Assembly (NCBI GenBank): GCA_963169355.1
Contig: CAUJCR010000002.1
Coordinates: 248,001-312,000, forward strand
DNA from: Bacteroidota bacterium
Lineage (GTDB): Bacteria > Bacteroidota > Bacteroidia > B-17B0 > Aurantibacillaceae
DNA length: 64,000 nt
Direction: 5' to 3'
A model generated the notes under the pieces. That model had not been told where the DNA came from. It ran no database searches and worked only from the letters and a program-made list of their open reading frames with translations. A program made the translations under genes and the position numbers. Shown here piece after piece: positions 1 through 64,000 of this stretch. Positions within the stretch are counted from its first letter, which is position 1, and the number at the start of each line of letters is the position of its first letter.

Positions 1-1735
1 ATGCAAATTCAACCATATCAGCATACTCTGTCCAAAATCCAGCAACATCTAAAAAACCCTTAAAGTTAAACAGCTTAAAGCCTTGTTTTATCCCTATTTC
101 AGCGCTCCAGCCTCTTTCTGCTTGTAGTGATGGATTTGGAAATATCTTAAGTGCGCTTACATTTGTACTTACATATTTTTCGGCAATTGTTGGAAAACGA
201 TATCCCTGACCAAAAGATGCTCTCAAGAAAGTGTATTCAAAAAGATGATAATTCATCCCCGCTCTAAACACTGGTTGAAACGGTAGGTTATTAATTGTTT
301 TGGTTAAATAACCTCTTGTATATGCTGTATCTATTCTATTAAACTCTCCCCTAACACCAAGCGACGTTGTTATTTTTTTGTACTTATAATCAAACTGGGC
401 ATAGCCTGCATAGTTTTTCCCCGAATGTCTTCCGTATAAAGAATCAGCAATAACTTGTTGTTCCATATAAACCGCGCCATAGGTCATTGTAAAATTATTC
501 TTAAAGTGCTTTTGGTACTGAAATTCGCTATAATATAATTCAGCTCTCGATCCTTGATTGGTATTGTTTGTATTATTAGTTAAAAAGTACCTCGACCTCA
601 AACTATATTTACCTCCTTTTTTAGTATAATAATTTATAAACGGATCTACATTTAATCGGTGGTTCATATACTTTTGAATAGTTAAACCCTGAGGAACATA
701 CACAGAGTCGGCATTTTGCCATAAAAAATAAAGTCCACCTCTAGTGTCCATCATATTTGTGTTTATCCCCATAGATAAGCCCTGAACTTTTTTAAAATTA
801 TACCTTAAGTTCATATTAAATCTTGCGCGCTTCTCTGTTTCGAGATAACGATACCCTTCGTCATTAAACAAATGACCACCAAGAACTAAATCTAATTGTC
901 CCAATTTTTCGGCATGAGAAAAATTAACCCCTGTTTGATTTTGGCTGGTTCCTTTCCACCATTTATAACTTAAATTTTTAGGCGCATCATAAGTAGCTCC
1001 AAATAATGAAACTGTTGTTTGTGGTTTATCTTTAGCATAGGCTGTACGCATATTTATCACGCCATTTAATGCCGAAGAACCAAACAAAGCTGATGAAGCG
1101 CCCTTTATTACTTCTACCTGTTCTAAATTTTCAATTGGTAAATAATTCCACTTTATATCTGCCGCATCAGCACTTATCATTGGCATCTCATCTACCAACA
1201 TTAATACCCTAGTACCTGCTCCATAACTATAACCACTTCCTCCTCTTATACTTGCTTGACCATCTGAAACCACTACACCAGGTACTTGATTCATTATCAA
1301 ATCCATGGTTTGTGATGCTTTATTCTCAATAAGTGTTGGCTTTATTACTTCCATGCTTACCGTAACATCTGATAACTTCTGCTCAAAACGTCCTGCCGAA
1401 ACCACCACCTCATCTAATAATTTATTACCATCTGCTAAATTAATATCAATACTTAATGTGTCATTTTCGGCTACTGTTATAGTAGTAACATACTTTTGGT
1501 AACCTATCAATTCACAGGATAATTGATGTTTTCCAGCCGTTGTTGAAATATAAAACACACCATTCATATCGGCCGATACGCCTTTGGTTTTATCTAAAAC
1601 AACGATAGAACCTGGCAATGCTTCGTTGTTCGACTTATCTTTTACGGTACCTTTTACAACACCTAGTGTTTGCGCATAAATTTCACAAGTGTAAAAAAAC
1701 ACACCTGTTAAAATAAATTTTAAGCTTTTAATCAT
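1..1735 (-). CDS. TonB-dependent receptor, C-terminus beyond the window
   Basis: The minus strand is open from an ATG at 1733-1735 to base 1, so the gene is partial and its C-terminal barrel strands lie outside. I translated it from the raw sequence. It starts with a signal peptide (MIKSLKFILTGVFF..., cleavage near IYAQ), followed by a carboxypeptidase-like regulatory beta-sandwich (about residues 23-105, GTVKDKSNNEALPGS), a plug domain (DEVVVSAGRFEQ, then VMLVDEMP-like and IEVIKGASSALFGSSALNGVI motifs) and many beta-strands of the outer-membrane barrel. Such proteins import siderophores, cobalamin or glycans using TonB/ExbBD energy. The substrate cannot be told. It is divergent from dprA, with about 50 bp between the two starts. 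Confidence 0.9.
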   Translation of the reverse strand, partial: MIKSLKFILTGVFFYTCEIYAQTLGVVKGTVKDKSNNEALPGSIVVLDKTKGVSADMNGVFYISTTAGKHQLSCELIGYQKYVTTITVAENDTLSIDINLADGNKLLDEVVVSAGRFEQKLSDVTVSMEVIKPTLIENKASQTMDLIMNQVPGVVVSDGQASIRGGSGYSYGAGTRVLMLVDEMPMISADAADIKWNYLPIENLEQVEVIKGASSALFGSSALNGVINMRTAYAKDKPQTTVSLFGATYDAPKNLSYKWWKGTSQNQTGVNFSHAEKLGQLDLVLGGHLFNDEGYRYLETEKRARFNMNLRYNFKKVQGLSMGINTNMMDTRGGLYFLWQNADSVYVPQGLTIQKYMNHRLNVDPFINYYTKKGGKYSLRSRYFLTNNTNNTNQGSRAELYYSEFQYQKHFKNNFTMTYGAVYMEQQVIADSLYGRHSGKNYAGYAQFDYKYKKITTSLGVRGEFNRIDTAYTRGYLTKTINNLPFQPVFRAGMNYHLFEYTFLRASFGQGYRFPTIAEKYVSTNVSALKIFPNPSLQAERGWSAEIGIKQGFKLFNFKGFLDVAGFWTEYADMVEFA

Positions 1736-1784
1736 TTATCTGCTTATTTTTAACGCAATATAATAATTTAGTATAATCAATCAA

Positions 1785-2897
1785 ATGCAGTCAGTCGATT
1801 TAGTTCATAAAGTGGCACTTAATTTATTAAGTGGTGTTGGAAACGTGGTAGCTAAAAGTTTAGTTGCATATTGTGGTGGTGCCGACAAAGTATTTAATTG
1901 TACTAAAACACAGTTAGAAAAAATACCAGGTGTGGGCGCATATACCGCCTCTACTATTATTGCTAGCAGATCGGTTTTACAACGAGCTGAAGAGGAATTA
2001 CTTTTTATTGAAAAAAATCAGATTACTCCTTTGTTTTTTACCGATGATGATTATCCAACGCGGTTAAAAAATTGTCATGATGGCCCTGTTATGCTTTACT
2101 ACCAAGGAAATGCCAATCTTAATCATGATAAAATTGTATCGGTTGTTGGAACTCGCACTCCAACTCCTAATGGAAAAATATTAACCGAAAAACTTATTGC
2201 AGATTTAAGTCAAAGTGGTTGCCTAGTGGTAAGCGGATTAGCTTATGGTATTGATATTACAGCACACAAAGCAGCATTAGATAATGGCTTAAAAACAATT
2301 GGTGTGTTGGCACATGGTTTAGATAAAATCTATCCTGCTGAGCACAAGAACTACGCTAATAAAATGATACAACAAGGTGGTTTACTTACAGAACATATTA
2401 GTCAAACAATTCCAGACAAAGAAAATTTTCCAAAACGTAACCGAATTGTAGCTGGCATGTGCGATGCCTTAGTAGTTGTAGAATCTAAAAGAGAAGGCGG
2501 CAGTTTAATTACTGCAACTATTGCTAATTCGTATAATAAAGATGTATTTGCTTTCCCTGGAAGACCAAACGAAACATTTAGCGAAGGATGTAATGGTTTA
2601 ATAAAACTTAATAAAGCAACCTTAATTGAAAATGCTGCCGATTTATTGTTTATGATGAATTGGAATAAACCCACTAACTCCAAACCTAAAGCAGCACAAG
2701 TTGCTTTACCAATTAATTTGTCAGAAGAAGAAAATTCAATTATTAAAGCTTTTAATCAAAAAAATCCTATGCATATTGACGAAATTGCAAGTATAGTCAA
2801 TCAAACTGTTAGTAAAACCTCAGCTCAATTATTGCAACTCGAATTCTCAAATATTATTAGGTCGTTACCTGGTAAAATGTATAAATTAAATCACTAA
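1785..2897 (+). CDS. dprA: DNA-processing protein DprA
   Basis: 370 residues. The N-terminal part (about 10-60) holds helix-hairpin-helix signatures (LLSGVGN, IPGVGAYTAS). The Rossmann-type DprA/Smf core follows (VVGTRTPTPNG at 121-130, VSGLAYGID at 149-157, then FPKRNRIVAG and the SLITA motif), and the C-terminal 70 residues look like a DprA winged helix. DprA loads RecA onto incoming single-stranded DNA during natural transformation. Length and domain order are normal for the family. The gene is divergent from the TonB receptor, and the small membrane-protein gene follows 28 bp downstream. Confidence 0.95.
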   Translation: MQSVDLVHKVALNLLSGVGNVVAKSLVAYCGGADKVFNCTKTQLEKIPGVGAYTASTIIASRSVLQRAEEELLFIEKNQITPLFFTDDDYPTRLKNCHDGPVMLYYQGNANLNHDKIVSVVGTRTPTPNGKILTEKLIADLSQSGCLVVSGLAYGIDITAHKAALDNGLKTIGVLAHGLDKIYPAEHKNYANKMIQQGGLLTEHISQTIPDKENFPKRNRIVAGMCDALVVVESKREGGSLITATIANSYNKDVFAFPGRPNETFSEGCNGLIKLNKATLIENAADLLFMMNWNKPTNSKPKAAQVALPINLSEEENSIIKAFNQKNPMHIDEIASIVNQTVSKTSAQLLQLEFSNIIRSLPGKMYKLNH

Positions 2898-2925
2898 CTT
2901 TATACATAGAAAAACAACACTAAAC

Positions 2926-3198
2926 ATGTTTAAACGCCTTGAACAAATTTTTGAAGCAACTGGATGGCTTCGCATTATGATGTCTCCTTTATTATTAGGC
3001 ATCATAATTGGCGTATTAGTTTATCTATCAGAGCCTAACGCTCTACGTTTAGTTATTGGTAGTACAATAGCGCTCATTGGATTAATCATTGGAATTATTT
3101 GGGCTAATAGAGTTAAAAAGAAACAAAGCACTATCTCTTTTTTAGCGCGCATTATGGCTAATCCCGAACTTGAAAAAAATGAAACCAAACAAAAATAA
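2926..3198 (+). CDS. small two-TM membrane protein
   Basis: 90 residues with two predicted membrane helices (about 18-34 and 42-65), a basic linker after the second (NRVKKKQ) and a charged C-terminus. I do not recognise a family. The 3' end overlaps the start of the DUF1697 gene by 29 bp, so the two are probably co-transcribed with dprA. Function unknown. Confidence 0.7.
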   Translation: MFKRLEQIFEATGWLRIMMSPLLLGIIIGVLVYLSEPNALRLVIGSTIALIGLIIGIIWANRVKKKQSTISFLARIMANPELEKNETKQK

Positions 3199-3742
3199 CA
3201 CAGCAAAATTAAGCAACTATTGTGCTTTTTTGCGCGGGGTAAATGTAGGAGGCGTTAATATGAAAATGGCGGAGGTGTGTAAGGTGTTTGAAAAGGAAGG
3301 ATTAAACAATGTAAGTTCCATTTTAGCGTCTGGTAATATTCTTTTTTCAAGTAACCTAACTCCAAAAACAGTTGAAAATAAATTAAAGAAAGCCTTAAGC
3401 CAACATTTTAACTACGATGCTCATTTATTTATTTTAGATACTGAATCTATACAAAACTTAGTAAAGAACAATCCTTTTAATCCTCATCCTGATTTTCATA
3501 CTTATAGTTTTGTAGGTATTGAACACATTGCCGAAATATTGATGAAAGAGTTTAGAAGTTCAAAAACAGAACTAGAAGAAGAGGCAAAGATGATGCATGA
3601 TACCTTTTATTGGCGTGTTCCAAAATCTCACACACTCCTCTCACAATTTGGAAAAATACTAGGAAGAAAAGATTTAAGAGATTCTTTTACTTCTCGAAAC
3701 ATGAATACCTTTGAACGTGTTTTGAAAAAATTATATCCCTAA
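3170..3742 (+). CDS. DUF1697 family protein
   Basis: 190 residues. The N-terminal signature YCAFLRGVNVGG followed by KMAEV and SILASGNILFSS is characteristic of DUF1697 (a ferredoxin-like alpha/beta fold). The family has no established biochemical role. The start overlaps the preceding gene by 29 bp. The first dozen residues are lysine-rich and may not be conserved, so the true start could be slightly downstream. About 210 bp with no gene follow. Confidence 0.85.
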   Translation: MKKMKPNKNNTAKLSNYCAFLRGVNVGGVNMKMAEVCKVFEKEGLNNVSSILASGNILFSSNLTPKTVENKLKKALSQHFNYDAHLFILDTESIQNLVKNNPFNPHPDFHTYSFVGIEHIAEILMKEFRSSKTELEEEAKMMHDTFYWRVPKSHTLLSQFGKILGRKDLRDSFTSRNMNTFERVLKKLYP

Positions 3743-3953
3743 TTTTTGACGAACATACAGTAATACAGATAATATATTATCGTAATACTCTCTAAATACG
3801 TAATTTTTCTTTTTTTTCTTTGAAAAAATATCAAGCATTTGTATCTTTAATTAAATATTTTGTGAGTTACCAATCGTTTGGTTTCCATGCCATATAAATA
3901 ATAACAAGCAAGATGTTTGGATTTTATACATTAATTAAAAAAACATACACACC

Positions 3954-4358
3954 ATGGTAAAAGTAATTTTAAGTTTCATAATAATTCTTACTGCAACAAT
4001 AACGAAATCGCAAGTTGCCTATGATAAAATTGACCAATTTGATATTGTTACAGAAAATTGGGCAAAAGTTAAACTCAATGGCAAGTACGGGTTTATTGAT
4101 AAAAACGGAAATGAAGTTGTGAAACCAATATATGACCATATTGCTCAGTTTGACATATATAATAATGGTTGGGCAATGGTAAAACTAAATGGTAAGTATG
4201 GGTTTATTGATAAAAATGGGAACGAGGTTGTAAAACCTATTTATGATGCCATTGAACCATTTGATATTAAAAGAGAAGGTTGGGCCGAAGTGAAGGTAAA
4301 TAAGAAAATAAGCTTCATTGATAAAAATGGTATTGATGTATTAACCACTACAAACTAG
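3954..4358 (+). CDS. secreted WG-repeat protein
   Basis: 134 residues with an N-terminal signal peptide and three tandem WG/KWG-type beta repeats of about 37 residues (W-x-x-VKLNGKYGFIDKNGNEVV, with the WG core replaced by WAKV, WAMV and WAEV). The first two repeats are nearly identical also in DNA, which suggests recent repeat duplication. WG-repeat proteins are common in Bacteroidota and poorly understood. The SIMPL gene follows after 8 bp, so the two probably form an operon. Confidence 0.8.
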   Translation: MVKVILSFIIILTATITKSQVAYDKIDQFDIVTENWAKVKLNGKYGFIDKNGNEVVKPIYDHIAQFDIYNNGWAMVKLNGKYGFIDKNGNEVVKPIYDAIEPFDIKREGWAEVKVNKKISFIDKNGIDVLTTTN

Positions 4359-4366
4359 ATGATAAA

Positions 4367-5095
4367 ATGAATAACATTAAACAACTATTAATAACCGCAT
4401 TTATTATAATAAGTGCGCTAACATTTGGTCAAACTAATGCACCAAAGCCTGAAGAACAACCCTATATTGAAGTAACAGGAACGGCAGAAAAAGAAGTGAT
4501 TCCAGATGAAATTTACATAGGCATCAACATTCGAGAGAAGTATGCAAACAAGGTAAAGGTTACCATTGAAGAACAAGAAGAAAAACTAAAAGCGGCCGTA
4601 AAATCACTTGGTATTGAGCTTAGCAATTTATACTTATCAGATGTAAATGCTGATTTTGTAAAAGTTAGTTGGCAGAAGAAAGATGTACTTACAAAAAAAG
4701 AATATACATTAAAAGTTTCTAATGCTACCTTAGTTGGTCAGGTATTTCTTGAACTTGAAAAGCTTGAAATTACGGATGCCTTTATTTCTAAAGTAAATCA
4801 CTCTAAAATAGACAGTCTAAGAAAAGAAGTGAAAATTATGGCCATTAAAGCAGCAAAGAATAAAGCAGACTATTTGTTGACTGCAATTGGTGAACAGACA
4901 GGGAAACCGTTGATAGTAGATGAGAGTATGCAAACAATTACTAGAGGAGAATACCAACGAATGGCGACAAGAAATATAAATAGTGTAGCTGCCACAACTG
5001 CTGGTGTTTACCAAGAAGAAGAATTGAAAAGAGAGATACAGTTTCAGAAGATAAAATTGAACTCAAGTATTTATGTTAAATTTTCAATAAAATAA
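4367..5095 (+). CDS. SIMPL (DUF541) domain secreted protein
   Basis: 242 residues with an N-terminal signal peptide (ending near TFGQ) and a SIMPL domain covering most of the rest (YIEVTGTAEKEVIPDEIYI at the start, then the helix EEQEEKLKAAVKSLGI and a conserved core around KVNHSKIDSLRKEVKIMAIK). SIMPL proteins are periplasmic; E. coli YggE is the best known and is linked to oxidative stress. The specific role here is unknown. Confidence 0.88.
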   Translation: MNNIKQLLITAFIIISALTFGQTNAPKPEEQPYIEVTGTAEKEVIPDEIYIGINIREKYANKVKVTIEEQEEKLKAAVKSLGIELSNLYLSDVNADFVKVSWQKKDVLTKKEYTLKVSNATLVGQVFLELEKLEITDAFISKVNHSKIDSLRKEVKIMAIKAAKNKADYLLTAIGEQTGKPLIVDESMQTITRGEYQRMATRNINSVAATTAGVYQEEELKREIQFQKIKLNSSIYVKFSIK

Positions 5096-5216
5096 CAAGT
5101 AGCTGTAAAGAAAAAAACCACTACTTAATATTAGGGTCATCAAAAAATAAAATTAAAAAAATCACTTCATATAGAACTATTATGTATCTTCATTGCGAAA
5201 ATTTACTTTAGATAAA

Positions 5217-5224
5217 TATCTTTA
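5217..5224 (+). promoter_or_regulatory. possible -7 element upstream of the lipoprotein gene
   Basis: TATCTTTA matches seven of eight positions of the Bacteroidota -7 box TAnnTTTG and lies 20 bp before the lipoprotein start codon. No convincing -33 TTG is visible, so support is weak. Confidence 0.3.
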
Positions 5225-5244
5225 GTATCGAAAAAAATAATTGT

Positions 5245-5460
5245 ATGAAAAAAATACTTTTTTTAGCAAGTTTAATAAGTTGTATGGCTTTCTTAACTCA
5301 GTGTGGTCCTGCTGCCGAAGATAGAGAGATGATGCACAAGAAAGCAAAACGAGTTTCGGATTCAATAGGCAAGGTAATTGACGATGCTCTTAATGAAGTG
5401 GCCATTCAGCCTTCTAGTAATACGGCTAGTGCAGTTCCTGTAGATACTACCCAAAAGTAA
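5245..5460 (+). CDS. small lipoprotein
   Basis: 71 residues. A lipoprotein signal peptide with lipobox LTQC (Cys at about residue 20) is followed by a short charged helix (EDREMMHKKAKRVSDSI) and a Ser/Thr/Ala-rich tail. It is too small for a domain assignment, and similar tiny lipoproteins are frequent in Bacteroidota. It stands alone and is convergent with the TonB receptor gene, 3 bp away. Confidence 0.7.
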   Translation: MKKILFLASLISCMAFLTQCGPAAEDREMMHKKAKRVSDSIGKVIDDALNEVAIQPSSNTASAVPVDTTQK

Positions 5461-5463
5461 TTT

Positions 5464-7923
5464 TTAAAAATCTACCTTCACATAAAATAAAGGCAAAAAC
5501 CCTAATTGGTAATTTTTTATCAGTGGGTCTGCATTTATATTAGCAGGGTCTGGTGCATAGCTAAGTGCTAATATGTTTTTAGCATTCATTACGTTTACTA
5601 AATCAAGTGCTATCTCATACGTTGCTTGCTTTGTATTTATTTTATAAGCCACTCTAAAATCTAAGCGATTGTAAGGCGCAAATTGTAAAGTATTTACTTT
5701 ATCATTATCAGCCACTACATCCATCACGGCATTACTTGCGGCAATGTTTACTGGAGAATAGCGTTTACCTCCGCCATAAGTAAATTTACCCGAAAAACTA
5801 AGGCTGTTCTTTTTTGATTTTCCTATTTCATATTCTACACCTCCCAATACATTCATCATATAGTTACCGTTAAAATCCGTATTAAATGTTTTGCCATTAC
5901 TAGCTGTGTATTTACTATCATACAAACTTGCAGAGTACAAAACAAAATAATGCTTATGAAAGGTGCGTTCCAATGTGAATTCTAAACCATAGTTATAACC
6001 TGTACCTTTATTCGTCATGGTATAAATTGGGAAAAAACGATTAAAGGTTGCGCCTCTATTTATTAACGAAACACCTGACGGGATAGCATATACTGGAATA
6101 TCCCATAAATACTGATAATAAGCCTCTAGCCTTGTGCGTAAATTTTTGGCAATTTGTAAATCATAACCCAACACGGCATGTTGTGCCTTGCTAAATCCTA
6201 AATTTTTATTATCTAATTGTTTCGTAGGATTAGCATACGTTTTCCCATCTCTTACTAAACTATCGGGGCTAGCAAAATAAATATACGTAGCCTGCATTTG
6301 GCTATGCACACCATAAGCCAAGCTTAACGATTGATTGCCTTTAAATTGATAACGAATACTCGCTCTAGGTTCAATTGCGTAACTATTATTTAAAGTAAGA
6401 AACTGCGCAAACACTCCTATATTTGAACTCCACTTCTCATTAAACTTATGTACATAAGAAAAATAAGGTTGTATTAAATAAAAATCAGTTTGCGTATTTA
6501 TACGGGTTTTAAATGGTTTATCATTGATATATTGTGCAATGGTATCATACCTTGAATTAATTTTAGCTTGGTCATAAAAATTGATGTGAAAAGCATTGGC
6601 TAAAAAGCCTGTTTTAAAACTATTTTTAGGATTGATTTTATGCTTAACAAACCAAGATAAGGTTGATTTTCCTTCATAAAAATTATACCCTAATATTTTA
6701 GGAAGCGTATCGTTAGGCACAAAATCTTTATTACGCAATACCTGATAATGATTAACATCAAGTCCTTGCATACTATACGCTAAAGATGTTTTCATAAATG
6801 TTCGGCTATTAAAAGAATAACTATGATTTAAAATTAAAACACCCATATTGGAGGTGAAATATTGGTCGCGATTCAAATCGCCATACAATTCTTTTGGCCG
6901 CTCAGTTTGGGTACTTAGAATAATTTTTATGGTGCTATAACCACCTATAGCGCTCAATGAAAACACACCTGCTTTTTTGGTTGGAAAATTAAAACGAAAA
7001 GCGCCATCTTGATATTGAGGCACCGCACTTGTTCCTAACTTGATATTTAATCCTGATAATAATTTTAAAGTTGAATAGCGATAATTAACGAAGTAACTAC
7101 TTCCTTTTTCTTTATTGATTGGTCCTTCTAATGATAATTCAGTTCCTAGTAATCCAAACTGAAAAGTGCGTTCGTGTTTTTGGTTATTGCCATTACGCAT
7201 TTTCAAATCAAATACTCCTCCAAGTGCATTTCCATAATTAGCCGGAAAAGCGCCTGTAAAAAACTCAGAGTTAGCTAAATATTTATTATTTATAATAGCT
7301 GTTGGCCCGCCCGCCGATCCAGCCACTGCAAAATGATTAGGGTTAGGTATATCAATTTCTTCTAATCGCCAAAGTAATCCAGAAGGAGAATTGCCACGCA
7401 CCACAATGTCATTACGGCTATCATTAGTGCCCTGCACTCCCGCAAAGTTGCTCGCCATGCGTGCTGGATCTTGTCTTGAACCAGCATAGCGTTCTGTTTC
7501 CTCTACACTAAAACTTTTTACATTTACTGCCTCCATGGTATTTACCACGTCTTTATCTGCATCTGCACTCACCACTACCTCATCTATCTGTACTAACGAT
7601 TCCTCTAATTCAATTGTTACATAAGTTTCTTTACCCGAGTTAATTATTAAATCATTAAGCACCTGTGGATTATATCCCATAAGGCTTACAACTAAAGAAC
7701 GACGACCAACAGGAACATTTTCAATTTTAAATCGGCCATTAGCATCGGTAGTTGTAGCCAATTTATTAGTCGTATCATTTTTAACTTTAACTACCACACC
7801 AGGCAAGCCTACCGAAGAAACCTTATCTATCACTTGCCCTCGAATCACCTGCACATACGACTGCGCAAATCCATTTTTAATACAACACAAAAACAAAAAA
7901 CTATAAATTAATACCTTACTCAT
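5464..7923 (-). CDS. TonB-dependent receptor with carboxypeptidase-like N-terminal domain
   Basis: 819 residues: signal peptide, carboxypeptidase regulatory-like domain (about 25-112, GQVIDKVSSVGLPGVVVKV), plug (DEVVVSADADKDVVNTMEAV, VQGTNDSRNDIVVRGNSPSG, and FPANYGNALGGVFDLKMRNG) and a long beta-barrel ending in an aromatic strand (FLPLFYVKVDF). It lacks a clear siderophore signature, and the substrate is unknown. The gene lies 4 bp downstream of the propeller-like gene and is probably translated from the same transcript. Confidence 0.9.
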   Translation of the reverse strand: MSKVLIYSFLFLCCIKNGFAQSYVQVIRGQVIDKVSSVGLPGVVVKVKNDTTNKLATTTDANGRFKIENVPVGRRSLVVSLMGYNPQVLNDLIINSGKETYVTIELEESLVQIDEVVVSADADKDVVNTMEAVNVKSFSVEETERYAGSRQDPARMASNFAGVQGTNDSRNDIVVRGNSPSGLLWRLEEIDIPNPNHFAVAGSAGGPTAIINNKYLANSEFFTGAFPANYGNALGGVFDLKMRNGNNQKHERTFQFGLLGTELSLEGPINKEKGSSYFVNYRYSTLKLLSGLNIKLGTSAVPQYQDGAFRFNFPTKKAGVFSLSAIGGYSTIKIILSTQTERPKELYGDLNRDQYFTSNMGVLILNHSYSFNSRTFMKTSLAYSMQGLDVNHYQVLRNKDFVPNDTLPKILGYNFYEGKSTLSWFVKHKINPKNSFKTGFLANAFHINFYDQAKINSRYDTIAQYINDKPFKTRINTQTDFYLIQPYFSYVHKFNEKWSSNIGVFAQFLTLNNSYAIEPRASIRYQFKGNQSLSLAYGVHSQMQATYIYFASPDSLVRDGKTYANPTKQLDNKNLGFSKAQHAVLGYDLQIAKNLRTRLEAYYQYLWDIPVYAIPSGVSLINRGATFNRFFPIYTMTNKGTGYNYGLEFTLERTFHKHYFVLYSASLYDSKYTASNGKTFNTDFNGNYMMNVLGGVEYEIGKSKKNSLSFSGKFTYGGGKRYSPVNIAASNAVMDVVADNDKVNTLQFAPYNRLDFRVAYKINTKQATYEIALDLVNVMNAKNILALSYAPDPANINADPLIKNYQLGFLPLFYVKVDF

Positions 7924-7927
7924 AAAT

Positions 7928-8713
7928 TTAAAAGATAACTAAGGAGTCGTTAAATACTTTATAAAAACGATTGTTTTGCCAATACACATTTTGTAATAAA
8001 GTATCTGTAAATGTTTTTTCTACTGTATTAAATGTTTGGGCTTGATACTGTTTTAAAGATTTATTTTCATAATAAAAAACATCTCCATTTACAACATTAA
8101 ACTCTTTTACATTCTTTATAGGAATTGTTTTATAGAATGTACCATACATATCAAACACTAAAATACCTTCGTTGGGGCAATTTAAATACACAAAACTATT
8201 ATGTTCCATCATGTAAGTAGGCTTTAAATCAACCGCCAAAATGCGTTTTAAATTTCCAGTATGTACCATCGGTTTTAAATCTGCGTCAAATCGAATCAAC
8301 TCATTATTTTGTTTGTTATAAATCCAAAAACCATTATTAGCCGAAGAACAAATTAATTCTGTTTGCTCATATCCTAGGGTTTCAAGCGATACTATGGAGT
8401 TAGTTTGAGTTAGCTGATCATCTAAGAATAAAACTTGTTGGAAATCTTTATAGTAAACCAAAATTTTTAAAGGATTCATAGCGTCCACATAATCAATATG
8501 ACCATATTTTTTTATGCTAAACTTTTTTTGTAAAACACCTTCTGAGTTATATTTCATCATCTCATGATTGGTAATAATATAAAAATTACCAAAGCCATCA
8601 ATCTCCACTCGGGGTTTTGTTTCGGTAAACACAACACGAATTTTCTTATCAGCTTGAAAGGTGAAAGAGCAAAACCATAAAATACTGCTAACTATAAGTC
8701 CTTTAAATTTCAA
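7928..8713 (-). CDS. secreted beta-propeller-like protein of unknown function
   Basis: 261 residues with an N-terminal signal peptide. The body is a series of short beta-strand blocks of the form 'GNFYIITNHEMMKYNSEG', 'LFLDDQLTQTN', 'FWIYNKQNNELIRFD', 'YLNCPNEGILVFDMYG' spaced about 40 residues apart, typical of a periplasmic beta-propeller. No catalytic motif is visible. It sits 4 bp upstream of the TonB receptor, so an accessory role for that receptor is plausible but inferred. Confidence 0.65.
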   Translation of the reverse strand: MKFKGLIVSSILWFCSFTFQADKKIRVVFTETKPRVEIDGFGNFYIITNHEMMKYNSEGVLQKKFSIKKYGHIDYVDAMNPLKILVYYKDFQQVLFLDDQLTQTNSIVSLETLGYEQTELICSSANNGFWIYNKQNNELIRFDADLKPMVHTGNLKRILAVDLKPTYMMEHNSFVYLNCPNEGILVFDMYGTFYKTIPIKNVKEFNVVNGDVFYYENKSLKQYQAQTFNTVEKTFTDTLLQNVYWQNNRFYKVFNDSLVIF

Positions 8714-8740
8714 AAATGATTTATTTTATGCTAAGATATA

Positions 8741-8770
8741 AAAAAAGCCGTTCCTTAAGAACAGCTTTTA
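8741..8770 (-). terminator. rho-independent terminator after the PfkB gene
   Basis: Read on the minus strand, an AAAAGCTGTTCTTAAGGAAC-type hairpin closes with GGC and runs into seven T residues (AAAGC/GCTTT and GTTC/GAAC arms). It lies 19 bp after the stop of the PfkB gene. Confidence 0.8.
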
Positions 8771-8788
8771 ATAATTAAGATTACTTGT

Positions 8789-9712
8789 TTAAACTAAAGA
8801 AATATCAAACTGTACTAAATCCACAAAATCTTGTACGCGTTCATCAACATCTTCTTGCGACAATCCTATTAATTGCTCAGTTCCAAATTTCTGAACAGTA
8901 AAACTTGCCATTGCCGAACCAAAAATAATTGCACGTTTCATGTTTTCAAAACTAATATCTTTTGTTTTTGCTAAATAACCAATAAACCCACCAGCAAAAC
9001 TGTCGCCTGCGCCAGTTGGATCAAACACTTCTTCGAGTGGTAATGCTGGTGCAAAAAACACCTCTTCATTATTAAATAATAAAGCGCCATGTTCTCCTTT
9101 TTTAATTACAAGAAATTTTGGTCCCATCGCTAGAATTTTTTGAGCGGCTTTTACCAAAGAATATTCGCCAGAAAGTTGACGAGCCTCAGAATCATTAATG
9201 GTTAATACGTCAATTCCTTTCAAAGTTTCTAATAATTCAGGCATGGCTATATCCATCCAAAAATTCATGGTGTCTAACACTATTAATTTCGGACGTTTGG
9301 TTAATTGAGCCAACACCTTTTGTTGTACACTTGGCATTAAATTACCAAGCATTAAAAAATCGCAGGTTTTATAAGCATCGGGTACAATAGGATCAAAATC
9401 GGCTAATACATTCAATTGAGTATCTAAGGTATCGCGCGAATTCATATCATTGTGGTAGCGCCCACTCCAAAAAAACGACTTTTGTCCTTGTTTAATTTGT
9501 AAGCCATCTAAACTCACCCCTTGTTTTTTAAGGGTATTCATAAAATCTTGCGGAAAATCATCTCCTACAACCGATACTAGATTAATATTATTTGTAAAAT
9601 AAGAAGCAGCCAAGGCAATATAACTTGCGGCACCACCAACTATTTTATCTGTTTTTCCAAAAGGGGTTTCAATAGCATCAAAGGCTACCGTTCCAACAAC
9701 TAAAAGGCTCAT
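8789..9712 (-). CDS. PfkB-family carbohydrate or nucleoside kinase
   Basis: 307 residues of ribokinase fold. The N-terminal GGAASYIALAAS segment and the C-terminal signature DPTGAGDSFAGG (231-242, catalytic Asp237) are clear, with VSVVGDDFPQDF at about 47-58. These enzymes phosphorylate sugars or nucleosides with ATP. The sequence does not allow the substrate to be named; adenosine, fructose and ribose kinases share this pattern. It is monocistronic, with its own terminator and a divergent tRNA gene. Confidence 0.88.
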   Translation of the reverse strand: MSLLVVGTVAFDAIETPFGKTDKIVGGAASYIALAASYFTNNINLVSVVGDDFPQDFMNTLKKQGVSLDGLQIKQGQKSFFWSGRYHNDMNSRDTLDTQLNVLADFDPIVPDAYKTCDFLMLGNLMPSVQQKVLAQLTKRPKLIVLDTMNFWMDIAMPELLETLKGIDVLTINDSEARQLSGEYSLVKAAQKILAMGPKFLVIKKGEHGALLFNNEEVFFAPALPLEEVFDPTGAGDSFAGGFIGYLAKTKDISFENMKRAIIFGSAMASFTVQKFGTEQLIGLSQEDVDERVQDFVDLVQFDISLV

Positions 9713-9745
9713 AATGTAAAAAGGTTAAAAATTTTTACAAATATA

Positions 9746-9776
9746 TTGTTTATTTGCAAAATAGGTATTAAATTTG
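9746..9776 (+). promoter_or_regulatory. Bacteroidota-type promoter of the tRNA genes
   Basis: TTG at 9746-9748 and TAAATTTG at 9769-9776 are separated by 20 bp, matching the Bacteroidota consensus TTG-N(about 19)-TAnnTTTG. The -7 box ends 26 bp before the tRNA-Asn 5' end. Confidence 0.6.
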
Positions 9777-9802
9777 CCCTCCCTTAATGGGAAATTAAGG
9801 AT

Positions 9803-9876
9803 TCCTTCTTAGCTCAGCTGGTTAGAGCACATGACTGTTAATCATGGGGTCCCTGGTTCGAGCCCAGGAGAGGGAG
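9803..9876 (+). tRNA. tRNA-Asn (GTT)
   Basis: The full cloverleaf can be drawn. Acceptor arms TCCTTCT (9803-9809) and AGAGGGA (9869-9875) pair over seven positions, the D arm is GCTC...GAGC, the anticodon stem CATGA/TCATG encloses loop CTGTTAA with anticodon GTT at 9837-9839, and the T arm is CCTGG/CCAGG. The discriminator base is G9876. The full CCA is not encoded. Confidence 0.96.
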
Positions 9877-9879
9877 CAA

Positions 9880-9907
9880 AAGCCACCAAAGTCGGGTGGC
9901 TTTTTTA
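9880..9907 (+). terminator. rho-independent terminator after tRNA-Asn
   Basis: GCCACC and GGGTGGC form a stem with a short loop, followed directly by six T residues. It begins 4 bp after the tRNA. tRNA-Arg, 36 bp further on, therefore probably needs read-through or its own promoter. Confidence 0.8.
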
Positions 9908-9942
9908 TTTTACAGCAGATTATTATTATTTTTACCTCCACT

Positions 9943-10014
9943 GGCACCGTAGTTCAATGGATAGAATAGACGTTTCCTAAACGTTTGATGTAGGTTCGAT
10001 TCCTACCGGAGCTA
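9943..10014 (+). tRNA. tRNA-Arg (CCT) with imperfect acceptor stem
   Basis: The cloverleaf has D arm GTTC...GAAT, anticodon stem GACGT/ACGTT with loop TTCCTAA (anticodon CCT), and T arm GTAGG/CCTAC around TTCGATT. The acceptor arms are GGCACCG and CGGAGCT: five Watson-Crick pairs, a G-T wobble at 1-72, and an A-A mismatch at 4-69 (bases 9946 and 10010). Discriminator A10014. Probably functional, but the 3' half may have been exchanged (see findings). Confidence 0.88.
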
Positions 10015-10574
10015 CAATTTTTTTAAGAATTGTCGGTAGGAATCTGCTATCACACTTGCTCGCTCAATTATGCACTGCATAATTGCCGCCTACCGGAGAA
10101 AACAAGAAAATTTCTTTTACGATACTTTTTTCGGAAAAAGTATCCAAAACCGTTTTATTTTTCGGAAGGATATTTTTGTTTTCTGTGCACTTTCCTCCGT
10201 CAAACAAAACCGCCGATTCAAAAATCCCACAAAGCGCTCATGCCCGCCCTTCGATTTTCTCACGGCTATATCTGCGAAAAATAAAAGTCAACGCACTCAA
10301 AAGCCTGTGTGTTGGGCTACACGTTATGCTATTCTAGTTAGCGCTATGGTATTTTAAAATGTTGTGTAAAAATCAAATATTATCAAATGCGTTAGGATGC
10401 GCGAAGATTGTTCGGGCTGTTCACGAAGCGATTCGAACAATCGGATTGAGACTATGATGATTTTAGCAAGATTTTAAGGAGCCTTGATTTTTTGTAACTT
10501 TCTATATCAAGACAAAAGAAATGAAGGAAATTTCTTTTACAAAAAAATCAGCTACCACACTTACTCGCTACAAT
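10015..10574. repeat. non-coding repeat-rich region after tRNA-Arg
   Basis: No convincing gene: the overlapping short frames here have no recognisable protein character. The DNA is structured instead. It holds an inverted copy of the tRNA-Arg 3' end (10034-10043), a direct copy of CCTACCGGAG from the tRNA (10089-10098), a perfect palindrome AATTATGCACTGCATAATT (10066-10084), a long inverted repeat GATTGTTCG/CGAACAATC (10406-10414 and 10434-10442), and imperfect direct repeats near both ends (10046-10064 against 10551-10569; 10105-10120 against 10524-10540). It reads as remains of a mobile or repeat element at a tRNA gene, or a structured RNA. Confidence 0.55.
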
Positions 10575-11279
10575 TTATGAAACACAAAGCCTTGCCTGCC
10601 AATACTCAAATTCTTTCCATTCGCCTGTATCCATTTTAAATTCGTAACTAATTTTACTGATGTCAGATATTTTAAAATCAATTTTTGTTTTAAAAATATT
10701 ACCGTCATAAGAAAAAGTGTGGTATTCGCCATTTTCGCCACACACATCTACATTGGGTGGTAGTGCTTTTACAAGCGTCGCATCCAAATCTCTCCCTACA
10801 AAAGTTTGGTCGAGTTTGTCGGCTTGAGTAACTATAATTTTAGATTTAATACCTGATTTTAAAAACTCCTCAAAAATTTCTGGTGAAGATTTTCCCCACA
10901 ATGGTTCTACTACTTCTATACCAATAGGATTGAGTTTACTTTCTCGATACGACTTTACATCTGCTAAAAAAATATCGCCAAAAATAAAATGATGTGCTCC
11001 TTTGTTTTTAAAGTATTGTACCGCTTCTGTCATCCCTTCTTCGTATGTTTTTGTATTCTTAGAAAGGGCTACTGTATAAAGCGGAATACCAATGCTTTCA
11101 GCTTGTTTTTTTAATAACTCAACAGGAATTGAATGAATAGAAGAGGTTTGTGTATCATCATTAATGGTTGTCAGTAATGATATGACCTCGTATTCATTAT
11201 CTTGAATAACTTTATAAAGTGCCAATGCAGAATCTTTTCCACCACTCCAATTAAATACTGCTTTTTTTCTTTGGTTCAT
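10575..11279 (-). CDS. Dph6-like ATP-pyrophosphatase (diphthine-ammonia ligase family)
   Basis: 234 residues. The N-terminal PP-loop FNWSGGKDSALALYKV (about 9-24) binds ATP and adenylates the substrate, and the C-terminal GENGEYHTF motif is the second family hallmark. In eukaryotes and archaea Dph6 amidates diphthine on EF2. Bacteria have no diphthamide, so the bacterial substrate is not known and the family name should not be taken as function. The last codons lie against the repeat region, so the C-terminus may have been altered by it. Confidence 0.85.
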   Translation of the reverse strand: MNQRKKAVFNWSGGKDSALALYKVIQDNEYEVISLLTTINDDTQTSSIHSIPVELLKKQAESIGIPLYTVALSKNTKTYEEGMTEAVQYFKNKGAHHFIFGDIFLADVKSYRESKLNPIGIEVVEPLWGKSSPEIFEEFLKSGIKSKIIVTQADKLDQTFVGRDLDATLVKALPPNVDVCGENGEYHTFSYDGNIFKTKIDFKISDISKISYEFKMDTGEWKEFEYWQARLCVS

Positions 11280-11300
11280 GTATGGTATAACAACAAATCC

Positions 11301-12308
11301 CTACTTTATTTTATTCAAGGCTTTAAAGGCTGCTTTTTCTAATGCTGCAATTTCATCAAGCATATCGGCACTTTGAAGAAAATCTTTTTGCTCGTTTAAC
11401 CTCCCTTTAAAAATACGTCCCATTGTAATAGCCGCTTCGCGCCACATATCTCCTATTTTGGTAAACTCGTCTGACAGTACTAAGAATTTTTCGTTGGGAA
11501 TATATTCGTATGCTTGTTCTAAAAATGCAGCATATATAAATCTAAAACCTCCACCACCAGTTCCAATTTCTTCTTGCATCCGCACAATCTGCCCCATGAA
11601 CAACCCCGCCTTTCTTTGCCCAAGGGCATCTCTCCACTTTCGCATTTGGCGCGCAGTATAATTAATGCCAGACACCCCTACAATTGGTCCTGGCAAATGC
11701 AACATCTCGAACGAAGTGCGCTTAATGCCTTTTAATATTGCTTTTTGGATTTGTTCTTTGCTTACTGGTTTAATATGTTCAGGAAAATAAACATGTCCCT
11801 TTGGAGCTAGTGGCCCTTTAGCAAACCTTACCTTTTCCATATCTGCTTCTGTGAGCGTTGTAAATGTTTCCATCACAGGGTCACTTACTAAATAGTGTCC
11901 ATTCTCTTTTCCAAATACCACTATGTTATGCGCATTAAAATGAAAACGATACTCGCTCGGAAAATACGGTAAATTAAATACACCTACTTGGCAACCTACA
12001 GGATTTCCTTTTTCAATTTGATGATTGAGATACTCGTAAGCATCTTTTTCGTTACTAAATTTTTTACGCTTTACTTTTATACCTAATGCTTTACTGGTTC
12101 TACTAAAAATCCAACCCGGCATACTCCGATATGAAACTGCTGGACCTCCATTTACCATTAAGAAAGGAATATGGATATAAAATATACCAGAGCCAATACC
12201 AAACATTAAAGGTTCGGTCATAAAATCTAAGCCATGATATTTTAAAAGTCCGGTGGCAACACCATTTTCACAATGAGCTGTTTGAATATGCTGATACGAA
12301 CTTTTCAA
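11301..12308 (-). CDS. BtrH-like acyltransferase (BtrH N-terminal and DUF4872 type)
   Basis: 335 residues. The N-terminus (HCENGVATGLLKYHG) matches the BtrH N-terminal domain. Cys13, His127 (FNAHNIVVFG) and Asp143 (YLVSDP) are spaced like the Cys-His-Asp triad of papain/C39-fold enzymes. The C-terminal half is helical, as in DUF4872. BtrH in butirosin biosynthesis transfers an acyl side chain from an acyl carrier protein to an amine. Here the gene follows a ketosynthase III and a small protein with a 1 bp gap, so a thioester-to-amine acyl transfer in a small biosynthetic operon is a reasonable inference. No signal peptide, so cytoplasmic. Confidence 0.75.
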   Translation of the reverse strand: MKSSYQHIQTAHCENGVATGLLKYHGLDFMTEPLMFGIGSGIFYIHIPFLMVNGGPAVSYRSMPGWIFSRTSKALGIKVKRKKFSNEKDAYEYLNHQIEKGNPVGCQVGVFNLPYFPSEYRFHFNAHNIVVFGKENGHYLVSDPVMETFTTLTEADMEKVRFAKGPLAPKGHVYFPEHIKPVSKEQIQKAILKGIKRTSFEMLHLPGPIVGVSGINYTARQMRKWRDALGQRKAGLFMGQIVRMQEEIGTGGGGFRFIYAAFLEQAYEYIPNEKFLVLSDEFTKIGDMWREAAITMGRIFKGRLNEQKDFLQSADMLDEIAALEKAAFKALNKIK

Positions 12309-12309
12309 A

Positions 12310-12708
12310 TTATTCTTTAAAATTTTTTAAATCATTTATGCTAATATCAAATGCTTTAGCATAAATCATTAATTTTTTATCGCTTAGTGTGTTAAATACA
12401 GAAGGCTTAAAGTGTCTTTTAATCGTCCATCTCCAAAAACCCGTATAGCTTGATAGCAATGGGATGTCCATTAATTTTAACTCCATGAAATAAACGATAG
12501 GGCTTACTTCGTTTCTTCTCACTTTTTCTAAAGCTTCCTTCACGCGCTCGTGAATATCCTCCCAAGCGTTATCTAAAGCTTGTTTTTTAACCTGCCATCC
12601 TATGCTTAAATCAGTAGTGTATTTCCCGTCTTTATCTTTCACATAACACACATCACGAGTAACACCTGTTAAAGCAGATTGATCTTGTGGTATGTCTTCT
12701 TTCTTCAT
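12310..12708 (-). CDS. 132-residue conserved-looking protein between the ketosynthase and BtrH-like genes
   Basis: No family recognised. It is hydrophilic and mostly helical, has many Lys and Glu residues, no signal peptide or membrane span, and a C-terminal helical segment (SDKKLMIYAKAFDISINDLKNF) that could be an interaction module. It is separated by 1 bp from the BtrH-like gene and 7 bp from the ketosynthase gene, so the three proteins are probably made together. Confidence 0.7.
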   Translation of the reverse strand: MKKEDIPQDQSALTGVTRDVCYVKDKDGKYTTDLSIGWQVKKQALDNAWEDIHERVKEALEKVRRNEVSPIVYFMELKLMDIPLLSSYTGFWRWTIKRHFKPSVFNTLSDKKLMIYAKAFDISINDLKNFKE

Positions 12709-12715
12709 AAGAAAA

Positions 12716-13855
12716 TCAACAAACAGTTAATAAACAGTAAGCATAAGTAAAACGGGCACTTTCGGGCACCATTAATAATATTTTTTGACCATGTTTTAAT
12801 TTACCCGAATTCATCAGTTCTTCTATCATCATAAAAATAGAGGCTGAACCAATATTGCCAACACTAGTAAGATTAGTAAACCATTTTTCTTGTGGAATAT
12901 CAATATTGTATTTCAGAATTTCTTCGGCAATTTTAGCTCTAAAAAACTCTGAAGATAAATGCGGTAAAAAATAATCGATGGTTGTAATATCAAAATTTCT
13001 TTTATCAAGTATTTCTTTTAAATACTTAGTTCCCACGGGCACAATTTCTTTTCCTAATAACTTAGTGTCTTGTTTAAATGAGAAGATAGATTTTTGTAAC
13101 CATTCATCTGGTGTAAAATCTTTCCAGCCAGTGGTAGTTCCATCGTTATTTTTTTCGGCACCTACATACATGCAAGTGTCTAGTTGATTTGCATACGATT
13201 TAATATCTATCCACTCAATTTTTAAATTAATACTATTAGGTCGGGGTGCATCTTGCATTAATAAAGCCGCCGCACCATCAGATAACATCCATCTTAAAAA
13301 ATCTTTTTCAAATGCAATAATAGGATGTTGTTCTAAAGCAGCCAACTGTTCTGTTTCTTTCTCAAAATTATGTGCTAACATAAATTTTGAAAGCTTTTCT
13401 GAACCGCTCACCACGGCATTTCTGGTATTACCTGCTAGTATCGATAGGTAACCAGCTTTTAACGATTGCATACTGGCACAACAAGAGCCAGCAGGAGAAA
13501 TAAGTTCGAGTGCTTGACTTTCTTTTAACTCGCCATGCACCATCACTGTGTGAGAAGGCATGTGATTATCGGGCGATGCTGTACCACAAGCTAACCATTC
13601 AATATCACTCACTTTAAATGTAGCATCTTCTAATTGCCTAATTGCAATTGCTGCCATTTGAGCATTAGAGTGTGTGGAGTTGCCATTTTTATCAATAGCA
13701 TAGTAGCGAGTTTTGATACCGTTATTACGTAGGGTTAATCGTTTTCCTTTTGAAGGCACGCCGTCAATCATTCCTAAATACTCTTCCATCTCATCATTTG
13801 AAACAGGATGATTAGGTAAGAATTTAGCCGATTTTGTGATATAAACCCCTTGCAT
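12716..13855 (-). CDS. 3-oxoacyl-ACP synthase III family ketosynthase
   Basis: 379 residues of thiolase fold. The FabH-type triad is visible: Cys126 within AGSCCASMQSLKAGY, His299 within DYFLPHLSSEFF, and Asn334 within SVGNIGSASI. It is about 55 residues longer than housekeeping FabH and resembles secondary-metabolism KAS III enzymes such as DarB of dialkylresorcinol/flexirubin clusters. It is the first gene of the three-gene operon with the BtrH-like protein. No acyl carrier protein gene is adjacent, so an ACP must come from elsewhere. The substrate cannot be told. Confidence 0.82.
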   Translation of the reverse strand: MQGVYITKSAKFLPNHPVSNDEMEEYLGMIDGVPSKGKRLTLRNNGIKTRYYAIDKNGNSTHSNAQMAAIAIRQLEDATFKVSDIEWLACGTASPDNHMPSHTVMVHGELKESQALELISPAGSCCASMQSLKAGYLSILAGNTRNAVVSGSEKLSKFMLAHNFEKETEQLAALEQHPIIAFEKDFLRWMLSDGAAALLMQDAPRPNSINLKIEWIDIKSYANQLDTCMYVGAEKNNDGTTTGWKDFTPDEWLQKSIFSFKQDTKLLGKEIVPVGTKYLKEILDKRNFDITTIDYFLPHLSSEFFRAKIAEEILKYNIDIPQEKWFTNLTSVGNIGSASIFMMIEELMNSGKLKHGQKILLMVPESARFTYAYCLLTVC

Positions 13856-13905
13856 TAGTATCTCAAAGAAGAGTTATTAAAATTAGAATTAAGATTTAAT
13901 GAATA

Positions 13906-15246
13906 TTATTCATTAATACCAAAAAACTCATTGTAACTCACTTCTTTGGTTTCTAATTTACAAGTATTTTTTAATAAATCAAGCACTTTTTTGCTATATA
14001 AATTTTCGAAGATATTTTGTGCTTCTTTTTCTTTCGCTAAAATACCATCTACAATTTTTGCTACTTCTTGGTCATCTGGCGATTGACCATAACGTGCAAA
14101 TTGAGAGCGCACAAATCTTGCAGCTTCTTCTTTTGCTTCGTCTAAAGTAACTGTAATGCTATTGTCTTTAATAATTTTATTTTCAATAAGTTTCCATTGC
14201 ATCGAACGAGCATAAGCTGGGTACTCTGCCTCTAATTGTTCTTGAGTAATTGGTTTTTCGTTCACTGCCATTAACCAACGCTTTAAAAACTCGTCTGGAA
14301 GAGTAATGTTTAATTTTTCTACTAATGTTTTTTCAACGGTTTCAATAAATTTACGATCCGTGTCTTGTGTAAACATAAGTGCTAATTCTTCTTTAATTTT
14401 AGCTCTAAACTCTTCTACTGAGTTTATCTTACCAGCACCATAAAGTTTATCAAATAATTCTTGGTTTAACTCAGCTTCCTCCATACGAGCAATGTTACGC
14501 ACAGTAAGTTGTAAGTTAGAGTTAAAAGACTCTGCTAGTGTTTTATCAATTCCTAACGATACTGATTTGTCAATTGCTGAATCATATAAATCGTTGGCAT
14601 TTAAAATAATTTTATCTTCTTTTTTGGCGCCAATTAATTTTGATTTAGCAGCTTCGTTTTTTAGGCGGTCGATACCAATGCTAGTAGATTTAAAAATACC
14701 ACCTGCTACAATATTGTTTTCGGCATCTAATTCTACAATATCAATATACAATACATCTTTTGCATCTGCTACTTCGGGGTTAGATGGTTTACCATAGTTA
14801 CGTTTTACATCTACTAAATATTTATCCACTAAAGCATCATCAATTTTTACGGTATTGTAAGTAAACGTTTGAGAATTATCTAACTTAATATCAAATTGTG
14901 GAGATAAGCCTAACTCGTAGTTAAACGTCCATTCTTTTTGATTTTCAAAATCTATCGTATTATCCACTTTAGGCATAGGATTACCTAAGATTTCGATTTT
15001 ATTTTCATTAATATAGTTATACAATGCATCATTAAGTATTTTATTTACCTCATCTACTAAAATGGATTTGCCGTATTGCTTTTTAATTAATCCAACAGGC
15101 ACTTTACCTGGACGAAACCCTGGCATACTCGCTTGTTTTTGAACTTTTTTAATAGCTAAATCTACTTTCGATTCGTAATCTTGTGGCGCTAACGATATAC
15201 TTAATTCAGCATTTAATGCGTTAATGTCTTTCTTTGAGATATTCAT
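13906..15246 (-). CDS. tig: trigger factor
   Basis: 446 residues. The ribosome-binding signature MPGFRPGKVP at 41-50 identifies the N-terminal domain. A divergent FKBP-like middle region (about 145-245) and a long helical C-terminal chaperone domain follow. Trigger factor binds L23 at the ribosome exit and holds nascent chains. The length is normal for Bacteroidota, where the prolyl-isomerase residues are often degenerate, as they appear here. Confidence 0.95.
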   Translation of the reverse strand: MNISKKDINALNAELSISLAPQDYESKVDLAIKKVQKQASMPGFRPGKVPVGLIKKQYGKSILVDEVNKILNDALYNYINENKIEILGNPMPKVDNTIDFENQKEWTFNYELGLSPQFDIKLDNSQTFTYNTVKIDDALVDKYLVDVKRNYGKPSNPEVADAKDVLYIDIVELDAENNIVAGGIFKSTSIGIDRLKNEAAKSKLIGAKKEDKIILNANDLYDSAIDKSVSLGIDKTLAESFNSNLQLTVRNIARMEEAELNQELFDKLYGAGKINSVEEFRAKIKEELALMFTQDTDRKFIETVEKTLVEKLNITLPDEFLKRWLMAVNEKPITQEQLEAEYPAYARSMQWKLIENKIIKDNSITVTLDEAKEEAARFVRSQFARYGQSPDDQEVAKIVDGILAKEKEAQNIFENLYSKKVLDLLKNTCKLETKEVSYNEFFGINE

Positions 15247-15337
15247 GATAAATAAAATTTACTTTTTAAAATATAAGGGCGCAAAGATACTGATTTTTAG
15301 GCAAATTACCCATTAAAAAAGGTCTATTTTTTTATAG

Positions 15338-16213
15338 CTACTTTGCTGGGCGCAGTATGGTTAGTAGTTTTTTTAGAACAATAACCAAAAGTACTACAAC
15401 TAATCCTACCAGTAAGCCTATAACTAAACTCCCAAAAAACTCGGGCAAGTTTTCAAATAGATGATGTATAAATGCAACATTGTGCAAAAATAGCCCTCCA
15501 GCTACTAATAATAGAGCAATAGTGCCTATTACACTTAGCATTTTAATTATTACAGGTAAAGATTTTACAAGGAATTGCCCTAATTTGCCTATAAAACCAC
15601 TGCCATTTGACTTTTTTATCAAGCTAAAGCCAAGATCGTCCATTCTCACAATAAGTGCCACAATGCCATAAACACCTACGGTTGCAATAAGTGCCACCAC
15701 CGAAACAGTAGATATACGTAGCCATAACGGTTTATCTAATACCGTACTTAATGCAATGATAACTATCTCAAGAGATAAGATAAAATCTGTTCGGATAGCA
15801 TCATTAACCTTTTTCTTTTCCGCCTCTAAATGGTTTATCTCATCTTCTACTTCTTCTTTAGGTTCTTCATTAGGTTGTTTATGAAAAAAATAATCGATAA
15901 TTTTTTCTACGCCTTCATAAGCTAGATAGGCTCCACCTATCATAAGCACTATGGTTATAACAATAGGGAGATAAACATTTAACAAAAACACAATAGGTAT
16001 AATAATGAGTTTATTAATAAAAGAACCCTTCGTAATGGCCCACAATACGGGCAATTCTCTTGAAGAAACAAAACCTGTAGATTTCTCGGCATTAACTGCT
16101 AAATCATCGCCTAATATGCCAGCTGTTTTTTGTGAGGCTACCTTTGTAGCTACTGCCACATCATCCATTAAGGCAGCAATATCATCTAATAATGCAAAAA
16201 AACCAGAAGCCAT
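15338..16213 (-). CDS. DUF808 family inner-membrane protein (YedI-like)
   Basis: 291 residues. The N-terminus ASGFFALLDDIAALMDDVA is the DUF808 signature. Several hydrophobic helices follow (about 58-100, 148-190 and 218-290), with an acidic/basic loop EEPKEEVEDEINHLEAEKKK around 115-137. The E. coli homologue is YedI. The role is unknown. It stands as a single gene. Confidence 0.88.
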   Translation of the reverse strand: MASGFFALLDDIAALMDDVAVATKVASQKTAGILGDDLAVNAEKSTGFVSSRELPVLWAITKGSFINKLIIIPIVFLLNVYLPIVITIVLMIGGAYLAYEGVEKIIDYFFHKQPNEEPKEEVEDEINHLEAEKKKVNDAIRTDFILSLEIVIIALSTVLDKPLWLRISTVSVVALIATVGVYGIVALIVRMDDLGFSLIKKSNGSGFIGKLGQFLVKSLPVIIKMLSVIGTIALLLVAGGLFLHNVAFIHHLFENLPEFFGSLVIGLLVGLVVVLLVIVLKKLLTILRPAK

Positions 16214-16255
16214 ACTTATTAAAAATAAAGCGCAATTTTACTAAAAATAGCGCAT

Positions 16256-16291
16256 AAAAAAAGAGCCATCTTTTTGAGACGGCTCTTTTTT
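16256..16291 (-). terminator. rho-independent terminator after the first T9SS cargo gene
   Basis: AAAAAAGAGCC and GGCTCTTTTTT pair around a short inner TCT/AGA stem and loop. T runs are on both strands, so it may act in both directions. It lies 18 bp after the stop of the T9SS gene. Confidence 0.85.
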
Positions 16292-16308
16292 GTGATTTTT
16301 TTTTAATA

Positions 16309-17643
16309 TTATTCTACAATCATTTTTTTAGTGATAGAGTGACCATCAACATTTAAAGAGTAGTAATATACACCAGCAGCATAAGCACCTAACTTAACTG
16401 TGTGGTTACCAGTAGTAGTTTCAACTGCTTGAGAAGAAATTACACGACCCATTACATCAGTAACAGTAAAGATTGCTGATTTAACATCTTTAGTTAAGTT
16501 ATAATTAACTGTAGATTCTCCTTTGTATGGATTAGGTACATTTTGACCTAAAGTAGCTCCATTCACAGTATTTTGTTTAATTCCAGAAGGAATATCATCT
16601 GTTACGTGGAAAGAGATTAAATGATGCTCAAAACCATAAGGCTGAGTATAAGCCATAGCAGGGATAAATCTACCATTCCAAGAAGCGGCGTTATTATAAC
16701 GTACATCTTGAGGTAAAATATGTGATTGGCTATAATCACATGCTGTAGATCCATAGTTACAGTCATTAAATGTCATATATGTACTTGCTCCTTGCTCCTC
16801 TAAAGATGTAAAGAAAAATGCGTTTAAGTCATCAATATGATCGCCAGCATTGTAAGCATACCCTGGCTTGAACATAACACTTCCTACAATTAACTCATTT
16901 CCTGTTCCAGACATTACATAAGCAGTTGGTAAAGCAAATGTTTTCTCTCTATAAGATGTAATAGCTGTATCAGCACCAGTTAAAGGAATTTTAACAACCA
17001 TTTTATTAGGAATTGGAGTTGCAGTACTTGGTTGAGCCGCAATTACATTTAACGCCTGATCATAACCTAATCTTTTAAAAGATACGGTATCTGCACCTCC
17101 TAAAAAATTACTAGAAACAAAACCACTAGTAGCTACAATTCCACTACCTGATTTAGGTGCCTTATAAATAGTTACAACTAATGTATCAACCGCAGTTACA
17201 CTTCTAGTATAAGCATATAATACTGACATTGAATCGATAGAAATACTAGCAGGCATATTAGTACCAACCCAAGAAGTGTTTGCATCCATTGAGAAAACTG
17301 GTGAGTTGAAATCAACCACTTCAGCTAAATGGTGAACCCATGCACCAGCAAAAGTACCACCAAAATCTCCTAAAGCAGTAGAATCTGGGAATAAGTAGTT
17401 TGAATTAAGCTCAGAAGTTACATTGTACAATGCCTCAGCAGCTATACCATAGTTAAACCAACCTGCGTTACCAGCAGCTGTTTTAGCATTAGCATAAGGG
17501 TTAACTTTAGCTTTTAAAGCTGTTCTGTCAAATGAAGCTTTTTTAGCAGGAGATGCTAAAGCCGTATTAAACGTTTTTTGTGTTTGTGCTATAGAAAGTG
17601 AACTGAAAGCCACTGCACAAACTAATGAGTAAATTTTTTTCAT
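16309..17643 (-). CDS. T9SS type A sorting domain protein
   Basis: 444 residues. The signal peptide ends near SLSIAQ. The body has no known enzymatic domain. The C-terminal 75 residues form a T9SS type A sorting domain (GQNVPNPYKGESTVNYNL, then GRVISSQ, GVYYYSL, and a final ITKKMIVE). Secreted by type IX secretion and probably attached to the cell surface. It is a paralog of the next gene; both share LFPDSTALGDF/VILGF-type, PGYAYNAGD/PGYSWTIND and DVRYN/DIRYN blocks. Confidence 0.88.
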   Translation of the reverse strand: MKKIYSLVCAVAFSSLSIAQTQKTFNTALASPAKKASFDRTALKAKVNPYANAKTAAGNAGWFNYGIAAEALYNVTSELNSNYLFPDSTALGDFGGTFAGAWVHHLAEVVDFNSPVFSMDANTSWVGTNMPASISIDSMSVLYAYTRSVTAVDTLVVTIYKAPKSGSGIVATSGFVSSNFLGGADTVSFKRLGYDQALNVIAAQPSTATPIPNKMVVKIPLTGADTAITSYREKTFALPTAYVMSGTGNELIVGSVMFKPGYAYNAGDHIDDLNAFFFTSLEEQGASTYMTFNDCNYGSTACDYSQSHILPQDVRYNNAASWNGRFIPAMAYTQPYGFEHHLISFHVTDDIPSGIKQNTVNGATLGQNVPNPYKGESTVNYNLTKDVKSAIFTVTDVMGRVISSQAVETTTGNHTVKLGAYAAGVYYYSLNVDGHSITKKMIVE

Positions 17644-17701
17644 GTTGAGTTATTTTTTAATAGTTGAAACAAATTTACTACTAAGTTTTTATTAAACCAA
17701 A

Positions 17702-17733
17702 CAAAAAAGCACCAAATATTTGGTGCTTTTTTG
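17702..17733 (-). terminator. rho-independent terminator after the second T9SS cargo gene
   Basis: A near-perfect palindrome AGCACCAAATATTTGGTGCT, followed on the minus strand by six T residues, lies 19 bp after the stop codon. Confidence 0.88.
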
Positions 17734-17751
17734 TTAAATAATGAGTTAAAT

Positions 17752-19032
17752 TTATTCTACAATCATCTTTTTAGTAATGGTGTGTCCGTCAATATTTACG
17801 GTGTAGAAATAAACCCCAGTATTGAAATTAGATAAACTAATACTATGAACGCCTTTAGTAGTTTCAATGTTTTGAGTAAAAACTAGTCTTCCTGTAATAT
17901 CAGTAACTGTAAAAGTAGCTACTTTAGCATCTTTTGCTAACTGATAATTTACAACAGTAGAACCATTAGAAGGATTTGGTTGGTTTTGACTAACTGTGAA
18001 TCCTTTTTCATTTAATTCTTTAACACCAGTAGGTAATACAGTAATTAAATAACCAACATCGTGAGTTTCGTACGCAAATGGAGTAGTATAAGCGTAAGTT
18101 GGAATAAAATAACCATTCCAACCATTTGTATTTTGATTGTAACGAATATCTAATGGTACAATATATGACATGTCTAAATCAGAGTTAAAATCATTAGCAG
18201 TACCGTAGTAAGTAGGGTCTGTATTTGATCCGTTTTGTTCAGACGTTAACATAAAAAATACGTTTTTAGAACTACCATCAATAAGAGTATCATTTATAGT
18301 CCAAGAATACCCAGGTTTAAAAGAGAAAACTGTACCAATTTTTTTACCTGCTGCTATTGATAATCCTGCATGAGCTTTAATTTGTTTGTAAATTCCACCT
18401 GCACATGTATCAGAAGATGTTAATGGGTATTTGATGTTTTTTAACACTGTCATTCCTGTTCCAAGACCATTTGTAGCATAATTATATGTAATATCTTGGT
18501 AAGATAACTGTGGTGGCCCAGCCATTGTATAATTTAAAGATGTATTTTCAGCAATTATCTGAATAATTAGGGTATCTACAATTGAACTATTAGATTTACG
18601 TTCGTAAATATATCCGCAACTAACAGAATCCACGTTGTAAGGTGTTGTTTTGTCTGTTAAAATAGTTTGTTGTGCATTAAAACTTGGATCTAAATAATTA
18701 CCTGCTTTGTGTATCCATGGATAAACGGGAGTATTATTAGAATCAAATCCTAAAATAACTGTAGAATCTGGAAACAAGTGCATTGCGCTTATTACTTGTG
18801 TTGAAGGCACTACTAATTCAATAAAGTCCACATAATTTACCCAAGCAGAGCCTGGTTGACTAGATGGTTTTGCAGACGGATTTGTTTTATGCAAGTCCGA
18901 ATACAACATTCTTTTTGCAGATATTCCCTGAGCAGGTAACTTCCCAGGAGTTAAGTTATTGTTTTTTTGTGCTTGCCCATATCCAAGGGTTAAAGTAAAA
19001 CAAGCTAATGAACTAAGTAAAATTTTTTTCAT
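17752..19032 (-). CDS. T9SS type A sorting domain protein (paralog)
   Basis: 426 residues with a signal peptide (cleavage near LGYGQ), a body of unknown fold and a C-terminal T9SS type A domain (SQNQPNPSNGSTVVNYQL ... GVYFYTVNIDGHTITKKMIVE). It is alignable with the 444-residue protein across its length, so the two arose by tandem duplication, though each keeps its own terminator and probably its own promoter. Confidence 0.88.
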   Translation of the reverse strand: MKKILLSSLACFTLTLGYGQAQKNNNLTPGKLPAQGISAKRMLYSDLHKTNPSAKPSSQPGSAWVNYVDFIELVVPSTQVISAMHLFPDSTVILGFDSNNTPVYPWIHKAGNYLDPSFNAQQTILTDKTTPYNVDSVSCGYIYERKSNSSIVDTLIIQIIAENTSLNYTMAGPPQLSYQDITYNYATNGLGTGMTVLKNIKYPLTSSDTCAGGIYKQIKAHAGLSIAAGKKIGTVFSFKPGYSWTINDTLIDGSSKNVFFMLTSEQNGSNTDPTYYGTANDFNSDLDMSYIVPLDIRYNQNTNGWNGYFIPTYAYTTPFAYETHDVGYLITVLPTGVKELNEKGFTVSQNQPNPSNGSTVVNYQLAKDAKVATFTVTDITGRLVFTQNIETTKGVHSISLSNFNTGVYFYTVNIDGHTITKKMIVE

Positions 19033-19107
19033 AACGAAGTAGTATTAAATTATAATCCAAATTTAAACAAAAATCAGATAATGAGCAAATTATTGAGGTT
19101 AAAATCC

Positions 19108-20886
19108 TTAAATACTCTCTACAGAAAAGATATGATCTATTTCCTGTTTGAATTTTTCTTTAATAACTCGGCGTTTTAAGCTCATTTTTGGTGTGAGTTC
19201 GCCTCCATCAATGCTCCACTCTTTATCTAAAACAGCCACTCGTTTTAATTGTTCAAATGGAGCCAAATCCTTATTAATATGTTTAATATGATCGTTAATC
19301 ATCTTTTTTAAATCAGGATGTTGGCTCATTTCAGCGTTATTTGTCCACGTAATATTTTTATCGTTACAATACTCTTTAAAATTAGAGAACGACGGAACAA
19401 TAATGGCAGAAGCAAACTTTTGATTTTCGCCTACCACCATACTTTGTTCTACAAAGCGACATTCCTTAATTTTATTTTCAATCATTAATGGCGCAATGTA
19501 TTTACCCGAACTAGTTTTAAAAATTTCTTTTTTACGATCGGTAATTTTTAAGAATCTATTTTCAATAAATGTTCCTACATCGCCCGTATGAAACCAACCT
19601 TGCTCATCTAACACTTCGGCTGTAGCCTCTGGATTTTTATAATAACCCAACATTAAACTAGGGCCTTTTACTAAAATCTCACCATCCTCTTCTGCAATTT
19701 TAACCTGTGTATTTTCAAGCACGGGGCCACATGTTCCAATTCTAATATTATCCTCGCCATAACGATTTACACTTACTACAACACATGTTTCTGTTAATCC
19801 ATAGCCTTGTAAACACACTATTCCTGCACATAAAAAAACCTTCTCCAATTTTGGATTAAGAGCTGCGCCGCCTGATGCTATACACACTAACTTACCACCT
19901 ACTGCTGCACGCCATTTACTGTACACTAACTTGTCGGCTAATTTACGTTGTAACTCGTACCAGAAACCATTTTTGCCTTTTAACTCATAGTTTAAAGCTA
20001 ACTTTAAACTCCAATCAAATATTTTTCTTTTGATACCTGTTAATTTTTCTCCTGTTGCTGTTATCTTCTCATACACCCGTTCTATCAATCGAGGAACAGA
20101 CACAAATACTTGAGGTTGTATTTCTTTTAAATTATCACCTATGGTTTCTAGTCCTTCGGCATAATAAATAGAAACACCTTTAAACAAATAAAGTGTACTT
20201 ACCATTCTTTCGTACACATGGTTTAAAGGTAAAAAACTCAAGGCTTTCCATGTACTATTAAATGGTGCAAAATTTTGGCACGCTACGGTATTTGATACAA
20301 GATTTGCGTGATTAATCATTACACCTTTTGGTGTTCCTGTAGTTCCTGAAGTATATAAAATGGTTAATAAATCTTCTGGTTTAATAGCTTTTTTAATAGC
20401 CTCTAGCTTCTCAGGCTGCGCGTTCTTCTTCCCGAATTCTAAGAAATCATTAAAAGAACGAATACCTTCTATTGCATTAAAACTAATGATGTGTTTTACA
20501 TTTGGTATTTCTTTTTCAATAGCAACTAGTTTGTTATAAATTGACTTATCGGAAATAAAAATAGTTGTAACCTCGCCATGATTTAAGATAAATTGTAACT
20601 CATTATTACTAATTGTTGGGAAAATGGGTACGGTTACAAGATTAGCTTGTTGGCAGCCATAATCGCAAAAATTCCATTCGGGGCGATTATTAGAAATAAT
20701 AGCCACTTTATCTTTATTAGTTAATCCAAGTGCTAATAAACCATAGCTAACATAGTTCACATTATTAATAAAATCTTCGCTACTAAATGTTTGCCATTGT
20801 TTGTTTACTTTTCCTGCTAATACATCAGGCTTCTTAAACTGAGTTTTATATAATTCTAAAATATCAAATACACGTGTAATTTCCAT
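19108..20886 (-). CDS. long-chain fatty-acid--CoA ligase (AMP-forming)
   Basis: 592 residues. The AMP-binding P-loop ILYTSGTTGTPKGV (about 178-191) and the later GYGLTET, GWFHTGDVG and ITDRKKEIFKTSSGKYI motifs define an ANL-superfamily acyl-CoA synthetase of the long-chain (FadD15/ACSL-like) group. It activates fatty acids through an acyl-adenylate. No other beta-oxidation gene is adjacent. Chain length specificity cannot be read from the sequence. Confidence 0.93.
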   Translation of the reverse strand: MEITRVFDILELYKTQFKKPDVLAGKVNKQWQTFSSEDFINNVNYVSYGLLALGLTNKDKVAIISNNRPEWNFCDYGCQQANLVTVPIFPTISNNELQFILNHGEVTTIFISDKSIYNKLVAIEKEIPNVKHIISFNAIEGIRSFNDFLEFGKKNAQPEKLEAIKKAIKPEDLLTILYTSGTTGTPKGVMINHANLVSNTVACQNFAPFNSTWKALSFLPLNHVYERMVSTLYLFKGVSIYYAEGLETIGDNLKEIQPQVFVSVPRLIERVYEKITATGEKLTGIKRKIFDWSLKLALNYELKGKNGFWYELQRKLADKLVYSKWRAAVGGKLVCIASGGAALNPKLEKVFLCAGIVCLQGYGLTETCVVVSVNRYGEDNIRIGTCGPVLENTQVKIAEEDGEILVKGPSLMLGYYKNPEATAEVLDEQGWFHTGDVGTFIENRFLKITDRKKEIFKTSSGKYIAPLMIENKIKECRFVEQSMVVGENQKFASAIIVPSFSNFKEYCNDKNITWTNNAEMSQHPDLKKMINDHIKHINKDLAPFEQLKRVAVLDKEWSIDGGELTPKMSLKRRVIKEKFKQEIDHIFSVESI

Positions 20887-20948
20887 AGTTTTAGATGAAT
20901 GTTAAATATCAAAGATTATTAAAATCTTCTAATAATACAAACATTAAC

Positions 20949-21425
20949 CTATAATTTTAATATGGATATAATTTGCGTTAAATAATATTGATCGATTTTA
21001 TCAAACGTATTTAGATTCTCGCTATCAATATCTAATACTGCCACCACCTCATTATTTTGATTATGAAGTGGAATAACTATTTCTGATTTAGAGAGTGAAC
21101 TACAAGCAATGTGTCCAGGAAAAGCATCTACATCATCTACAATTATTGTTTCGTTTTTATCCCAAGCAGTACCACAAACACCCTTTCCTTTATTAATACG
21201 CGTACAAGCAATTGGCCCTTGAAATGGTCCTAAAACCAACTGATTACCTTTCACAAAGTAAAACCCAACCCATAAAAAATTAAAACTATATTTAAGTGCA
21301 GCACATAGGTTACTCATATTTGCAATTACATCTGTTTCGTGTTGTAATAATGCTTCTAGTTGCGGTATAAGTGATGCGTATTTTTCTTCTTTGGTATTAC
21401 CTTTTATCTCTAAATTCTCTGCCAT
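20949..21425 (-). CDS. free methionine-(R)-sulfoxide reductase (GAF domain)
   Basis: 158 residues consisting of one GAF domain. Cys74 (PIACTRI), Cys84 (GKGVCGTAW) and Cys108 (HIACSSLSKSEIV) have spacings of 10 and 24 residues, exactly those of the three catalytic or resolving cysteines of fRMsr (Cys84, Cys94 and Cys118 in E. coli). The enzyme repairs oxidised free methionine using thioredoxin. It probably stands alone, with a MITE-like element upstream. Confidence 0.93.
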   Translation of the reverse strand: MAENLEIKGNTKEEKYASLIPQLEALLQHETDVIANMSNLCAALKYSFNFLWVGFYFVKGNQLVLGPFQGPIACTRINKGKGVCGTAWDKNETIIVDDVDAFPGHIACSSLSKSEIVIPLHNQNNEVVAVLDIDSENLNTFDKIDQYYLTQIISILKL

Positions 21426-21485
21426 GTTTAATCCTTTAAACGAAGTTGAAATTAATTATTTTAATAATACCAAATGTAACTATAA

Positions 21486-21662
21486 TTTAAACCTAGATTA
21501 TGCATTAGCAATTTTATTACGAGCTAAAATCCCTGCAAAATATGAAGCTTCGCAACTTTTTCTCTTTCACCGTAGCAGTGGCTACGCTTCATTCGTAAAA
21601 GTTCATATTTTATTTGGCTTTTAACTCTCACTACTAATTTCTAATACACAATCTAGGTTAAA
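21486..21662. mobile_element. MITE-like element with terminal inverted repeats
   Basis: About 177 bp without coding capacity. The left end (21486-21508, core CCTAGATTATGCATTAG) and the right end (21641-21662, core CTAATACACAATCTAGG) are imperfect inverted repeats of about 22 bp. Inner arms also pair: AAAATATGAA against TTCATATTTT, and GTAGC against GCTAC around AGTG at the centre, so the whole unit can form one long hairpin. A partial copy of the left end occurs at 27132-27174. It fills most of the 308 bp between the fRMsr start and the anti-sigma gene. Confidence 0.7.
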
Positions 21663-21733
21663 CAATGTTCTATCAGATACCGCCCTTATCATTTAATTAA
21701 GCTGTTACTATAAATGAATATAAACAGAAAGAA

Positions 21734-22759
21734 TTATTGTGAATTTGAATGATGAGTAACGGTTAAATCTCCAATTGTTAGTGCAAAACCTGCATTAGCA
21801 GTGTTTGTTTCTTCTTTCCCATCAACAGATTTTAGACCTAACTTATTTAAGTTTTTTAAAAGTCTACTAGCTCTCGTAAGTAAGGTTGGAGCCTCAGTAG
21901 ATTTCTGAACTACCGGTTCATCATCATTTTCACTCATCACCTGAACGATTGTGGATGCAGCTTCAAAGGTGTTTTTTACTTGTTCTATGTTTTTGTTTGT
22001 TTGCTCATTCTGTGAAATCAAATCCTTCTCTATATTAGTTGGTAATGGAGGTATAGAATCCTTATTAAACAAATTGGTAGAAATAGGTAAGACTTTCTGC
22101 TTTTGTTTTAATATCTTATTATTAGAACTAGCTGGTTTATGTGCTAAGATAGGTTGCTCTTTGTTTAATTCAGGTTGCTCAACACTTATGTTCTTAACTA
22201 CACGTGGTAACGATGATTGGTTGCTTGAAAACCCGTTGCTTGTATCAATTTCATTTAAGGGTTGCATATTTTTCCATAAAACAAATAACCCAATCAATAA
22301 TACTAAACTGGCTGCAATTGAAACAAGCTCAACAGGGGCAAAATGGAACCATATAAGTTTAGGCTGTTTCTTTAACTCATCTTTATAATTAAATAAAATC
22401 GTTTTATCAGCTTCTACAATAGTTGCTTTATACAATTTAAGTTCATGGGCTAGCTCGGGGTTATTAGCACAACTAAGCTCCACAAATGCTCTTTCTTGTT
22501 CGTTAGCAATTTGCTCTACATAACTAATTAATTGTTCATCGCTGAGTAGATCCTTGTTGTGTTTTTTTAATGAAGATTTTGAATGAAATAGTATTTCTTC
22601 TGGTATTAAATGAGTTGATATCTGTTCATCTAACGCATAATTAAGCTCTGGGTGTTGAATTAAAAACAATTCGAGTTCCAATTGCTGTTCTTCACTCAAG
22701 TTACCCTCGGCTAAATCTAGCAGATAGGCTTCATAATTATGTATGGTAACACTTGACAT
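21734..22759 (-). CDS. putative anti-sigma factor
   Basis: 341 residues. The cytoplasmic N-terminus (about 1-135) has acidic segments resembling zinc-less anti-sigma domains (YLLDLAEGNLSEEQQLELELFL and SYVEQIANEQERAFVEL). One membrane span follows (about 145-163, VSIAASLVLLIGLFVLW), then a Ser/Asn/Gln-rich periplasmic tail. Its start codon overlaps the sigma-factor stop by one base (TAATG), which supports translational coupling and the partner role. It would hold the sigma factor at the inner membrane. The inducing signal is unknown. Confidence 0.8.
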   Translation of the reverse strand: MSSVTIHNYEAYLLDLAEGNLSEEQQLELELFLIQHPELNYALDEQISTHLIPEEILFHSKSSLKKHNKDLLSDEQLISYVEQIANEQERAFVELSCANNPELAHELKLYKATIVEADKTILFNYKDELKKQPKLIWFHFAPVELVSIAASLVLLIGLFVLWKNMQPLNEIDTSNGFSSNQSSLPRVVKNISVEQPELNKEQPILAHKPASSNNKILKQKQKVLPISTNLFNKDSIPPLPTNIEKDLISQNEQTNKNIEQVKNTFEAASTIVQVMSENDDEPVVQKSTEAPTLLTRASRLLKNLNKLGLKSVDGKEETNTANAGFALTIGDLTVTHHSNSQ

Positions 22760-23244
22760 TAAATAACTATTTCTAACTTTCCAATATAATTTTTTAAAAA
22801 TGTTCTTGCTCTAAAAATATATACCTTTACTTGGCTCTCATTCAAGTTAGTTATCTCTCCTATTTCTTTATAATCATAGCCTTCATAATCTCTTAAAAGA
22901 ATGACCGTTTTTTGAATTTCTGGTAATTTATTTAAGGCTTCATCGAGAATGTGTTTTAAATCAGAATACTGTTTTTGATGTTGTAATTGATTTTCTGCCT
23001 CTGTAGTCATCGCTCCTTGTTTCTTTTGCTTTCTTGTATAATCTATAAGTGTGTGATAGGCAGAAGTAAATAGATATGATTTTATTTTATCCTGATTAAT
23101 TTCGTTTACCTTTCGCCACACTTTTTCAAAGGTATCTTGTATGATATCTTTAGCAATATCTGTGTCTTTTATATGCTTTAATACGAAGCGATACAAGACA
23201 TCAGCATATAAATCTACGGCTTGATTATATTGTTGAATTGTCAA
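22759..23244 (-). CDS. ECF-type RNA polymerase sigma factor
   Basis: 161 residues. Region 2 is visible as DIAKDIIQDTFEKVWRK ... KSYLFTSAYHTLIDYTR, and region 4 as LPEIQKTVILLRDYEGYDY followed by EIGEITNLNESQVKVYIFRAR. It is cotranscribed with the downstream membrane anti-sigma gene. The regulon cannot be read here; envelope stress is usual for this group. Confidence 0.93.
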   Translation of the reverse strand: MTIQQYNQAVDLYADVLYRFVLKHIKDTDIAKDIIQDTFEKVWRKVNEINQDKIKSYLFTSAYHTLIDYTRKQKKQGAMTTEAENQLQHQKQYSDLKHILDEALNKLPEIQKTVILLRDYEGYDYKEIGEITNLNESQVKVYIFRARTFLKNYIGKLEIVI

Positions 23245-23296
23245 ATTAGTATAAAGACGTACATGTTACAAATAAAGTTACAATAACCATAAAAAT

Positions 23297-23324
23297 AAAA
23301 CCCTCTGATAATCAGAGGGTTTTA
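23297..23324 (-). terminator. rho-independent terminator after the transglycosylase gene
   Basis: AAAACCCTCTGAT and ATCAGAGGGTTTT form a 13 bp perfect stem with a minimal loop, 11 bp after the stop codon of the transglycosylase gene. The T/A arms make it likely to work for both strands. Confidence 0.85.
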
Positions 23325-23334
23325 TGTGTGTTTT

Positions 23335-24843
23335 TTAGGAAACCAATTTAATCTTTTGACCTATTATTAATTGTGGATTCTTTTTTAATCCATTTAATTC
23401 TATCAATTTATCCATACTGATACCATATTTTTTTGAAATTCCAAAAAGGGTTTCTCCTTTTCTTACAGTATGGATTTTTATTTGTTTTTGCATTGCATTA
23501 TCAGCTACTTTTTTAGTAGCTAAAGAATCAGCGCCTTGTTTAGTTGCTAGTTGTGTAGAAGCAGATGCACTAGCCGTTTTAACAGCAGGTTGCGACACAT
23601 CTTGCTTTACATACACCAATAATTTTTTTCCAGGTCTAATTCCTTTTTTACCTATAAAATTCCACGATTTTAAATCTGCTACTGTTACTCCATATTTTCG
23701 AGCAATAGTGCTAAGTTTTTCGCCACTTTTTACAACATGTGTTTTTTGAATCTCTTTTACCACTATTGCATCAGAACCCGTAGCAGTTTGCTGCGATTTT
23801 ATACTTGCATAAATGGTTTGTTCATTTGAAATAAACACCCCTATTTTAGCTTTTGGTAAAGTAAGCGTATGTCCTCCTTCAGGAATCACATTTTTTCGGT
23901 ATTGTGGGTTAAAATATACGATATCTTCAATAGGTACGTCTAAGGCTAAAGAAATTTGCTCAAAAGACATCGGTTCCTTCACAATAACCGTATCTACCTC
24001 AAAATAGGTTTTCTTAGGGCTAGATGCATATAAATTGTGTTCTACGGAATAGTTCATCACATAATTAGCCGCAATAAAGGCAGGCACATAAGATTGTGTT
24101 TCTAATGGTAGGTATGGTCTTATTTCCCAATAAGTTTTCTTTCCACCACTTCTTCGGATGGCTTTGCTAATGGTTCCAGGACCTGCGTTATAAGCAGCTA
24201 ACACCATTTGCCAATCGCCAAACATAGAATACAGAGCCTTAAGATACTGAGCCGCTGCTTCTGTTGCTTTATACACACTCGAGCGTTCATCAATATAAGA
24301 ACTTACATTCAATCCATACATTTTACCAGTAGGATACATAAATTGCCAAAGACCCGTAGCGCCAACTCTAGAACGAGCCACAGGATTTAATGCTGACTCA
24401 ATAACTGCCAAGTGTTTTAACTCTAAAGGCAAGTTATGCTTATCAAACACTTCTTCAAAAATTGGATAATACAATTGAGATAAACCTAATACCCGACTCA
24501 CTAAGACTCTTTTTCTAACTGCATATAACTCAATAAATCCTTTTACATGTGGATTATACACCAAATCGAATGGGGAACCTGCATCTAATTTTGCTAATCT
24601 ACTTTCATATACAAAATCTTCGAAACGAGGCACGCTGTCTTCGGCATATTTGTATTTATTAGTTTTAGTATAACTTGGCTTAGCTAAGGCTTTCTCTAAT
24701 ATCCTTTGATTTGCCAAGCTATCGAGCATAGCGGCAACTGGATTATCAGTAATAGTAAGTGTTTGCGCAAACAAATGACCAGAGGCCAAAACGAGCACCA
24801 ACGAACCAATTTTCTTCAGGTTATGTTTTAGTATAGTTAGCAT
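23335..24843 (-). CDS. MltD-like membrane-bound lytic murein transglycosylase with LysM repeats
   Basis: 502 residues: signal peptide, GH23/SLT catalytic domain (about 135-260) with catalytic Glu149 in VIESALNP and the motifs GATGLWQFM and AAYNAGPG, then LysM domains at about 371-414 (HVVKSGEKLSTIARKYGVT) and 455-500 (HTVRKGETLFGISKKYG). It cleaves peptidoglycan to 1,6-anhydro muropeptides in the periplasm. Length and architecture are typical for MltD. It has its own terminator. Confidence 0.94.
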   Translation of the reverse strand: MLTILKHNLKKIGSLVLVLASGHLFAQTLTITDNPVAAMLDSLANQRILEKALAKPSYTKTNKYKYAEDSVPRFEDFVYESRLAKLDAGSPFDLVYNPHVKGFIELYAVRKRVLVSRVLGLSQLYYPIFEEVFDKHNLPLELKHLAVIESALNPVARSRVGATGLWQFMYPTGKMYGLNVSSYIDERSSVYKATEAAAQYLKALYSMFGDWQMVLAAYNAGPGTISKAIRRSGGKKTYWEIRPYLPLETQSYVPAFIAANYVMNYSVEHNLYASSPKKTYFEVDTVIVKEPMSFEQISLALDVPIEDIVYFNPQYRKNVIPEGGHTLTLPKAKIGVFISNEQTIYASIKSQQTATGSDAIVVKEIQKTHVVKSGEKLSTIARKYGVTVADLKSWNFIGKKGIRPGKKLLVYVKQDVSQPAVKTASASASTQLATKQGADSLATKKVADNAMQKQIKIHTVRKGETLFGISKKYGISMDKLIELNGLKKNPQLIIGQKIKLVS

Positions 24844-24965
24844 TGTTTGTGTTCCTTTATTATTATAACGTAATAATTTACAAAATGTTACGTAATTTAT
24901 AAAATGTGCATTTTACAAGTATAAAAAATTAAATTAATAAATAAAAGCAAAACTGTTTTAATTTC

Positions 24966-24973
24966 TAACTTTG
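24966..24973 (+). promoter_or_regulatory. -7 element immediately before the SCO operon
   Basis: TAACTTTG is an exact match to TAnnTTTG. It ends only 4 bp before the GTG start codon of the first gene, so the transcript could be nearly leaderless. No clear -33 TTG is seen at the expected distance. Confidence 0.45.
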
Positions 24974-24977
24974 CATT

Positions 24978-25409
24978 GTGAAAACTGAAGATAACGAACC
25001 AAAAGAATACTTTGAACGAAGTATAGCCTTTGTATTAGGCGTTTTAGCCATAGGAATTGCTCTCTTATTTTTAAGTGGTTATTTATTAGTGAATGCAAAT
25101 CCTTGGGGAACTGTAACCGCCATCCCTGGAATATCCTTTGCCATACAAGGTTTATGGTTAATGGTAAATCCCTATGCCATTGTGTATAACGACCGATTTG
25201 AAATTCAACAATCTTTATTGTATCACCGTCAATTTTATTTTTTAGACATGAAAGGATTAGATGGTGACAAGAATTTAATGATATACAATGATGATGATAA
25301 AGAGCCCCTTAAACTTTTTGGCATTAAAGCTTCTCATGCTATATTATTTAAACAAAAGCTATCAGAGAAAATTACTGAGAGCCTAAACAATCGTTCGTTT
25401 AAAAACTAA
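24978..25409 (+). CDS. two-TM membrane protein, first gene of the SCO operon
   Basis: 143 residues from a GTG start. No in-frame ATG offers a better start before the first membrane helix. Two hydrophobic spans (about 15-36 and 42-62) are followed by a soluble domain of about 75 residues with alternating strands, resembling a bacterial PH-like domain. Family not recognised. It lies 27 bp before the SCO-like gene and probably shares its transcript. Confidence 0.65.
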   Translation: MKTEDNEPKEYFERSIAFVLGVLAIGIALLFLSGYLLVNANPWGTVTAIPGISFAIQGLWLMVNPYAIVYNDRFEIQQSLLYHRQFYFLDMKGLDGDKNLMIYNDDDKEPLKLFGIKASHAILFKQKLSEKITESLNNRSFKN

Positions 25410-25436
25410 CGATTGAACATACATTATTTTGCTACT

Positions 25437-26096
25437 ATGAAAAACAAAAAACTGATTATACTACTCATTCTTTTATTTCCTGCATGTTTTAAATTAATCT
25501 TAGATTTTGCTACTGTTAACTCTAGAAAACTACCTTATTTTGGGCCTAAAAAATTAAATGGTAGCGATACGGTTTATTACCAAGTGGGCTCAGTATTTAA
25601 AGAATTATCTAACGACAGCTTAGGATTAAAAACAATTACTCTAGATACAATTAATTTCCCTGTTTATGTGGTTAGTTTTATTAAACAAAGTTATACTAAA
25701 GATAATTACAGATTAGCGTCATTAAGCGAATATATTCAATTTAAAAAAGATAAAATAAAATACATTCCTATTGTTATTGTTTCGCCATGCGATGGAAATA
25801 GCGATGTGGCTTGTTTACGAGACCTAGAAAAATTAACCGTTGATAACCCCAACATTCATTCATTATACTGGAATAATAAATCATTTGATAGCCTTAATGT
25901 AAGTTACTTTAAAGAAAAACCAACCCATGTAGATTATAGTACCTTTGTGTTAATTGATAAAAAAAGAAATATACGAGGGTATTATGATGCTAGATATGCC
26001 GATGACTTTAAAAGACTTATTGAGGAGTATCAGTACCTAAGAATGAAAGAAGAACAAATACAGATTATGAATAACACTAAAATAGAAAAAAGATAA
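25437..26096 (+). CDS. SCO-like protein lacking the copper-binding CxxxC
   Basis: 219 residues from the ATG at 25437; an upstream TTG at 25413 is possible but less likely. One N-terminal hydrophobic anchor precedes a thioredoxin-fold domain. It resembles its SCO neighbour at the start (PYFGPKKLNGSDTVYYQV) and at the end (FVLIDKKRNIRGYYDA). The strand where CxxxCP should be reads FPVYVVSFIKQSY, without cysteines. The two cysteines present (119 and 126) lie elsewhere. Perhaps a redox-inactive partner in cytochrome oxidase assembly (inference). The stop overlaps the next start (TAATG). Confidence 0.7.
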   Translation: MKNKKLIILLILLFPACFKLILDFATVNSRKLPYFGPKKLNGSDTVYYQVGSVFKELSNDSLGLKTITLDTINFPVYVVSFIKQSYTKDNYRLASLSEYIQFKKDKIKYIPIVIVSPCDGNSDVACLRDLEKLTVDNPNIHSLYWNNKSFDSLNVSYFKEKPTHVDYSTFVLIDKKRNIRGYYDARYADDFKRLIEEYQYLRMKEEQIQIMNNTKIEKR

Positions 26097-26719
26097 TGAG
26101 AAATTTTGTTGCTGTAATTATCCTAACCGTTTTGGCTGCGTGTACTAACTCAACTAAACAGAAACAAGCTTTATTACCTATTCTTGGCGAAAAAAAACTA
26201 GGAGGCGCAAGCGGAAAAGACACTTTATATCACACTATTCAAACTTTTACATTTGTAAATCAATACCACGACACCATTACTGAAAATACCATAGCAAATA
26301 AAATTTATGTTGCTGATTTTTTCTTTGCTACTTGCCAAAGTATTTGTCCTAAAATGAGTTCGCAAATGTCAATTGTTCAATCTGCATTTAAAGATGATAA
26401 TGATGTGTTGCTGTTGTCGCATACTGTAAATCCAATGCACGACACTGTAGAGGTTTTAAATGCTTATGCTCAAAGCTATGGCGCAATAAAAAACAAATGG
26501 CATTTTTTAACAGGAGCTAAAAAACAAATTTACGATATTGCCTATAAAGATTATTTAGTAAATGCTTTAGAAGATGATGGTAGTGAAGAAGGATTTTTAC
26601 ACAGTGAATTATTTATTTTGATTGACAAACAAAAGCGTATTCGTGGAATATATGATGGCACAGATAGCGTGGCAGTATCAAAATTAATTACTGATATTAA
26701 ACTATTAAAACAAGAATAA
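26096..26719 (+). CDS. SCO1/SenC family copper chaperone, lipoprotein
   Basis: 207 residues. A lipobox-like LAAC (Cys16) suggests a membrane-anchored lipoprotein. The thioredoxin-fold domain carries the copper motif FFFATCQSICPKM (Cys80 and Cys84) and His169 in FLHSELFILID, the three classical Cu ligands of SCO proteins. SCO delivers copper to the CuA centre of cytochrome oxidase. No oxidase subunit genes are adjacent; in this operon the partners are a degenerate paralog and a TM2 protein. Confidence 0.9.
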   Translation: MRNFVAVIILTVLAACTNSTKQKQALLPILGEKKLGGASGKDTLYHTIQTFTFVNQYHDTITENTIANKIYVADFFFATCQSICPKMSSQMSIVQSAFKDDNDVLLLSHTVNPMHDTVEVLNAYAQSYGAIKNKWHFLTGAKKQIYDIAYKDYLVNALEDDGSEEGFLHSELFILIDKQKRIRGIYDGTDSVAVSKLITDIKLLKQE

Positions 26720-27129
26720 TGAGGTATATACTTTTTATAACCTGTTTCTTCTTTAAACTACAACTTTTCTCCCATTCATCATTTGTTACCATCTCATACA
26801 TAGATAGTACACATACCGTAATTGAAATTGAACAAGTAGCAGCCGACACATTAAAATCATCTTCATCAATCTTTAAATTGTTTCATCATAAAAAACAAAA
26901 CAATAAACGGATTATTGCGGCTGTTCTTGCCTTCCCATTTCCATTTGGCATGGTGGGACTTCATCGCATTTTCTTAGGCACCAAACCTTATGTTCCAGTA
27001 AGCTATATTGCAAGCTTAGGAGGTGTATTTGGTGTATTACCCTTGATAGATTTTTTCACCATTATTTTCCATAAGAACTACGAACAATTAGAAAACAATG
27101 GGAAAGTGTTTATGTGGATTAAAGATTAA
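26719..27129 (+). CDS. TM2 domain protein
   Basis: 136 residues. A signal peptide-like start precedes a soluble segment and a C-terminal TM2 domain (about 75-125): AAVLAFPFPFGMVGLHRIFLG, then two helices with the polar GLHRIFLG turn and a conserved Asp in LIDFF. Function unknown. The start overlaps the SCO stop (TAATG), which puts it in the same operon. Confidence 0.82.
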   Translation: MRYILFITCFFFKLQLFSHSSFVTISYIDSTHTVIEIEQVAADTLKSSSSIFKLFHHKKQNNKRIIAAVLAFPFPFGMVGLHRIFLGTKPYVPVSYIASLGGVFGVLPLIDFFTIIFHKNYEQLENNGKVFMWIKD

Positions 27130-27131
27130 TC

Positions 27132-27174
27132 TTTAACCTAGATTATGCGTTATCAATTCTATTAGGAGCTAAAA
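27132..27174. repeat. partial copy of the MITE-like element
   Basis: The sequence CCTAGATTATGCGTTA... followed by an AGCTAAAA end matches the left end of the 21486-21662 element with only a few differences. No right end is present nearby, so this is a truncated or solo end. It lies between the TM2 gene and the tRNA-His terminator. Confidence 0.65.
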
Positions 27175-27177
27175 ACA

Positions 27178-27210
27178 AAAAAATCTTGCCATTTCCGACA
27201 AGATTTTATT
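27178..27210 (-). terminator. rho-independent terminator after tRNA-His
   Basis: On the minus strand AAAATCTTG and CAAGATTTT pair around TCGGAAATGG and are followed by seven T residues, directly after the tRNA 3' end. Confidence 0.8.
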
Positions 27211-27213
27211 TTG

Positions 27214-27288
27214 GGTAAGTAACCGGATTCGAACCGGCGACCCTCAGAACCACAATCTGATGCTCTAACCAGCTGAGCTATACCTACC
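27214..27288 (-). tRNA. tRNA-His (GTG)
   Basis: The full cloverleaf reads on the minus strand: acceptor arms GTAGGTA and TACTTAC (two G-T wobbles), D arm GCTC...GAGC, anticodon stem TCAGA/TCTGA with loop TTGTGGT (anticodon GTG), T arm GCCGG/CCGGT. The G-1 base at 27288 faces discriminator C at 27214, the identity element of tRNA-His. Confidence 0.96.
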
Positions 27289-27351
27289 GTTTTGAGGCGT
27301 CAAATGTAACAAAATTTCTATTCCTAGCAAAATTTGAAGAAAAAAGTTGAT

Positions 27352-28590
27352 TTAATTTTCTTTATTATTCTTTGCTTCAATCCACTTCGACATATACTTA
27401 GTGCCAGATATTGTGTGGTGCAAAAGCATAGAACCTGTAAAATTACAACGGCGATGTTCCGCTAAATTTGATAATAATGAGTTAATGTTATCCTTCCAAA
27501 GATTTGTATGTAATTTCTTGTTAAATACTTGATTAACTATAGCTACACCTTGCTGCTGAGCCTCCTCCCACACATGCTTTTCTTGATATAACTGAATCGC
27601 TTTTTGCGCAAAATCATTAGGATTATTACTAATATATCCATTCCAATTCATGTCGTTACACATGCCCTCAGCTCCAATATCAGTAGTTACACTTGGGGTG
27701 CCATACAACATAGCATCAAGTAATTTTCCTTTTAAACCAGCGCCAAAACGTAGTGGAGCCAAACACACTCTAGCTTTCATCATTACCTCTTTAGCGTCAT
27801 TAGCTCTTCCTTTTATTAAAAATCCCTCCTTTTCATTATGTAATTGCATCACTTTTGGCGACGAATATGCGCCATAAACATGAAGTTCAGCGCCTTTTAA
27901 TTGCTGTCGAATTAATGGCCAAATAGTTTCTTTTAAGTATAAAACCGAATTCCAATTTGGCTCATGTAAAAAATTGCCAATAGTTACAAAATGCTTTCTT
28001 TGTTCAAAGTTTGGAAATTGGGCAAGATAATTTGTAGGGAATTCTTCTATCAAGAATGGTAAATAAAATAACAACTTAGCATCAACCTTAAATACATCTC
28101 TTAAAATTTCCATCTCAGCCTTTGAAATCATAAGAGAACAATCACAACGATAAATAGAAGCAATTTCTCGTTTAGAAACATCCATTTCTAATAAATCATC
28201 TGTTTTAAACTCTCTTTTCTCTTTATGTGCTTGTTGTCGGGCTAAGCGCAAACAGTGTAAATCAATGGTATCAAGCACTCTTAAACTATTAGGAGAAAAC
28301 TCTGCAACACGCCAACCATATTGTTCTTCAATCATAAACCGATCAAAAATGACAACATCAGGTTGTAAATTCTTAATAAAGGTATCAAAGCTATTGCTAT
28401 TTAGTTGTATATTATATTCCGTTATGTTTAATGCCAATAAATTGAAAGAAAAATCAGATTTAGCAGCAGAACTAGCAAACGAGACTGTCCAATTTAATGA
28501 TTGAAAAAATTCAATAAGTTGCAATGTTCTACTACCAGCAGCTGAAGAATTTGGCTCAGGCCACACCGTACCAATAAATAGAACCTGCAT
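27352..28590 (-). CDS. GT-B fold glycosyltransferase (group 1/4 type)
   Basis: 412 residues. The N-terminal Rossmann half begins LFIGTVWPEPNSSAAGSRTLQL, and the C-terminal nucleotide-sugar half holds GAGLKGKLLDAMLYGTPSVTTDIGAEG, the usual Glu/Asp-containing family 4-like motif region. It transfers a sugar from an activated donor to a cell-surface or lipid acceptor. Donor and acceptor cannot be told. It is monocistronic and not near the polysaccharide module at 41-47 kb. Confidence 0.85.
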   Translation of the reverse strand: MQVLFIGTVWPEPNSSAAGSRTLQLIEFFQSLNWTVSFASSAAKSDFSFNLLALNITEYNIQLNSNSFDTFIKNLQPDVVIFDRFMIEEQYGWRVAEFSPNSLRVLDTIDLHCLRLARQQAHKEKREFKTDDLLEMDVSKREIASIYRCDCSLMISKAEMEILRDVFKVDAKLLFYLPFLIEEFPTNYLAQFPNFEQRKHFVTIGNFLHEPNWNSVLYLKETIWPLIRQQLKGAELHVYGAYSSPKVMQLHNEKEGFLIKGRANDAKEVMMKARVCLAPLRFGAGLKGKLLDAMLYGTPSVTTDIGAEGMCNDMNWNGYISNNPNDFAQKAIQLYQEKHVWEEAQQQGVAIVNQVFNKKLHTNLWKDNINSLLSNLAEHRRCNFTGSMLLHHTISGTKYMSKWIEAKNNKEN

Positions 28591-28734
28591 ATTTATTTCT
28601 AAAAAGAGTTAAGAAACAAAAATAAACAATCGTTGGTATATAATACCAAATATAAATAATTGTTCAAATAGTTTTAATTATATAAATTTACTCTTGTAAC
28701 TTTAACCCGTTATTATCTAATAAATAGATTAAGC

Positions 28735-29613
28735 ATGGAAAGAGTAGAAGTTCTAAAAACATATAAAATATTTATTGGTGGACAGTTTCCGCGAACTGAA
28801 AGTGGCAGATATTATCCATTAAAATTAAAAAACAACATGACTGTAAATGTAAGTTTATCATCTCGTAAAGATTATAGAAATGCAGTTGTTTCTGCACGTT
28901 CTGCTTTTTCTTCGTGGAGTACACGACCAGCCTTTAATCGTGGGCAAATTTTATATCGTATTGCCGAAATGCTTGAAGGAAGAAAAGAACAGTTTTTAGA
29001 AGAATTAAAACAATTAGGATATACTGCCTCTCAAGCAAAAAAGGAATTAGAATTAAGCATTGATAGAATTGTGTATTACGCTGGCTGGTGCGATAAATAC
29101 CAACAAATGTATAGCGCCGTAAATCCAGTAGCCAGTTCTCATTTTAACTTTTCGGTTCCAGAACCTATGGGCGTTGTAGCCATTCTTGCAAATGAGGATA
29201 CGGCATTAATAGGATTAATCTCGGTACTTGTGCCATGTATTGCAGGTGGAAATACCTGTGTGGTATTAGCTAGCGAAAGCAAACCTACTTGCGCTGTTAC
29301 TTTTGCAGAGGTGCTGGCTACTAGCGATGTTCCAGCAGGTGTAGTAAATATTCTAACTGGAAATCGAAAAGAATTACATACGCATTTTTCATCTCACATG
29401 GATGTAAATGCTATTGTAGATTGCAATAACGAACCAGACTACACTAAAACCATACAAGAAAACGCCTCGCTAAATGTTAAGCGTGTGTTTAATTGGAATA
29501 AACAATGGATGAACGAACAAGAACAAAATCCATATTTTATTACAGAACTTCAAGAAATTAAAACCACCTGGCATCCTATTGAAAACATAGGCGTTTCGGG
29601 AATAAAGTATTAA
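28735..29613 (+). CDS. truncated aldehyde dehydrogenase family protein without catalytic domain
   Basis: 292 residues, against about 480 for the family. The sequence covers the N-terminal helices (RKDYRNAVVSARSAFSSWS) and the NAD-binding Rossmann part (VPEPMGVVAILANED, VPCIAGGNTCVVLASES, VPAGVVNILTG). The region with the catalytic Cys and Glu is missing, and the NAD-binding Lys of VVLKPSE is replaced (VVLASES). The stop is followed at once by the next gene on the other strand, and no second half lies nearby. It may be a stable non-catalytic paralog, known next to full-length ALDHs in some Bacteroidota, or a gene remnant. Confidence 0.75.
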   Translation: MERVEVLKTYKIFIGGQFPRTESGRYYPLKLKNNMTVNVSLSSRKDYRNAVVSARSAFSSWSTRPAFNRGQILYRIAEMLEGRKEQFLEELKQLGYTASQAKKELELSIDRIVYYAGWCDKYQQMYSAVNPVASSHFNFSVPEPMGVVAILANEDTALIGLISVLVPCIAGGNTCVVLASESKPTCAVTFAEVLATSDVPAGVVNILTGNRKELHTHFSSHMDVNAIVDCNNEPDYTKTIQENASLNVKRVFNWNKQWMNEQEQNPYFITELQEIKTTWHPIENIGVSGIKY

Positions 29614-29614
29614 A

Positions 29615-30358
29615 TTAGCTATTGCTACCTTTTTCCAATTCAATACTTTTTGGAAATAATATATTATTTTCTAGATGAATGTGTTGATGTAAATCATTCT
29701 CAAACTCTTCTAATTTATGATACGCTAACTTATAGGTTGTACAAGCCCCAACTGGAGCTTTATAATCATTCGAAAGTTCTTTAATGGTTTTAAAAATATT
29801 GCCAACAAGTTCGTGCTCATCTTCCATCATCTGAATAGGTGTTTTAATAGTGCCAAAACTTGTAGTAGCATTTTGATTGGTTGTAGGACTATTAACTAAC
29901 TCTTTAATATATGGAAACAACACATTTTCTTCTTTAATGATATGAGCGCTCAGTTCATTAGCCGCTTGCATAAACAACTCGTTTATCGTTACTAATTCAA
30001 TATGTTCTTCGCCATGCACTTTGGCTACCTTATTAATATATTCCGTAATTAATGGTAAGTTTTTTTTAACATACTGGTGATGCGTGTTGATGATATAATC
30101 TATTAAAAAATCTAATTTCCACTCATTAAAATTTTGAGCATTAGAGTTAGTGCCCGAATTATAAATATTTAATTCTGCTATCAGCTCATCAACAGTAACT
30201 GTTTTGTTTTTGCAAACTTGGTTTAATGTTTTTTTTCCTCCACAACAAAAATCAATGTGGTGTTTCTTAAACACATCCGCTTTTCCTAAGTTTAAAGTTA
30301 CTATTTCTCCTACAGTGGTATCACCTGTAATTACAATATTCCCCGCGTTCATAATCAT
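29615..30358 (-). CDS. ric: iron-sulfur cluster repair di-iron protein (Ric/ScdA/YtfE)
   Basis: 247 residues. The N-terminal ScdA_N domain contains the CC pair in HIDFCCGGKKTL. A hemerythrin-like four-helix domain follows, with His and Glu iron ligands in HHQYVKKN, HIIKEENVLFP, MEDEHELVG and HIHLENNILFP. The protein restores Fe-S clusters damaged by nitric oxide or oxidants in the cytoplasm. It is cotranscribed with the upstream thioredoxin-like gene (21 bp gap), and a Crp/Fnr-like palindrome lies before that gene, fitting NO control. Confidence 0.93.
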   Translation of the reverse strand: MIMNAGNIVITGDTTVGEIVTLNLGKADVFKKHHIDFCCGGKKTLNQVCKNKTVTVDELIAELNIYNSGTNSNAQNFNEWKLDFLIDYIINTHHQYVKKNLPLITEYINKVAKVHGEEHIELVTINELFMQAANELSAHIIKEENVLFPYIKELVNSPTTNQNATTSFGTIKTPIQMMEDEHELVGNIFKTIKELSNDYKAPVGACTTYKLAYHKLEEFENDLHQHIHLENNILFPKSIELEKGSNS

Positions 30359-30379
30359 AAAGGATTTAAAAAGTTATTA

Positions 30380-30976
30380 TTAAAAAAATTGTCTTAAAAG
30401 TTCGGTAAATTCAATTTGAATACTTTGAGTTTTATCTTTAGCGTACCAAAGATGTAATGCTGTTACAAATTCATCATGACTAGCGTTAGGGTTATTTTTC
30501 TTATACTCTAGCACCATATCTTGAATGCGCTTTGGTCGAGCGCCCCACACACCTTTCACTTGCTTATCTTGGATAAAAATTAATTTTGGAACTGCACGCG
30601 CGCCATTAGTAAGAAATTTATCCATTATCGTTAAATTTTCATCTCGCAAGATAAGTTGTAAATTAATGTTTGAATTTTGTTCTGCCATTTTAGCAATAAC
30701 TGGTATGCATTGTGCACCATCTCCACACCACGATTCTGTAATTAACAACCATGTAATTGGTTTATTAATTTCTTTTAAAACATTTACTAATTCAGGATTA
30801 AGCACACATTGTTTATCTATTCGTTTCATGCGTTGCGCATTAAGGTGAGTTGCCTCAATACGCTCAGTAGTTGGTTCGCCCGTACAACTTTTTTGTTCAG
30901 CTAAAGTGGTTACTAAATTCTTATAGTCATTATAAGTATATGTTTTTGTTAATTGGCTCTGTTCAATAGTTTCCAT
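30380..30976 (-). CDS. thioredoxin-like family protein
   Basis: 198 residues. A helical N-terminal segment precedes a thioredoxin fold whose active-site strand reads LLITESWCGDGAQCIPVI, with Cys84 and Cys90 separated by five residues instead of the usual CxxC. A cis-Pro follows in ARAVPKLIFI. The length and the WCGDxxQ motif match a Bacteroidota 'thioredoxin family protein' group that lacks a demonstrated substrate. It sits first in an operon with ric, so a role in nitrosative or oxidative repair is plausible. Confidence 0.8.
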   Translation of the reverse strand: METIEQSQLTKTYTYNDYKNLVTTLAEQKSCTGEPTTERIEATHLNAQRMKRIDKQCVLNPELVNVLKEINKPITWLLITESWCGDGAQCIPVIAKMAEQNSNINLQLILRDENLTIMDKFLTNGARAVPKLIFIQDKQVKGVWGARPKRIQDMVLEYKKNNPNASHDEFVTALHLWYAKDKTQSIQIEFTELLRQFF

Positions 30977-31023
30977 AGTAATTTATGTTTACGCAAATAT
31001 TCATCTAAAATAAATAATTACGA

Positions 31024-31037
31024 ATGACATAAATCAT
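31024..31037 (-). promoter_or_regulatory. Crp/Fnr-like palindrome upstream of the thioredoxin/ric operon
   Basis: ATGACATAAATCAT (ATGA-N6-TCAT, palindromic over 16 bp with flanking A/T) lies about 48 bp upstream of the start codon at 30976. The half-sites resemble TTGA-N6-TCAA boxes of Fnr, Dnr and HcpR regulators. Short AT-rich palindromes also arise by chance. Confidence 0.4.
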
Positions 31038-31080
31038 TGATAGGGTGATTTAGAATTAATTAACACTCGTTATAATAGAC

Positions 31081-31105
31081 GAAGGCGACCGTGTTGGTCG
31101 CCTTC
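31081..31105 (-). terminator. strong hairpin downstream of the fasciclin gene
   Basis: GAAGGCGACC and GGTCGCCTTC form a perfect 10 bp GC-rich stem with loop GTGTT, unusual in this AT-rich DNA. The T tail is short on either strand. It probably terminates the fasciclin transcript, 130 bp after its stop. Confidence 0.65.
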
Positions 31106-31107
31106 TG

Positions 31108-31232
31108 TTTAATCAAAAAACTTAAACTAAAAAATGAAAAAAGTATAAATTGTTTTATGCAAATTGTTTTATTAGACTTTAGCTTGTTGCGGAGCTTACA
31201 CTAATTAAAACAGCTTGTGTTTTTTGATTAAA
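31108..31232. repeat. 125 bp element bounded by a perfect 14 bp inverted repeat
   Basis: TTTAATCAAAAAAC (31108-31121) and GTTTTTTGATTAAA (31219-31232) are perfect inverted repeats. Inside, TTGTTTTATTAG and CTAATTAAAACA also pair, and AAATTGTTTTAT occurs twice in tandem. There is no coding frame. It may be a small MITE or the folded 3' region of the fasciclin mRNA. Confidence 0.55.
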
Positions 31233-31236
31233 ATTT

Positions 31237-31803
31237 TTATTTAGGTAATAACACATCGTTTATTACATGAATCATTCCGTTAGCAGTAGAAATTGATGCT
31301 ACAATTTCACTTCCATTAACAAATGTTTTATCACCATCTTTAGTTATTTTTACTTTTCCTCCATTCACCATCTCATATTCTTGGCCATCTTGCATATAAT
31401 CTGTTTTTAAAGATCCTACATAAGTATGATATTCTAAAACACTTGTTAAATCAGCTTTTTTCTCAGGTTTTAATAATCCATCCACAGTGCCAGCAGGTAA
31501 TTTATCAAAAGCGGCATTTGTTGGAGCAAATACTGTAAAAGGACCTGCGTTACTCAACGCATCAACAAGTTCAGCAGCTTTTACAGCTGTAACTAAAGTT
31601 GTATGGTCTTTACTTCCTACAGCAACCTGCACAATGTTAGGTGCCGACGTTTCATCTTTTACGCCTGATTGACCTACGGCAGTAGCTTGGTTAACATTTG
31701 CTGATTCGGTTTGAGCATCACTGCTTGTTGCCTCGGGGGATGAACCACATGATAGAAGGCTTAAACTTCCAATAATCATTAAGGCTTTAAATGTTGTTTT
31801 CAT
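31237..31803 (-). CDS. fasciclin (FAS1) domain lipoprotein
   Basis: 188 residues from the second ATG (31803); an ATG two codons upstream is also possible. The lipobox LLSC puts it on a membrane surface. A Ser/Ala-rich linker is followed by one FAS1 domain (about 60-188) with the H1 motif ALSNAGPFTVFAPTNAAFDKLP and the H2 motif NGMIHVINDVLLP. FAS1 domains mediate adhesion. It stands alone, divergent from the 32 kb operon. Confidence 0.92.
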   Translation of the reverse strand: MKTTFKALMIIGSLSLLSCGSSPEATSSDAQTESANVNQATAVGQSGVKDETSAPNIVQVAVGSKDHTTLVTAVKAAELVDALSNAGPFTVFAPTNAAFDKLPAGTVDGLLKPEKKADLTSVLEYHTYVGSLKTDYMQDGQEYEMVNGGKVKITKDGDKTFVNGSEIVASISTANGMIHVINDVLLPK

Positions 31804-31923
31804 ATACATAGTTTTTATTGATACAAAGTTAAGAGGCTTAATACTTTTATTTTATGATTCAACTCAACTCGATATGATGTTTAATGTCAGCTAAAATTAC
31901 GAATAAGAAACAAGCTTTTTTAC

Positions 31924-31937
31924 ATGATTAAGGTCAT
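31924..31937 (+). promoter_or_regulatory. Crp/Fnr-like palindrome upstream of the 32 kb operon
   Basis: ATGATTAAGGTCAT (ATGA-N6-TCAT) lies 86 bp before the first gene of the operon and 121 bp before the divergent fasciclin start. It has the same half-sites as the site before the thioredoxin/ric operon. Confidence 0.4.
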
Positions 31938-32023
31938 AAATGAAATTAGAATTTTAAATCGGATATTTATGTCCTTAATTAGAGAGTATGCTTTGCGACG
32001 AATTCAAATACAAAACAACTAAG

Positions 32024-33853
32024 ATGAACTCAACCAATGTTCATACATTTCATATTCCTGTAATGGGGTTAGCTTTTACAATTGACACTCCTATAAAGGT
32101 CGCTAAATACGGCATATCTAGTGTTATCAGCATTATGGAAGACCATCTCATTGAACAAATGAGAGAATGTATTTGTAAAAAAGAAGGAAAACCTTATGAG
32201 TTTATTTCTGAAAAAGAAAATGATTATAGGGCGAAACGAATTACAGCATATCTCAATTTGTTACATGACGTTGTTCAGGAACAAGTAGAAAATTTACGTT
32301 TAGAGGACTTTGAACAAAATACTGATATTAATCAGTATTTTGAATTATTACCAGATACCAATAGAATAAAACAAATTTACAAGACTCTGGCGTTATATAA
32401 TCCTAAGGATAAAAAAGTAATGTATGATAAACTTAGGAAATCAATTATAGCAGGTTCGATAGATGTAAATATTATGACAAAATTGGATAAAACCAATTAT
32501 GATGAACATGATAACGAACTTCCTAGCGAATTTTCAGATGCGCTATCTGCCCTACGAGGATATGCGCTAAGTAAATTAGAATCCTCTATTGTATTTTCTG
32601 CCGGCCTAAATCCAAGATTATTTAGTTACTGCGAACAATTTGAAGATTTTTACCCAGATGAAAATGGAATTATAAAAAAGAAAATTATATTAAAAGTAAG
32701 CGATTATCGTTCAGCTTTAATTCAAGGAAAATATTTAGCAAAAAAAGGATTATGGGTTTCGGAATTTAGAATAGAATCAGGCATAAATTGTGGAGGGCAC
32801 GCATTTGTGTCCGACGGTATATTATTTGGTCCTATTTTAGAAGATTTTAAAAATAAACGAGATGAGTTATTGAAAGAAATCTATCAAGAATGGGAGAAAG
32901 CCATTCAAAACAAAGGCAAAAAATTATTCAAAACAACGCCTCAACTTAAAATCACTGCTCAAGGCGGTATAGGTACCGCACAAGAGAACAATTTTCTACT
33001 CAATTACTATAATTTAGATTCTATTGGTTGGGGTAGCCCTTTTTTATTGGTTCCTGAAACAACCAACGTAGATTCGGAAACATTAGAAAAATTATCAAAG
33101 GCTAAAAAAACAGATTATTATTTAAGCGATGCATCGCCATTAGGTGTGCCGTTTAATAATTTTAGATTAAGTAGTTCCGAGGAACAACGCAAGCAACGTA
33201 TTAATAAAAATAGACCTGGAAGCCCTTGTTACAAAAAATTCTTATCAAACAATACCGAATTCACCGATAGAGTTATTTGCACAGCTTCAAGGCAATATCA
33301 AGATTTAAAAATCAAACAGCTAACATCTACCTTTACCGATAAAACAATTTTAGATAAACACATTGAAAAAGTAATGGAAAAAGATTGTTTATGCGAAGGA
33401 CTAGGAGCATCGGCGTTACTGGTTAATAATGCTAAACTTCCTCACAAATTAAAAGCTGTTACAATTTGCCCAGGTCCTAATTTGGCTTATTTCTCGGGAG
33501 TGTTCTCATTTAAACAAATGGTAGATCATATATACGGAAGAACAAATTTATTAAACGAACTATTCAGACCAAACTGTTTTATAAACGAACTTGAACTCTA
33601 TATTGATTATATTAAAAAGGAGTTCGAAAAATTTATCATCGGTCTTTCACACCGAAACAGTTCCTATTTTAATCAGTTTAAAAAGAATTTAAACGACGGC
33701 ATTAGTTATTATCAAAATTTATATCAAAAAGTAAAAGAAGCCGAAGCTTTATTTCCAAACTCAAATATAGAGTTACTTCAAAATTTACAACAAAACATTA
33801 ATCGTTTATTTAATCAATCCATCAATGAAGATGTGAAACCAATTAGTTTATAA
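32024..33853 (+). CDS. nitronate-monooxygenase-like TIM-barrel protein of unknown function
   Basis: 609 residues from the ATG at 32024; the frame is open from 31988, but the first 12 residues look non-native. The N-terminus (HIPVMGLAFTIDTPIKVAKYGISSVISI) reads like strand 1 and helix 1 of a flavin TIM barrel. GINCGGH (about 253-259) and ITAQGGIGTAQE (about 310-321), then GWGSPFLLVPE, correspond in order to the GGH, phosphate-binding GGI and G-x-x-FL-x-x-E motifs of nitronate monooxygenases. Large insertions and a Cys-containing C-terminus (KDCLCEGLG, KAVTICPGPNLAY) have no counterpart there. Substrate unknown. It is the first gene of a seven-gene operon, 5 bp before tryptophanase. Confidence 0.65.
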   Translation: MNSTNVHTFHIPVMGLAFTIDTPIKVAKYGISSVISIMEDHLIEQMRECICKKEGKPYEFISEKENDYRAKRITAYLNLLHDVVQEQVENLRLEDFEQNTDINQYFELLPDTNRIKQIYKTLALYNPKDKKVMYDKLRKSIIAGSIDVNIMTKLDKTNYDEHDNELPSEFSDALSALRGYALSKLESSIVFSAGLNPRLFSYCEQFEDFYPDENGIIKKKIILKVSDYRSALIQGKYLAKKGLWVSEFRIESGINCGGHAFVSDGILFGPILEDFKNKRDELLKEIYQEWEKAIQNKGKKLFKTTPQLKITAQGGIGTAQENNFLLNYYNLDSIGWGSPFLLVPETTNVDSETLEKLSKAKKTDYYLSDASPLGVPFNNFRLSSSEEQRKQRINKNRPGSPCYKKFLSNNTEFTDRVICTASRQYQDLKIKQLTSTFTDKTILDKHIEKVMEKDCLCEGLGASALLVNNAKLPHKLKAVTICPGPNLAYFSGVFSFKQMVDHIYGRTNLLNELFRPNCFINELELYIDYIKKEFEKFIIGLSHRNSSYFNQFKKNLNDGISYYQNLYQKVKEAEALFPNSNIELLQNLQQNINRLFNQSINEDVKPISL

Positions 33854-33858
33854 GAATT

Positions 33859-35241
33859 ATGAGTGAAAAGATGAAAACCCTAACAGAACCATTTAAGATA
33901 AAAATGGTAGAACCCTTAAGAGTAACAACTGAGGAGTATAGAAAAGATGTATTAAAAAAAGCAGGTTATAATCCGTTTTTAATTAGTTCCAAAGATGTAT
34001 TTATTGATTTTTTAACGGATAGTGGAACGGGCGCTATGAGCGACAAGCAATGGTCGGGCATTATGATGGGTGATGAAAGTTATGCTGGTGCTAGAAGCTG
34101 GGAGCACTTAGAACGAGTTGTAAAAGATTTAACTGGTATGCCTTATATCTTACCCACACATCAAGGGCGTGCAGCCGAACGAATTTTATATGGCATATTA
34201 GGAGGAAAAGATAAAATATTTATTAGCAACACTCACTTTGACACAACGCGTGCTAATATTGAATACACTGGGGCTACAGCTATAGATATTATATATGATG
34301 AGGCTAAAAATCCTGAGAACGACTTACCATTTAAAGGTAATATAGATTTAATAAAACTCGAACAATTAATCGCAGAACATGGCAAGGAGAATGTTGCTGC
34401 AATTGTAATGACTGTAACAAATAACTCCTCTGGCGGGCAACCGGTTAGCATGGAAAACATGTTAGCTGTTCGAAAAATTTGTGATTCGTATCAAATACCG
34501 ATGGTGATTGATGGTTGCAGGATTGCCGAGAACGCTTACTTTGTGAAGCATCGTGAAGCAGGATTTGCAAATAAATCTTGTGAAGATATTGCCAAACAAA
34601 TGTTGCGCTTAGGTGATGCGTTTGTAATGAGTGCAAAAAAAGACGGTATGGTAAATATGGGTGGTTTATTAACCGTTAAAGACGAAGCGCTTTCTGTAAA
34701 ATGTAAAAATCTTTTAATCATCTCCGAAGGGTTTACTACTTATGGTGGTTTATCAGGACGTGATATGGAAGCTTTAGCCATTGGATTAACCGAAGTGTTT
34801 GATGAAGATTATTTACATTATAGAATTAGAAGCACCGCATATTTAGGAGAAAAATTAAAAGCAAAAGGTGTTCCTGTGGTGTGGCCAATTGGTGGACACG
34901 CTGTTTATGTTGATGCTAAAAAACTATACAATCAAATTCCAGTTAATGAGTATCCAGGACAAGCCTTGGTGTGTGATTTATACATCAAAGGCGGCATTAG
35001 AGCAGTAGAAATAGGTAGTTTAATGTTTGGTAAATATGATGAGAAAGGGGCACTTATTCCTGCCACCAATGAACTTGTAAGATTAGCCATTCCACGAAGG
35101 GTTTATACTCAAAGTCATATTGATTATGTGTTAGACATTTTTGATGACATACTAGAATTAAGAAACCAAACCAAAGGGTATAAAATAACGTATGAACCGC
35201 CGTTTTTAAGGCACTTTACAGCAAGATTAGATAAAATATAA
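33859..35241 (+). CDS. tnaA: tryptophanase (tryptophan indole-lyase)
   Basis: 460 residues of the PLP-dependent beta-eliminating lyase family. The PLP lysine is Lys261 in SAKKDGMVNMGG. Two positions that separate tryptophanase from tyrosine phenol-lyase point to tryptophanase: Asp128 in HFDTTR (Asp137 in E. coli TnaA, Thr124 in TPL) and Ile385 in RAVEIGS (Val in TnaA, Arg381 in TPL). The expected reaction is tryptophan to indole, pyruvate and ammonia. No tnaC leader or TnaB permease is seen. Tyrosine phenol-lyase follows 38 bp downstream. Confidence 0.9.
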   Translation: MSEKMKTLTEPFKIKMVEPLRVTTEEYRKDVLKKAGYNPFLISSKDVFIDFLTDSGTGAMSDKQWSGIMMGDESYAGARSWEHLERVVKDLTGMPYILPTHQGRAAERILYGILGGKDKIFISNTHFDTTRANIEYTGATAIDIIYDEAKNPENDLPFKGNIDLIKLEQLIAEHGKENVAAIVMTVTNNSSGGQPVSMENMLAVRKICDSYQIPMVIDGCRIAENAYFVKHREAGFANKSCEDIAKQMLRLGDAFVMSAKKDGMVNMGGLLTVKDEALSVKCKNLLIISEGFTTYGGLSGRDMEALAIGLTEVFDEDYLHYRIRSTAYLGEKLKAKGVPVVWPIGGHAVYVDAKKLYNQIPVNEYPGQALVCDLYIKGGIRAVEIGSLMFGKYDEKGALIPATNELVRLAIPRRVYTQSHIDYVLDIFDDILELRNQTKGYKITYEPPFLRHFTARLDKI

Positions 35242-35279
35242 TCGTTTTAAATTAACTCGTATAATAAAAAAAAAGAGAT

Positions 35280-36665
35280 ATGAAAACAATAAAAAAACGC
35301 TCATGGGCTGAGCCTTACAAAATGAAGATGGTAGAACTTCTTAAAATGACTACCGAAAAACAACGTTTAAAAGCTATTAAAGATGCAGGTTACAATACTT
35401 TTTTATTACCATCAGCCGATGTATATATTGATTTGTTGACAGATAGTGGTACTAACTCTATGAGCGACCGCCAGTGGAGTGCCTTTATGACTGGCGATGA
35501 AGCCTATGCAGGTAGTAAAAGTTATTACATCTTAGAAGAAACCATTCAAAAATATTATGGTTATAAATATGTAGTTCCTACACACCAAGGCAGAGCAGCC
35601 GAAAACATCTTATCTCAAATCTTAATTAAAAAAGGAGATATTGTTCCAGGCAACATGTACTTTACTACAACCCGTTTACATCAAGAATTAGCAGGTGGTA
35701 TTTTTGCTGATGTTATTATTGATGAAGCACACGATCCATTAAGCGAACATCCTTTTAAAGGAAATGTAGATATTGCTAAACTTGATAAATTGGTAAAAAA
35801 ACATGGTGCTAAAAAAATTCCTTACGTGTGTGTAGCCACTAATGTAAACATGGCTGGCGGACAACCAGTAAGTATGGAAAATCTTAAAGAATTAAGAGCT
35901 TATACTAAAAAACACGGCATAAGAATTATTCATGATATGACACGTGTTGCTGAAAACGCATTTTTTATTCAGCAACGTGAAAAAGGATACGCTAAAAAAA
36001 CAATAGCTCAAATAGTTAAAGAAATTTGTTCTTATACCGATGGTGCCACAATGAGCGCCAAAAAAGATGCTCTTGTAAATATAGGTGGATTTATGGCAAT
36101 TAATGATTGGGACGTGTTTGAAGAAGCCAGAAACTTAGTAGTAGTGTATGAAGGATTACATACTTATGGCGGATTAGCTGGTCGTGATATGGAAGCAGTA
36201 GCAGTGGGAATTGTTGAGAGTTTAAATGACGACCATCAAAAAGCACGTGTTGGTCAAGTAGAGTACCTTGGTCATAAAATGATGGAATACAATATTCCAA
36301 TTGTAAAACCAATTGGTGGGCACGGTATTTTTGTTGATGCAAAAGCATTTTTACCTCATCTTACTCAAGACCAATTTCCAGCACAAACTTTAGCTGCTGA
36401 ACTTTATGTAGATTCTGGAGTAAGAACTATGGAGCGTGGTATTGTATCCGCAGGAAGAAAACCAAATGGCGAAAACTATTATCCAAAACTTGAATTGGTA
36501 CGATTTACAATTCCAAGACGGGTTTATACACAAGCGCACATGGATGTAATTGCTGAATCTGCCGCTGCAGTTTATGAAAGAAGAAAATCCATTAAAGGTT
36601 TAAAGATGGTTTATGAACCTAAGTATCTACGTTTCTTCCAAGCTCGATTTGAAAAACTGAAATAA
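35280..36665 (+). CDS. tpl: tyrosine phenol-lyase
   Basis: 461 residues, alignable throughout with Citrobacter TPL as I recall it. PLP Lys262 lies in SAKKDALVNIGG. Thr129 (YFTTTR) and Arg386 (RTMERGI) are at the positions of TPL Thr124 and Arg381, the latter needed for phenol-ring specificity. The reaction is tyrosine to phenol, pyruvate and ammonia, and is reversible. It arose by duplication with the adjacent tryptophanase. Having both genes in one operon is uncommon as far as I know. Confidence 0.92.
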   Translation: MKTIKKRSWAEPYKMKMVELLKMTTEKQRLKAIKDAGYNTFLLPSADVYIDLLTDSGTNSMSDRQWSAFMTGDEAYAGSKSYYILEETIQKYYGYKYVVPTHQGRAAENILSQILIKKGDIVPGNMYFTTTRLHQELAGGIFADVIIDEAHDPLSEHPFKGNVDIAKLDKLVKKHGAKKIPYVCVATNVNMAGGQPVSMENLKELRAYTKKHGIRIIHDMTRVAENAFFIQQREKGYAKKTIAQIVKEICSYTDGATMSAKKDALVNIGGFMAINDWDVFEEARNLVVVYEGLHTYGGLAGRDMEAVAVGIVESLNDDHQKARVGQVEYLGHKMMEYNIPIVKPIGGHGIFVDAKAFLPHLTQDQFPAQTLAAELYVDSGVRTMERGIVSAGRKPNGENYYPKLELVRFTIPRRVYTQAHMDVIAESAAAVYERRKSIKGLKMVYEPKYLRFFQARFEKLK

Positions 36666-36690
36666 AAACAAAAAGGTTACTATAGGAATA

Positions 36691-37113
36691 ATGAAATTAA
36701 AAGCTCGACATACTTTTTTTATTCTTAGTGCTTTATTTTTAATCTATTCAGTTAGTATCTATTTAAAACCTTTGTCGGTAAATACTGATGATAGATTTGA
36801 CAAAACAGCTGCAGCTAATGGTAAATTAGTTTGGCAAAAATATAATTGTCAAGCCTGTCATCAGTTTTATGGCCTTGGTGGATACCTTGGTCCCGACTTA
36901 ACAAACATTTTATCTCAGCCCGGGAAAGGTGAAGCACTTGTAAAAGCTATGCTAAAAACAGGAACCAAACAAATGCCCGCTTTTCAATTATCCGAAAAAG
37001 AAACGCAAGAATTAATAGAGTTTTTAAAATCAACCGACGCTAGTGGCAGCGCAGATCCTAGAAATTTTGAAAATACAAACTTTGGAATGATTGAACGATA
37101 TGAAACTAAATAA
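36691..37113 (+). CDS. membrane-anchored cytochrome c, NorC-like
   Basis: 140 residues. An N-terminal membrane helix (about 8-26) is followed by one cytochrome c domain with heme motif CQACH (Cys53, Cys56, His57) and probable axial Met95 (KQMPAF). The layout and length match NorC, the small subunit of cytochrome-c-dependent nitric oxide reductase. Its 3' end overlaps the NorB-like gene, so the two are translationally linked and very likely form one complex in the inner membrane. Confidence 0.87.
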   Translation: MKLKARHTFFILSALFLIYSVSIYLKPLSVNTDDRFDKTAAANGKLVWQKYNCQACHQFYGLGGYLGPDLTNILSQPGKGEALVKAMLKTGTKQMPAFQLSEKETQELIEFLKSTDASGSADPRNFENTNFGMIERYETK

Positions 37114-38425
37114 ACTACATATTGGAAATCTTTTTCTAGTTACAGCCATTATCATGTTGCTTTTGGGCTTAGGTTTTGGGTTACTAGCTGCGTTTATTTA
37201 TTTGTATCCAAACTTTTTAAAAGATTCTATTGGTTTTATCTCATTAAGACCTCTTCATGTTTCTTCAGCAATGTTTTGGATTATCTTAGGCGCAACTGGA
37301 TGCGTATATAATGGATTAAGAGTTGTAACCAACAAGCCTATAACAAATCGAGTAGCTATTATGCAATGGCTATTATGGATCATTTCAATCATTGGTATTT
37401 TTATTTCGTATTTCACCCATCAATTTGGAGGCAGAGAATACTGGGAGTTCAATCCAGTGTGGGCATTACCTATTGCCATAGCTTGGTTATTATTCTTAAG
37501 TAATTTTTATAGTCATATAAACAATGTACGCAAATGGCCTGTGTATATGTGGATGTGGCTCACTGGCTTAACTTTTTTCTTATTTACTTTTATAGAAAAT
37601 TACCTTTGGCTGTTCCCTTATTTTAGAGAGCATTTTATAACCGATATGACCATTCAATGGAAAGTAAATGGTTCGTTAGTTGGTTCATGGAATCAAATGA
37701 TTTATGGCACAGCATTTTTCTTAATGGACAGAATTTCAGGAACTAAAAAAGTAGGAAAAAACAACTTAGCATTTGCCATGTATTTTTTAGGGTTATTTAA
37801 TTTAATGTTTAATTGGGGTCATCACATCTATACACTTCCAACCGAAAAATACATTCGCTATATAGGCTATATAGTGAGTATGACAGAGTGGGTTTTCTTT
37901 GTTAAAATTATTTATAACTGGAAAGGAGCTGTAAGCGACATACAAAAACACTATCACTATTTCCCTTACAAATTTATAATGGCATCCGATATTTGGGTGT
38001 TTATAAATATGGGACAAGCTTGTTTATTCTCAATACCAGCTATTAATATCTACACGCATGGCACACATGTAACCGTAGCTCATGCAATGGGCACTACCAT
38101 AGGAATAAATACTATGATTTTACTAGCCGCTTGTTTTGAGTTTTTAAAACCCGACTTGTACAAAGAAACTTCTCTCAAAGCACTAAATAGAGTGTTTTGG
38201 TTTTTACAAATAAGCCTCGTGGTTTTTTGGACATCATTAAATATAGCAGGTATCAAAAAAGGACTTTGGCAACTCAGCAATCCTCAATCAAGTTATAGTA
38301 AAATGATGGACTCGCTTGAACCTTATTTTATAACATTTATTATAGCAGGTTTTGGTTTGTTTGTTTCGCTAAGCATTATTGCTTATAAATTACTCAAGCA
38401 TTCTAAAAAAAGTATTTTTAATTAA
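37091..38425 (+). CDS. divergent NorB-like heme-copper oxidoreductase subunit
   Basis: 444 residues, about 12 membrane helices. Compared with Pseudomonas cNOR as remembered, spacing is nearly exact: His56 (heme b), His244 and His245 (FeB), Glu266 (Glu280) and His331 (heme b3) are kept. But the first FeB ligand is Asn193 (His207 in cNOR), the catalytic Glu211 is Val197, Glu215 is Asn201, and the second heme b ligand is Met333 (His349; HAM instead of HGH). It belongs to the NOR branch of heme-copper oxidases, but NO reduction is not assured. An in-frame ATG three codons in could also be the start. Overlaps the cytochrome c gene. Confidence 0.8.
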   Translation: MNDMKLNKLHIGNLFLVTAIIMLLLGLGFGLLAAFIYLYPNFLKDSIGFISLRPLHVSSAMFWIILGATGCVYNGLRVVTNKPITNRVAIMQWLLWIISIIGIFISYFTHQFGGREYWEFNPVWALPIAIAWLLFLSNFYSHINNVRKWPVYMWMWLTGLTFFLFTFIENYLWLFPYFREHFITDMTIQWKVNGSLVGSWNQMIYGTAFFLMDRISGTKKVGKNNLAFAMYFLGLFNLMFNWGHHIYTLPTEKYIRYIGYIVSMTEWVFFVKIIYNWKGAVSDIQKHYHYFPYKFIMASDIWVFINMGQACLFSIPAINIYTHGTHVTVAHAMGTTIGINTMILLAACFEFLKPDLYKETSLKALNRVFWFLQISLVVFWTSLNIAGIKKGLWQLSNPQSSYSKMMDSLEPYFITFIIAGFGLFVSLSIIAYKLLKHSKKSIFN

Positions 38426-38433
38426 TTCACATC

Positions 38434-39597
38434 ATGAAAGCAGTTGATTTACATGACCTAAAAACAGCATATGCTTACAAGAGTAATGCTGATTTAAAAC
38501 TAACACATTTTGTTTTTAATACGCTTCAAAAACCCATTTTATTGGGTCTATTAAAATCATGTGCTAACGGAATAGTTAAATACAATCTTCCGTTTCAATC
38601 TATAATTAAAAAAACAATCTATAAATTATTTTGTGCAGGAGAAAATATCGAAGAAGCTTTTAAGCTCATACGCTATTTAGATTCTTATCACGTAAAATCT
38701 GTTTTAGATTATGTTTCGGAAGGTGAGAAAACTGAAGCAGCCTTTTCTTTGAATGCCAAAACTATACTAGAGAATGTGATTAGAGTTGGAAAAGAATGTC
38801 CTGGAAATTATATTAGTGTAAAAATAACAGGATTAGAAGATCCTGATTTCTTAGGTAAAATAAATAGTAAAACATTCCCAATTAATAATCCTAGGTTTGA
38901 TAAATTACTTGAACGTGTGGATGCTATTTGTAATGCTGCACAAAAACATCAAGTAATAGTATATATAGATGCCGAAGATAGGTATATGCAAGATATTATA
39001 GATGCTATTACCGAACACATGATGGAAAAATACAACACACAACAAGTTGTAGTATTTAATACATTACAAATGTATTTAAAAGACCGCCTCAAATACCTAG
39101 AAGGTCTTATTGCAACAGCAAAACAAAAAAAATATATTGCAGGAATAAAACTAGTACGTGGTGCCTACGTAGAAAAAGAAAGAGAGACAGCCTTAAAAGA
39201 AAAAAGAGAATCTCCAGTATTTGATACGAAAGATCAAACTGATAAGTCATTTAACGCTGCGGTTGAGCTTTGTCTTCAAAATCATGCGTTAATTGCCACA
39301 TGCATCGCCTCACACAATTACAATAGCACTCAATTAGCGCTCGATTTAATGCAAAAATATCATATTACTGATATTAACAAAGTACGATTTTCTCAACTTT
39401 ATGGTATGTGTGATGGCATTACATTTAATCTAGCTGCTGCTGGATATAGTGTTTCTAAATATTTACCGTATGGAGAGGTAAAAAAAGCTATACCATATCT
39501 CATCCGCCGTTCCGAAGAAAACACCTCTATTAACGGACAGGTAAATGATGAACTACACCGACTACAAAAAGAAATAAATAATAGAAAACACCATTAA
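38434..39597 (+). CDS. putA: proline dehydrogenase
   Basis: 387 residues of the single-domain PRODH type (TIM barrel, FAD). The C-terminal barrel motifs are clear: IKLVRGAYVEKERETA, CIASHNYNS and VRFSQLYGMCDGIT, YGEVKKAIPYLIRRSEEN. The last carries the Arg-Arg pair that binds proline carboxylate. It oxidises proline to pyrroline-5-carboxylate and reduces quinone at the inner membrane. No P5C dehydrogenase is nearby. It lies 8 bp after the NorB-like gene, linking an electron donor to a possible terminal reductase. Confidence 0.93.
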   Translation: MKAVDLHDLKTAYAYKSNADLKLTHFVFNTLQKPILLGLLKSCANGIVKYNLPFQSIIKKTIYKLFCAGENIEEAFKLIRYLDSYHVKSVLDYVSEGEKTEAAFSLNAKTILENVIRVGKECPGNYISVKITGLEDPDFLGKINSKTFPINNPRFDKLLERVDAICNAAQKHQVIVYIDAEDRYMQDIIDAITEHMMEKYNTQQVVVFNTLQMYLKDRLKYLEGLIATAKQKKYIAGIKLVRGAYVEKERETALKEKRESPVFDTKDQTDKSFNAAVELCLQNHALIATCIASHNYNSTQLALDLMQKYHITDINKVRFSQLYGMCDGITFNLAAAGYSVSKYLPYGEVKKAIPYLIRRSEENTSINGQVNDELHRLQKEINNRKHH

Positions 39598-39607
39598 TAA
39601 CTATATC

Positions 39608-39784
39608 ATGACAACTTATATTATTGTTGCTATCGCTTGGTTACTAGTATCGCTTTTACTAGGAGCTTATGTAATTGGATTTGGCTTAAAAGGTAAATCA
39701 CACTATCAGGTTGGATTCCTAACCTTGGGCATCTCCTACATTTTAGGAATTTGCATGTTACTTACATGTATATTTATGATGTAA
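39608..39784 (+). CDS. 58-residue two-TM membrane protein
   Basis: ATG at 39608, TAA at 39782-39784. The translation starts MTTYIIVAIAWLLVSLLLGA and continues with a short polar turn (GLKGKSHYQ) and a second hydrophobic helix (GFLTLGISYILGICMLLTC). It is too short for family assignment. It starts 10 bp after proline dehydrogenase and is probably the last gene of the operon; small hydrophobic subunits of this size often accompany respiratory complexes. Confidence 0.6.
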   Translation: MTTYIIVAIAWLLVSLLLGAYVIGFGLKGKSHYQVGFLTLGISYILGICMLLTCIFMM

Positions 39785-39906
39785 TTTCAACTTAATTTAT
39801 TTGGATTTGATTCCATTTTCTTTGGTTTTTCATTAGTTAAACTTAAGAAAATGTCTCTTATCTTTTAAACTAAATCAGTACACTTTGGTTTGAAACGGAA
39901 CAGGTA

Positions 39907-40701
39907 TTAGATTATAGCAATTGGAATTTTTAACAGAAATAATAAAATTAAAATTCCGCCTACAATTATTCGGTACCAACCAAAAGCCTTAAATCCATTT
40001 TTACTTAAGAATCCTATAAACGACTTAATAGCTATTAATGCGACAATAAACGCAATAATATTTCCAAACAATAATATGCTTATTTCTTCTGATTGAATGG
40101 TAATGCCTTCTTTATAAAAATCAAGTAATTTTTTTGCCGTAGCAGCAAACATAGTAGGCACAGCTAAAAAGAAAGAGAATTCTGCTGCATTTTTTCGGGT
40201 TAATTTTTGAGTCATTCCTCCAATAATAGTGCTGGCACTTCTACTCATACCTGGCCACATAGCCAAGCACTGAAACAAGCCTATTTTAAGAGCCACAGGA
40301 TATGTAATGTCTTTTTCTTCATCAAGGTTATTCGCAATAAACCATTTATCTACAAAAATTAAAACAATCCCACCTACAAATAAAGCTACTGCCACACCCA
40401 TTAAGTTTTCGAGTGCAGCATCTATGTAGTCGCTTAATAATACTCCAAAAACAGCAGCAGGAATAAAAGCAACGAGTAGCTTAAAATAAAAATCAATGGA
40501 TTTAAAAAAACGTTTAAAATACAATACAACCACCGATAAGATAGCGCCTAACTGAATAGCAATAGTAAATAACTTTACAAAAGGAGTAGGCTCTACCCCT
40601 AACAGAGCGGTTGTAATCATCATGTGTCCAGTAGATGAAATAGGCAAAAACTCTGTTAATCCTTCTACAACAGCAATGATAAAAGCTTCAAAATAGGTCA
40701 T
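39907..40701 (-). CDS. uppP: undecaprenyl-diphosphatase UppP/BacA
   Basis: 264 residues from the ATG at 40701; the frame extends ten codons upstream, but [23 protein letters not shown] is the usual start. The catalytic motifs are [14 protein letters not shown] and PGMSRSAST. It removes the terminal phosphate of undecaprenyl diphosphate outside the inner membrane, recycling the lipid carrier for peptidoglycan and polysaccharides, and can confer bacitracin resistance. It follows the DUF3098 gene, a usual pairing in Bacteroidota. Confidence 0.95.
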
Positions 40702-40740
40702 AGTTTGTGTAATCAATAAAACAAAAAGCAATTATATTAA

Positions 40741-40974
40741 TTAAGCTTCGTTGTTTTTGTTCTTAGGACGCCACATAATGGCAACAATTATAGTAACAAA
40801 TCCCGCCAAACATAACATAGGGGCAATTGTAATACGTTGCGTATCAAAAATAGCTGGGTTAAATACATTTGGATCATCACTACCGCCTCCAATCATAAGC
40901 AAGTAACCTAATACAATAAGCGCAAATCCTCCTATTAGTATCTGATAGTTTTGTTTCCCAAACGTAGTTTTCAT
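40741..40974 (-). CDS. DUF3098 small membrane protein
   Basis: 77 residues with two membrane helices, starting KTTFGKQNYQILIGGFALIVLGYLLMIGGGSDDP, which matches the DUF3098 family. In Bacteroidota it sits between ftsX and uppP. Here it precedes uppP, but ftsX is absent; instead the polysaccharide module begins divergently. Role unknown. Confidence 0.85.
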   Translation of the reverse strand: MKTTFGKQNYQILIGGFALIVLGYLLMIGGGSDDPNVFNPAIFDTQRITIAPMLCLAGFVTIIVAIMWRPKNKNNEA

Positions 40975-41093
40975 AATCTTGTAATTAAGAGAACAAATCT
41001 ATTAAAAATCTTTGTTTTATGCTACCTAAAGCCACAAAATAGCGTGTTTTTCGTTAATTTTTCGTAATATTGCTATTCTTTTAAATACATTTT

Positions 41094-42182
41094 ATGGCTA
41101 AAGTAGCATTAATTACAGGAGTAACTGGGCAAGATGGCGCCTATTTATCAGAATTACTATTAAGTAAAGGATATATTGTACATGGGGTAAAGCGTCGTAG
41201 TTCTTTATTTAACACTGATAGAATTGATCATTTGTACCAAGATCAACACGAAAAACACGTAAATTTTAAATTACATTATGGTGATTTAACCGATAGCACC
41301 AATTTAATTAGAATTGTGCAAGAAACTCAACCAGATGAGATATACAACTTAGCGGCTATGTCGCATGTAAAGGTAAGTTTTGATACTCCCGAATACACCG
41401 CTAACGCTGATGGTATTGGTACTTTAAGAATTTTAGAAGCTATTCGTATATTAGGTCTTGAAAAGAAAACACGTTTCTACCAAGCTTCTACCTCTGAATT
41501 ATACGGATTAGTTCAAGAAATTCCTCAAAAAGAAACAACTCCATTTTATCCACGTAGTCCTTATGGTGTTGCGAAATTATACGGTTTTTGGATTACTAAA
41601 AACTATCGCGAATCTTATGGTATGTATGCTTGTAATGGTATTTTGTTTAACCACGAAAGTCCGTTGCGTGGCGAAACCTTTGTAACACGTAAAATTACAC
41701 GTGCGGCTGCTAAAATTAGTTTAGGGCTTCAGGATAAATTATTTATGGGTAATATTGATTCTGAACGCGACTGGGGACATGCTAAGGATTATGTAGAAGG
41801 AATGTGGCGCATGTTACAACAAGAAACAGCGGATGATTTTGTATTAGCTACTGGCATAAAAATTACCGTGCGCGAATTTATTAATATGGCTTTTGCCGAA
41901 GTAGGTATCACCTTAAAATGGGAAGGAAAAGCCGAACAAGAAAAAGGTATTGATGCTGCCACTGGAAAAATTTTAGTTGAAATTGATCCGAAATATTATC
42001 GCCCTGCCGAGGTTGATTTATTAGTTGGTGACTCTACAAAAGCCCGCACTAAACTTGGATGGAAACCAACTTATACAGTACAAGCTTTATGTAAAGAAAT
42101 GGTAGCAGCCGATGTTGAATTATTTAAAAAAGATAAATATCTATTAGAAGGCGGACACAAAATTTTAAATTATAAAGAGTAA
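41094..42182 (+). CDS. gmd: GDP-mannose 4,6-dehydratase
   Basis: 362 residues, extended SDR. NADP motif [15 protein letters not shown] at the N-terminus, catalytic YGVAK, and substrate motifs [11 protein letters not shown] and NHESPLRG, all typical of Gmd. It makes GDP-4-keto-6-deoxymannose, the first step to GDP-fucose. The reductase gene follows, so the pathway is complete within two genes. Confidence 0.96.
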
Positions 42183-42230
42183 TTTATAAATCAACACGTG
42201 TTGTTTAATTTGATACGACAAACCATATTC

Positions 42231-43172
42231 ATGAATTTAGATTCTAAAATATACATCGCTGGTCATCGAGGAATGGTGGGCTCAGCCATTATGCGTAATT
42301 TACAAAGCAAAGGTTACAAAAACATTGTAACTCGCAGCTCTAAGGAATTAGACTTACGCCAACAACAAGCTGTACAACAATTTTTTGAAACTGAAAAACC
42401 AGAATATGTTTTTTTAGCTGCCGCAAAAGTTGGAGGCATACAAGCTAATAACATTTATAGAGCCGATTTTATTTATGAAAACTTGATGATACAAAACAAT
42501 GTCATTCATCAATCGTACTTATCGGGTGTAAAAAAATTAATGTTCTTAGGTAGTTCTTGTATTTATCCTAAAATGGCGCCTCAACCGTTAAAAGAAGAAT
42601 ACCTTTTAACGGGCTTACTTGAAGAAACTAACGAGCCTTATGCTATTGCTAAAATTGCAGGCATTAAAATGTGTGAAAGTTATAAGAGACAATACGGTTG
42701 TAATTTTATTTCGGTGATGCCTACCAACATGTATGGCCCTAATGATAATTACAACCTAAATAACTCACACGTATTACCCGCATTAATTAGAAAATTTCAT
42801 GATGCCAAAGAACAAAATTTGCCTAGCGTAGAAATGTGGGGAACTGGAACACCTATGCGTGAGTTTTTACATGCCGATGATTTAGGTGATGCTTGTGTGT
42901 ATTTAATGAACCACTACGATGGCGAACAGTTTGTAAACATTGGTTCGGGAACCGATTTAACCATAAAAGATTTAGCTTTACTTATAAAAGACATTGTTGG
43001 GTTTAAAGGAGAAATTACTCACGATTTATCAAAACCTGATGGAACACCACGTAAACTAATGGATGTATCGTATTTACATTCATTGGGCTGGAAACATAAA
43101 ATTGAACTACGAGAAGGTATTACACAGGTTTACGAAGACTTTAAAAAGAAAGAAGGCGTAAAAGTATGGTAA
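42231..43172 (+). CDS. fcl: GDP-L-fucose synthase
   Basis: 313 residues from the ATG at 42231; the frame is open from a TTG at 42198, but [20 protein letters not shown] is the usual N-terminus. NADP motif [10 protein letters not shown], catalytic [10 protein letters not shown], and the signature [15 protein letters not shown]. It epimerises and reduces the Gmd product to GDP-L-fucose for cell-surface glycans. Its end overlaps the next gene by 7 bp. Confidence 0.95.
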
Positions 43173-44758
43173 CTGGTTTAAAACAGTGGACTAGAGCAAA
43201 AAGTCGAAAGCATATTTTACTTTTTACTTTTTTTGTTTCTCTTATGCCTCAGTTTTATTTTGCCCAGTTTTATAATTTACCTAACGATTACATCTTTGGT
43301 AATCTTACTCAGAAACAACTTGCTAAAATTGACACACTAGAACAAACGCATAGTGCCTTACAACCTTACATTCCATTTTTTAGTAAACAATATGAGTTTG
43401 TTGCCGATAGCACCAAACTGTTTAAATACGTGGCCGATGACCCAGCCATCAATAAAATCTTTTTTGATCACCTCATTCATATCAAGTCAAAGGGTAATAA
43501 ATATGAATTTAAAGTTGATCCTTTATTAAATTTTGAATTTGGAAGAGCCTATTACGACACCACTTCTAAATACACTAAAACATCAACAAACACCAGAGGA
43601 TTTATAGCAAGCGGAACAATAGGTAAAGATTTTTATTTTGAAACCATGTTTGCCGAAAATCAAAGTGTTTTTCCAGCTTATATTGCTGTGTATAGCAACC
43701 AAACTAAAATAATTCCTGGTCAAGGACGCCATAAAGCCTTTAAAACAACAGGTTATGATTATGCTTTTACATCAGGTTTTATTTCGTATCAGCCCATTCA
43801 GCAAGTCAATATTCAACTAGGACATGGTAAACAAAAAATTGGAAACGGTTATCGTTCATTGTTATTAAGCGACAACGCATTTAATTATCCCTATTTAAGA
43901 ATTACCTCACAATGGTTAAAAGGCAAACTCCAATACTCCAATATTTACGCTGTACTCATGAACTTAACCACTGGCGGCGCACCAACGCCAAAATACACCG
44001 AACCACTTTTTCAAAAGAAAGCAGCGTCGTTTCAGTTTTTAAGTTTTAATGCCACTAAGCGATTAAATATTGGCTTATTTCAAGGTATGATTTGGTCGGC
44101 AGCCGATAGCCTTAACAGACAACACTTAGATTGGCAATATTTTAATCCTGTTATCTTTTCCAATATTGGGTTTTACGGACTCAATAATAAAAACAACATA
44201 CTCATAGGCGCAACCGCTAATTTTAAAATTACTCATCAACTTTCTGTTTATGCTCAATTTATGGGCGATGATTTTAGTAACACATTAACGCTTGGAAACA
44301 CCTTTGGATACCAAGCAGGCATTAAATACTTTGATGCGTTTAAACTAAAAAACTTAATGCTACAAATTGAGTATAATGATGTGGCAGAAGGCTCTTACAA
44401 TAATCCGTTAACAGCCTACAGTAATCAAAGTTATTCTCATTACAATCAAAATTTAGCTTATACGCCTGGGTATGGAAAAGAATTGGTTGCTATAGCTGAT
44501 TATAAATTTAAAAGAGCCTTTGTAAATGTTAAATACAACATGCAATGGCTAACCTTAAATAAATTTGAATTATATAATAATTCCATTTTCAGAACACAAA
44601 TTGGTTATACCATTAACACGGCATATAATTTTAATATATCTTTGGGATATAATTACAGGCAACAACAATTTCCAGATTTTAAATTATCAAATAATACCAC
44701 TAGTTTTTATACCGTTAGTCTAAAATCAAATTTATATAACACCTATTACGATTTTTAA
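43166..44758 (+). CDS. Wzi-like capsule assembly outer-membrane protein
   Basis: 530 residues. A signal peptide after a basic N-terminus (cleavage near YFAQ), then a beta-rich barrel with repeated aromatic strands. [20 protein letters not shown] is the Wzi-family block in which the lectin-like Wzi anchors capsule polysaccharide. A second copy lies after the sugar-phosphate transferase gene. The role in fucose-containing capsule attachment is inferred from context. Confidence 0.75.
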
Positions 44759-44767
44759 ATACATATT

Positions 44768-45862
44768 ATGATAGTCTTAATTTTAGTGTTTATCACCGCA
44801 TTCTCTGTCGTTTTGTATTCGACACCGGCACTCATAAAAGTAGCCATCTTAAAACGTTTAATAGATGTGCCCACCGAAGAGCGAAAAATTCACAAACGTG
44901 CTGTGCCTACCATTGGTGGCATTATTATTTATGCGGCCACCCTTTTTTCATTTTCTTTATGGTATAATATTGATGAGATACACGAGTTCGATCAAATTTA
45001 TGAATCGGTAAAAGATTTTAAAATTTTAGTGGCAACAAGTTTAGTGTTGTTTTTTGTTGGCGTAAAAGATGATATTATTGGAACCTCTCCAGTAAAAAAA
45101 TTATTTGCCAATATTCTTGTGGCACTCATTTTAGTTTTAATGGGCGACATTAGAATTACTGGGTTGCATAATGTGTTTGGTGTAACCGACATTCCGCACT
45201 GGGGAAGTATTTTTATTTCATTATTTACTTATATCGTTGTTGTAAATGCTATGAATTTAATTGATGGCGTAGATGGTTTGGCAGCGGGTATTGGTTTTAT
45301 TGCTTCTACTGTTTTTGGTACTTGGTTTGTATTTGCTAATGAATACACCATGGCTTCATTAGCCTTTGCTTTATCTGGAGCACTCTTAGGATTTTTAGTG
45401 TTTAATTTTTCTCCCGCAAAAATTTTTATGGGCGATAGTGGCTCTTTAATTATTGGTATGCTTATTTGTGTATTAAGCATTAAACTTATTGAGTATCCAC
45501 TCACCCGATTAGATAGTTTTTGGATTCATGTTTCTAAACCTATGATTGTTATTGCCGCACTTATTTATCCCTTAACCGATACCTTACGTGTATTTATCAT
45601 AAGAACCGTGAAAGGCCGTTCGCCATTTTCGGCCGATAGAAACCATCTTCATCATCGCTTAATAGATTGTGGTTATTCTCATGCTAAAACCGTTATTATT
45701 ATATACATTTTTAGCATTATCACTGTGGGCGTTTCTTTAATTAGCTTTTATCTTAATGCCAGCCTATCATTATTAATGGTGCTGGCTTGTAGTGGTTTGT
45801 TTGTTTTATTTGTAAACACTTCTTATAAATACTCTAAGAAACGTCCAACTAAAAACGCTTAA
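44768..45862 (+). CDS. polyprenyl-phosphate sugar-1-phosphate transferase (WecA/MraY family)
   Basis: 364 residues, about ten membrane helices. Family motifs are VPTIGGIIIY, VVNAMNLIDGVDGLAAG (Mg-binding Asp), AKIFMGDSGS, and the late His-rich SADRNHLHHRLID loop of the WecA subfamily. It transfers a sugar-1-phosphate, probably GlcNAc or a related HexNAc, from a UDP-sugar to undecaprenyl phosphate to start polymer assembly. It lies between the two Wzi-like genes; its stop overlaps the next start by one base. Confidence 0.9.
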   Translation: MIVLILVFITAFSVVLYSTPALIKVAILKRLIDVPTEERKIHKRAVPTIGGIIIYAATLFSFSLWYNIDEIHEFDQIYESVKDFKILVATSLVLFFVGVKDDIIGTSPVKKLFANILVALILVLMGDIRITGLHNVFGVTDIPHWGSIFISLFTYIVVVNAMNLIDGVDGLAAGIGFIASTVFGTWFVFANEYTMASLAFALSGALLGFLVFNFSPAKIFMGDSGSLIIGMLICVLSIKLIEYPLTRLDSFWIHVSKPMIVIAALIYPLTDTLRVFIIRTVKGRSPFSADRNHLHHRLIDCGYSHAKTVIIIYIFSIITVGVSLISFYLNASLSLLMVLACSGLFVLFVNTSYKYSKKRPTKNA

Positions 45863-47469
45863 TGTTAAGTTCTCTTTTTAAAAAAATATGGTTGTGCTTT
45901 TGCTGCTTAAGTTTAACCTACATGGGTTATGCACAAGATAATCCTCAAGTGCAAAACATATTTATAAATCAAGAAACTCAACAAAGCATCGATTATGTTG
46001 ATATTAAAAATCCAAGTATTGAATTTCATTCTGCTTTTAAGCCTTATGTAAATTCTACGCTTACTCATTTTTCAGACACAACAATTCCGTACATTCATTT
46101 TCCAGTCAAAAATTTTTTTCTAAGTAAATCATTTAACGAAGGTCCAAACAAACGATTACAATATAATTTTCAAGCCCTTCCAATTATTGATTTACAAGCA
46201 AGTTACGATTTACTAAATTCAAAATTTTTATCCGAAACATCCGGAGGCGCATTTGCTAAACTTAACATTAATAATGATTTTAGCTTTGCTGTAACTGCCA
46301 TTGGCGGGCGAGTTTCTTATCCAACATTTATTGATACTATTGTTCAAACAACAGGTGTTATTCCAGGTTATGGTAGAGCATTTAAAAATGCTGATGGCAG
46401 TTATAATTATGCTAATTTATCGGGTTATGTTTCGTATAGCCCCAACAAAGTATTTAATTTTCAGCTAGGAAAAGACAAACATTTTATTGGTGATGGTTAT
46501 CGCTCTTTATTATTATCCGATGTGGCGAATAACAATCCATACTTTGGAATTAATGTAAACGTATGGCGAATTCAATACAACGTATGGTATTCGTGGCTAC
46601 AAGATTTCTCTAGATACGATGGTTCACAAAAAAGCTTACAAAACAAATATGGAACCTTTCATTATTTAAGTTTCAATGCTTTAAAAAATTTGAATATCTC
46701 TTTCTTTGAAAACATTGTTTGGCAAGGCACAGATACCAACAGAGTAAGAACATTTGAGGTCAATTACCTTAATCCTATTATATTTTATCGACCACAAGAA
46801 TACTCTGTTGGCTCACCCGATAACTCAATGATGGGTTTAACCATCTCTACAAAACTTTTTAATACCTTAAAATTATATGCACAAGGTGTAGCCGATGAAT
46901 TTTATTGGCAACAAATTAAAAAGCGAAATGGTTGGTGGGCCAATAAGCAAGGCTGGCAATTAGGCGCCAAATATATAGATGCTTTTCATGTCAAAGGTTT
47001 ATCTATTCAACTCGAATACAATCAAGTTCGACCATATACCTACACACATGGCAGCGTACAACAAAATTATAGCCATTATGCTCAGCCATTAGCTCACCCA
47101 TTTGGTGCAAATTTTAAAGAGTATTTAGGTTTTATAACTTATCGCCGTGCTCGATGGAGCATTAGTTTACAAGGATTATACGCTATTATTGGTAAAGATG
47201 CCTTTGGTTCAAACTTAGGTCAAAACATTTTTTTAAGCTACACCACACGTCCTTACGATTACGGACATAAAACCACACAAGGCAACAAAACAAAACTCAT
47301 GCAAAGTGATATTAAATTTACCTATTACCTTGTTCCACAAATGAATTTAAGAGTAGAATTGGGCTATATACAACGTAGCGTAACCGACCAGCTTAATTAT
47401 CAACTACAGTTACCTTATATATACTTAGGTGTAAAATCTAATCTCTCAAATTTTTATAGAGATTATTAA
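45862..47469 (+). CDS. second Wzi-like outer-membrane protein
   Basis: 535 residues with a signal peptide (MGYAQ). It shares [21 protein letters not shown] and the C-terminal pattern of strands (YIYLGVKSNLSNFYRDY, against [16 protein letters not shown]) with the preceding Wzi-like protein, so they are paralogs. Its start overlaps the transferase stop (TAATG), tying it to the operon gmd-fcl-wzi-wecA-wzi. It probably binds or assembles the same polysaccharide in the outer membrane. Confidence 0.75.
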   Translation: MLSSLFKKIWLCFCCLSLTYMGYAQDNPQVQNIFINQETQQSIDYVDIKNPSIEFHSAFKPYVNSTLTHFSDTTIPYIHFPVKNFFLSKSFNEGPNKRLQYNFQALPIIDLQASYDLLNSKFLSETSGGAFAKLNINNDFSFAVTAIGGRVSYPTFIDTIVQTTGVIPGYGRAFKNADGSYNYANLSGYVSYSPNKVFNFQLGKDKHFIGDGYRSLLLSDVANNNPYFGINVNVWRIQYNVWYSWLQDFSRYDGSQKSLQNKYGTFHYLSFNALKNLNISFFENIVWQGTDTNRVRTFEVNYLNPIIFYRPQEYSVGSPDNSMMGLTISTKLFNTLKLYAQGVADEFYWQQIKKRNGWWANKQGWQLGAKYIDAFHVKGLSIQLEYNQVRPYTYTHGSVQQNYSHYAQPLAHPFGANFKEYLGFITYRRARWSISLQGLYAIIGKDAFGSNLGQNIFLSYTTRPYDYGHKTTQGNKTKLMQSDIKFTYYLVPQMNLRVELGYIQRSVTDQLNYQLQLPYIYLGVKSNLSNFYRDY

Positions 47470-47498
47470 TTCTTTAGCCTATAATTCCGCTTATATCT

Positions 47499-47506
47499 TA
47501 TCTTTG
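47499..47506 (+). promoter_or_regulatory. -7 promoter element of leuS
   Basis: TATCTTTG is an exact TAnnTTTG match, 17 bp before the leuS start codon. No good -33 TTG is seen about 20 bp upstream. Confidence 0.5.
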
Positions 47507-47523
47507 TGCTTCATTTTTAAGTC

Positions 47524-50500
47524 ATGGAGTATCATTTTAAAGAGATAGAAAAAACTTGGCAAGCATATTGGGCCAAGCACAAAACATTTGCAGCAAAAGA
47601 TGGTGGAGATAAACCTAAGTATTATGTATTAGATATGTTTCCTTATCCTTCTGGTGCTGGCTTACACGTTGGGCATCCTTTGGGCTATATCGCTTCTGAT
47701 ATTGTTGCTCGCTACAAACGCCACAAAGGGTTTAATGTATTGCATCCAATGGGCTATGATAGTTTTGGTTTACCAGCCGAACAATACGCCATACAAACAG
47801 GGCAACATCCTAAAATTACTACCGAACAAAATATTGCTCGTTACCGCGAGCAAATGGATAAAATTGGTTTTTCATTTGATTGGGACAGAGAAGTTAGAAC
47901 CTCTGATCCTGAATACTACAAGTGGACTCAATGGATTTTTATTCAACTATTTAATTCGTGGTATAATAAACAAACTCAGCAAGCAGAACCCATTGAAACA
48001 CTCATTCAATATTTTGAAACCAAAGGGTTTAACTGTAAACTCGATGATACATTAACGGGCGATATTGAACATGAGTTGCCAGCTTTTACAGCCAACGAAT
48101 GGAAACAATTTAGCGAAAAACAAAAAAGCGATGTGTTAATGAATTTTCGCTTAGCTTACCTAGGCGAAGCTTATGTAAATTGGTGTCCGGTATTAGGAAC
48201 TGTATTAGCAAACGATGAAGTAAAAGATGGTGTGAGTGAACGAGGCGGTCATCCTGTAGAGCGCAAACTGATGAAACAATGGAGCATGAGAATTACAGCT
48301 TATGCACAACGTTTATTAGATGGCTTAGATGGTATTGATTGGACAGAAAGTTTAAAAGAAGCGCAACGCAATTGGATTGGCAAAAGCGAAGGTTGTAGTT
48401 TAAAATTTACAATTCAAAACTCAACAGAAACGATTGAAGTTTTTACAACTCGCCCTGATACGATATTTGGTGTATCATTTGTAACCATTGCTCCCGAACA
48501 TGAATTAGTAAATAAAATTACTACTGCCCAGCAAAAACAATTAGTAGATGATTATGTAACAAAAGCAAAAAACAGAAGTGAACGAGAACGACAAGCAGAT
48601 ATTACAAAAATTACGGGCGTGTTTACGGGCGCTTATGTTCTACATCCATTCACTGGTAATCAAATCCCTGTGTGGGTGGGCGATTATGTATTGGCGGGCT
48701 ACGGAACTGGCGCTGTAATGGCTGTTCCAGCACACGATGAAAGAGATTTCCGTTTTGCTAAACATTTTTCATTGCCAATTACCCAAGTTATTGAACCAAC
48801 TATTTCACACGATTTTGAAAAAGATGCTTGGGGCGAAAAAGATGGCGTGTTAATTAATTCCGATTTCTTAAACACATTACCTGTAAAGCAAGCTATAAAA
48901 CGTGCTATAGAAGAAATTGAGAAAAGAGGATTTGGAAAAGGCAAAATAAATTATCGCTTGCGTGATGCTGTATTTGGACGTCAAAGATATTGGGGAGAAC
49001 CAATTCCGGTGTATTATAAAAATGATATTCCTTATGTTTTAAGTGAAAACGAATTGCCATTGGTGTTGCCCGAAGTGGATAAATACTTACCAACCGAAGA
49101 TGGTGAACCACCATTAGCAAGAGCGAGTTCGTTTAAAAAAGATGGTGAGTATGCATACGAATTTTCTACAATGCCGGGATGGGCTGGTAGTTCGTGGTAT
49201 TTTTTAAGATACATGGATCCTAAAAACTCCCAACAATTTGTAAATAAAGACCTAGCCAACTATTGGCAGAATATTGATTTATATATTGGTGGTAGCGAAC
49301 ACGCTACCGGGCATTTATTATATGTACGCTTTTGGACAAAATTTTTAAAAGATAGAGGCTACATTCCAGTAGATGAACCAGCCAAGAAATTAATAAATCA
49401 AGGTATGATACAAGGCAGAAGTAATGTTGTGTATAAAGTTGTAGGTGTCTGGGGCGGAAGTAATCTTACTGAAGAAGAATCAGAAGAAATAAGTAACGTT
49501 ATTTCGAAACTACCTGAATTATTTATTTCAAAAGGTCATTACGATGTGATTACTAAATACAATAATTTAGTTGAATCTAATACCCCAATAGATGAAGAGT
49601 TCCGCAACAAATACAATTATATATCAAATGAAATAGAGAAAAAACAAGAAGAATATTATAAATCGACTAAAAGTAAAATACCAAAAGATGATTTTTGGTT
49701 CAGTCTAGGCATAAATTCTTTAGTAACACAAAATGTAGATGTTAACATTGTTCAAAATGATATCCTAACTATTGAGGCGTTTAGAAAATGGAGAAAGTAT
49801 TATGAAAATGCTGAATTTATTTTAGAAGATGGGAAATATATCTGTGGAGTAATAGATAACGAAAAAATGTCTAAATCAAAATACAATGTTGTTACTCCCG
49901 ATTCTATTTGCGAAAAATTTGGAGCTGATACCCTGCGCTTATACGAAATGTTTTTAGGACCATTAGAACAAAGTAAACCTTGGAATACCAACGGTATAAC
50001 GGGTGTACATGGCTTCTTAAAAAAATTATGGCGTTTGTTTTATCAAACTGGAAGTTTTAGCGTTTCTGATGAAGCCGCCACTAAAGCCGAGTTAAAAGTT
50101 TTACATAAAACCATTAAAAAAGTTATTGAAGATATCGAGCGTTTTTCTTTTAACACTTCGGTAAGTACGTTTATGATTTGTGTAAATGAACTTACTGATT
50201 TAAAATGTAACAAACGCGCTATTTTAGAACCGCTTTTAATTTGTTTATCGCCCTATGCGCCACATATAGCCGAAGAACTTTGGAAACAATTAGGGCATCA
50301 AGATACCATTACTTTTGAACCGTTTCCTGAATGCAACGAGTCTTACTTGGTTGATGACTCGTTTAACTATCCTATTTCGTTTAACGGAAAAACACGTTTT
50401 AATTTAGAATTAGCAGCCACATTAAGCCCACAAGAAATTGAATCGTTAGTGATGGCGCATGAAAACACGATTAAATACCTTGATGGGAAACCCGTTAAGA

Positions 50501-50544
50501 AAGTAATTGTAGTGCCTAAAAAAATTGTGAATGTGGTGCTTTAA
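47524..50544 (+). CDS. leuS: leucyl-tRNA synthetase with an extra insertion
   Basis: 1006 residues, about 80 more than usual for Bacteroidota. Class I motifs: HIGH variant [16 protein letters not shown], the CP1 editing domain with TTRPDTIFG and [15 protein letters not shown], and KMSKS in [12 protein letters not shown]. The second tRNA-binding helical domain is intact. The extra residues (about 640-735, starting at [17 protein letters not shown]) lie between QGRSNVVYK and QNVDVNIV, just before KMSKS, where related enzymes have a short loop. The reading frame is unbroken, so the insertion is tolerated. Confidence 0.93.
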
Positions 50545-50607
50545 AGTAATTGAATCATCGAAATATTATTTTTTTATCGAAATTTTAATTACTTTCATAG
50601 CGTAAAA

Positions 50608-51843
50608 ATGCTTTTTGATAGATTTATAAATCTTGGTATAGATAGCCAAACAGAATTCTATCTTCGGAGAGAGGCTAAAATCATTAACCTATTTTCTTAT
50701 CTGTGTTTGGCTGGATTATTTGTAGGCATTTCTACCAATTTTTTCATTAGTGGCGATTATGCTATTGGCTCTGTCACCTTTTTAACTATCGCTTCTTTAT
50801 TATGTTTATTACTTAACTATAAGCATTACTATAACCTTGCTACTTATTTATTTGTTATATCTATAAACCTTGAGTTATTTATACTATGTCAGCAATATAT
50901 TCATACGGCTGGTTGTTACTTATATTATTTTCCCGTTATATTTTGTATTGTATCCATTCATAATCCTAAGTTGCCTAGGTCGCGTACCATTATCTTTTTA
51001 TTTATTACCTTATTAAGTTTTATTTTAATTTGGTTTGTAAATATTCCTAGTCTTCGCATTGCAAACATTACTAAAAACGACAATGCCATCTTATTAATAT
51101 ATAATAGCTTTCTGTCTTTTATAATTACAATTATTTTAGTATATATCATAGTAAAACTCATAAATAAACACACCAAGGAGTCTGATGAATTATTGCAAAA
51201 AGAACAAGAAGCTCAACAGAAAAATACCCAAGCGCTGAAAGAAAAAGAAGTGTTACTGGCAGAAATTCAGCATCGGGTAAAAAATAATTTAGCAATTATT
51301 ACCGGATTATTAAGTCTTCAGTCGGAAAAAGCACCATGCGATGTTTCAAAACAGCTTATGATTGAATCAAGAAATAGGGTAATGAGTATATCGATGGTAC
51401 ACGATAGGTTATACAGAAAAAGCGATTTATCAAAAATTGATTTGAAATTATACATCTCTGAACTCTCTAAGGAACTTATTAAGAGCTTTTCCAAAAACTC
51501 ATTGCCCATTCACATACAAGAAGATATTGAGGCCATTGAATTTGAATTAACAAAAGCTGTACCTATAGGATTAATTGTTAATGAAGCCATTACAAACTCT
51601 CTAAAACATGCTTTTACAGACGCTTCAGTATCGCCCACTATTTATATAAAATTAAAACTTGTATTTGATAAGATACATCTTTGTATTTCCGATAACGGAA
51701 AAGGATTCCAAGACCTAGAAAACAAATTAGACACCTCATTAGGACTATCACTAATTGAATCTTTAGCTGATCAAATAGACGCAACTGTTTCGTTTAGAAA
51801 CGAAATAGGTGCTTGTGTTAGTTTAGTATTTCACGTCAATTAA
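50608..51843 (+). CDS. membrane sensor histidine kinase (HisKA_2 / LytS-like)
   Basis: 411 residues. Six predicted membrane helices (about 28-182) are followed by a coiled coil, then HisKA_2-type phosphoacceptor His222 in LAEIQHRVKNNLAIITGLL, and a GHKL ATPase domain with N box GLIVNEAITNSLKHAF and G box SDNGKGFQD. It autophosphorylates and signals to a partner regulator, which is not encoded nearby. Its stop overlaps the end of the convergent T9SS gene by 4 bp. Confidence 0.9.
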   Translation: MLFDRFINLGIDSQTEFYLRREAKIINLFSYLCLAGLFVGISTNFFISGDYAIGSVTFLTIASLLCLLLNYKHYYNLATYLFVISINLELFILCQQYIHTAGCYLYYFPVIFCIVSIHNPKLPRSRTIIFLFITLLSFILIWFVNIPSLRIANITKNDNAILLIYNSFLSFIITIILVYIIVKLINKHTKESDELLQKEQEAQQKNTQALKEKEVLLAEIQHRVKNNLAIITGLLSLQSEKAPCDVSKQLMIESRNRVMSISMVHDRLYRKSDLSKIDLKLYISELSKELIKSFSKNSLPIHIQEDIEAIEFELTKAVPIGLIVNEAITNSLKHAFTDASVSPTIYIKLKLVFDKIHLCISDNGKGFQDLENKLDTSLGLSLIESLADQIDATVSFRNEIGACVSLVFHVN

Positions 51844-53249
51844 TGTTTTATGAATTTTATTGATGTTGTGTTATTAGAGTTTTCTATTGAAACAAAGTAA
51901 ATTCCTGATTCAAAATTACTAACATCCAACTTAAAAGAATCGGTATCTGAATTTGCCGAATAGATAACCTTTCCTAACACATTTGTAATTGTTACTTTAC
52001 TATTTTCCTTAATGCTTGATAATTTCGAGAACACCTTTACATTCAAGATGTCATTTGTTGGATTCGGAAAAACCTTAACCATGTAGTTACTTTTATTCTC
52101 GTGAATTGAAGTAACTTGGTTTGCAATTTTATAAATAGTTCCTTTTCCATAAGTTCCACCAAGTGTAGTCATACCATATAAATCGCTACCTACTAATACC
52201 AATGAGCCATATGGGTTTTGACCATTTGTACCATTAAAATCAGCTAACTTAGTGTATGATGTACCATCATATTTAACTTTAAATACACAACCCTTACTAT
52301 TTGCTCCTCCCTCATTAGTAGTGCCATATAAATAAGTGCCGTCTGTAATTAATGAATTTTGTGCAAAAGTATTATAGTTATTTAAGCTTCCATTTGTACC
52401 TTTAAATTTAACAATCGTGTCAAATCCAGTTCCATCCTGTTTTATTTTATAAACACAATTTACTGCCATACCATAAAAATTAGTACCATCACTTAAGAGA
52501 GAACCATGAGGATTTGAATAAGACAAGGTGTTATAAAACTCAAAAACATTATTATAATCTGTGCCATCTGTTTTAATTTTAAAAATGGTTCCCCAATTAT
52601 TAGACCCTCCGCCTTCAGTTACTCCATATAAATAGGTGCCATCTGTTATTAATGTGCCTAGTGGATATTGGCCATTTGGAGAACTAAAATCAAATAATTT
52701 ACTAAAATTATTCCCATTAGAGTCTATTTTAAAAACAGCATCTTTACTTCCAGTCATACCATATAATGTTTGACCAATTAATAGTAGATCACCGCCATTT
52801 GGCATTCCTCCATTTACATTATCACCTGAGTTTGTACCATCAAATTCATATATTACAGAAAACCCTGTACCATCGGGTTTAATTTTAAATATAACCCCAT
52901 TATCAGGAACAGATGGATGAACAAATGAAGCGCCTCCGTTTCTAGTCATACCATAAAGATATGTTCCATCTGAAATTAATGAACCATAAGGGTAGGCACC
53001 ATTGAGTCCGTCAAAATCATATAAATTCACATAACCTGTTCCATCTAATTTAATTTTAAAAACATTTCCTTTAGCATTTACACCTCCTGATTGAGTTAAT
53101 CCGTACAAGTAAACACCATCCGAAATGGGCGTTCCATAGGGATTTGATCCAGTATTACCTCCAATAAAATGATATATTGTACTTAGTTGAGCAACACTCA
53201 AAAATTGTATTCTGGTTATTAGTATAATTATTAAAACTACTCTTTTCAT
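51840..53249 (-). CDS. T9SS type A protein with tandem 'GloVer'-type repeats
   Basis: 469 residues from the ATG at 53249, which begins a good signal peptide (MKRVVLIIILITRIQFLSVAQ); the frame is open 34 codons further upstream. The body is at least seven repeats of about 50 residues with the pattern P-x-G-S-L-I-x-D-G-T-Y-L-Y-G-x-T-x-x-G-G ... F-K-I-K-x-D-G-T, a choice-of-anchor tandem repeat probably forming a propeller. The tail (KVFPNPTNDILNV ... SGIYFVSIEN ... SIKFIKH) is a T9SS type A signal. Secreted; role unknown. Confidence 0.82.
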   Translation of the reverse strand: MKRVVLIIILITRIQFLSVAQLSTIYHFIGGNTGSNPYGTPISDGVYLYGLTQSGGVNAKGNVFKIKLDGTGYVNLYDFDGLNGAYPYGSLISDGTYLYGMTRNGGASFVHPSVPDNGVIFKIKPDGTGFSVIYEFDGTNSGDNVNGGMPNGGDLLLIGQTLYGMTGSKDAVFKIDSNGNNFSKLFDFSSPNGQYPLGTLITDGTYLYGVTEGGGSNNWGTIFKIKTDGTDYNNVFEFYNTLSYSNPHGSLLSDGTNFYGMAVNCVYKIKQDGTGFDTIVKFKGTNGSLNNYNTFAQNSLITDGTYLYGTTNEGGANSKGCVFKVKYDGTSYTKLADFNGTNGQNPYGSLVLVGSDLYGMTTLGGTYGKGTIYKIANQVTSIHENKSNYMVKVFPNPTNDILNVKVFSKLSSIKENSKVTITNVLGKVIYSANSDTDSFKLDVSNFESGIYFVSIENSNNTTSIKFIKH

Positions 53250-53376
53250 ATTAGTATTATTTAAGAATATAAAACTAAAAAAATATAGGATAGATTCAAA
53301 TACCCGATGTTGGGTATTCTTTATAAAATTAATAATTTTCAGTAACTTCAACGCTTTAAATCTAAATTACTTACCT

Positions 53377-55410
53377 ATGAATTTAAACGATTTTCAACAA
53401 CATATATTAAACGGTATTCCAAAAGAATTACCTCAGCCTAAAGTTTATGAAACTACCATCAATCATGCGCCAAAACGTAAAGATATTTTAAGTGCTGAAG
53501 AAAAAAAATTAGCCATTACAAATGCACTTCGCTATTTTGATGAAAAACATCATGCTGTTTTAGCTAAAGAATTTGCAGAGGAACTAAAAACGTATGGACG
53601 ATTTTATATGTATCGTTTTCGTCCTGATTATAAAATTTATGCTCGTCCTATTTTAGATTACCCGCATCAAAGTTTGCAAGCTGCCGCCATTATGCACATG
53701 CTTAGCAATAATTTAGATTATGCCGTGGCACAGCATCCACACGAATTAATTACCTATGGCGGAAACGGCGCTGTGTTTCAAAATTGGGCACAATATCTCC
53801 TTACCATGCAATATTTAGCCACTATGACTGACGAACAAACACTTGTGTTGTATAGTGGGCATCCAATGGGTTTATTTCCTTCACATAAAGATGCGCCTCG
53901 TGTAGTGGTTACTAATGGTATGATGATTCCTAATTATAGTAAGCCCGATGATTGGGAAAAATTTAATGCCTTAGGCGTTACTCAATACGGACAAATGACA
54001 GCTGGCTCATTTATGTATATTGGCCCACAAGGTATTGTGCATGGTACTACCATTACTGTTATGAATGCAGCCAGAAAAGTTTCAAACTCCGAAGAAGATA
54101 GAAAAGGTAAACTATTTGTTACTTGCGGATTAGGCGGCATGAGTGGCGCACAACCTAAGGCTGCAAAAATTGCTGGTTTAGTTTCTGTTACCGCCGAAAT
54201 AAACCCTAAAGCGGTTCAAACACGGTTTTCGCAAAAATGGGTAGATGAGGTGTTTGATAATTTAGATGCTTTAATTCCTCGAGTAAAGGAAGCGCAAAAG
54301 AATAAAGAAGCGGTATCCATTGCGTACCAAGGCAATGTGGTAGATTTATGGGAACGACTGGTAAAAGAAGGTATGAAAGTAGATGTTGGCTCCGACCAAT
54401 CATCATTACACAACCCATGGGCGGGTGGTTATTATCCTGTAGGTTTAACGTTAGAAGAAAGTAATAACCTTATGGCAAATAACCCTTCCAAATTTAAAGA
54501 GTTAGTACAAGAAACGTTAGTAAGACATGTTAACGCAGTAAATACTTTAACACAACAAGGTATGTACTTTTTTGACTACGGTAATGCGTTTTTATTAGAG
54601 GCAGGAAGAGCTGGAGCTGATATTTATAAAACAGAAAAACCAATAAAAGGAGGTCATGTAGGTGCAACTTTTAAATATAACTCTTATGTACAAGATATTT
54701 TAGGTCCTATGTGTTTTGATTATGGTTTTGGACCATTTCGTTGGGTGTGCACAAGCGCCAATGCAAACGACTTACAAAAAACAGATGAGATTGCTTTAGG
54801 TGTTTTAGAAGAAATTTATAAAACAGCGCCGCAAGAAATAAAACCTCAACTAAGTGATAATATTGTGTGGATACGTGATGCCATGAAAAACAATTTAGTG
54901 GTTGGTTCGCAGGCACGTATTTTATATGCCGATAGCGAAGGGCGTATAAAAATTGCCGAAGCCATTAATAAAGCCATTGCAAAAGGAGAAATTTCTGCTC
55001 CAGTAGTTTTAGGGCGCGACCATCATGATGTAAGCGGCACCGACTCTCCATACCGCGAAACATCTAATATTTATGATGGATCAAAATATACTGCCGACAT
55101 GGCGGTTCATAATTTTGTAGGTGATGGTTTTAGAGGCGCAACATGGATAAGCTTACATAACGGCGGTGGCGTAGGTTGGGGAGAGGTTATAAATGGTGGA
55201 TTTGGCATGGTACTAGATGGTACAACCGATAGCGATAGAAGATTAAAATCAATGTTGTTTTGGGATGTAAACAATGGCATAGCTCGTAGGGCTTGGGCCA
55301 GAAATAAAGAGGCTCGTTTTGCTATTGAAAGAGAAATGCAACGCTCACCAAACTTAAAAGTAACCTTAGCGAACCTAGTTGATGATGCGGTTTTGAAAGG
55401 TTTGTTTTAA
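53377..55410 (+). CDS. hutU: urocanate hydratase
   Basis: 677 residues, the longer form common in Bacteroidota. Core motifs are TYGGNGAVFQNWAQYLL, LYSGHPMGLFP, GGMSGAQPKAAKIAG in the NAD-binding part, and VGSDQSSLHNPWAGGYYP. It uses NAD as a covalent electrophile to convert urocanate to imidazolonepropionate in histidine breakdown. The other hut genes are not next to it, so the pathway is split. An Fnr-like site and a truncated reading frame follow the stop. Confidence 0.94.
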   Translation: MNLNDFQQHILNGIPKELPQPKVYETTINHAPKRKDILSAEEKKLAITNALRYFDEKHHAVLAKEFAEELKTYGRFYMYRFRPDYKIYARPILDYPHQSLQAAAIMHMLSNNLDYAVAQHPHELITYGGNGAVFQNWAQYLLTMQYLATMTDEQTLVLYSGHPMGLFPSHKDAPRVVVTNGMMIPNYSKPDDWEKFNALGVTQYGQMTAGSFMYIGPQGIVHGTTITVMNAARKVSNSEEDRKGKLFVTCGLGGMSGAQPKAAKIAGLVSVTAEINPKAVQTRFSQKWVDEVFDNLDALIPRVKEAQKNKEAVSIAYQGNVVDLWERLVKEGMKVDVGSDQSSLHNPWAGGYYPVGLTLEESNNLMANNPSKFKELVQETLVRHVNAVNTLTQQGMYFFDYGNAFLLEAGRAGADIYKTEKPIKGGHVGATFKYNSYVQDILGPMCFDYGFGPFRWVCTSANANDLQKTDEIALGVLEEIYKTAPQEIKPQLSDNIVWIRDAMKNNLVVGSQARILYADSEGRIKIAEAINKAIAKGEISAPVVLGRDHHDVSGTDSPYRETSNIYDGSKYTADMAVHNFVGDGFRGATWISLHNGGGVGWGEVINGGFGMVLDGTTDSDRRLKSMLFWDVNNGIARRAWARNKEARFAIEREMQRSPNLKVTLANLVDDAVLKGLF

Positions 55411-55458
55411 CCTTATTAATACGCTAAATTTTAAAATTGTCTTCGAATTACTTTTTTT

Positions 55459-55472
55459 TTGACTAAGGTCAA
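55459..55472 (+). promoter_or_regulatory. Fnr/HcpR-like palindrome
   Basis: TTGACTAAGGTCAA is a perfect TTGAC-N4-GTCAA palindrome, followed 22 bp later by a TACATTTG -7 box (55495-55502). It sits upstream of the truncated frame at 55507, like an intact regulated promoter left without its gene. Confidence 0.45.
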
Positions 55473-55506
55473 AAAATTATATAGAATTAGCCTATACATT
55501 TGGCGT

Positions 55507-55581
55507 ATGAAACAACTACTACAAAACATTCGCTTAAACTATCAATGGATAATTTTATTTGGTAACATCAAATTTTCCTAA
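55507..55581 (+). pseudogene. 5' fragment of a truncated gene
   Basis: ATG at 55507 opens a 24-codon frame (MKQLLQNIRLNYQWIILFG, then NIKFS and stop). The first part is a typical basic-then-hydrophobic membrane-protein start behind a good promoter. It ends where DNA derived from a minus-strand dioxygenase begins, so the rest of the gene was probably lost. The identity of the original gene cannot be told. Confidence 0.4.
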
Positions 55582-55601
55582 AGAATTATTTAAAGTAGGT
55601 A

Positions 55602-55655
55602 CTACCCTATTTTTAATGCGGTCATTGTTAATGAACCTGCCATGGCTTTATTATC
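55602..55655 (-). pseudogene. 3' remnant of a DODA-type dioxygenase gene
   Basis: On the minus strand the fragment translates to DNKAMAGSLTMTALKIG followed by TAG, nearly the same as the last residues of the intact dioxygenase at 60133-61020 (NDKAMAGSLTMTSLKIG). It runs directly into the stop of the TPR-phosphatase gene. It marks a duplication or recombination breakpoint. Confidence 0.7.
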
Positions 55656-58101
55656 ACACTCTCACCCCAATTACCGTTACATCATCTACTTGTTCTACAT
55701 CTTTTTTCCAATTGGCAAAGGTAGTTTCAAGTAATTGTTTTTGTTCGTTCATTGGTAAATGAGCGTTAGCAGCTAATAATTCACGTAACTTTTTACTCAT
55801 AAATTTTTTGCCCTTTTCTCCACCAAACTGGTCAGGAAAGCCATCGGTTAAGGTGTAAATTACATCGCCTTTTTGTAGTTGTATTTCATGTAAGGTAAAA
55901 GGAATATCTTGTTTATCGTGTTTACCAACGGGCATTTTATCGGGTTTTATTTCTATAACTTCATTGTGTGGGCTGAGCGAAGTCGAAGCCCGCACTATCC
56001 ACACAGGATTGTTGGCTGCGGCAATTTGCAATACATTATTTTCTTTATTAAATACTAATAAACTACAATCCATTCCGTCTTTTCCACCTTCGGCACTGCC
56101 GTCTTTTTTTAATCTATCTATAATAATTGTACGTGTTTTATTTAAAATTAAATGTGGTGCTGTTTCTGTTTCTATTGCTTTTTCCAAACTTGTGATGTTT
56201 AACAAACTCATAATAGCTCCAGGAACACCATGACCTGTGCTATCGGCAGTGGCTAAATAAAATAAATTTGATGAGGAAGGTTTACTATTAAATGCCGTGA
56301 CTTCATTTTGATTTTTTAATTTTGAATCTTGAATCAACGAAGTTGCCGCCCAATAAAAATCACCACTCACTACATCTTTGGGTTTAAAAAACACAAAGTA
56401 TTCGTTTAAATTAGCATCAAGCAATTCTTTGGTTGCCAGAAAACTGCGTTGAATACGTTCTGCATAATTAATGGAATCAGTAATTTCTTTGTGTTTTTCC
56501 TCAACTAAATGTTTTTGGGTTTCAATTATAGCTTTTTGTTTATTGGTTATTCTTAAGCGGTTATACACAAACACTGCAAACAAAAGTACTAATACCAAAC
56601 CACCGTAAAGGGCATATTGCTGGTTTCGTTTGGCTTTTATTTCTGCTTTTTGTTTAGCTATCTGTGCATTTTTAATTTCATTGGCTTTGGCATTGGCTAC
56701 ACTGTCTGTAGCGGCTTTTTTCTCGTAATTGTATTTAAACTCCTGTCGTATTACTTCTTTGGCGTTTTCTTCACTTTCTATACTGTCTTTCATTTGAATA
56801 TACAGCTCGTGCATTTCTAAGGCTTCTTTGTGTTTACCCAATTTTTTATTAATTTCCCATAAGTTCATTGCAGCAATACGGATTTCCATAACAGCACCTA
56901 TTTCTTTAGCAAGGCTTAATGCCTGCGCAATGAACCCAATGGCTTTGATATAATTGCCTTGTTTCTTATAAATAATACCAATACTTCCAAGTGAAGTTAT
57001 TATACCTCTGTTAGCGCCAATTTCTTCATTTATTTTCAAACTACGTGTTTGATACTCAATGGCCTTAGCATAATTACCCTGATTACTATAAACATTTCCG
57101 ATGTTGTTAAGTGAAGTAGCTATATCTTGTTTACTAGCAATTTCCTCATTTATTTTTAAGCTACGAATTAAATAATTAATGGCTTCACTGTAATCACCTT
57201 TTTCCTTATAAGTAACCCCAATGTTGTTAAGTGAAAAAGCTATACCTTGTTTATTTCTAATTTCTTCATTTATTTTCAAACTTCTGGTATAATAATCAAT
57301 GGCTTTAGAATAATCGCCTTGGTTAAAATAAATATTTCCAATGTTGCTAAGTGAAGAAGCTATACCTTGTTTATTGCCAATTTCTTCCTCCATTTTTAAA
57401 CTGCGTGTTTGATACTCAATGGCTTTAGCATAATCACCTTGGTCAAAATAAATATTTCCGATGTTGCCAAGTGAAGTAGCTATACCTTTTTTATTACCAA
57501 TTTTTTCATCTATCTTCAACTTACGTGTGTGATACTCAATGGCTTTTACGTAATCGCCTTGTTTTTTATAAATATTTCCAATGTTGCCAAGTGAAACAGC
57601 TATAGCTTTTTTATCACCAATCTCTTCGTTTATTTTCAAACTGCGAGTGTGATACTCAATAGCTTTGGCGTAATCGCTTTGTTCATTATAAATTAATCCA
57701 ATATTGTTCAAAGATGCTGCTATGCCTTGTTTGTCACCAATTTCCTCTCTAATTTTTAAACTACGGGTGTAATATTCAATGGCTTTGGCGTAATCACCTC
57801 TAAAATAAAATGATATGCCTTGTGTGTTAAATGCTACTGCCATGTGTTTTTTGAGTTTTTTGCTTTTGGCAAAATTGTATTGTAATTGGGCATAATAAAA
57901 AGCACTATCGGGTTTTGTATAAAGATAGCCATCCCCTACATATTTATGAATGGCTTTCAGGCGGTTGGTGTCGGGCTGGTTTTTATCTTGCCATGCCTGC
58001 CAAAGAGAGTCAGCTACATTTGGAGGAAGATTAGGTTGGGTAAAGCCGGTTAAGGCAAAAAGTAAGGTTGATAAAAGCAGTAATAAATTAATTTTTTTCA
58101 T
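55654..58101 (-). CDS. TPR-repeat SpoIIE-type (PP2C) phosphatase
   Basis: 815 residues: signal peptide, at least nine tandem TPR repeats of exactly 40 residues (about 62-430, pattern YAKAIEYxTRSLKINEEIG), a coiled-coil region, one membrane helix (YALYGGLVLVLLFAVFVY), a second coiled coil, and a cytoplasmic SpoIIE/PP2C phosphatase (KPKDVVSGDFYWA, ADSTGHGVPGAIMS, GGKDGMDCSLLV, YTLTDGFPDQFGG). Probably a signalling phosphatase acting on an anti-sigma antagonist or similar partner. A 10-residue insertion RASTSLSPHN stems from a palindromic repeat. Paralog of the gene 15 bp upstream. Confidence 0.88.
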   Translation of the reverse strand: MKKINLLLLLSTLLFALTGFTQPNLPPNVADSLWQAWQDKNQPDTNRLKAIHKYVGDGYLYTKPDSAFYYAQLQYNFAKSKKLKKHMAVAFNTQGISFYFRGDYAKAIEYYTRSLKIREEIGDKQGIAASLNNIGLIYNEQSDYAKAIEYHTRSLKINEEIGDKKAIAVSLGNIGNIYKKQGDYVKAIEYHTRKLKIDEKIGNKKGIATSLGNIGNIYFDQGDYAKAIEYQTRSLKMEEEIGNKQGIASSLSNIGNIYFNQGDYSKAIDYYTRSLKINEEIRNKQGIAFSLNNIGVTYKEKGDYSEAINYLIRSLKINEEIASKQDIATSLNNIGNVYSNQGNYAKAIEYQTRSLKINEEIGANRGIITSLGSIGIIYKKQGNYIKAIGFIAQALSLAKEIGAVMEIRIAAMNLWEINKKLGKHKEALEMHELYIQMKDSIESEENAKEVIRQEFKYNYEKKAATDSVANAKANEIKNAQIAKQKAEIKAKRNQQYALYGGLVLVLLFAVFVYNRLRITNKQKAIIETQKHLVEEKHKEITDSINYAERIQRSFLATKELLDANLNEYFVFFKPKDVVSGDFYWAATSLIQDSKLKNQNEVTAFNSKPSSSNLFYLATADSTGHGVPGAIMSLLNITSLEKAIETETAPHLILNKTRTIIIDRLKKDGSAEGGKDGMDCSLLVFNKENNVLQIAAANNPVWIVRASTSLSPHNEVIEIKPDKMPVGKHDKQDIPFTLHEIQLQKGDVIYTLTDGFPDQFGGEKGKKFMSKKLRELLAANAHLPMNEQKQLLETTFANWKKDVEQVDDVTVIGVRV
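55970..55991. repeat. REP-like palindrome inside the phosphatase coding region, copy 1
   Basis: A 22 bp imperfect palindrome (core CTGAGCGAAGTCGAAG with GGG and CCC ends) lies in frame in the gene and encodes the RASTSLSPHN segment. The identical sequence occurs in the paralog at 58433-58454. Confidence 0.6.
56985..57835. repeat. 120 bp tandem repeats encoding TPR units
   Basis: About seven consecutive 120 bp units share long identical stretches also in DNA (for example 'caatggctttagcataatcacctt' variants and the 'ccaatgttgccaagtgaa' block), so the TPR array has expanded by recent tandem duplication. Confidence 0.7.
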
Positions 58102-58116
58102 AGTTTTCTTTATTGT

Positions 58117-60105
58117 TTAAATCCTCACCCCAATCACTGTAACATCATCTACTTGTTCAACGTCTTTTTTCCAGTTTGTAAATGTTGTTTCTAGTAATTG
58201 TTTTTGTTCATGCATTGGTAAATGTGTATTAGTAGCTAATAATTCACGTAAATTTTTACTCATAAACTTTTTGCCCCTTTCTCCGCCAAATTGGTCAGGG
58301 AAGCCATCTGTTAAGGTGTAAATTACATCGTCTTTTTGTAGTTGTATTTCGTGTAAGGTAAATGGAATTTCTTGTTTTTCGTGTTTGCCTACGGGCATTT
58401 TATCGGGTTTTATTTCTATAACTTCATTATGTGGGCTGAGCGAAGTCGAAGCCCGCACTATCCACACAGGATTATTAGCAGCCGCAATTTGTAGCAAATT
58501 ATTTTCTTTATTAAACACCAATAAACTACAATCCATGCCGTCTTTTCCACCTTCGGCACTGCCATCTCTTTTAAGTACATTAATAACTTCTTTACGGGTA
58601 CGGTTCAGTATTTCGTTTGGTAGCGTGTGCCCTTCTTTCACAGCTTCATTTAAACAGGCAATGTTTAAAATACTCATAATAGCTCCAGGAACACCATGAC
58701 CTGTGCTGTCTGCTGTTATCAATGCAAATTGATTGTTTTTTAAAGATGAGGCCCAATAGAAATCGCCACTTACTACATCTTTTGGTTTAAAAAACACAAA
58801 ATAGTCTCCTAAATTTTCATCTAGCATTTGTTTACTAGCTAATAACGAGCGTTGAATACGCTCTGCATAGTTGATACTATCTGTTATTTCTTTGTGTTTT
58901 TCTTCAACTAAAATTTTTTGGCTTTCGATAATGAGTTTTTGTTTCTGTGAAGATCGAAATCTATTAAAAATAACAATAGAAAATATAATAAGAAGTATGA
59001 GTCCAACATATAAATAATACCGCTGAGTTTGTTCTTGTTTAAATTTTAAATCATTTATCTTTCTTTCTTCTGCTATTTTTAAACTATCCGTAGTTTGCTT
59101 TTTATCAAATTCATATTTCATGATCATTCTAGTAGATTCATTTGCTAATTCACCATTTATAAGGCTGTCTTTTATTTTGGTATGAATTTCATAATAATAC
59201 AAAGCGTCTTTGTGTTTTTTTAAAGCTTTATATGCATCTACTAAATTTCCAGCCGACAACTGTATTTGCCTAGGATTCCTAATTTCATTAGAAATACGAT
59301 ATGCTTCTAGCAAATAATTTAATGCCTTTGAAGGATCTCCCATTTTATTATATATATATCCAATATTATTTAACGATAAGGTTATCCCCCTTTTGTCCTC
59401 CATTTTTTTCTCCCATTCTAATGCCTTATTATAAAACTCAAGAGCCTTTATATAATTCATTTGCTTAAGGTAAACGCTTGCAATATTACTAAAAGAGCTA
59501 GCTAGTTTTTTATTATTGCCTAGAGCTTCTCTAATTTTCATACTCCTAATAAAACAAGCCATTGCTTCTGCTGTATCGCCTTTGTCTTTATAATTTAGTC
59601 CTAAATTATTTAATGTAGAAGCAATTCCTTCTTGATTATTAATCTCTTCTCTTATCTTTAATGCTTTTTTGTTGTATTCAATAGATTTATCAATGTCTCT
59701 TTGAGTAAGATGTAAATAAGCAATATTAACAAAACAACCAGCTACACCCTCTTTATCATTATTGCTTTCTTTTACCCGAAGACTCTTATGGTAGTATTCT
59801 AATGCTTTTGAAATTTGACCTATATTTTCATAAATAAGCCCCATGTTATTTAACGATTTGCCAATATATAATTTTTGTGAAGTCTTTTGTGCCAACTCTA
59901 ACTCTTGTTGATATAATAATAAAGCGGTATCTGGTTTGTCGTACATGTATGCGTAGGCCACTTTATGCACCGCTTTTAATCGTACAGTATCTGCTAAATT
60001 TTTATTTGTAAAAACTCCTAAGAGACTATCGATGTTTTGACTAATGGTTTGTAAAGAAACCCCTAAAGAAATAATCACTATGAATTTTATTTTCCACTTC
60101 ATCAT
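58117..60105 (-). CDS. TPR-repeat SpoIIE-type (PP2C) phosphatase, paralog
   Basis: 662 residues with the same architecture: signal peptide, about six TPR units (70-320), coiled coil, one membrane helix (YYLYVGLILLIIFSIVIF) and a C-terminal PP2C domain. The last 115 residues are almost identical to those of the 815-residue protein, while the TPR parts differ clearly. This suggests gene conversion or a recent partial duplication of the 3' half. It contains the same RASTSLSPHN insertion. It starts 27 bp after the dioxygenase gene and ends 15 bp before the next paralog. Confidence 0.88.
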   Translation of the reverse strand: MMKWKIKFIVIISLGVSLQTISQNIDSLLGVFTNKNLADTVRLKAVHKVAYAYMYDKPDTALLLYQQELELAQKTSQKLYIGKSLNNMGLIYENIGQISKALEYYHKSLRVKESNNDKEGVAGCFVNIAYLHLTQRDIDKSIEYNKKALKIREEINNQEGIASTLNNLGLNYKDKGDTAEAMACFIRSMKIREALGNNKKLASSFSNIASVYLKQMNYIKALEFYNKALEWEKKMEDKRGITLSLNNIGYIYNKMGDPSKALNYLLEAYRISNEIRNPRQIQLSAGNLVDAYKALKKHKDALYYYEIHTKIKDSLINGELANESTRMIMKYEFDKKQTTDSLKIAEERKINDLKFKQEQTQRYYLYVGLILLIIFSIVIFNRFRSSQKQKLIIESQKILVEEKHKEITDSINYAERIQRSLLASKQMLDENLGDYFVFFKPKDVVSGDFYWASSLKNNQFALITADSTGHGVPGAIMSILNIACLNEAVKEGHTLPNEILNRTRKEVINVLKRDGSAEGGKDGMDCSLLVFNKENNLLQIAAANNPVWIVRASTSLSPHNEVIEIKPDKMPVGKHEKQEIPFTLHEIQLQKDDVIYTLTDGFPDQFGGERGKKFMSKNLRELLATNTHLPMHEQKQLLETTFTNWKKDVEQVDDVTVIGVRI
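58433..58454. repeat. REP-like palindrome inside the phosphatase coding region, copy 2
   Basis: Identical in sequence and reading frame to the copy at 55970-55991. Confidence 0.6.
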
Positions 60106-60132
60106 CCTAAATTAAGAAAATTAAACAATATA

Positions 60133-61020
60133 CTACCCTATTTTTAATGAGGTCATTGTTAGTGAACCTGCCATGGCTTTATCATTAAAAAGTTGTAAAG
60201 TGTCTTTTTCAGTTTGTAATGCTAAAGTATAAATAAGCGGTATGTAATGCTCGGGGCTTGGTATAGATAAATCAAAAGCCTTGCCCTGCTTCTTATAATC
60301 AATTAATGCTTTATGTTTATGAGACTGAATGTACGATTTAATTTTATTACTAGCTTCAATTGCCCAATCATACGCATAATTTTCAACTTGTAATTTATCC
60401 CAAGCTATCATCGATAAATTATGCACAATGTTTCCGCTTCCTATAATTAACACTCCTTTATTTCTTAGTACAGAAAGTTCTTTTGAAAGTTGATAATGAT
60501 AACTAGCATCTTTGCTATCATCTATACTCATCTGAATAACTGGAACATCTGCTTGAGGATACAAATGTTTTACAACAGTCCACGCGCCATGATCTAAGCC
60601 CCATTTATCATCTAAGCCAACCGAAGTAGTTTGTATCGTGTTTTTTATTTCATTAGCTAATGCAGGGCTTCCTGGCGCAGGATACTGCACATCAAATAAA
60701 GCTTTTGGAAATCCACCAAAGTCATGAATAGTACGTGGATGCTCCATGGCTGTTACGTAAGTACCTTTGGTTTCCCAGTGCGCCGAAATAACCAATATGA
60801 CTTTTGGTTTTGGAATTGTTTTTCCAATTTCTCTAAACCCCCTTACAAATTCATTTTCTTCAATAGCATTCATAGGACTTCCATGCCCCAGAAACAAAAC
60901 TGGCATCGTTTCTGAAACGGTTGGTAAGTGGTTACTTAAAGTGTTTAATGAATTTAGTTTCATAGCATAATAGGATAAAGGTGAAACACAAATTAATTTT
61001 AAAAAATCAGAGCGAGTCAT
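60133..61020 (-). CDS. DODA-type extradiol aromatic ring-opening dioxygenase
   Basis: 295 residues, of which about 255 match the LigB/YgiD-like core and about 40 form an N-terminal extension with a possible export signal (TRSDFLKLICVSPLS). Metal-binding histidines: His46 (LGHGSPM), His81 (SAHWETKG), and His144 (LDHGAWT); GSGNIVHNL is also typical. Homologues open catechol rings such as DOPA. A link to tyrosine use by the distant lyase operon is possible but not shown. It lies 15 bp after the rluD gene. Confidence 0.88.
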   Translation of the reverse strand: MTRSDFLKLICVSPLSYYAMKLNSLNTLSNHLPTVSETMPVLFLGHGSPMNAIEENEFVRGFREIGKTIPKPKVILVISAHWETKGTYVTAMEHPRTIHDFGGFPKALFDVQYPAPGSPALANEIKNTIQTTSVGLDDKWGLDHGAWTVVKHLYPQADVPVIQMSIDDSKDASYHYQLSKELSVLRNKGVLIIGSGNIVHNLSMIAWDKLQVENYAYDWAIEASNKIKSYIQSHKHKALIDYKKQGKAFDLSIPSPEHYIPLIYTLALQTEKDTLQLFNDKAMAGSLTMTSLKIG

Positions 61021-61035
61021 GATAGTTTAGATTGG

Positions 61036-62100
61036 TTAAGCGTTTTTGTTTGAAGTAAATGTTCTAAAGCGTTCAATCACTTGCTGCATATCATCGGGCA
61101 ACTCGCTATTAAAAAATATAGGCTCCTTGGTAATTGGATGTGTTATTCCTAGTGTTTTGGCATGTAATGCCTGACGTGGTAAAATCTCAAAACAATTCTC
61201 AATAAACTGTTTGTATTTATTGCCATGTTGTCCTTTCAAAATTTTATCGCCACCATATTCATTATCATTAAATAGCGGATGACCAATGTGTTTCATGTGC
61301 ACTCGTATTTGATGTGTTCTGCCAGTTTCTAATTTACATTCTACCACCGTTACATAACCAAATCGCTCTAATACTTTATAGTGTGTAATGGCATGTTTGC
61401 CGTGGTCGCTATCCGGAAATGTAGCCATTACTTTTCTGTTTTTTAAATCACGTGCTACATTTACATTAATGGTTCCTACATCATCTTTCACATCGCCCCA
61501 CACAATGGCAATATATTTTCTATCTAAATTCCTATCAAAAAAATCTTTAGCTAATCGAGTCATTGCTAATTCTGTTTTAGCAATAATAATAATACCCGAT
61601 GTGTTTTTATCTATACGATGCACTAAGCCAGGTCGATTAATTTCTAGGTTGTCGGCTAATTTTTGTTTAGAAGTAGGTAAATTATTAAAGCGATAAGCTA
61701 AGGCATTAACCAATGTTCCAGTATAATGTCCATAAGCTGGATGCACTACCATGCCTGGTTCTTTATTCACTACACACACATAATCATCTTCGTAAACTAC
61801 ATTAATTGGAATATCCTCAGCCACAATTTCAATTTCACGAGGCGGATTAGCCATTAAAATCGAAATTTCATCAAAGGGCTTAATTTTATAACTTGATTTA
61901 ACCGGTTTTTTATTTACCAAGATGGTTTCTGCATCGCAGGCTTGTTGTAATTTAGTACGTGTTGCATTTTGAATACGAATCATCAAGTATTTATCAATTC
62001 GCATCATCTCTTGCCCCTTCTCTACGGTAATATGATGATGTTCGTATAATTCCCTTTCCTCATCATTTTGAGAACCTATCTCATCAACAGCATCTGTCAT
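61036..62100 (-). CDS. rluD: RluA-family 23S rRNA pseudouridine synthase
   Basis: 354 residues. The S4 RNA-binding domain (about 33-82, MRIDKYLMIRI) precedes the catalytic domain with the motif GLVHRIDKNTSGI (catalytic Asp164) and RTHQIRVHMKHIGHP. E. coli RluD modifies helix 69 of 23S rRNA; the RluA-family assignment is certain, the exact target less so. It starts 1 bp after the upstream T9SS gene. Confidence 0.92.
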   Translation of the reverse strand: MTDAVDEIGSQNDEERELYEHHHITVEKGQEMMRIDKYLMIRIQNATRTKLQQACDAETILVNKKPVKSSYKIKPFDEISILMANPPREIEIVAEDIPINVVYEDDYVCVVNKEPGMVVHPAYGHYTGTLVNALAYRFNNLPTSKQKLADNLEINRPGLVHRIDKNTSGIIIIAKTELAMTRLAKDFFDRNLDRKYIAIVWGDVKDDVGTINVNVARDLKNRKVMATFPDSDHGKHAITHYKVLERFGYVTVVECKLETGRTHQIRVHMKHIGHPLFNDNEYGGDKILKGQHGNKYKQFIENCFEILPRQALHAKTLGITHPITKEPIFFNSELPDDMQQVIERFRTFTSNKNA

Positions 62101-62101
62101 T

Positions 62102-64000
62102 TTATCTTGAAATGATTAGTTTTTGTGAACTAACGTTTATAGAACTGCCCTTAATTTGTACAAAGTACACGCCATTTTTTAAATGCGAAATAGTAATTGT
62201 ACTACGTTGGTTACTTAGCTCTTCGTTTAATACCACTTCGCCTAATAAATTTACAATTTGCACACTAGTCTGTTTTAATTCAGGTATAAAAGGCGTATTA
62301 ATAGTTAGTGATTCACTAGCTGGGTTTGGATACATCGTAAAAGTTTCTTTTTGATGTTCTTTTACTCCAATAGCTAAATCGGCACAACCCATTACTGGGT
62401 TAATCATTAAAGAACCATCAATAGAAGATTGTACCCAACTACCACTTACGTTATAATACAAAGCATCTTTATGATTTGTGTTTCTGTCAAATCCAATATT
62501 TAAACCTTGCGAGGTGGTTTGTATAAGTCCAATAAAATAAGTACCAGCCGAAAGAGGTAAACAAGAGGTAAGTTTATAATTAGCAAATAAATTATACTCG
62601 CCCGATGTAAAAATTGGATTAGTAAGAGAATCTTTATAAATGACGTTTCCAGGTTTCCCGCTTCCATCTTGACTCCACACGGTTATTCTAAACGAAGATC
62701 CTTGCACTAATCCGTTTTTAATAATAGGATCAAAATAAATTTTTACTGATTTTAAAGTGTCGTTATAATTCAAGGTAAAACGCATAGCTGTTTTAGCACC
62801 GTAGCTGTTTAAGTAATAAGCTTGTTCGGCACTACCATCATCGTAAGCATAATAATCATAAAATTTCTGAAGGTGTACTAATGTGTCGTTTTCTTTTCTA
62901 ATATCGCCCGGCACATTGGTAATGGAGTGTTTGATGGAGAAATTAGTTGGTACACTTAGCGTGGATGTAAATGGATATAATGTAAACACAGGACAGGCCG
63001 CTACACCATCGGTGCAATTAAAATAACCGTGATTTAAATAACTGTATGAGGGAATACCAGGGTTATTAATGGTAACATACACGTCTGTAGGAATGGTGTT
63101 CCCCGATTCATCTTTCACAGTGTAAGCATATTGCCCAGATAAGGCACCTGTGTTACTGCTTGATGTTCCTGGATTATTATTTCTAATAAAGTTCTTAAAC
63201 CCAGTTCCTTTTTCAGTAGCAGGATTATACTGGCGGTAAGGTATTGTAGAATAATTTTTTAAAAATGAAGTAGGCATATACGAAAACGTAACATCTACTA
63301 ACACCGTGTCATCATAAAAATATTGATCTTTTAACGTTACATAATCAATATGCCAATGGTCAACACTACCGCTGGTGGTGGCTTGATTCCTGAATCGAAA
63401 TTTAAATCCATCGTGAAAATAAGCGGTGTCTGTTACACCAACTCTCACTCTATAAAAAGTAGTATCGCTTGACGAAGGGTTGTAACCAGCCTTTCCCCAC
63501 ACTTTTTTCCAAAGATTTAATAAGGGCATATAAAAATCCAAACATAAAGAGTCATCTGGTTCAGGAGCATCGCCAAATCCTTCGGCTTGATAGTAAAAGG
63601 TTAAAAATACACTATCCGATGGTTGATAATAATAAGTTGTAGAACTTGAAGTTTGAATAGAATACAAATTAATAGGCAATGAAGTAAGCGTATCTGCGGA
63701 GTACGACATTCCCTCGTTGGCCGAGAAATTATAAGGATAACCCAATTTATTAAGCCCCTCAAATGTTGCCACACCAAGGCTTATGGGTTGAATAGCAAAA
63801 CCAGTATTAATATACACATTAGAATCTGCCCACAATGAGGCGCTTGGAAAAGGTGTTTTATAAGCATACGAAAAATCATCAAAAAAAGGCAGTTGTAATG
63901 ATGTTGTAGTAGTTGTTTTTTGAGCTAATGTCTTGTCTAATTTTTGATTTTGTAGAATAGCATTTCCGCTTAATGGCACTAATTGTTCTTGAGCTATAAA
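62102..64000 (-). CDS. T9SS type A sorting domain protein, N-terminus beyond the window
   Basis: The minus-strand frame is open to the window edge. The codons before the GTG at 63979 read FIAQEQL, which looks like the end of a signal peptide, so the true start lies outside. At least 632 residues: a beta-rich region with SYAYKTPFPSASLWADSNVYIN near the start, a possible immunoglobulin-like part, and a C-terminal T9SS domain (TMYPNPASESLTIN ... GEVVLNEEL ... GVYFVQIKGSS ... KLIISR). Secreted; function unknown. Followed 1 bp later by rluD. Confidence 0.85.
   Translation of the reverse strand, partial: FIAQEQLVPLSGNAILQNQKLDKTLAQKTTTTTSLQLPFFDDFSYAYKTPFPSASLWADSNVYINTGFAIQPISLGVATFEGLNKLGYPYNFSANEGMSYSADTLTSLPINLYSIQTSSSTTYYYQPSDSVFLTFYYQAEGFGDAPEPDDSLCLDFYMPLLNLWKKVWGKAGYNPSSSDTTFYRVRVGVTDTAYFHDGFKFRFRNQATTSGSVDHWHIDYVTLKDQYFYDDTVLVDVTFSYMPTSFLKNYSTIPYRQYNPATEKGTGFKNFIRNNNPGTSSSNTGALSGQYAYTVKDESGNTIPTDVYVTINNPGIPSYSYLNHGYFNCTDGVAACPVFTLYPFTSTLSVPTNFSIKHSITNVPGDIRKENDTLVHLQKFYDYYAYDDGSAEQAYYLNSYGAKTAMRFTLNYNDTLKSVKIYFDPIIKNGLVQGSSFRITVWSQDGSGKPGNVIYKDSLTNPIFTSGEYNLFANYKLTSCLPLSAGTYFIGLIQTTSQGLNIGFDRNTNHKDALYYNVSGSWVQSSIDGSLMINPVMGCADLAIGVKEHQKETFTMYPNPASESLTINTPFIPELKQTSVQIVNLLGEVVLNEELSNQRSTITISHLKNGVYFVQIKGSSINVSSQKLIISR

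Follow-up and report, generated by a model that had tools for sequence, protein, structure and literature searches.

A darB-darG-darH operon as a probable part of a scattered flexirubin pathway in a Bacteroidota genome, with DarH as a candidate ester-forming enzyme

The window, i.e. the whole stretch of DNA analysed (64,000 nucleotides), corresponds to C2:248001-312000 of a 61-contig, 3.2-Mb draft genome of a Bacteroidota bacterium. It contains three complete minus-strand open reading frames, darB, darG and darH, separated by 7 and 1 bp (Table 1), in agreement with the positions and spacing given in a preliminary description of the region. All three frames are open and the genes likely form one operon; in the flanks of the trio within the window there is no further pathway gene beside it.

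Table 1. Positions of the trio, its neighbours and other candidate pathway genes in the same genome
Feature	Position	Strand	Basis or remark
darB, StlD/DarB-family ketosynthase, 379 aa	window 12716-13855	minus	NF053539, NF005293, StlD structure 5gk0
darG, conserved flexirubin/dialkylresorcinol-cluster protein, 132 aa	window 12310-12708	minus	NF053545, NF053536
darH, BtrH-type acyltransferase, 335 aa, TTG start	window 11301-12308	minus	NF053550, BtrH_N, DUF4872
Trigger factor gene	window 13906-15246		50 bp upstream of trio
Dph6-type ATPase gene	window 10575-11279		21 bp downstream of trio
DarA	C8:152281-153183		E 1.0e-60; 36% to query DarA, 61% to another DarA
Methyltransferase, tyrosine-type lyase, KR, KS, ACP, LPLAT	C6	methyltransferase on opposite strand	reference flexirubin cluster order
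Polysaccharide deacetylase-type protein, KS-like, KS, ACP, unnamed 214-aa protein (c32), KS	C55:6158-11262		
MMPL/acyltransferase/methyltransferase fusion exporter	C5:53627-57451		56% to reference-cluster protein over ~1280 aa
ABC permease	C2:186254-187519		57% to one beside DarA in related genus; ~72 kb from trio

Downstream of the operon region, genes for tRNA-Asn and tRNA-Arg (window 9803-10015) take up some of the gap, and small open reading frames at 10030-10357, which overlap in three frames, look spurious. Other features of the window include a tandem pair of tryptophanase-like beta-eliminating lyases (PF01212; 460 and 461 aa; 33859-36665), a small cytochrome c beside a COX1-family protein (36691-38425), possibly a nitric oxide reductase pair, a ScdA_N/hemerythrin repair-type protein (29615-30358) 6 kb from that pair, and two neighbouring TPR-SpoIIE phosphatase proteins whose C-terminal domains closely resemble each other (55654-60105).

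The earlier call of a DarB-like ketosynthase holds, in that DarB exceeds the curated NCBIfam cut-offs of NF053539 (593 bits, cut-off 550) and NF005293 (572.5 bits, cut-off 450), and has as its nearest solved structure StlD of the Photorhabdus stilbene pathway, to which it is homologous over its whole length (E 1.8e-117). In the alignment Cys125 and His299 of DarB are in register with the catalytic Cys and His of StlD; in a second StlD entry the histidine aligned to His299 is replaced by Ala. The nucleophile, previously placed at Cys126, is thus reassigned to Cys125, both cysteines being invariant, together with His299 and Asn334, in all 20 relatives of a chosen alignment subset (20 of 23 DarB proteins). 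The predicted activity of DarB is condensation of two beta-ketoacyl units and ring closure, giving a 2,5-dialkylresorcinol (DAR) precursor. StlD itself makes a stilbene precursor, and neither DarG nor DarH is known to occur next to it.

Solo StlD/DarB-type ketosynthases, 45-46% identical to the window DarB, are present on plasmids of Prevotella nigrescens, Bacteroides ovatus and Phocaeicola salanitronis (L234-L236), where they directly follow a TetR/AcrR or helix-turn-helix regulator and have no annotated DarA or DarH nearby; a cyclohexanedione-type signal is a possible product. Five plasmid loci, from eight matches, were examined and had no annotated DarH near the DarB-like gene, the PLSDB gene tables being incomplete; among the ten organism names listed by a tblastn search of plasmids with DarH, the genera Bacteroides, Prevotella and Phocaeicola do not appear.

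The 132-residue product of the middle gene, formerly treated as an unlabelled unknown, can be named DarG, since it passes the NCBIfam models NF053545 (190.7 bits, cut-off 170) and NF053536 (182.6 bits, cut-off 70). It has no Pfam match at E 1 and no clear relative among solved structures; a profile match to 4mud is weak (E 0.014), and in its predicted model (pLDDT 81) residues ~62-132 resemble, weakly, a lambda-repressor-type helical domain (Z 8.4). A DNA-binding role was considered but is not claimed, because the similarity of the C-terminal half to repressor-type domains reaches only Z ~8, a level that the tool calls common. DarG is a probable partner of DarH. By analogy the AziU2-AziU3 pair, judging from the titles of the structure entries, suggests itself as a model for DarG-DarH; a literature search on AziU2/U3 returned nothing relevant.

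DarH scores 447 bits with NF053550 ('BtrH-related acyltransferase', cut-off 300) and comprises the Pfam domains BtrH_N and DUF4872. Its Cys13, His127 and Asp143 are where they had been described, and are invariant in 53 of 53 proteins (the window's own and 52 of 79 frames), so that in DarH, as in DarB, the catalytic residues are conserved among homologues. Six BtrH paralogues of greater distance in alignment A1 have an Asp one column earlier. Distant BtrH-type paralogues, 23-24% identical to DarH and without dar neighbours, also occur in several family genomes (L034, L058-L062), most with the active site motif GQHCETTATG.

The AlphaFold2 model of DarH, made with 53 sequences (pLDDT 90.0, pTM 0.88), is matched by VIA-align first to CtaG (Z 25.2, 3.2 Å over 295 residues), followed by a chain of the AziU2-U3 complex (Z 23.9) and CcbD with a carrier domain (Z 22.1), compared with Z 12.4 and lower for simple papain-like peptidases; Foldseek agrees on the fold (E 2.4e-10 to 1e-6). 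DarH is accordingly modelled with the whole fold of CtaG and CcbD. The CtaG entries include mutations at Cys11, His128 and Asp144, the spacing of which is near that of the DarH residues, and CcbD, from the titles of its entries, was solved together with a carrier domain. Donor chemistry from a carrier thioester is common to CtaG, CcbD and such relatives. A shared fold by itself would prove no function for DarH, yet a carrier-thioester donor is the theme of its modelled relatives, and DarH is predicted to be an acyl-enzyme that uses Cys13-His127-Asp143 to move an acyl group from a carrier protein.

Flexirubins are orange-yellow membrane pigments of the Bacteroidota. Of what their pathway requires, DarB and DarA, a tyrosine ammonia-lyase and a type II KS/KR/ACP set are present in the genome; together with the exporter genes they are distributed over C2, C5, C6, C8 and C55 and not in one or two clusters (Table 1). 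The C6 operon is 53-74% identical to a reference cluster (tyrosine-lyase 66%, KS 74%, ACP 74%), its aromatic lyase belonging to PF00221; the open reading frames on either side of DarA on C8 include no pathway neighbours. The preliminary description, which saw no ACP, aryl polyene or transport genes, was thus right for the immediate surroundings of the trio, but the genome has all three elsewhere. That the scattering is an artefact of contig breaks was considered and set aside, since the trio, the C6 operon and DarA are each flanked by other genes on both sides; related genomes also keep the same pathway units unlinked. Known cases tend to be clustered, but the chemistry does not require it, so scattering makes a 'flexirubin cluster' less likely, not a 'flexirubin pathway'.

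A search of GTDB species genomes with the DarH alignment gave 80 loci that were kept, all with titles of Bacteroidota type. By tblastn, DarG is present in 79 of these stretches and lies directly upstream of DarH in 78; DarB is present in 76, the contiguous trio in 71, and DarA and an ABC permease lie within the fetched stretch in 68 each. The same adjacency in 71 of 80 named loci excludes chance. In named flexirubin clusters the trio usually sits between darA and an ABC exporter, the common order (Dyadobacter, Mucilaginibacter, Crocinitomix and others) being c9-darA-darB-darG-darH-ABC ATPase-ABC permease-ACP-KS-KS-like, with a halogenase-like gene inserted in Crocinitomix. The nine named loci lacking a contiguous trio include one at which the contig ends (L211) and one without DarB in the 8 kb upstream (L160). 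Separately from the named loci, DarH is apart from DarB-DarG in L041 (genome G080) and DarB is apart in L053 (genome G083). In the genus of the window DarH occurs in 15 of 20 genomes, 13 of which have trigger factor, DarB, DarG and DarH in a row; in one of the 13 (L051) a further gene is inserted, which clusters with a DUF1702 protein.

At some loci (L051:11133-11936, L057:10942-11820, L160 and L196) a gene of DUF1702 type separates darB from darG or lies ahead of either one, often accompanied by a halogenase-like gene. Flavin-dependent halogenase-like proteins with a weak Trp_halogenase match are encoded at L033, L035, L039, L056 and L057; such a gene directly precedes darB in a sister genus, whereas many genomes of the genus of the window have it at another place, and its product is probably tied to chlorinated flexirubins. 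At E 1e-60 the genome studied here has no halogenase-like flavoprotein of the kind that adjoins the trio in other genera.

Presence and absence across genomes link the trio to the rest of the pathway. Among 87 genomes of the family, the numbers of positive genomes are 29 for DarH, 30 for DarG, 31 for DarB, 30 for DarA and 33 for the polyene KS-like protein (DarH and DarB counted over cut-off only), with all five in 29 and none in 54. Every DarH genome thus also has DarA, DarB, DarG and the KS-like protein, and the trio never occurs without DarA. Fisher tests give extreme values (3e-22 for DarA), the shared ancestry of the genomes meaning that independence is overstated. In 198 evenly drawn genomes of the phylum, DarH exceeds its cut-off in 12, and StlD/DarB does so in the same 12. 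Conserved co-occurrence of the three families, implicit in the preliminary view of them as one unit, is therefore borne out by contiguity and by distribution. Four of the five genus genomes without DarH also lack DarA, DarB and DarG, as joint loss predicts. Exceptions are a 58% complete genome with DarB and without DarG, DarH or DarA (G063), and two (G041, G007) in which a DarB-like stretch below cut-off lies in a longer frame, without over-cut-off DarG/DarH and without the polyene KS-like protein. With lyase matches taken at identities of at least 65%, two of them fragments, no tyrosine-lyase was found in G062; with exporter matches taken at at least 50%, thus leaving out G001 (38-43%), no exporter was found in G055 and G079.

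The explanation that we favour, with a probability of roughly 0.8, is that the trio supplies darB, darG and darH to a known but scattered flexirubin pathway, with an ester-forming role for DarH. Two beta-ketoacyl intermediates would be condensed and cyclised by DarB, and DarA, whose gene stands alone on a different contig, would aromatise the resulting ring to a 2,5-dialkylresorcinol; the aryl-polyene acid would be built by a separate set of tyrosine-lyase, type II ketosynthase and ACP. DarH, aided by DarG, would receive the polyene acyl group on Cys13 from the carrier protein and pass it to a resorcinol hydroxyl, giving the flexirubin ester, which exporters would bring to the outer membrane; pigment production by the organism would be expected to follow. 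In a heterologous host darA and darB alone suffice for DAR (PMC3992019), which makes DarG and DarH dispensable for the resorcinol part. Since they nevertheless occur with the DAR-polyene set family-wide, a polyene-to-DAR transferase is the most economical reading of DarH. Flexirubins being polyene acids esterified with DAR (PMC3992019), DarH most likely joins the two by an ester and not an amide.

Counting against the favoured explanation, Schoner et al. proposed the ligase-like FlxW for joining polyene and DAR (PMC3992019), and the pathway is scattered here, unlike the classic clusters. A bolder proposal is that DarH and DarG are an obligate pair constituting the missing ester-forming enzyme of flexirubin and arcuflavin biosynthesis, a BtrH-fold enzyme with a phenolic oxygen in place of an amine as acceptor, and that the pathway in this uncultured genus works though scattered over at least six places; we consider it evenly poised between right and wrong.

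The alternative that survives best, though we regard it as rather unlikely, is that DarG and DarH serve the flexirubin pathway without making the ester, acting instead as a thioesterase, in carrier loading or unloading, or in preparation for export, with a ligase like FlxW making the join. The FlxW assignment would fit this, as would the position of the two genes, most often directly before ABC transporter genes, and the papain-like nature of BtrH_N proteins, as given in a review (PMC10318531), such folds being able to hydrolyse too. On the other hand, CtaG and CcbD share with the DarH model not only the papain-like domain but also the second helical one (Z >20, compared with ~12 for simple peptidases), and the distribution of DarG and DarH tracks DAR genes, not exporters in general.

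It is very improbable that the pathway is decaying or redirected, with the trio now making a free dialkylresorcinol or a cyclohexanedione, perhaps a signal. Scattered genes and the solo ketosynthases, without DarG/H and beside TetR-type or helix-turn-helix regulators, on Bacteroidales plasmids might be seen in this light; however, the open frames, the retention of all catalytic residues and of the polyene genes, and the joint absences within the genus argue otherwise. Least probable of all is the preliminary proposal of a self-contained minimal module that, unlike flexirubin clusters, would use the cell's ACP to make a small acylated product, probably an amide, with no relation to flexirubin: the trio does stand alone behind the trigger factor gene, here and in most DarH-positive genomes of the genus, but flexirubin-type ACPs, DarA, polyene KS/ACP operons, the tyrosine-lyase and exporters are encoded elsewhere in the genome, and DarA and the polyene KS-like protein accompany the trio in 29 of 29 DarH genomes of the family, so that a free-standing module can be dismissed.

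The trio is not a new kind of operon, and what was supposed to be a minimal novel module becomes part of a known pigment pathway. Division of such a pathway into two or three loci is also already in print (PMC3949708, PMC3992019). The novelty lies in how extremely the pathway is scattered in this genus, as a result of which cluster-based genome mining would report only fragments of the flexirubin capacity or miss it, and in a concrete, testable candidate, DarH with DarG, for the joining step earlier assigned only tentatively to FlxW (PMC3992019). In titles and abstract openings of the literature on flexirubins, their clusters, DAR and the ester we found no paper on DarG/DarH function, nor, in those on flexirubins, one on the scattered arrangement seen here, though such papers may exist.

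Among known BtrH-type enzymes, BtrH is an acyl carrier protein:aminoglycoside acyltransferase, according to a review (PMC10318531). DarH resembles BtrH, CtaG, CcbD and AziU3 (the entries for which are complexes with AziU2) in having a BtrH_N domain and, as predicted, the whole fold (Z 22-25), but the identity is only ~10-13%. These enzymes are known to use amine acceptors, whereas the expected acceptor of DarH is a phenol hydroxyl. The preliminary assignment of acyl transfer to an amine fits BtrH, but for DarH a resorcinol hydroxyl would be expected, flexirubins being esters (PMC3992019, PMC3949708).

Compared with the flexirubin systems of Chitinophaga pinensis (flx and dar) and Flavobacterium johnsoniae (a 37-kb cluster), the order of the trio matches that of the named clusters, and the genome likewise has DarA, DarB, a tyrosine ammonia-lyase, a KR, several KS and ACPs, as well as acyltransferase, deacetylase and exporter homologues. 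The gene numbers of dar in C. pinensis (Cpin_6850-6851) are far from those of its flx cluster (Cpin_1853-1877) (PMC3992019). The genes are thus at two loci in C. pinensis and at one in F. johnsoniae, whereas here they are on at least five contigs, with darA alone and the trio after a trigger factor gene. Azoarcus sp. BH72, which makes a polyene-DAR hybrid, has at one locus darA-darB-darD(hypothetical)-darE(BtrH-like)-darF(ABC) (PMC3949708); there is no physical linkage between its two polyene loci, its dar genes (azo0283-0293) forming a further set (PMC3949708). The DAR cyclase, small conserved protein and BtrH-like protein of this arcuflavin system are encoded in the same order as here, darD and darE corresponding by order to NCBIfam DarG and DarH (darG and darH of Azoarcus are other genes). 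In Azoarcus darA and the ABC ATPase gene adjoin this series, whereas in the present genome they do not; the Azoarcus polyene genes, at unlinked loci, contribute to one hybrid product.

Follow-up and report, generated by a model that had tools for sequence, protein, structure and literature searches.

The heme-copper superfamily is commonly defined by a signature of six histidines (PMC3413370). Within it, the cytochrome-c-type NO reductases (cNOR) combine a NorC-type heme c subunit with a NorB subunit carrying three histidines and a glutamate at FeB and a bis-His heme b. The model cNOR requires NorQ for FeB insertion and is inactive without FeB, whereas qNOR needs no NorQ (PMC9976466), and a Glu-to-Gln variant of Paracoccus NorC shows background activity only (PMC4816578). 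A 2025 survey distinguishes the NOR classes cNOR, qNOR, bNOR, eNOR, gNOR, sNOR and nNOR and names the Bacteroidota as the main nosZ 'terminators', with 53% of nosZ-bearing 'terminator' genomes (PMC12569097). For Cloacibacterium CB-01, an N2O-sink isolate, a cNor and minor NO reductase activity have been reported (PMC11168931), and other Cloacibacterium are listed with cnorB (PMC11879220). The gene described here encodes a protein that resembles cNOR and the cbb3 oxidases in fold and departs from both at its metal ligands.

The window is a 64,000-nucleotide stretch of a Bacteroidota genome (assembly GCA_963169355.1, contig CAUJCR010000002.1). In the ORF at 37091-38425 (+) a sequence-only reading had recognized a NorB-like protein whose FeB and heme b ligands are altered, and the frame, coordinates and residues proved to be as described. 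The preferred start of this gene, here called F, is the ATG at 37100, which gives a product of 441 aa and a 14-nt overlap with the upstream cytochrome gene, C; counted from this ATG, the residues earlier numbered Asn193, Val197, Asn201 and Met333 become Asn190, Val194, Asn198 and Met330. The best solved-structure matches in phmmer searches were NorB of 4xyd (E = 2e-17) and of 3o0r, followed by cbb3 CcoN, and a family-profile search against solved structures returned the same rank order, cNorB before cbb3 CcoN. NCBIfam and Pfam gave distant or general matches alone (COX1, with ccoN far under its cut-off). The AF2 model of F has 12 helices in the heme-copper subunit I fold and a mean pLDDT of 90.7, falling to 72-74 in the region of the His-His (HH) pair. 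It matches cNorB (Z 39-41) and cbb3 CcoN (Z 41-42) equally, with an rmsd of about 2.6, and qNOR and A-type oxidases more poorly (Z about 30-33; about 30 for qNOR 3ayf); it is closer to the C-type enzymes (cbb3/cNOR, TM 0.84-0.87) than to B-type ba3 (TM <= 0.75). Coordinates of the locus and of the residues discussed below are collected in the table.

Table. Features of the F locus in window coordinates; residue numbers count from the ATG at 37100.
Feature	Position	Strand	Remarks
RIC/ScdA di-iron Fe-S repair protein (nitrosative stress)	29615..30358	-	TIGR03652 above cut-off
621-aa conserved protein, first in run	31988..33853	+	no Pfam/NCBIfam match
Two tandem tryptophanase-like beta-eliminating lyases, upstream of C and F	33859..36665	+	near F in 52 loci
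C, NorC-like membrane-anchored cytochrome c (C53xxC56H57, Met95)	36691..37113	+	140 aa; Leu62 at NorC Glu70
F, NorB/CcoN-like heme-copper-superfamily subunit I, 12 TM	37100..38425	+	441 aa
His53 codon, heme b ligand kept	37256..37258	+	invariant 59/59
Lys188 codon, Trp in cNOR and cbb3	37661..37663	+	invariant 59/59
Asn190-Gly191 codons, site of lost helix-VI FeB/CuB His	37667..37672	+	190 variable, 191 invariant
Val194 codon, at cNOR Glu211 (FeB ligand)	37679..37681	+	from alignments
Asn198 codon, at cNOR Glu215	37691..37693	+	invariant
His241-His242 codons, helix-VII FeB/CuB His pair kept	37820..37825	+	invariant 59/59
His328 codon, heme b3 proximal His kept	38081..38083	+	58/58 covering sequences
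Met330 codon, in place of heme b His349	38087..38089	+	58/58 covering sequences
Proline dehydrogenase, 8 nt past F	38434..39597	+	next gene in 27 loci

Four of the six superfamily-signature histidines remain in F: His53, His241, His242 and His328, in agreement with the earlier statement that the other heme and FeB histidines persist. Alignments to cNorB and CcoN place Met330, free of gaps, at the second histidine of the HxH heme pair, so that by alignment the heme b would be ligated by His53/Met330 and not by two histidines. The HxM had been called unusual, and in a mixed-family alignment the HxH is kept by cNOR, qNOR, nod-type qNOR and cbb3 alike. Both catalytic glutamates are absent, Val194 standing at Glu211 and Asn198 at Glu215; these two replacements and that of His349 by Met were all borne out by phmmer and profile alignments.

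The helix-VI position requires more care. No alignment, whether by phmmer or by profile, to 3o0r, 4xyd, 3mk7 or 6xkw places a histidine there, and Met stays at the second heme b position in the profile alignments. The original argument from spacing was that the 51 residues from the first to the second FeB ligand position exclude an alignment slip. That spacing does fit Asn190 to His241 and matches cNOR and qNOR, but it is not decisive, since the 50 residues from Gly191 to His241 match cbb3 equally well, and the profile and mixed-family alignments set Gly191 at the lost histidine with a one-residue gap. As aligned, the helix-VI histidine is missing whichever of the two residues it maps to. Its replacement specifically by Asn did not hold: across 59 similarity-found members residue 190 is N in 30, Y in 23, G in 3, L in 2 and S in 1, and Asn190 was rejected as the key change because the position is variable. 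The assignment 'Asn for His207' may be a mapping artefact. The conserved residues that distinguish F are, on these alignments, Gly191, Lys188, Asn198 and Met330. Lys188 stands where a Trp occurs three residues before the lost histidine, and it may, speculatively, help to occupy the vacant B site.

Set against cNOR (3o0r of Pseudomonas aeruginosa and 4xyd of Roseobacter), F shares the NorC+NorB two-subunit layout, the heme b3 histidine, one heme b histidine, the HH pair, the GRExxxE calcium loop and the THGT and SxxE motifs; it differs in the ligands described above and has about 20% identity. With cbb3 CcoN (3mk7, 6xkw) it shares the RPLH, G-R/K-EYxE, DxxxQW and GxN motifs besides the helix-VI spacing, but it lacks the CuB histidine, has HxM for HxH and is paired with a NorC-like partner in place of CcoO/CcoP. 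Leu235 of F aligns to what we take to be the position of the helix-VII cross-linked Tyr of cbb3. The superfamily fold is shared with qNOR (3ayf), from which F differs in lacking the N-terminal qNOR domain, the helix-VI FeB histidine and the glutamates. In a 46-row tree, in which qNOR is represented by 3ayf and the HN proteins described below and three other qNOR rows were left out, F is a single clade (99/98); the cNOR clade (99/96) and the CcoN clade (100/100) both exclude it, and it lies outside a group of cNOR, qNOR and HN-qNOR (99/99). The outgroup root has weak support (88/76) and involves one very long branch, and no conclusion was drawn from it. In this tree F branches deeply and separately, in the neighbourhood of cNOR and cbb3.

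The same substitutions recur well beyond this genome. Similarity searching among 150 relatives gave matches in 40 genomes, most of them clear homologues (39-97% identity) and the others distant NOR at about 21%. A class-wide sample of 149 Bacteroidia genomes held 43 clear members (E < 1e-150), separated by a gap from the following matches, at around 1e-16; frame lengths (700-830 or ~450 aa), and motifs where these were examined, identify the latter as CcoN fusions, cNOR and qNOR-like proteins. Scanning public genomes by motif yielded at least 584 stretches, the best 80 of which come almost solely from records labelled Bacteroidota; its patterns include Asn198 and Met330, whose invariance in motif-found loci is not independent, and the residue-conservation counts were taken from the 59 similarity-found members. 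One family match (L105) lies on a contig labelled Thermoanaerobaculia (Acidobacteriota), where a binning error or transfer is possible. A plasmid collection contained no F, solely proteobacterial NOR/cbb3 matches under 25% identity. Invariant in all 59 members are Lys188, Gly191, Gly195, Asn198, Asn234, His241, His242, Glu263 and His320. The changes first noticed in this protein are therefore real but not a one-off, being a trait of the F clade; they are a family trait, as a phylogeny might have shown for a known family, yet one of a clade of its own outside cNOR, qNOR, nod-type qNOR and cbb3. Comparison with two close relatives gave dN/dS of about 0.03 and 0.07, values that indicate strong purifying selection. 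The loss of canonical ligands might suggest a decayed pseudo-enzyme, a reading that is scarcely conceivable for a conserved gene pair with such ratios; decay or chance loss was rejected on the low dN/dS and the same substitutions fixed in 59 members.

A NorC-like cytochrome directly precedes F in 93 of 95 loci. The closest solved relative of C is NorC of 3o0r (E = 4e-14); its heme c ligands are kept, as are Gly63 and Tyr65 of the calcium loop (NorC Gly71/Tyr73), but the position of NorC Glu70 is Leu in all 94 F-partner sequences. The NorB side of this periplasmic network is kept in F as R112/E113/E116, D/E182, N316 and H320, with E116 in 55 of 59 members; the cNOR equivalents, R134/E135/E138, D198, N335 and H339, were assigned from alignments and PMC4816578.

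In the window, F belongs to a same-strand run with gaps <= 38 nt that comprises the 621-aa protein, the two lyases, C, F and proline dehydrogenase; the RIC gene sits about 1.6 kb upstream of the run on the opposite strand. The tandem tryptophanase/tyrosine-phenol-lyase-like genes directly before C and F are a recurring arrangement, and in 33 loci the 621-aa protein is encoded no more than 6 genes away from F. Recurring neighbours in relatives are tryptophanase, NadA/NadB, Rrf2 and Crp/Fnr regulators, NosZ clusters, NrdD/G, MbnP with a diheme MauG-like protein, canonical norCBQD, nod-type qNORs and RIC. The pair of an MbnP-like copper protein and a diheme MbnH/MauG-like enzyme occurs near F in about 15 loci, in some right after it (e.g. 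L028:6671-8498 (-)). Genes for qNOR-like proteins of 776-826 aa (L028:2060-4390 (+), L066:2457-4868, L072, L094:1090-3429) lie roughly 10 kb or less from F in genomes of Saprospiraceae/Lewinellaceae and relatives; in these proteins the helix-VII HH is changed to HN, the nod-type change, and both glutamates are kept (HMWVEAFFE). The host genome also carries canonical norCBQDE (L040), nirK, and nosZ with NosL, NosD and ABC-transporter genes (L143), and is predicted from these genes to encode the nir, nor and nos steps besides F. Three RIC Fe-S repair genes occur in it (C2:277648, C21:35268, C59:47942).

Across the 149 Bacteroidia genomes, F was found in 43, NosZ in 60, cNOR or qNOR-like proteins in 17 and NirK or NirS in 17. 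NosZ is present in 34 of the 43 F genomes (OR 11.6, p = 9e-10) and RIC in 36 (OR 13), both sets of counts being phylogenetically non-independent; each association persists within strata of the other (p = 0.012-0.059), and in families of mixed state, 9 of the 10 untied cases have NosZ more often in genomes with F than in those without it (p = 0.02). NosZ is missing from nine of the 43 F genomes, and 26 genomes have NosZ without F; N2O respiration thus neither requires F nor is guaranteed by it. The altered ligand set is a shared trait of a widespread Bacteroidota family, mostly in species also able to consume N2O. NrdD showed no association with F across the 149 genomes (1/43), and a general anaerobiosis marker was rejected on that ground, NrdD standing beside F in some loci without co-occurring at the genome level. 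Any NOR was found in 9 of the 43 F genomes, and 26 genomes with F and NosZ have none. Each of the 8 cNOR genomes encodes NorQ, against 0 of the 39 F genomes that lack cNOR; the FeB-insertion chaperones NorQ and NorD are absent with F where cNOR is absent, and F, unlike cNOR, is not accompanied by NorQ/D/E.

We tentatively favour, from sequence comparison, the reading that C and F constitute an NO-handling complex that is fed by cytochrome c, is based on heme b3 and has a rebuilt B-metal site, and that it is not a classical NOR. The two would form a membrane complex of cytochrome-c-type NOR architecture with a NorC-like heme c, a low-spin heme b and a high-spin heme b3, the heme b being ligated by His/Met with a presumably raised potential. 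The B-metal site would be missing or rebuilt around H241/H242 with Lys188, Gly191 and Asn198. Electrons would pass from a periplasmic donor to heme c, heme b and heme b3, where NO or another N-oxide would bind and be processed slowly or to a non-NOR end; the complex would serve to handle NO in Bacteroidota that respire N2O, among them species with NosZ but no NOR. Chemistry at heme b3, rather than a mere relay, is suggested by the retention of the two histidines, Glu263 and the periplasmic network by the propionates, and NO or an N-oxide as the ligand by the association with RIC and NosZ. NO chemistry may nonetheless be the wrong reading, considering that cNOR without FeB is inactive (PMC9976466) and that every F partner has Leu in place of the NorC Glu that in Paracoccus cannot be changed to Gln without loss of activity (PMC4816578).

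The pair could instead be an electron-transfer module with a vestigial b3, in which electrons reach another acceptor, e.g. NosZ or its donor, by way of heme c and of a heme b with His/Met ligands and a high potential. The proximity and association of F with NosZ and the loss of the B-site ligands, with those of heme c and heme b kept, speak for such a module, but the b3 histidine, the HH pair and E263 are invariant, as is the greater part of the periplasmic network, for which a pure relay would have no need, and the genomes that have NosZ or F without the other also weigh against it; we consider it rather unlikely. It is unlikelier still that F is a true NO reductase, its FeB held by substitute ligands (HH together with Lys188, Asn198 or Glu166), and so the missing NOR of nosZ-only Bacteroidota. 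The NorC-like partner, the 26 F+NosZ genomes without cNOR or qNOR, the RIC link and the kept NOR-type THGT and SxxE motifs would all suit an enzyme of this kind. The helix-VI histidine and both glutamates are gone, however, NorC Glu70 has become Leu, and NorQ/NorD are missing, though qNOR dispenses with them (PMC9976466). Moreover, F occurs in loci beside canonical norCB, so it is not simply a substitute NOR.

A His-to-Met change of heme ligand should raise the heme potential, and a high-potential heme b would favour an NO sensor, an NO store or an enzyme acting in reverse, from NO to nitrite with electrons passed to cytochrome c. The RIC, Rrf2 and Crp/Fnr neighbours fit this improbable reading, but F has no signalling domain and the reverse direction is without direct support. 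Improbable to a far greater degree is NO dismutation, brought to mind by the His-to-Asn change in the FeB region and the Glu loss reported for the nod family (PMC3413370). Nod has the shape of qNOR and carries a fused N-terminal domain, whereas F has 441 aa, no fusion and a separate heme c subunit, lies outside the qNOR clade and is not reliably Asn at residue 190. The changed histidine of nod, as inferred from the nod-type relatives found here, since PMC3413370 does not specify which histidine it is, lies within the HH pair (HN), which is invariant in F, and these nod-type proteins are encoded by separate genes near some F genes. Clade, architecture and the intact HH pair led to the rejection of an NO dismutase identity.

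A literature search returned no description of family F, the NOR-diversity study of Murali et al. lying outside its scope, so that prior mention is possible. The 2025 survey excluded sequences without conserved ligand-binding domains (PMC12569097), and because of this curation F probably falls outside its NOR scheme. Possibly, F and C represent an undescribed respiratory or NO-metabolizing class of enzyme with the heme-copper fold in Bacteroidota. Such an enzyme would act at heme b3, its heme b would have His/Met ligands, and its B site would be poor in metal or contain lysine; it would support the respiration of N2O, and in 'nosZ-only' bacteria its gene would be annotated wrongly, as cNorB or cbb3. 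A widespread lineage with four of the six histidines and fixed replacements is a natural experiment on the function of the B metal and of heme b's second ligand. The distribution of F also follows that of N2O reductase, in the phylum from which over half of the 'terminator' genomes come, and counting F-type genes as NO reductases could lead to erroneous predictions of the N2O balance of candidate N2O-sink bacteria.
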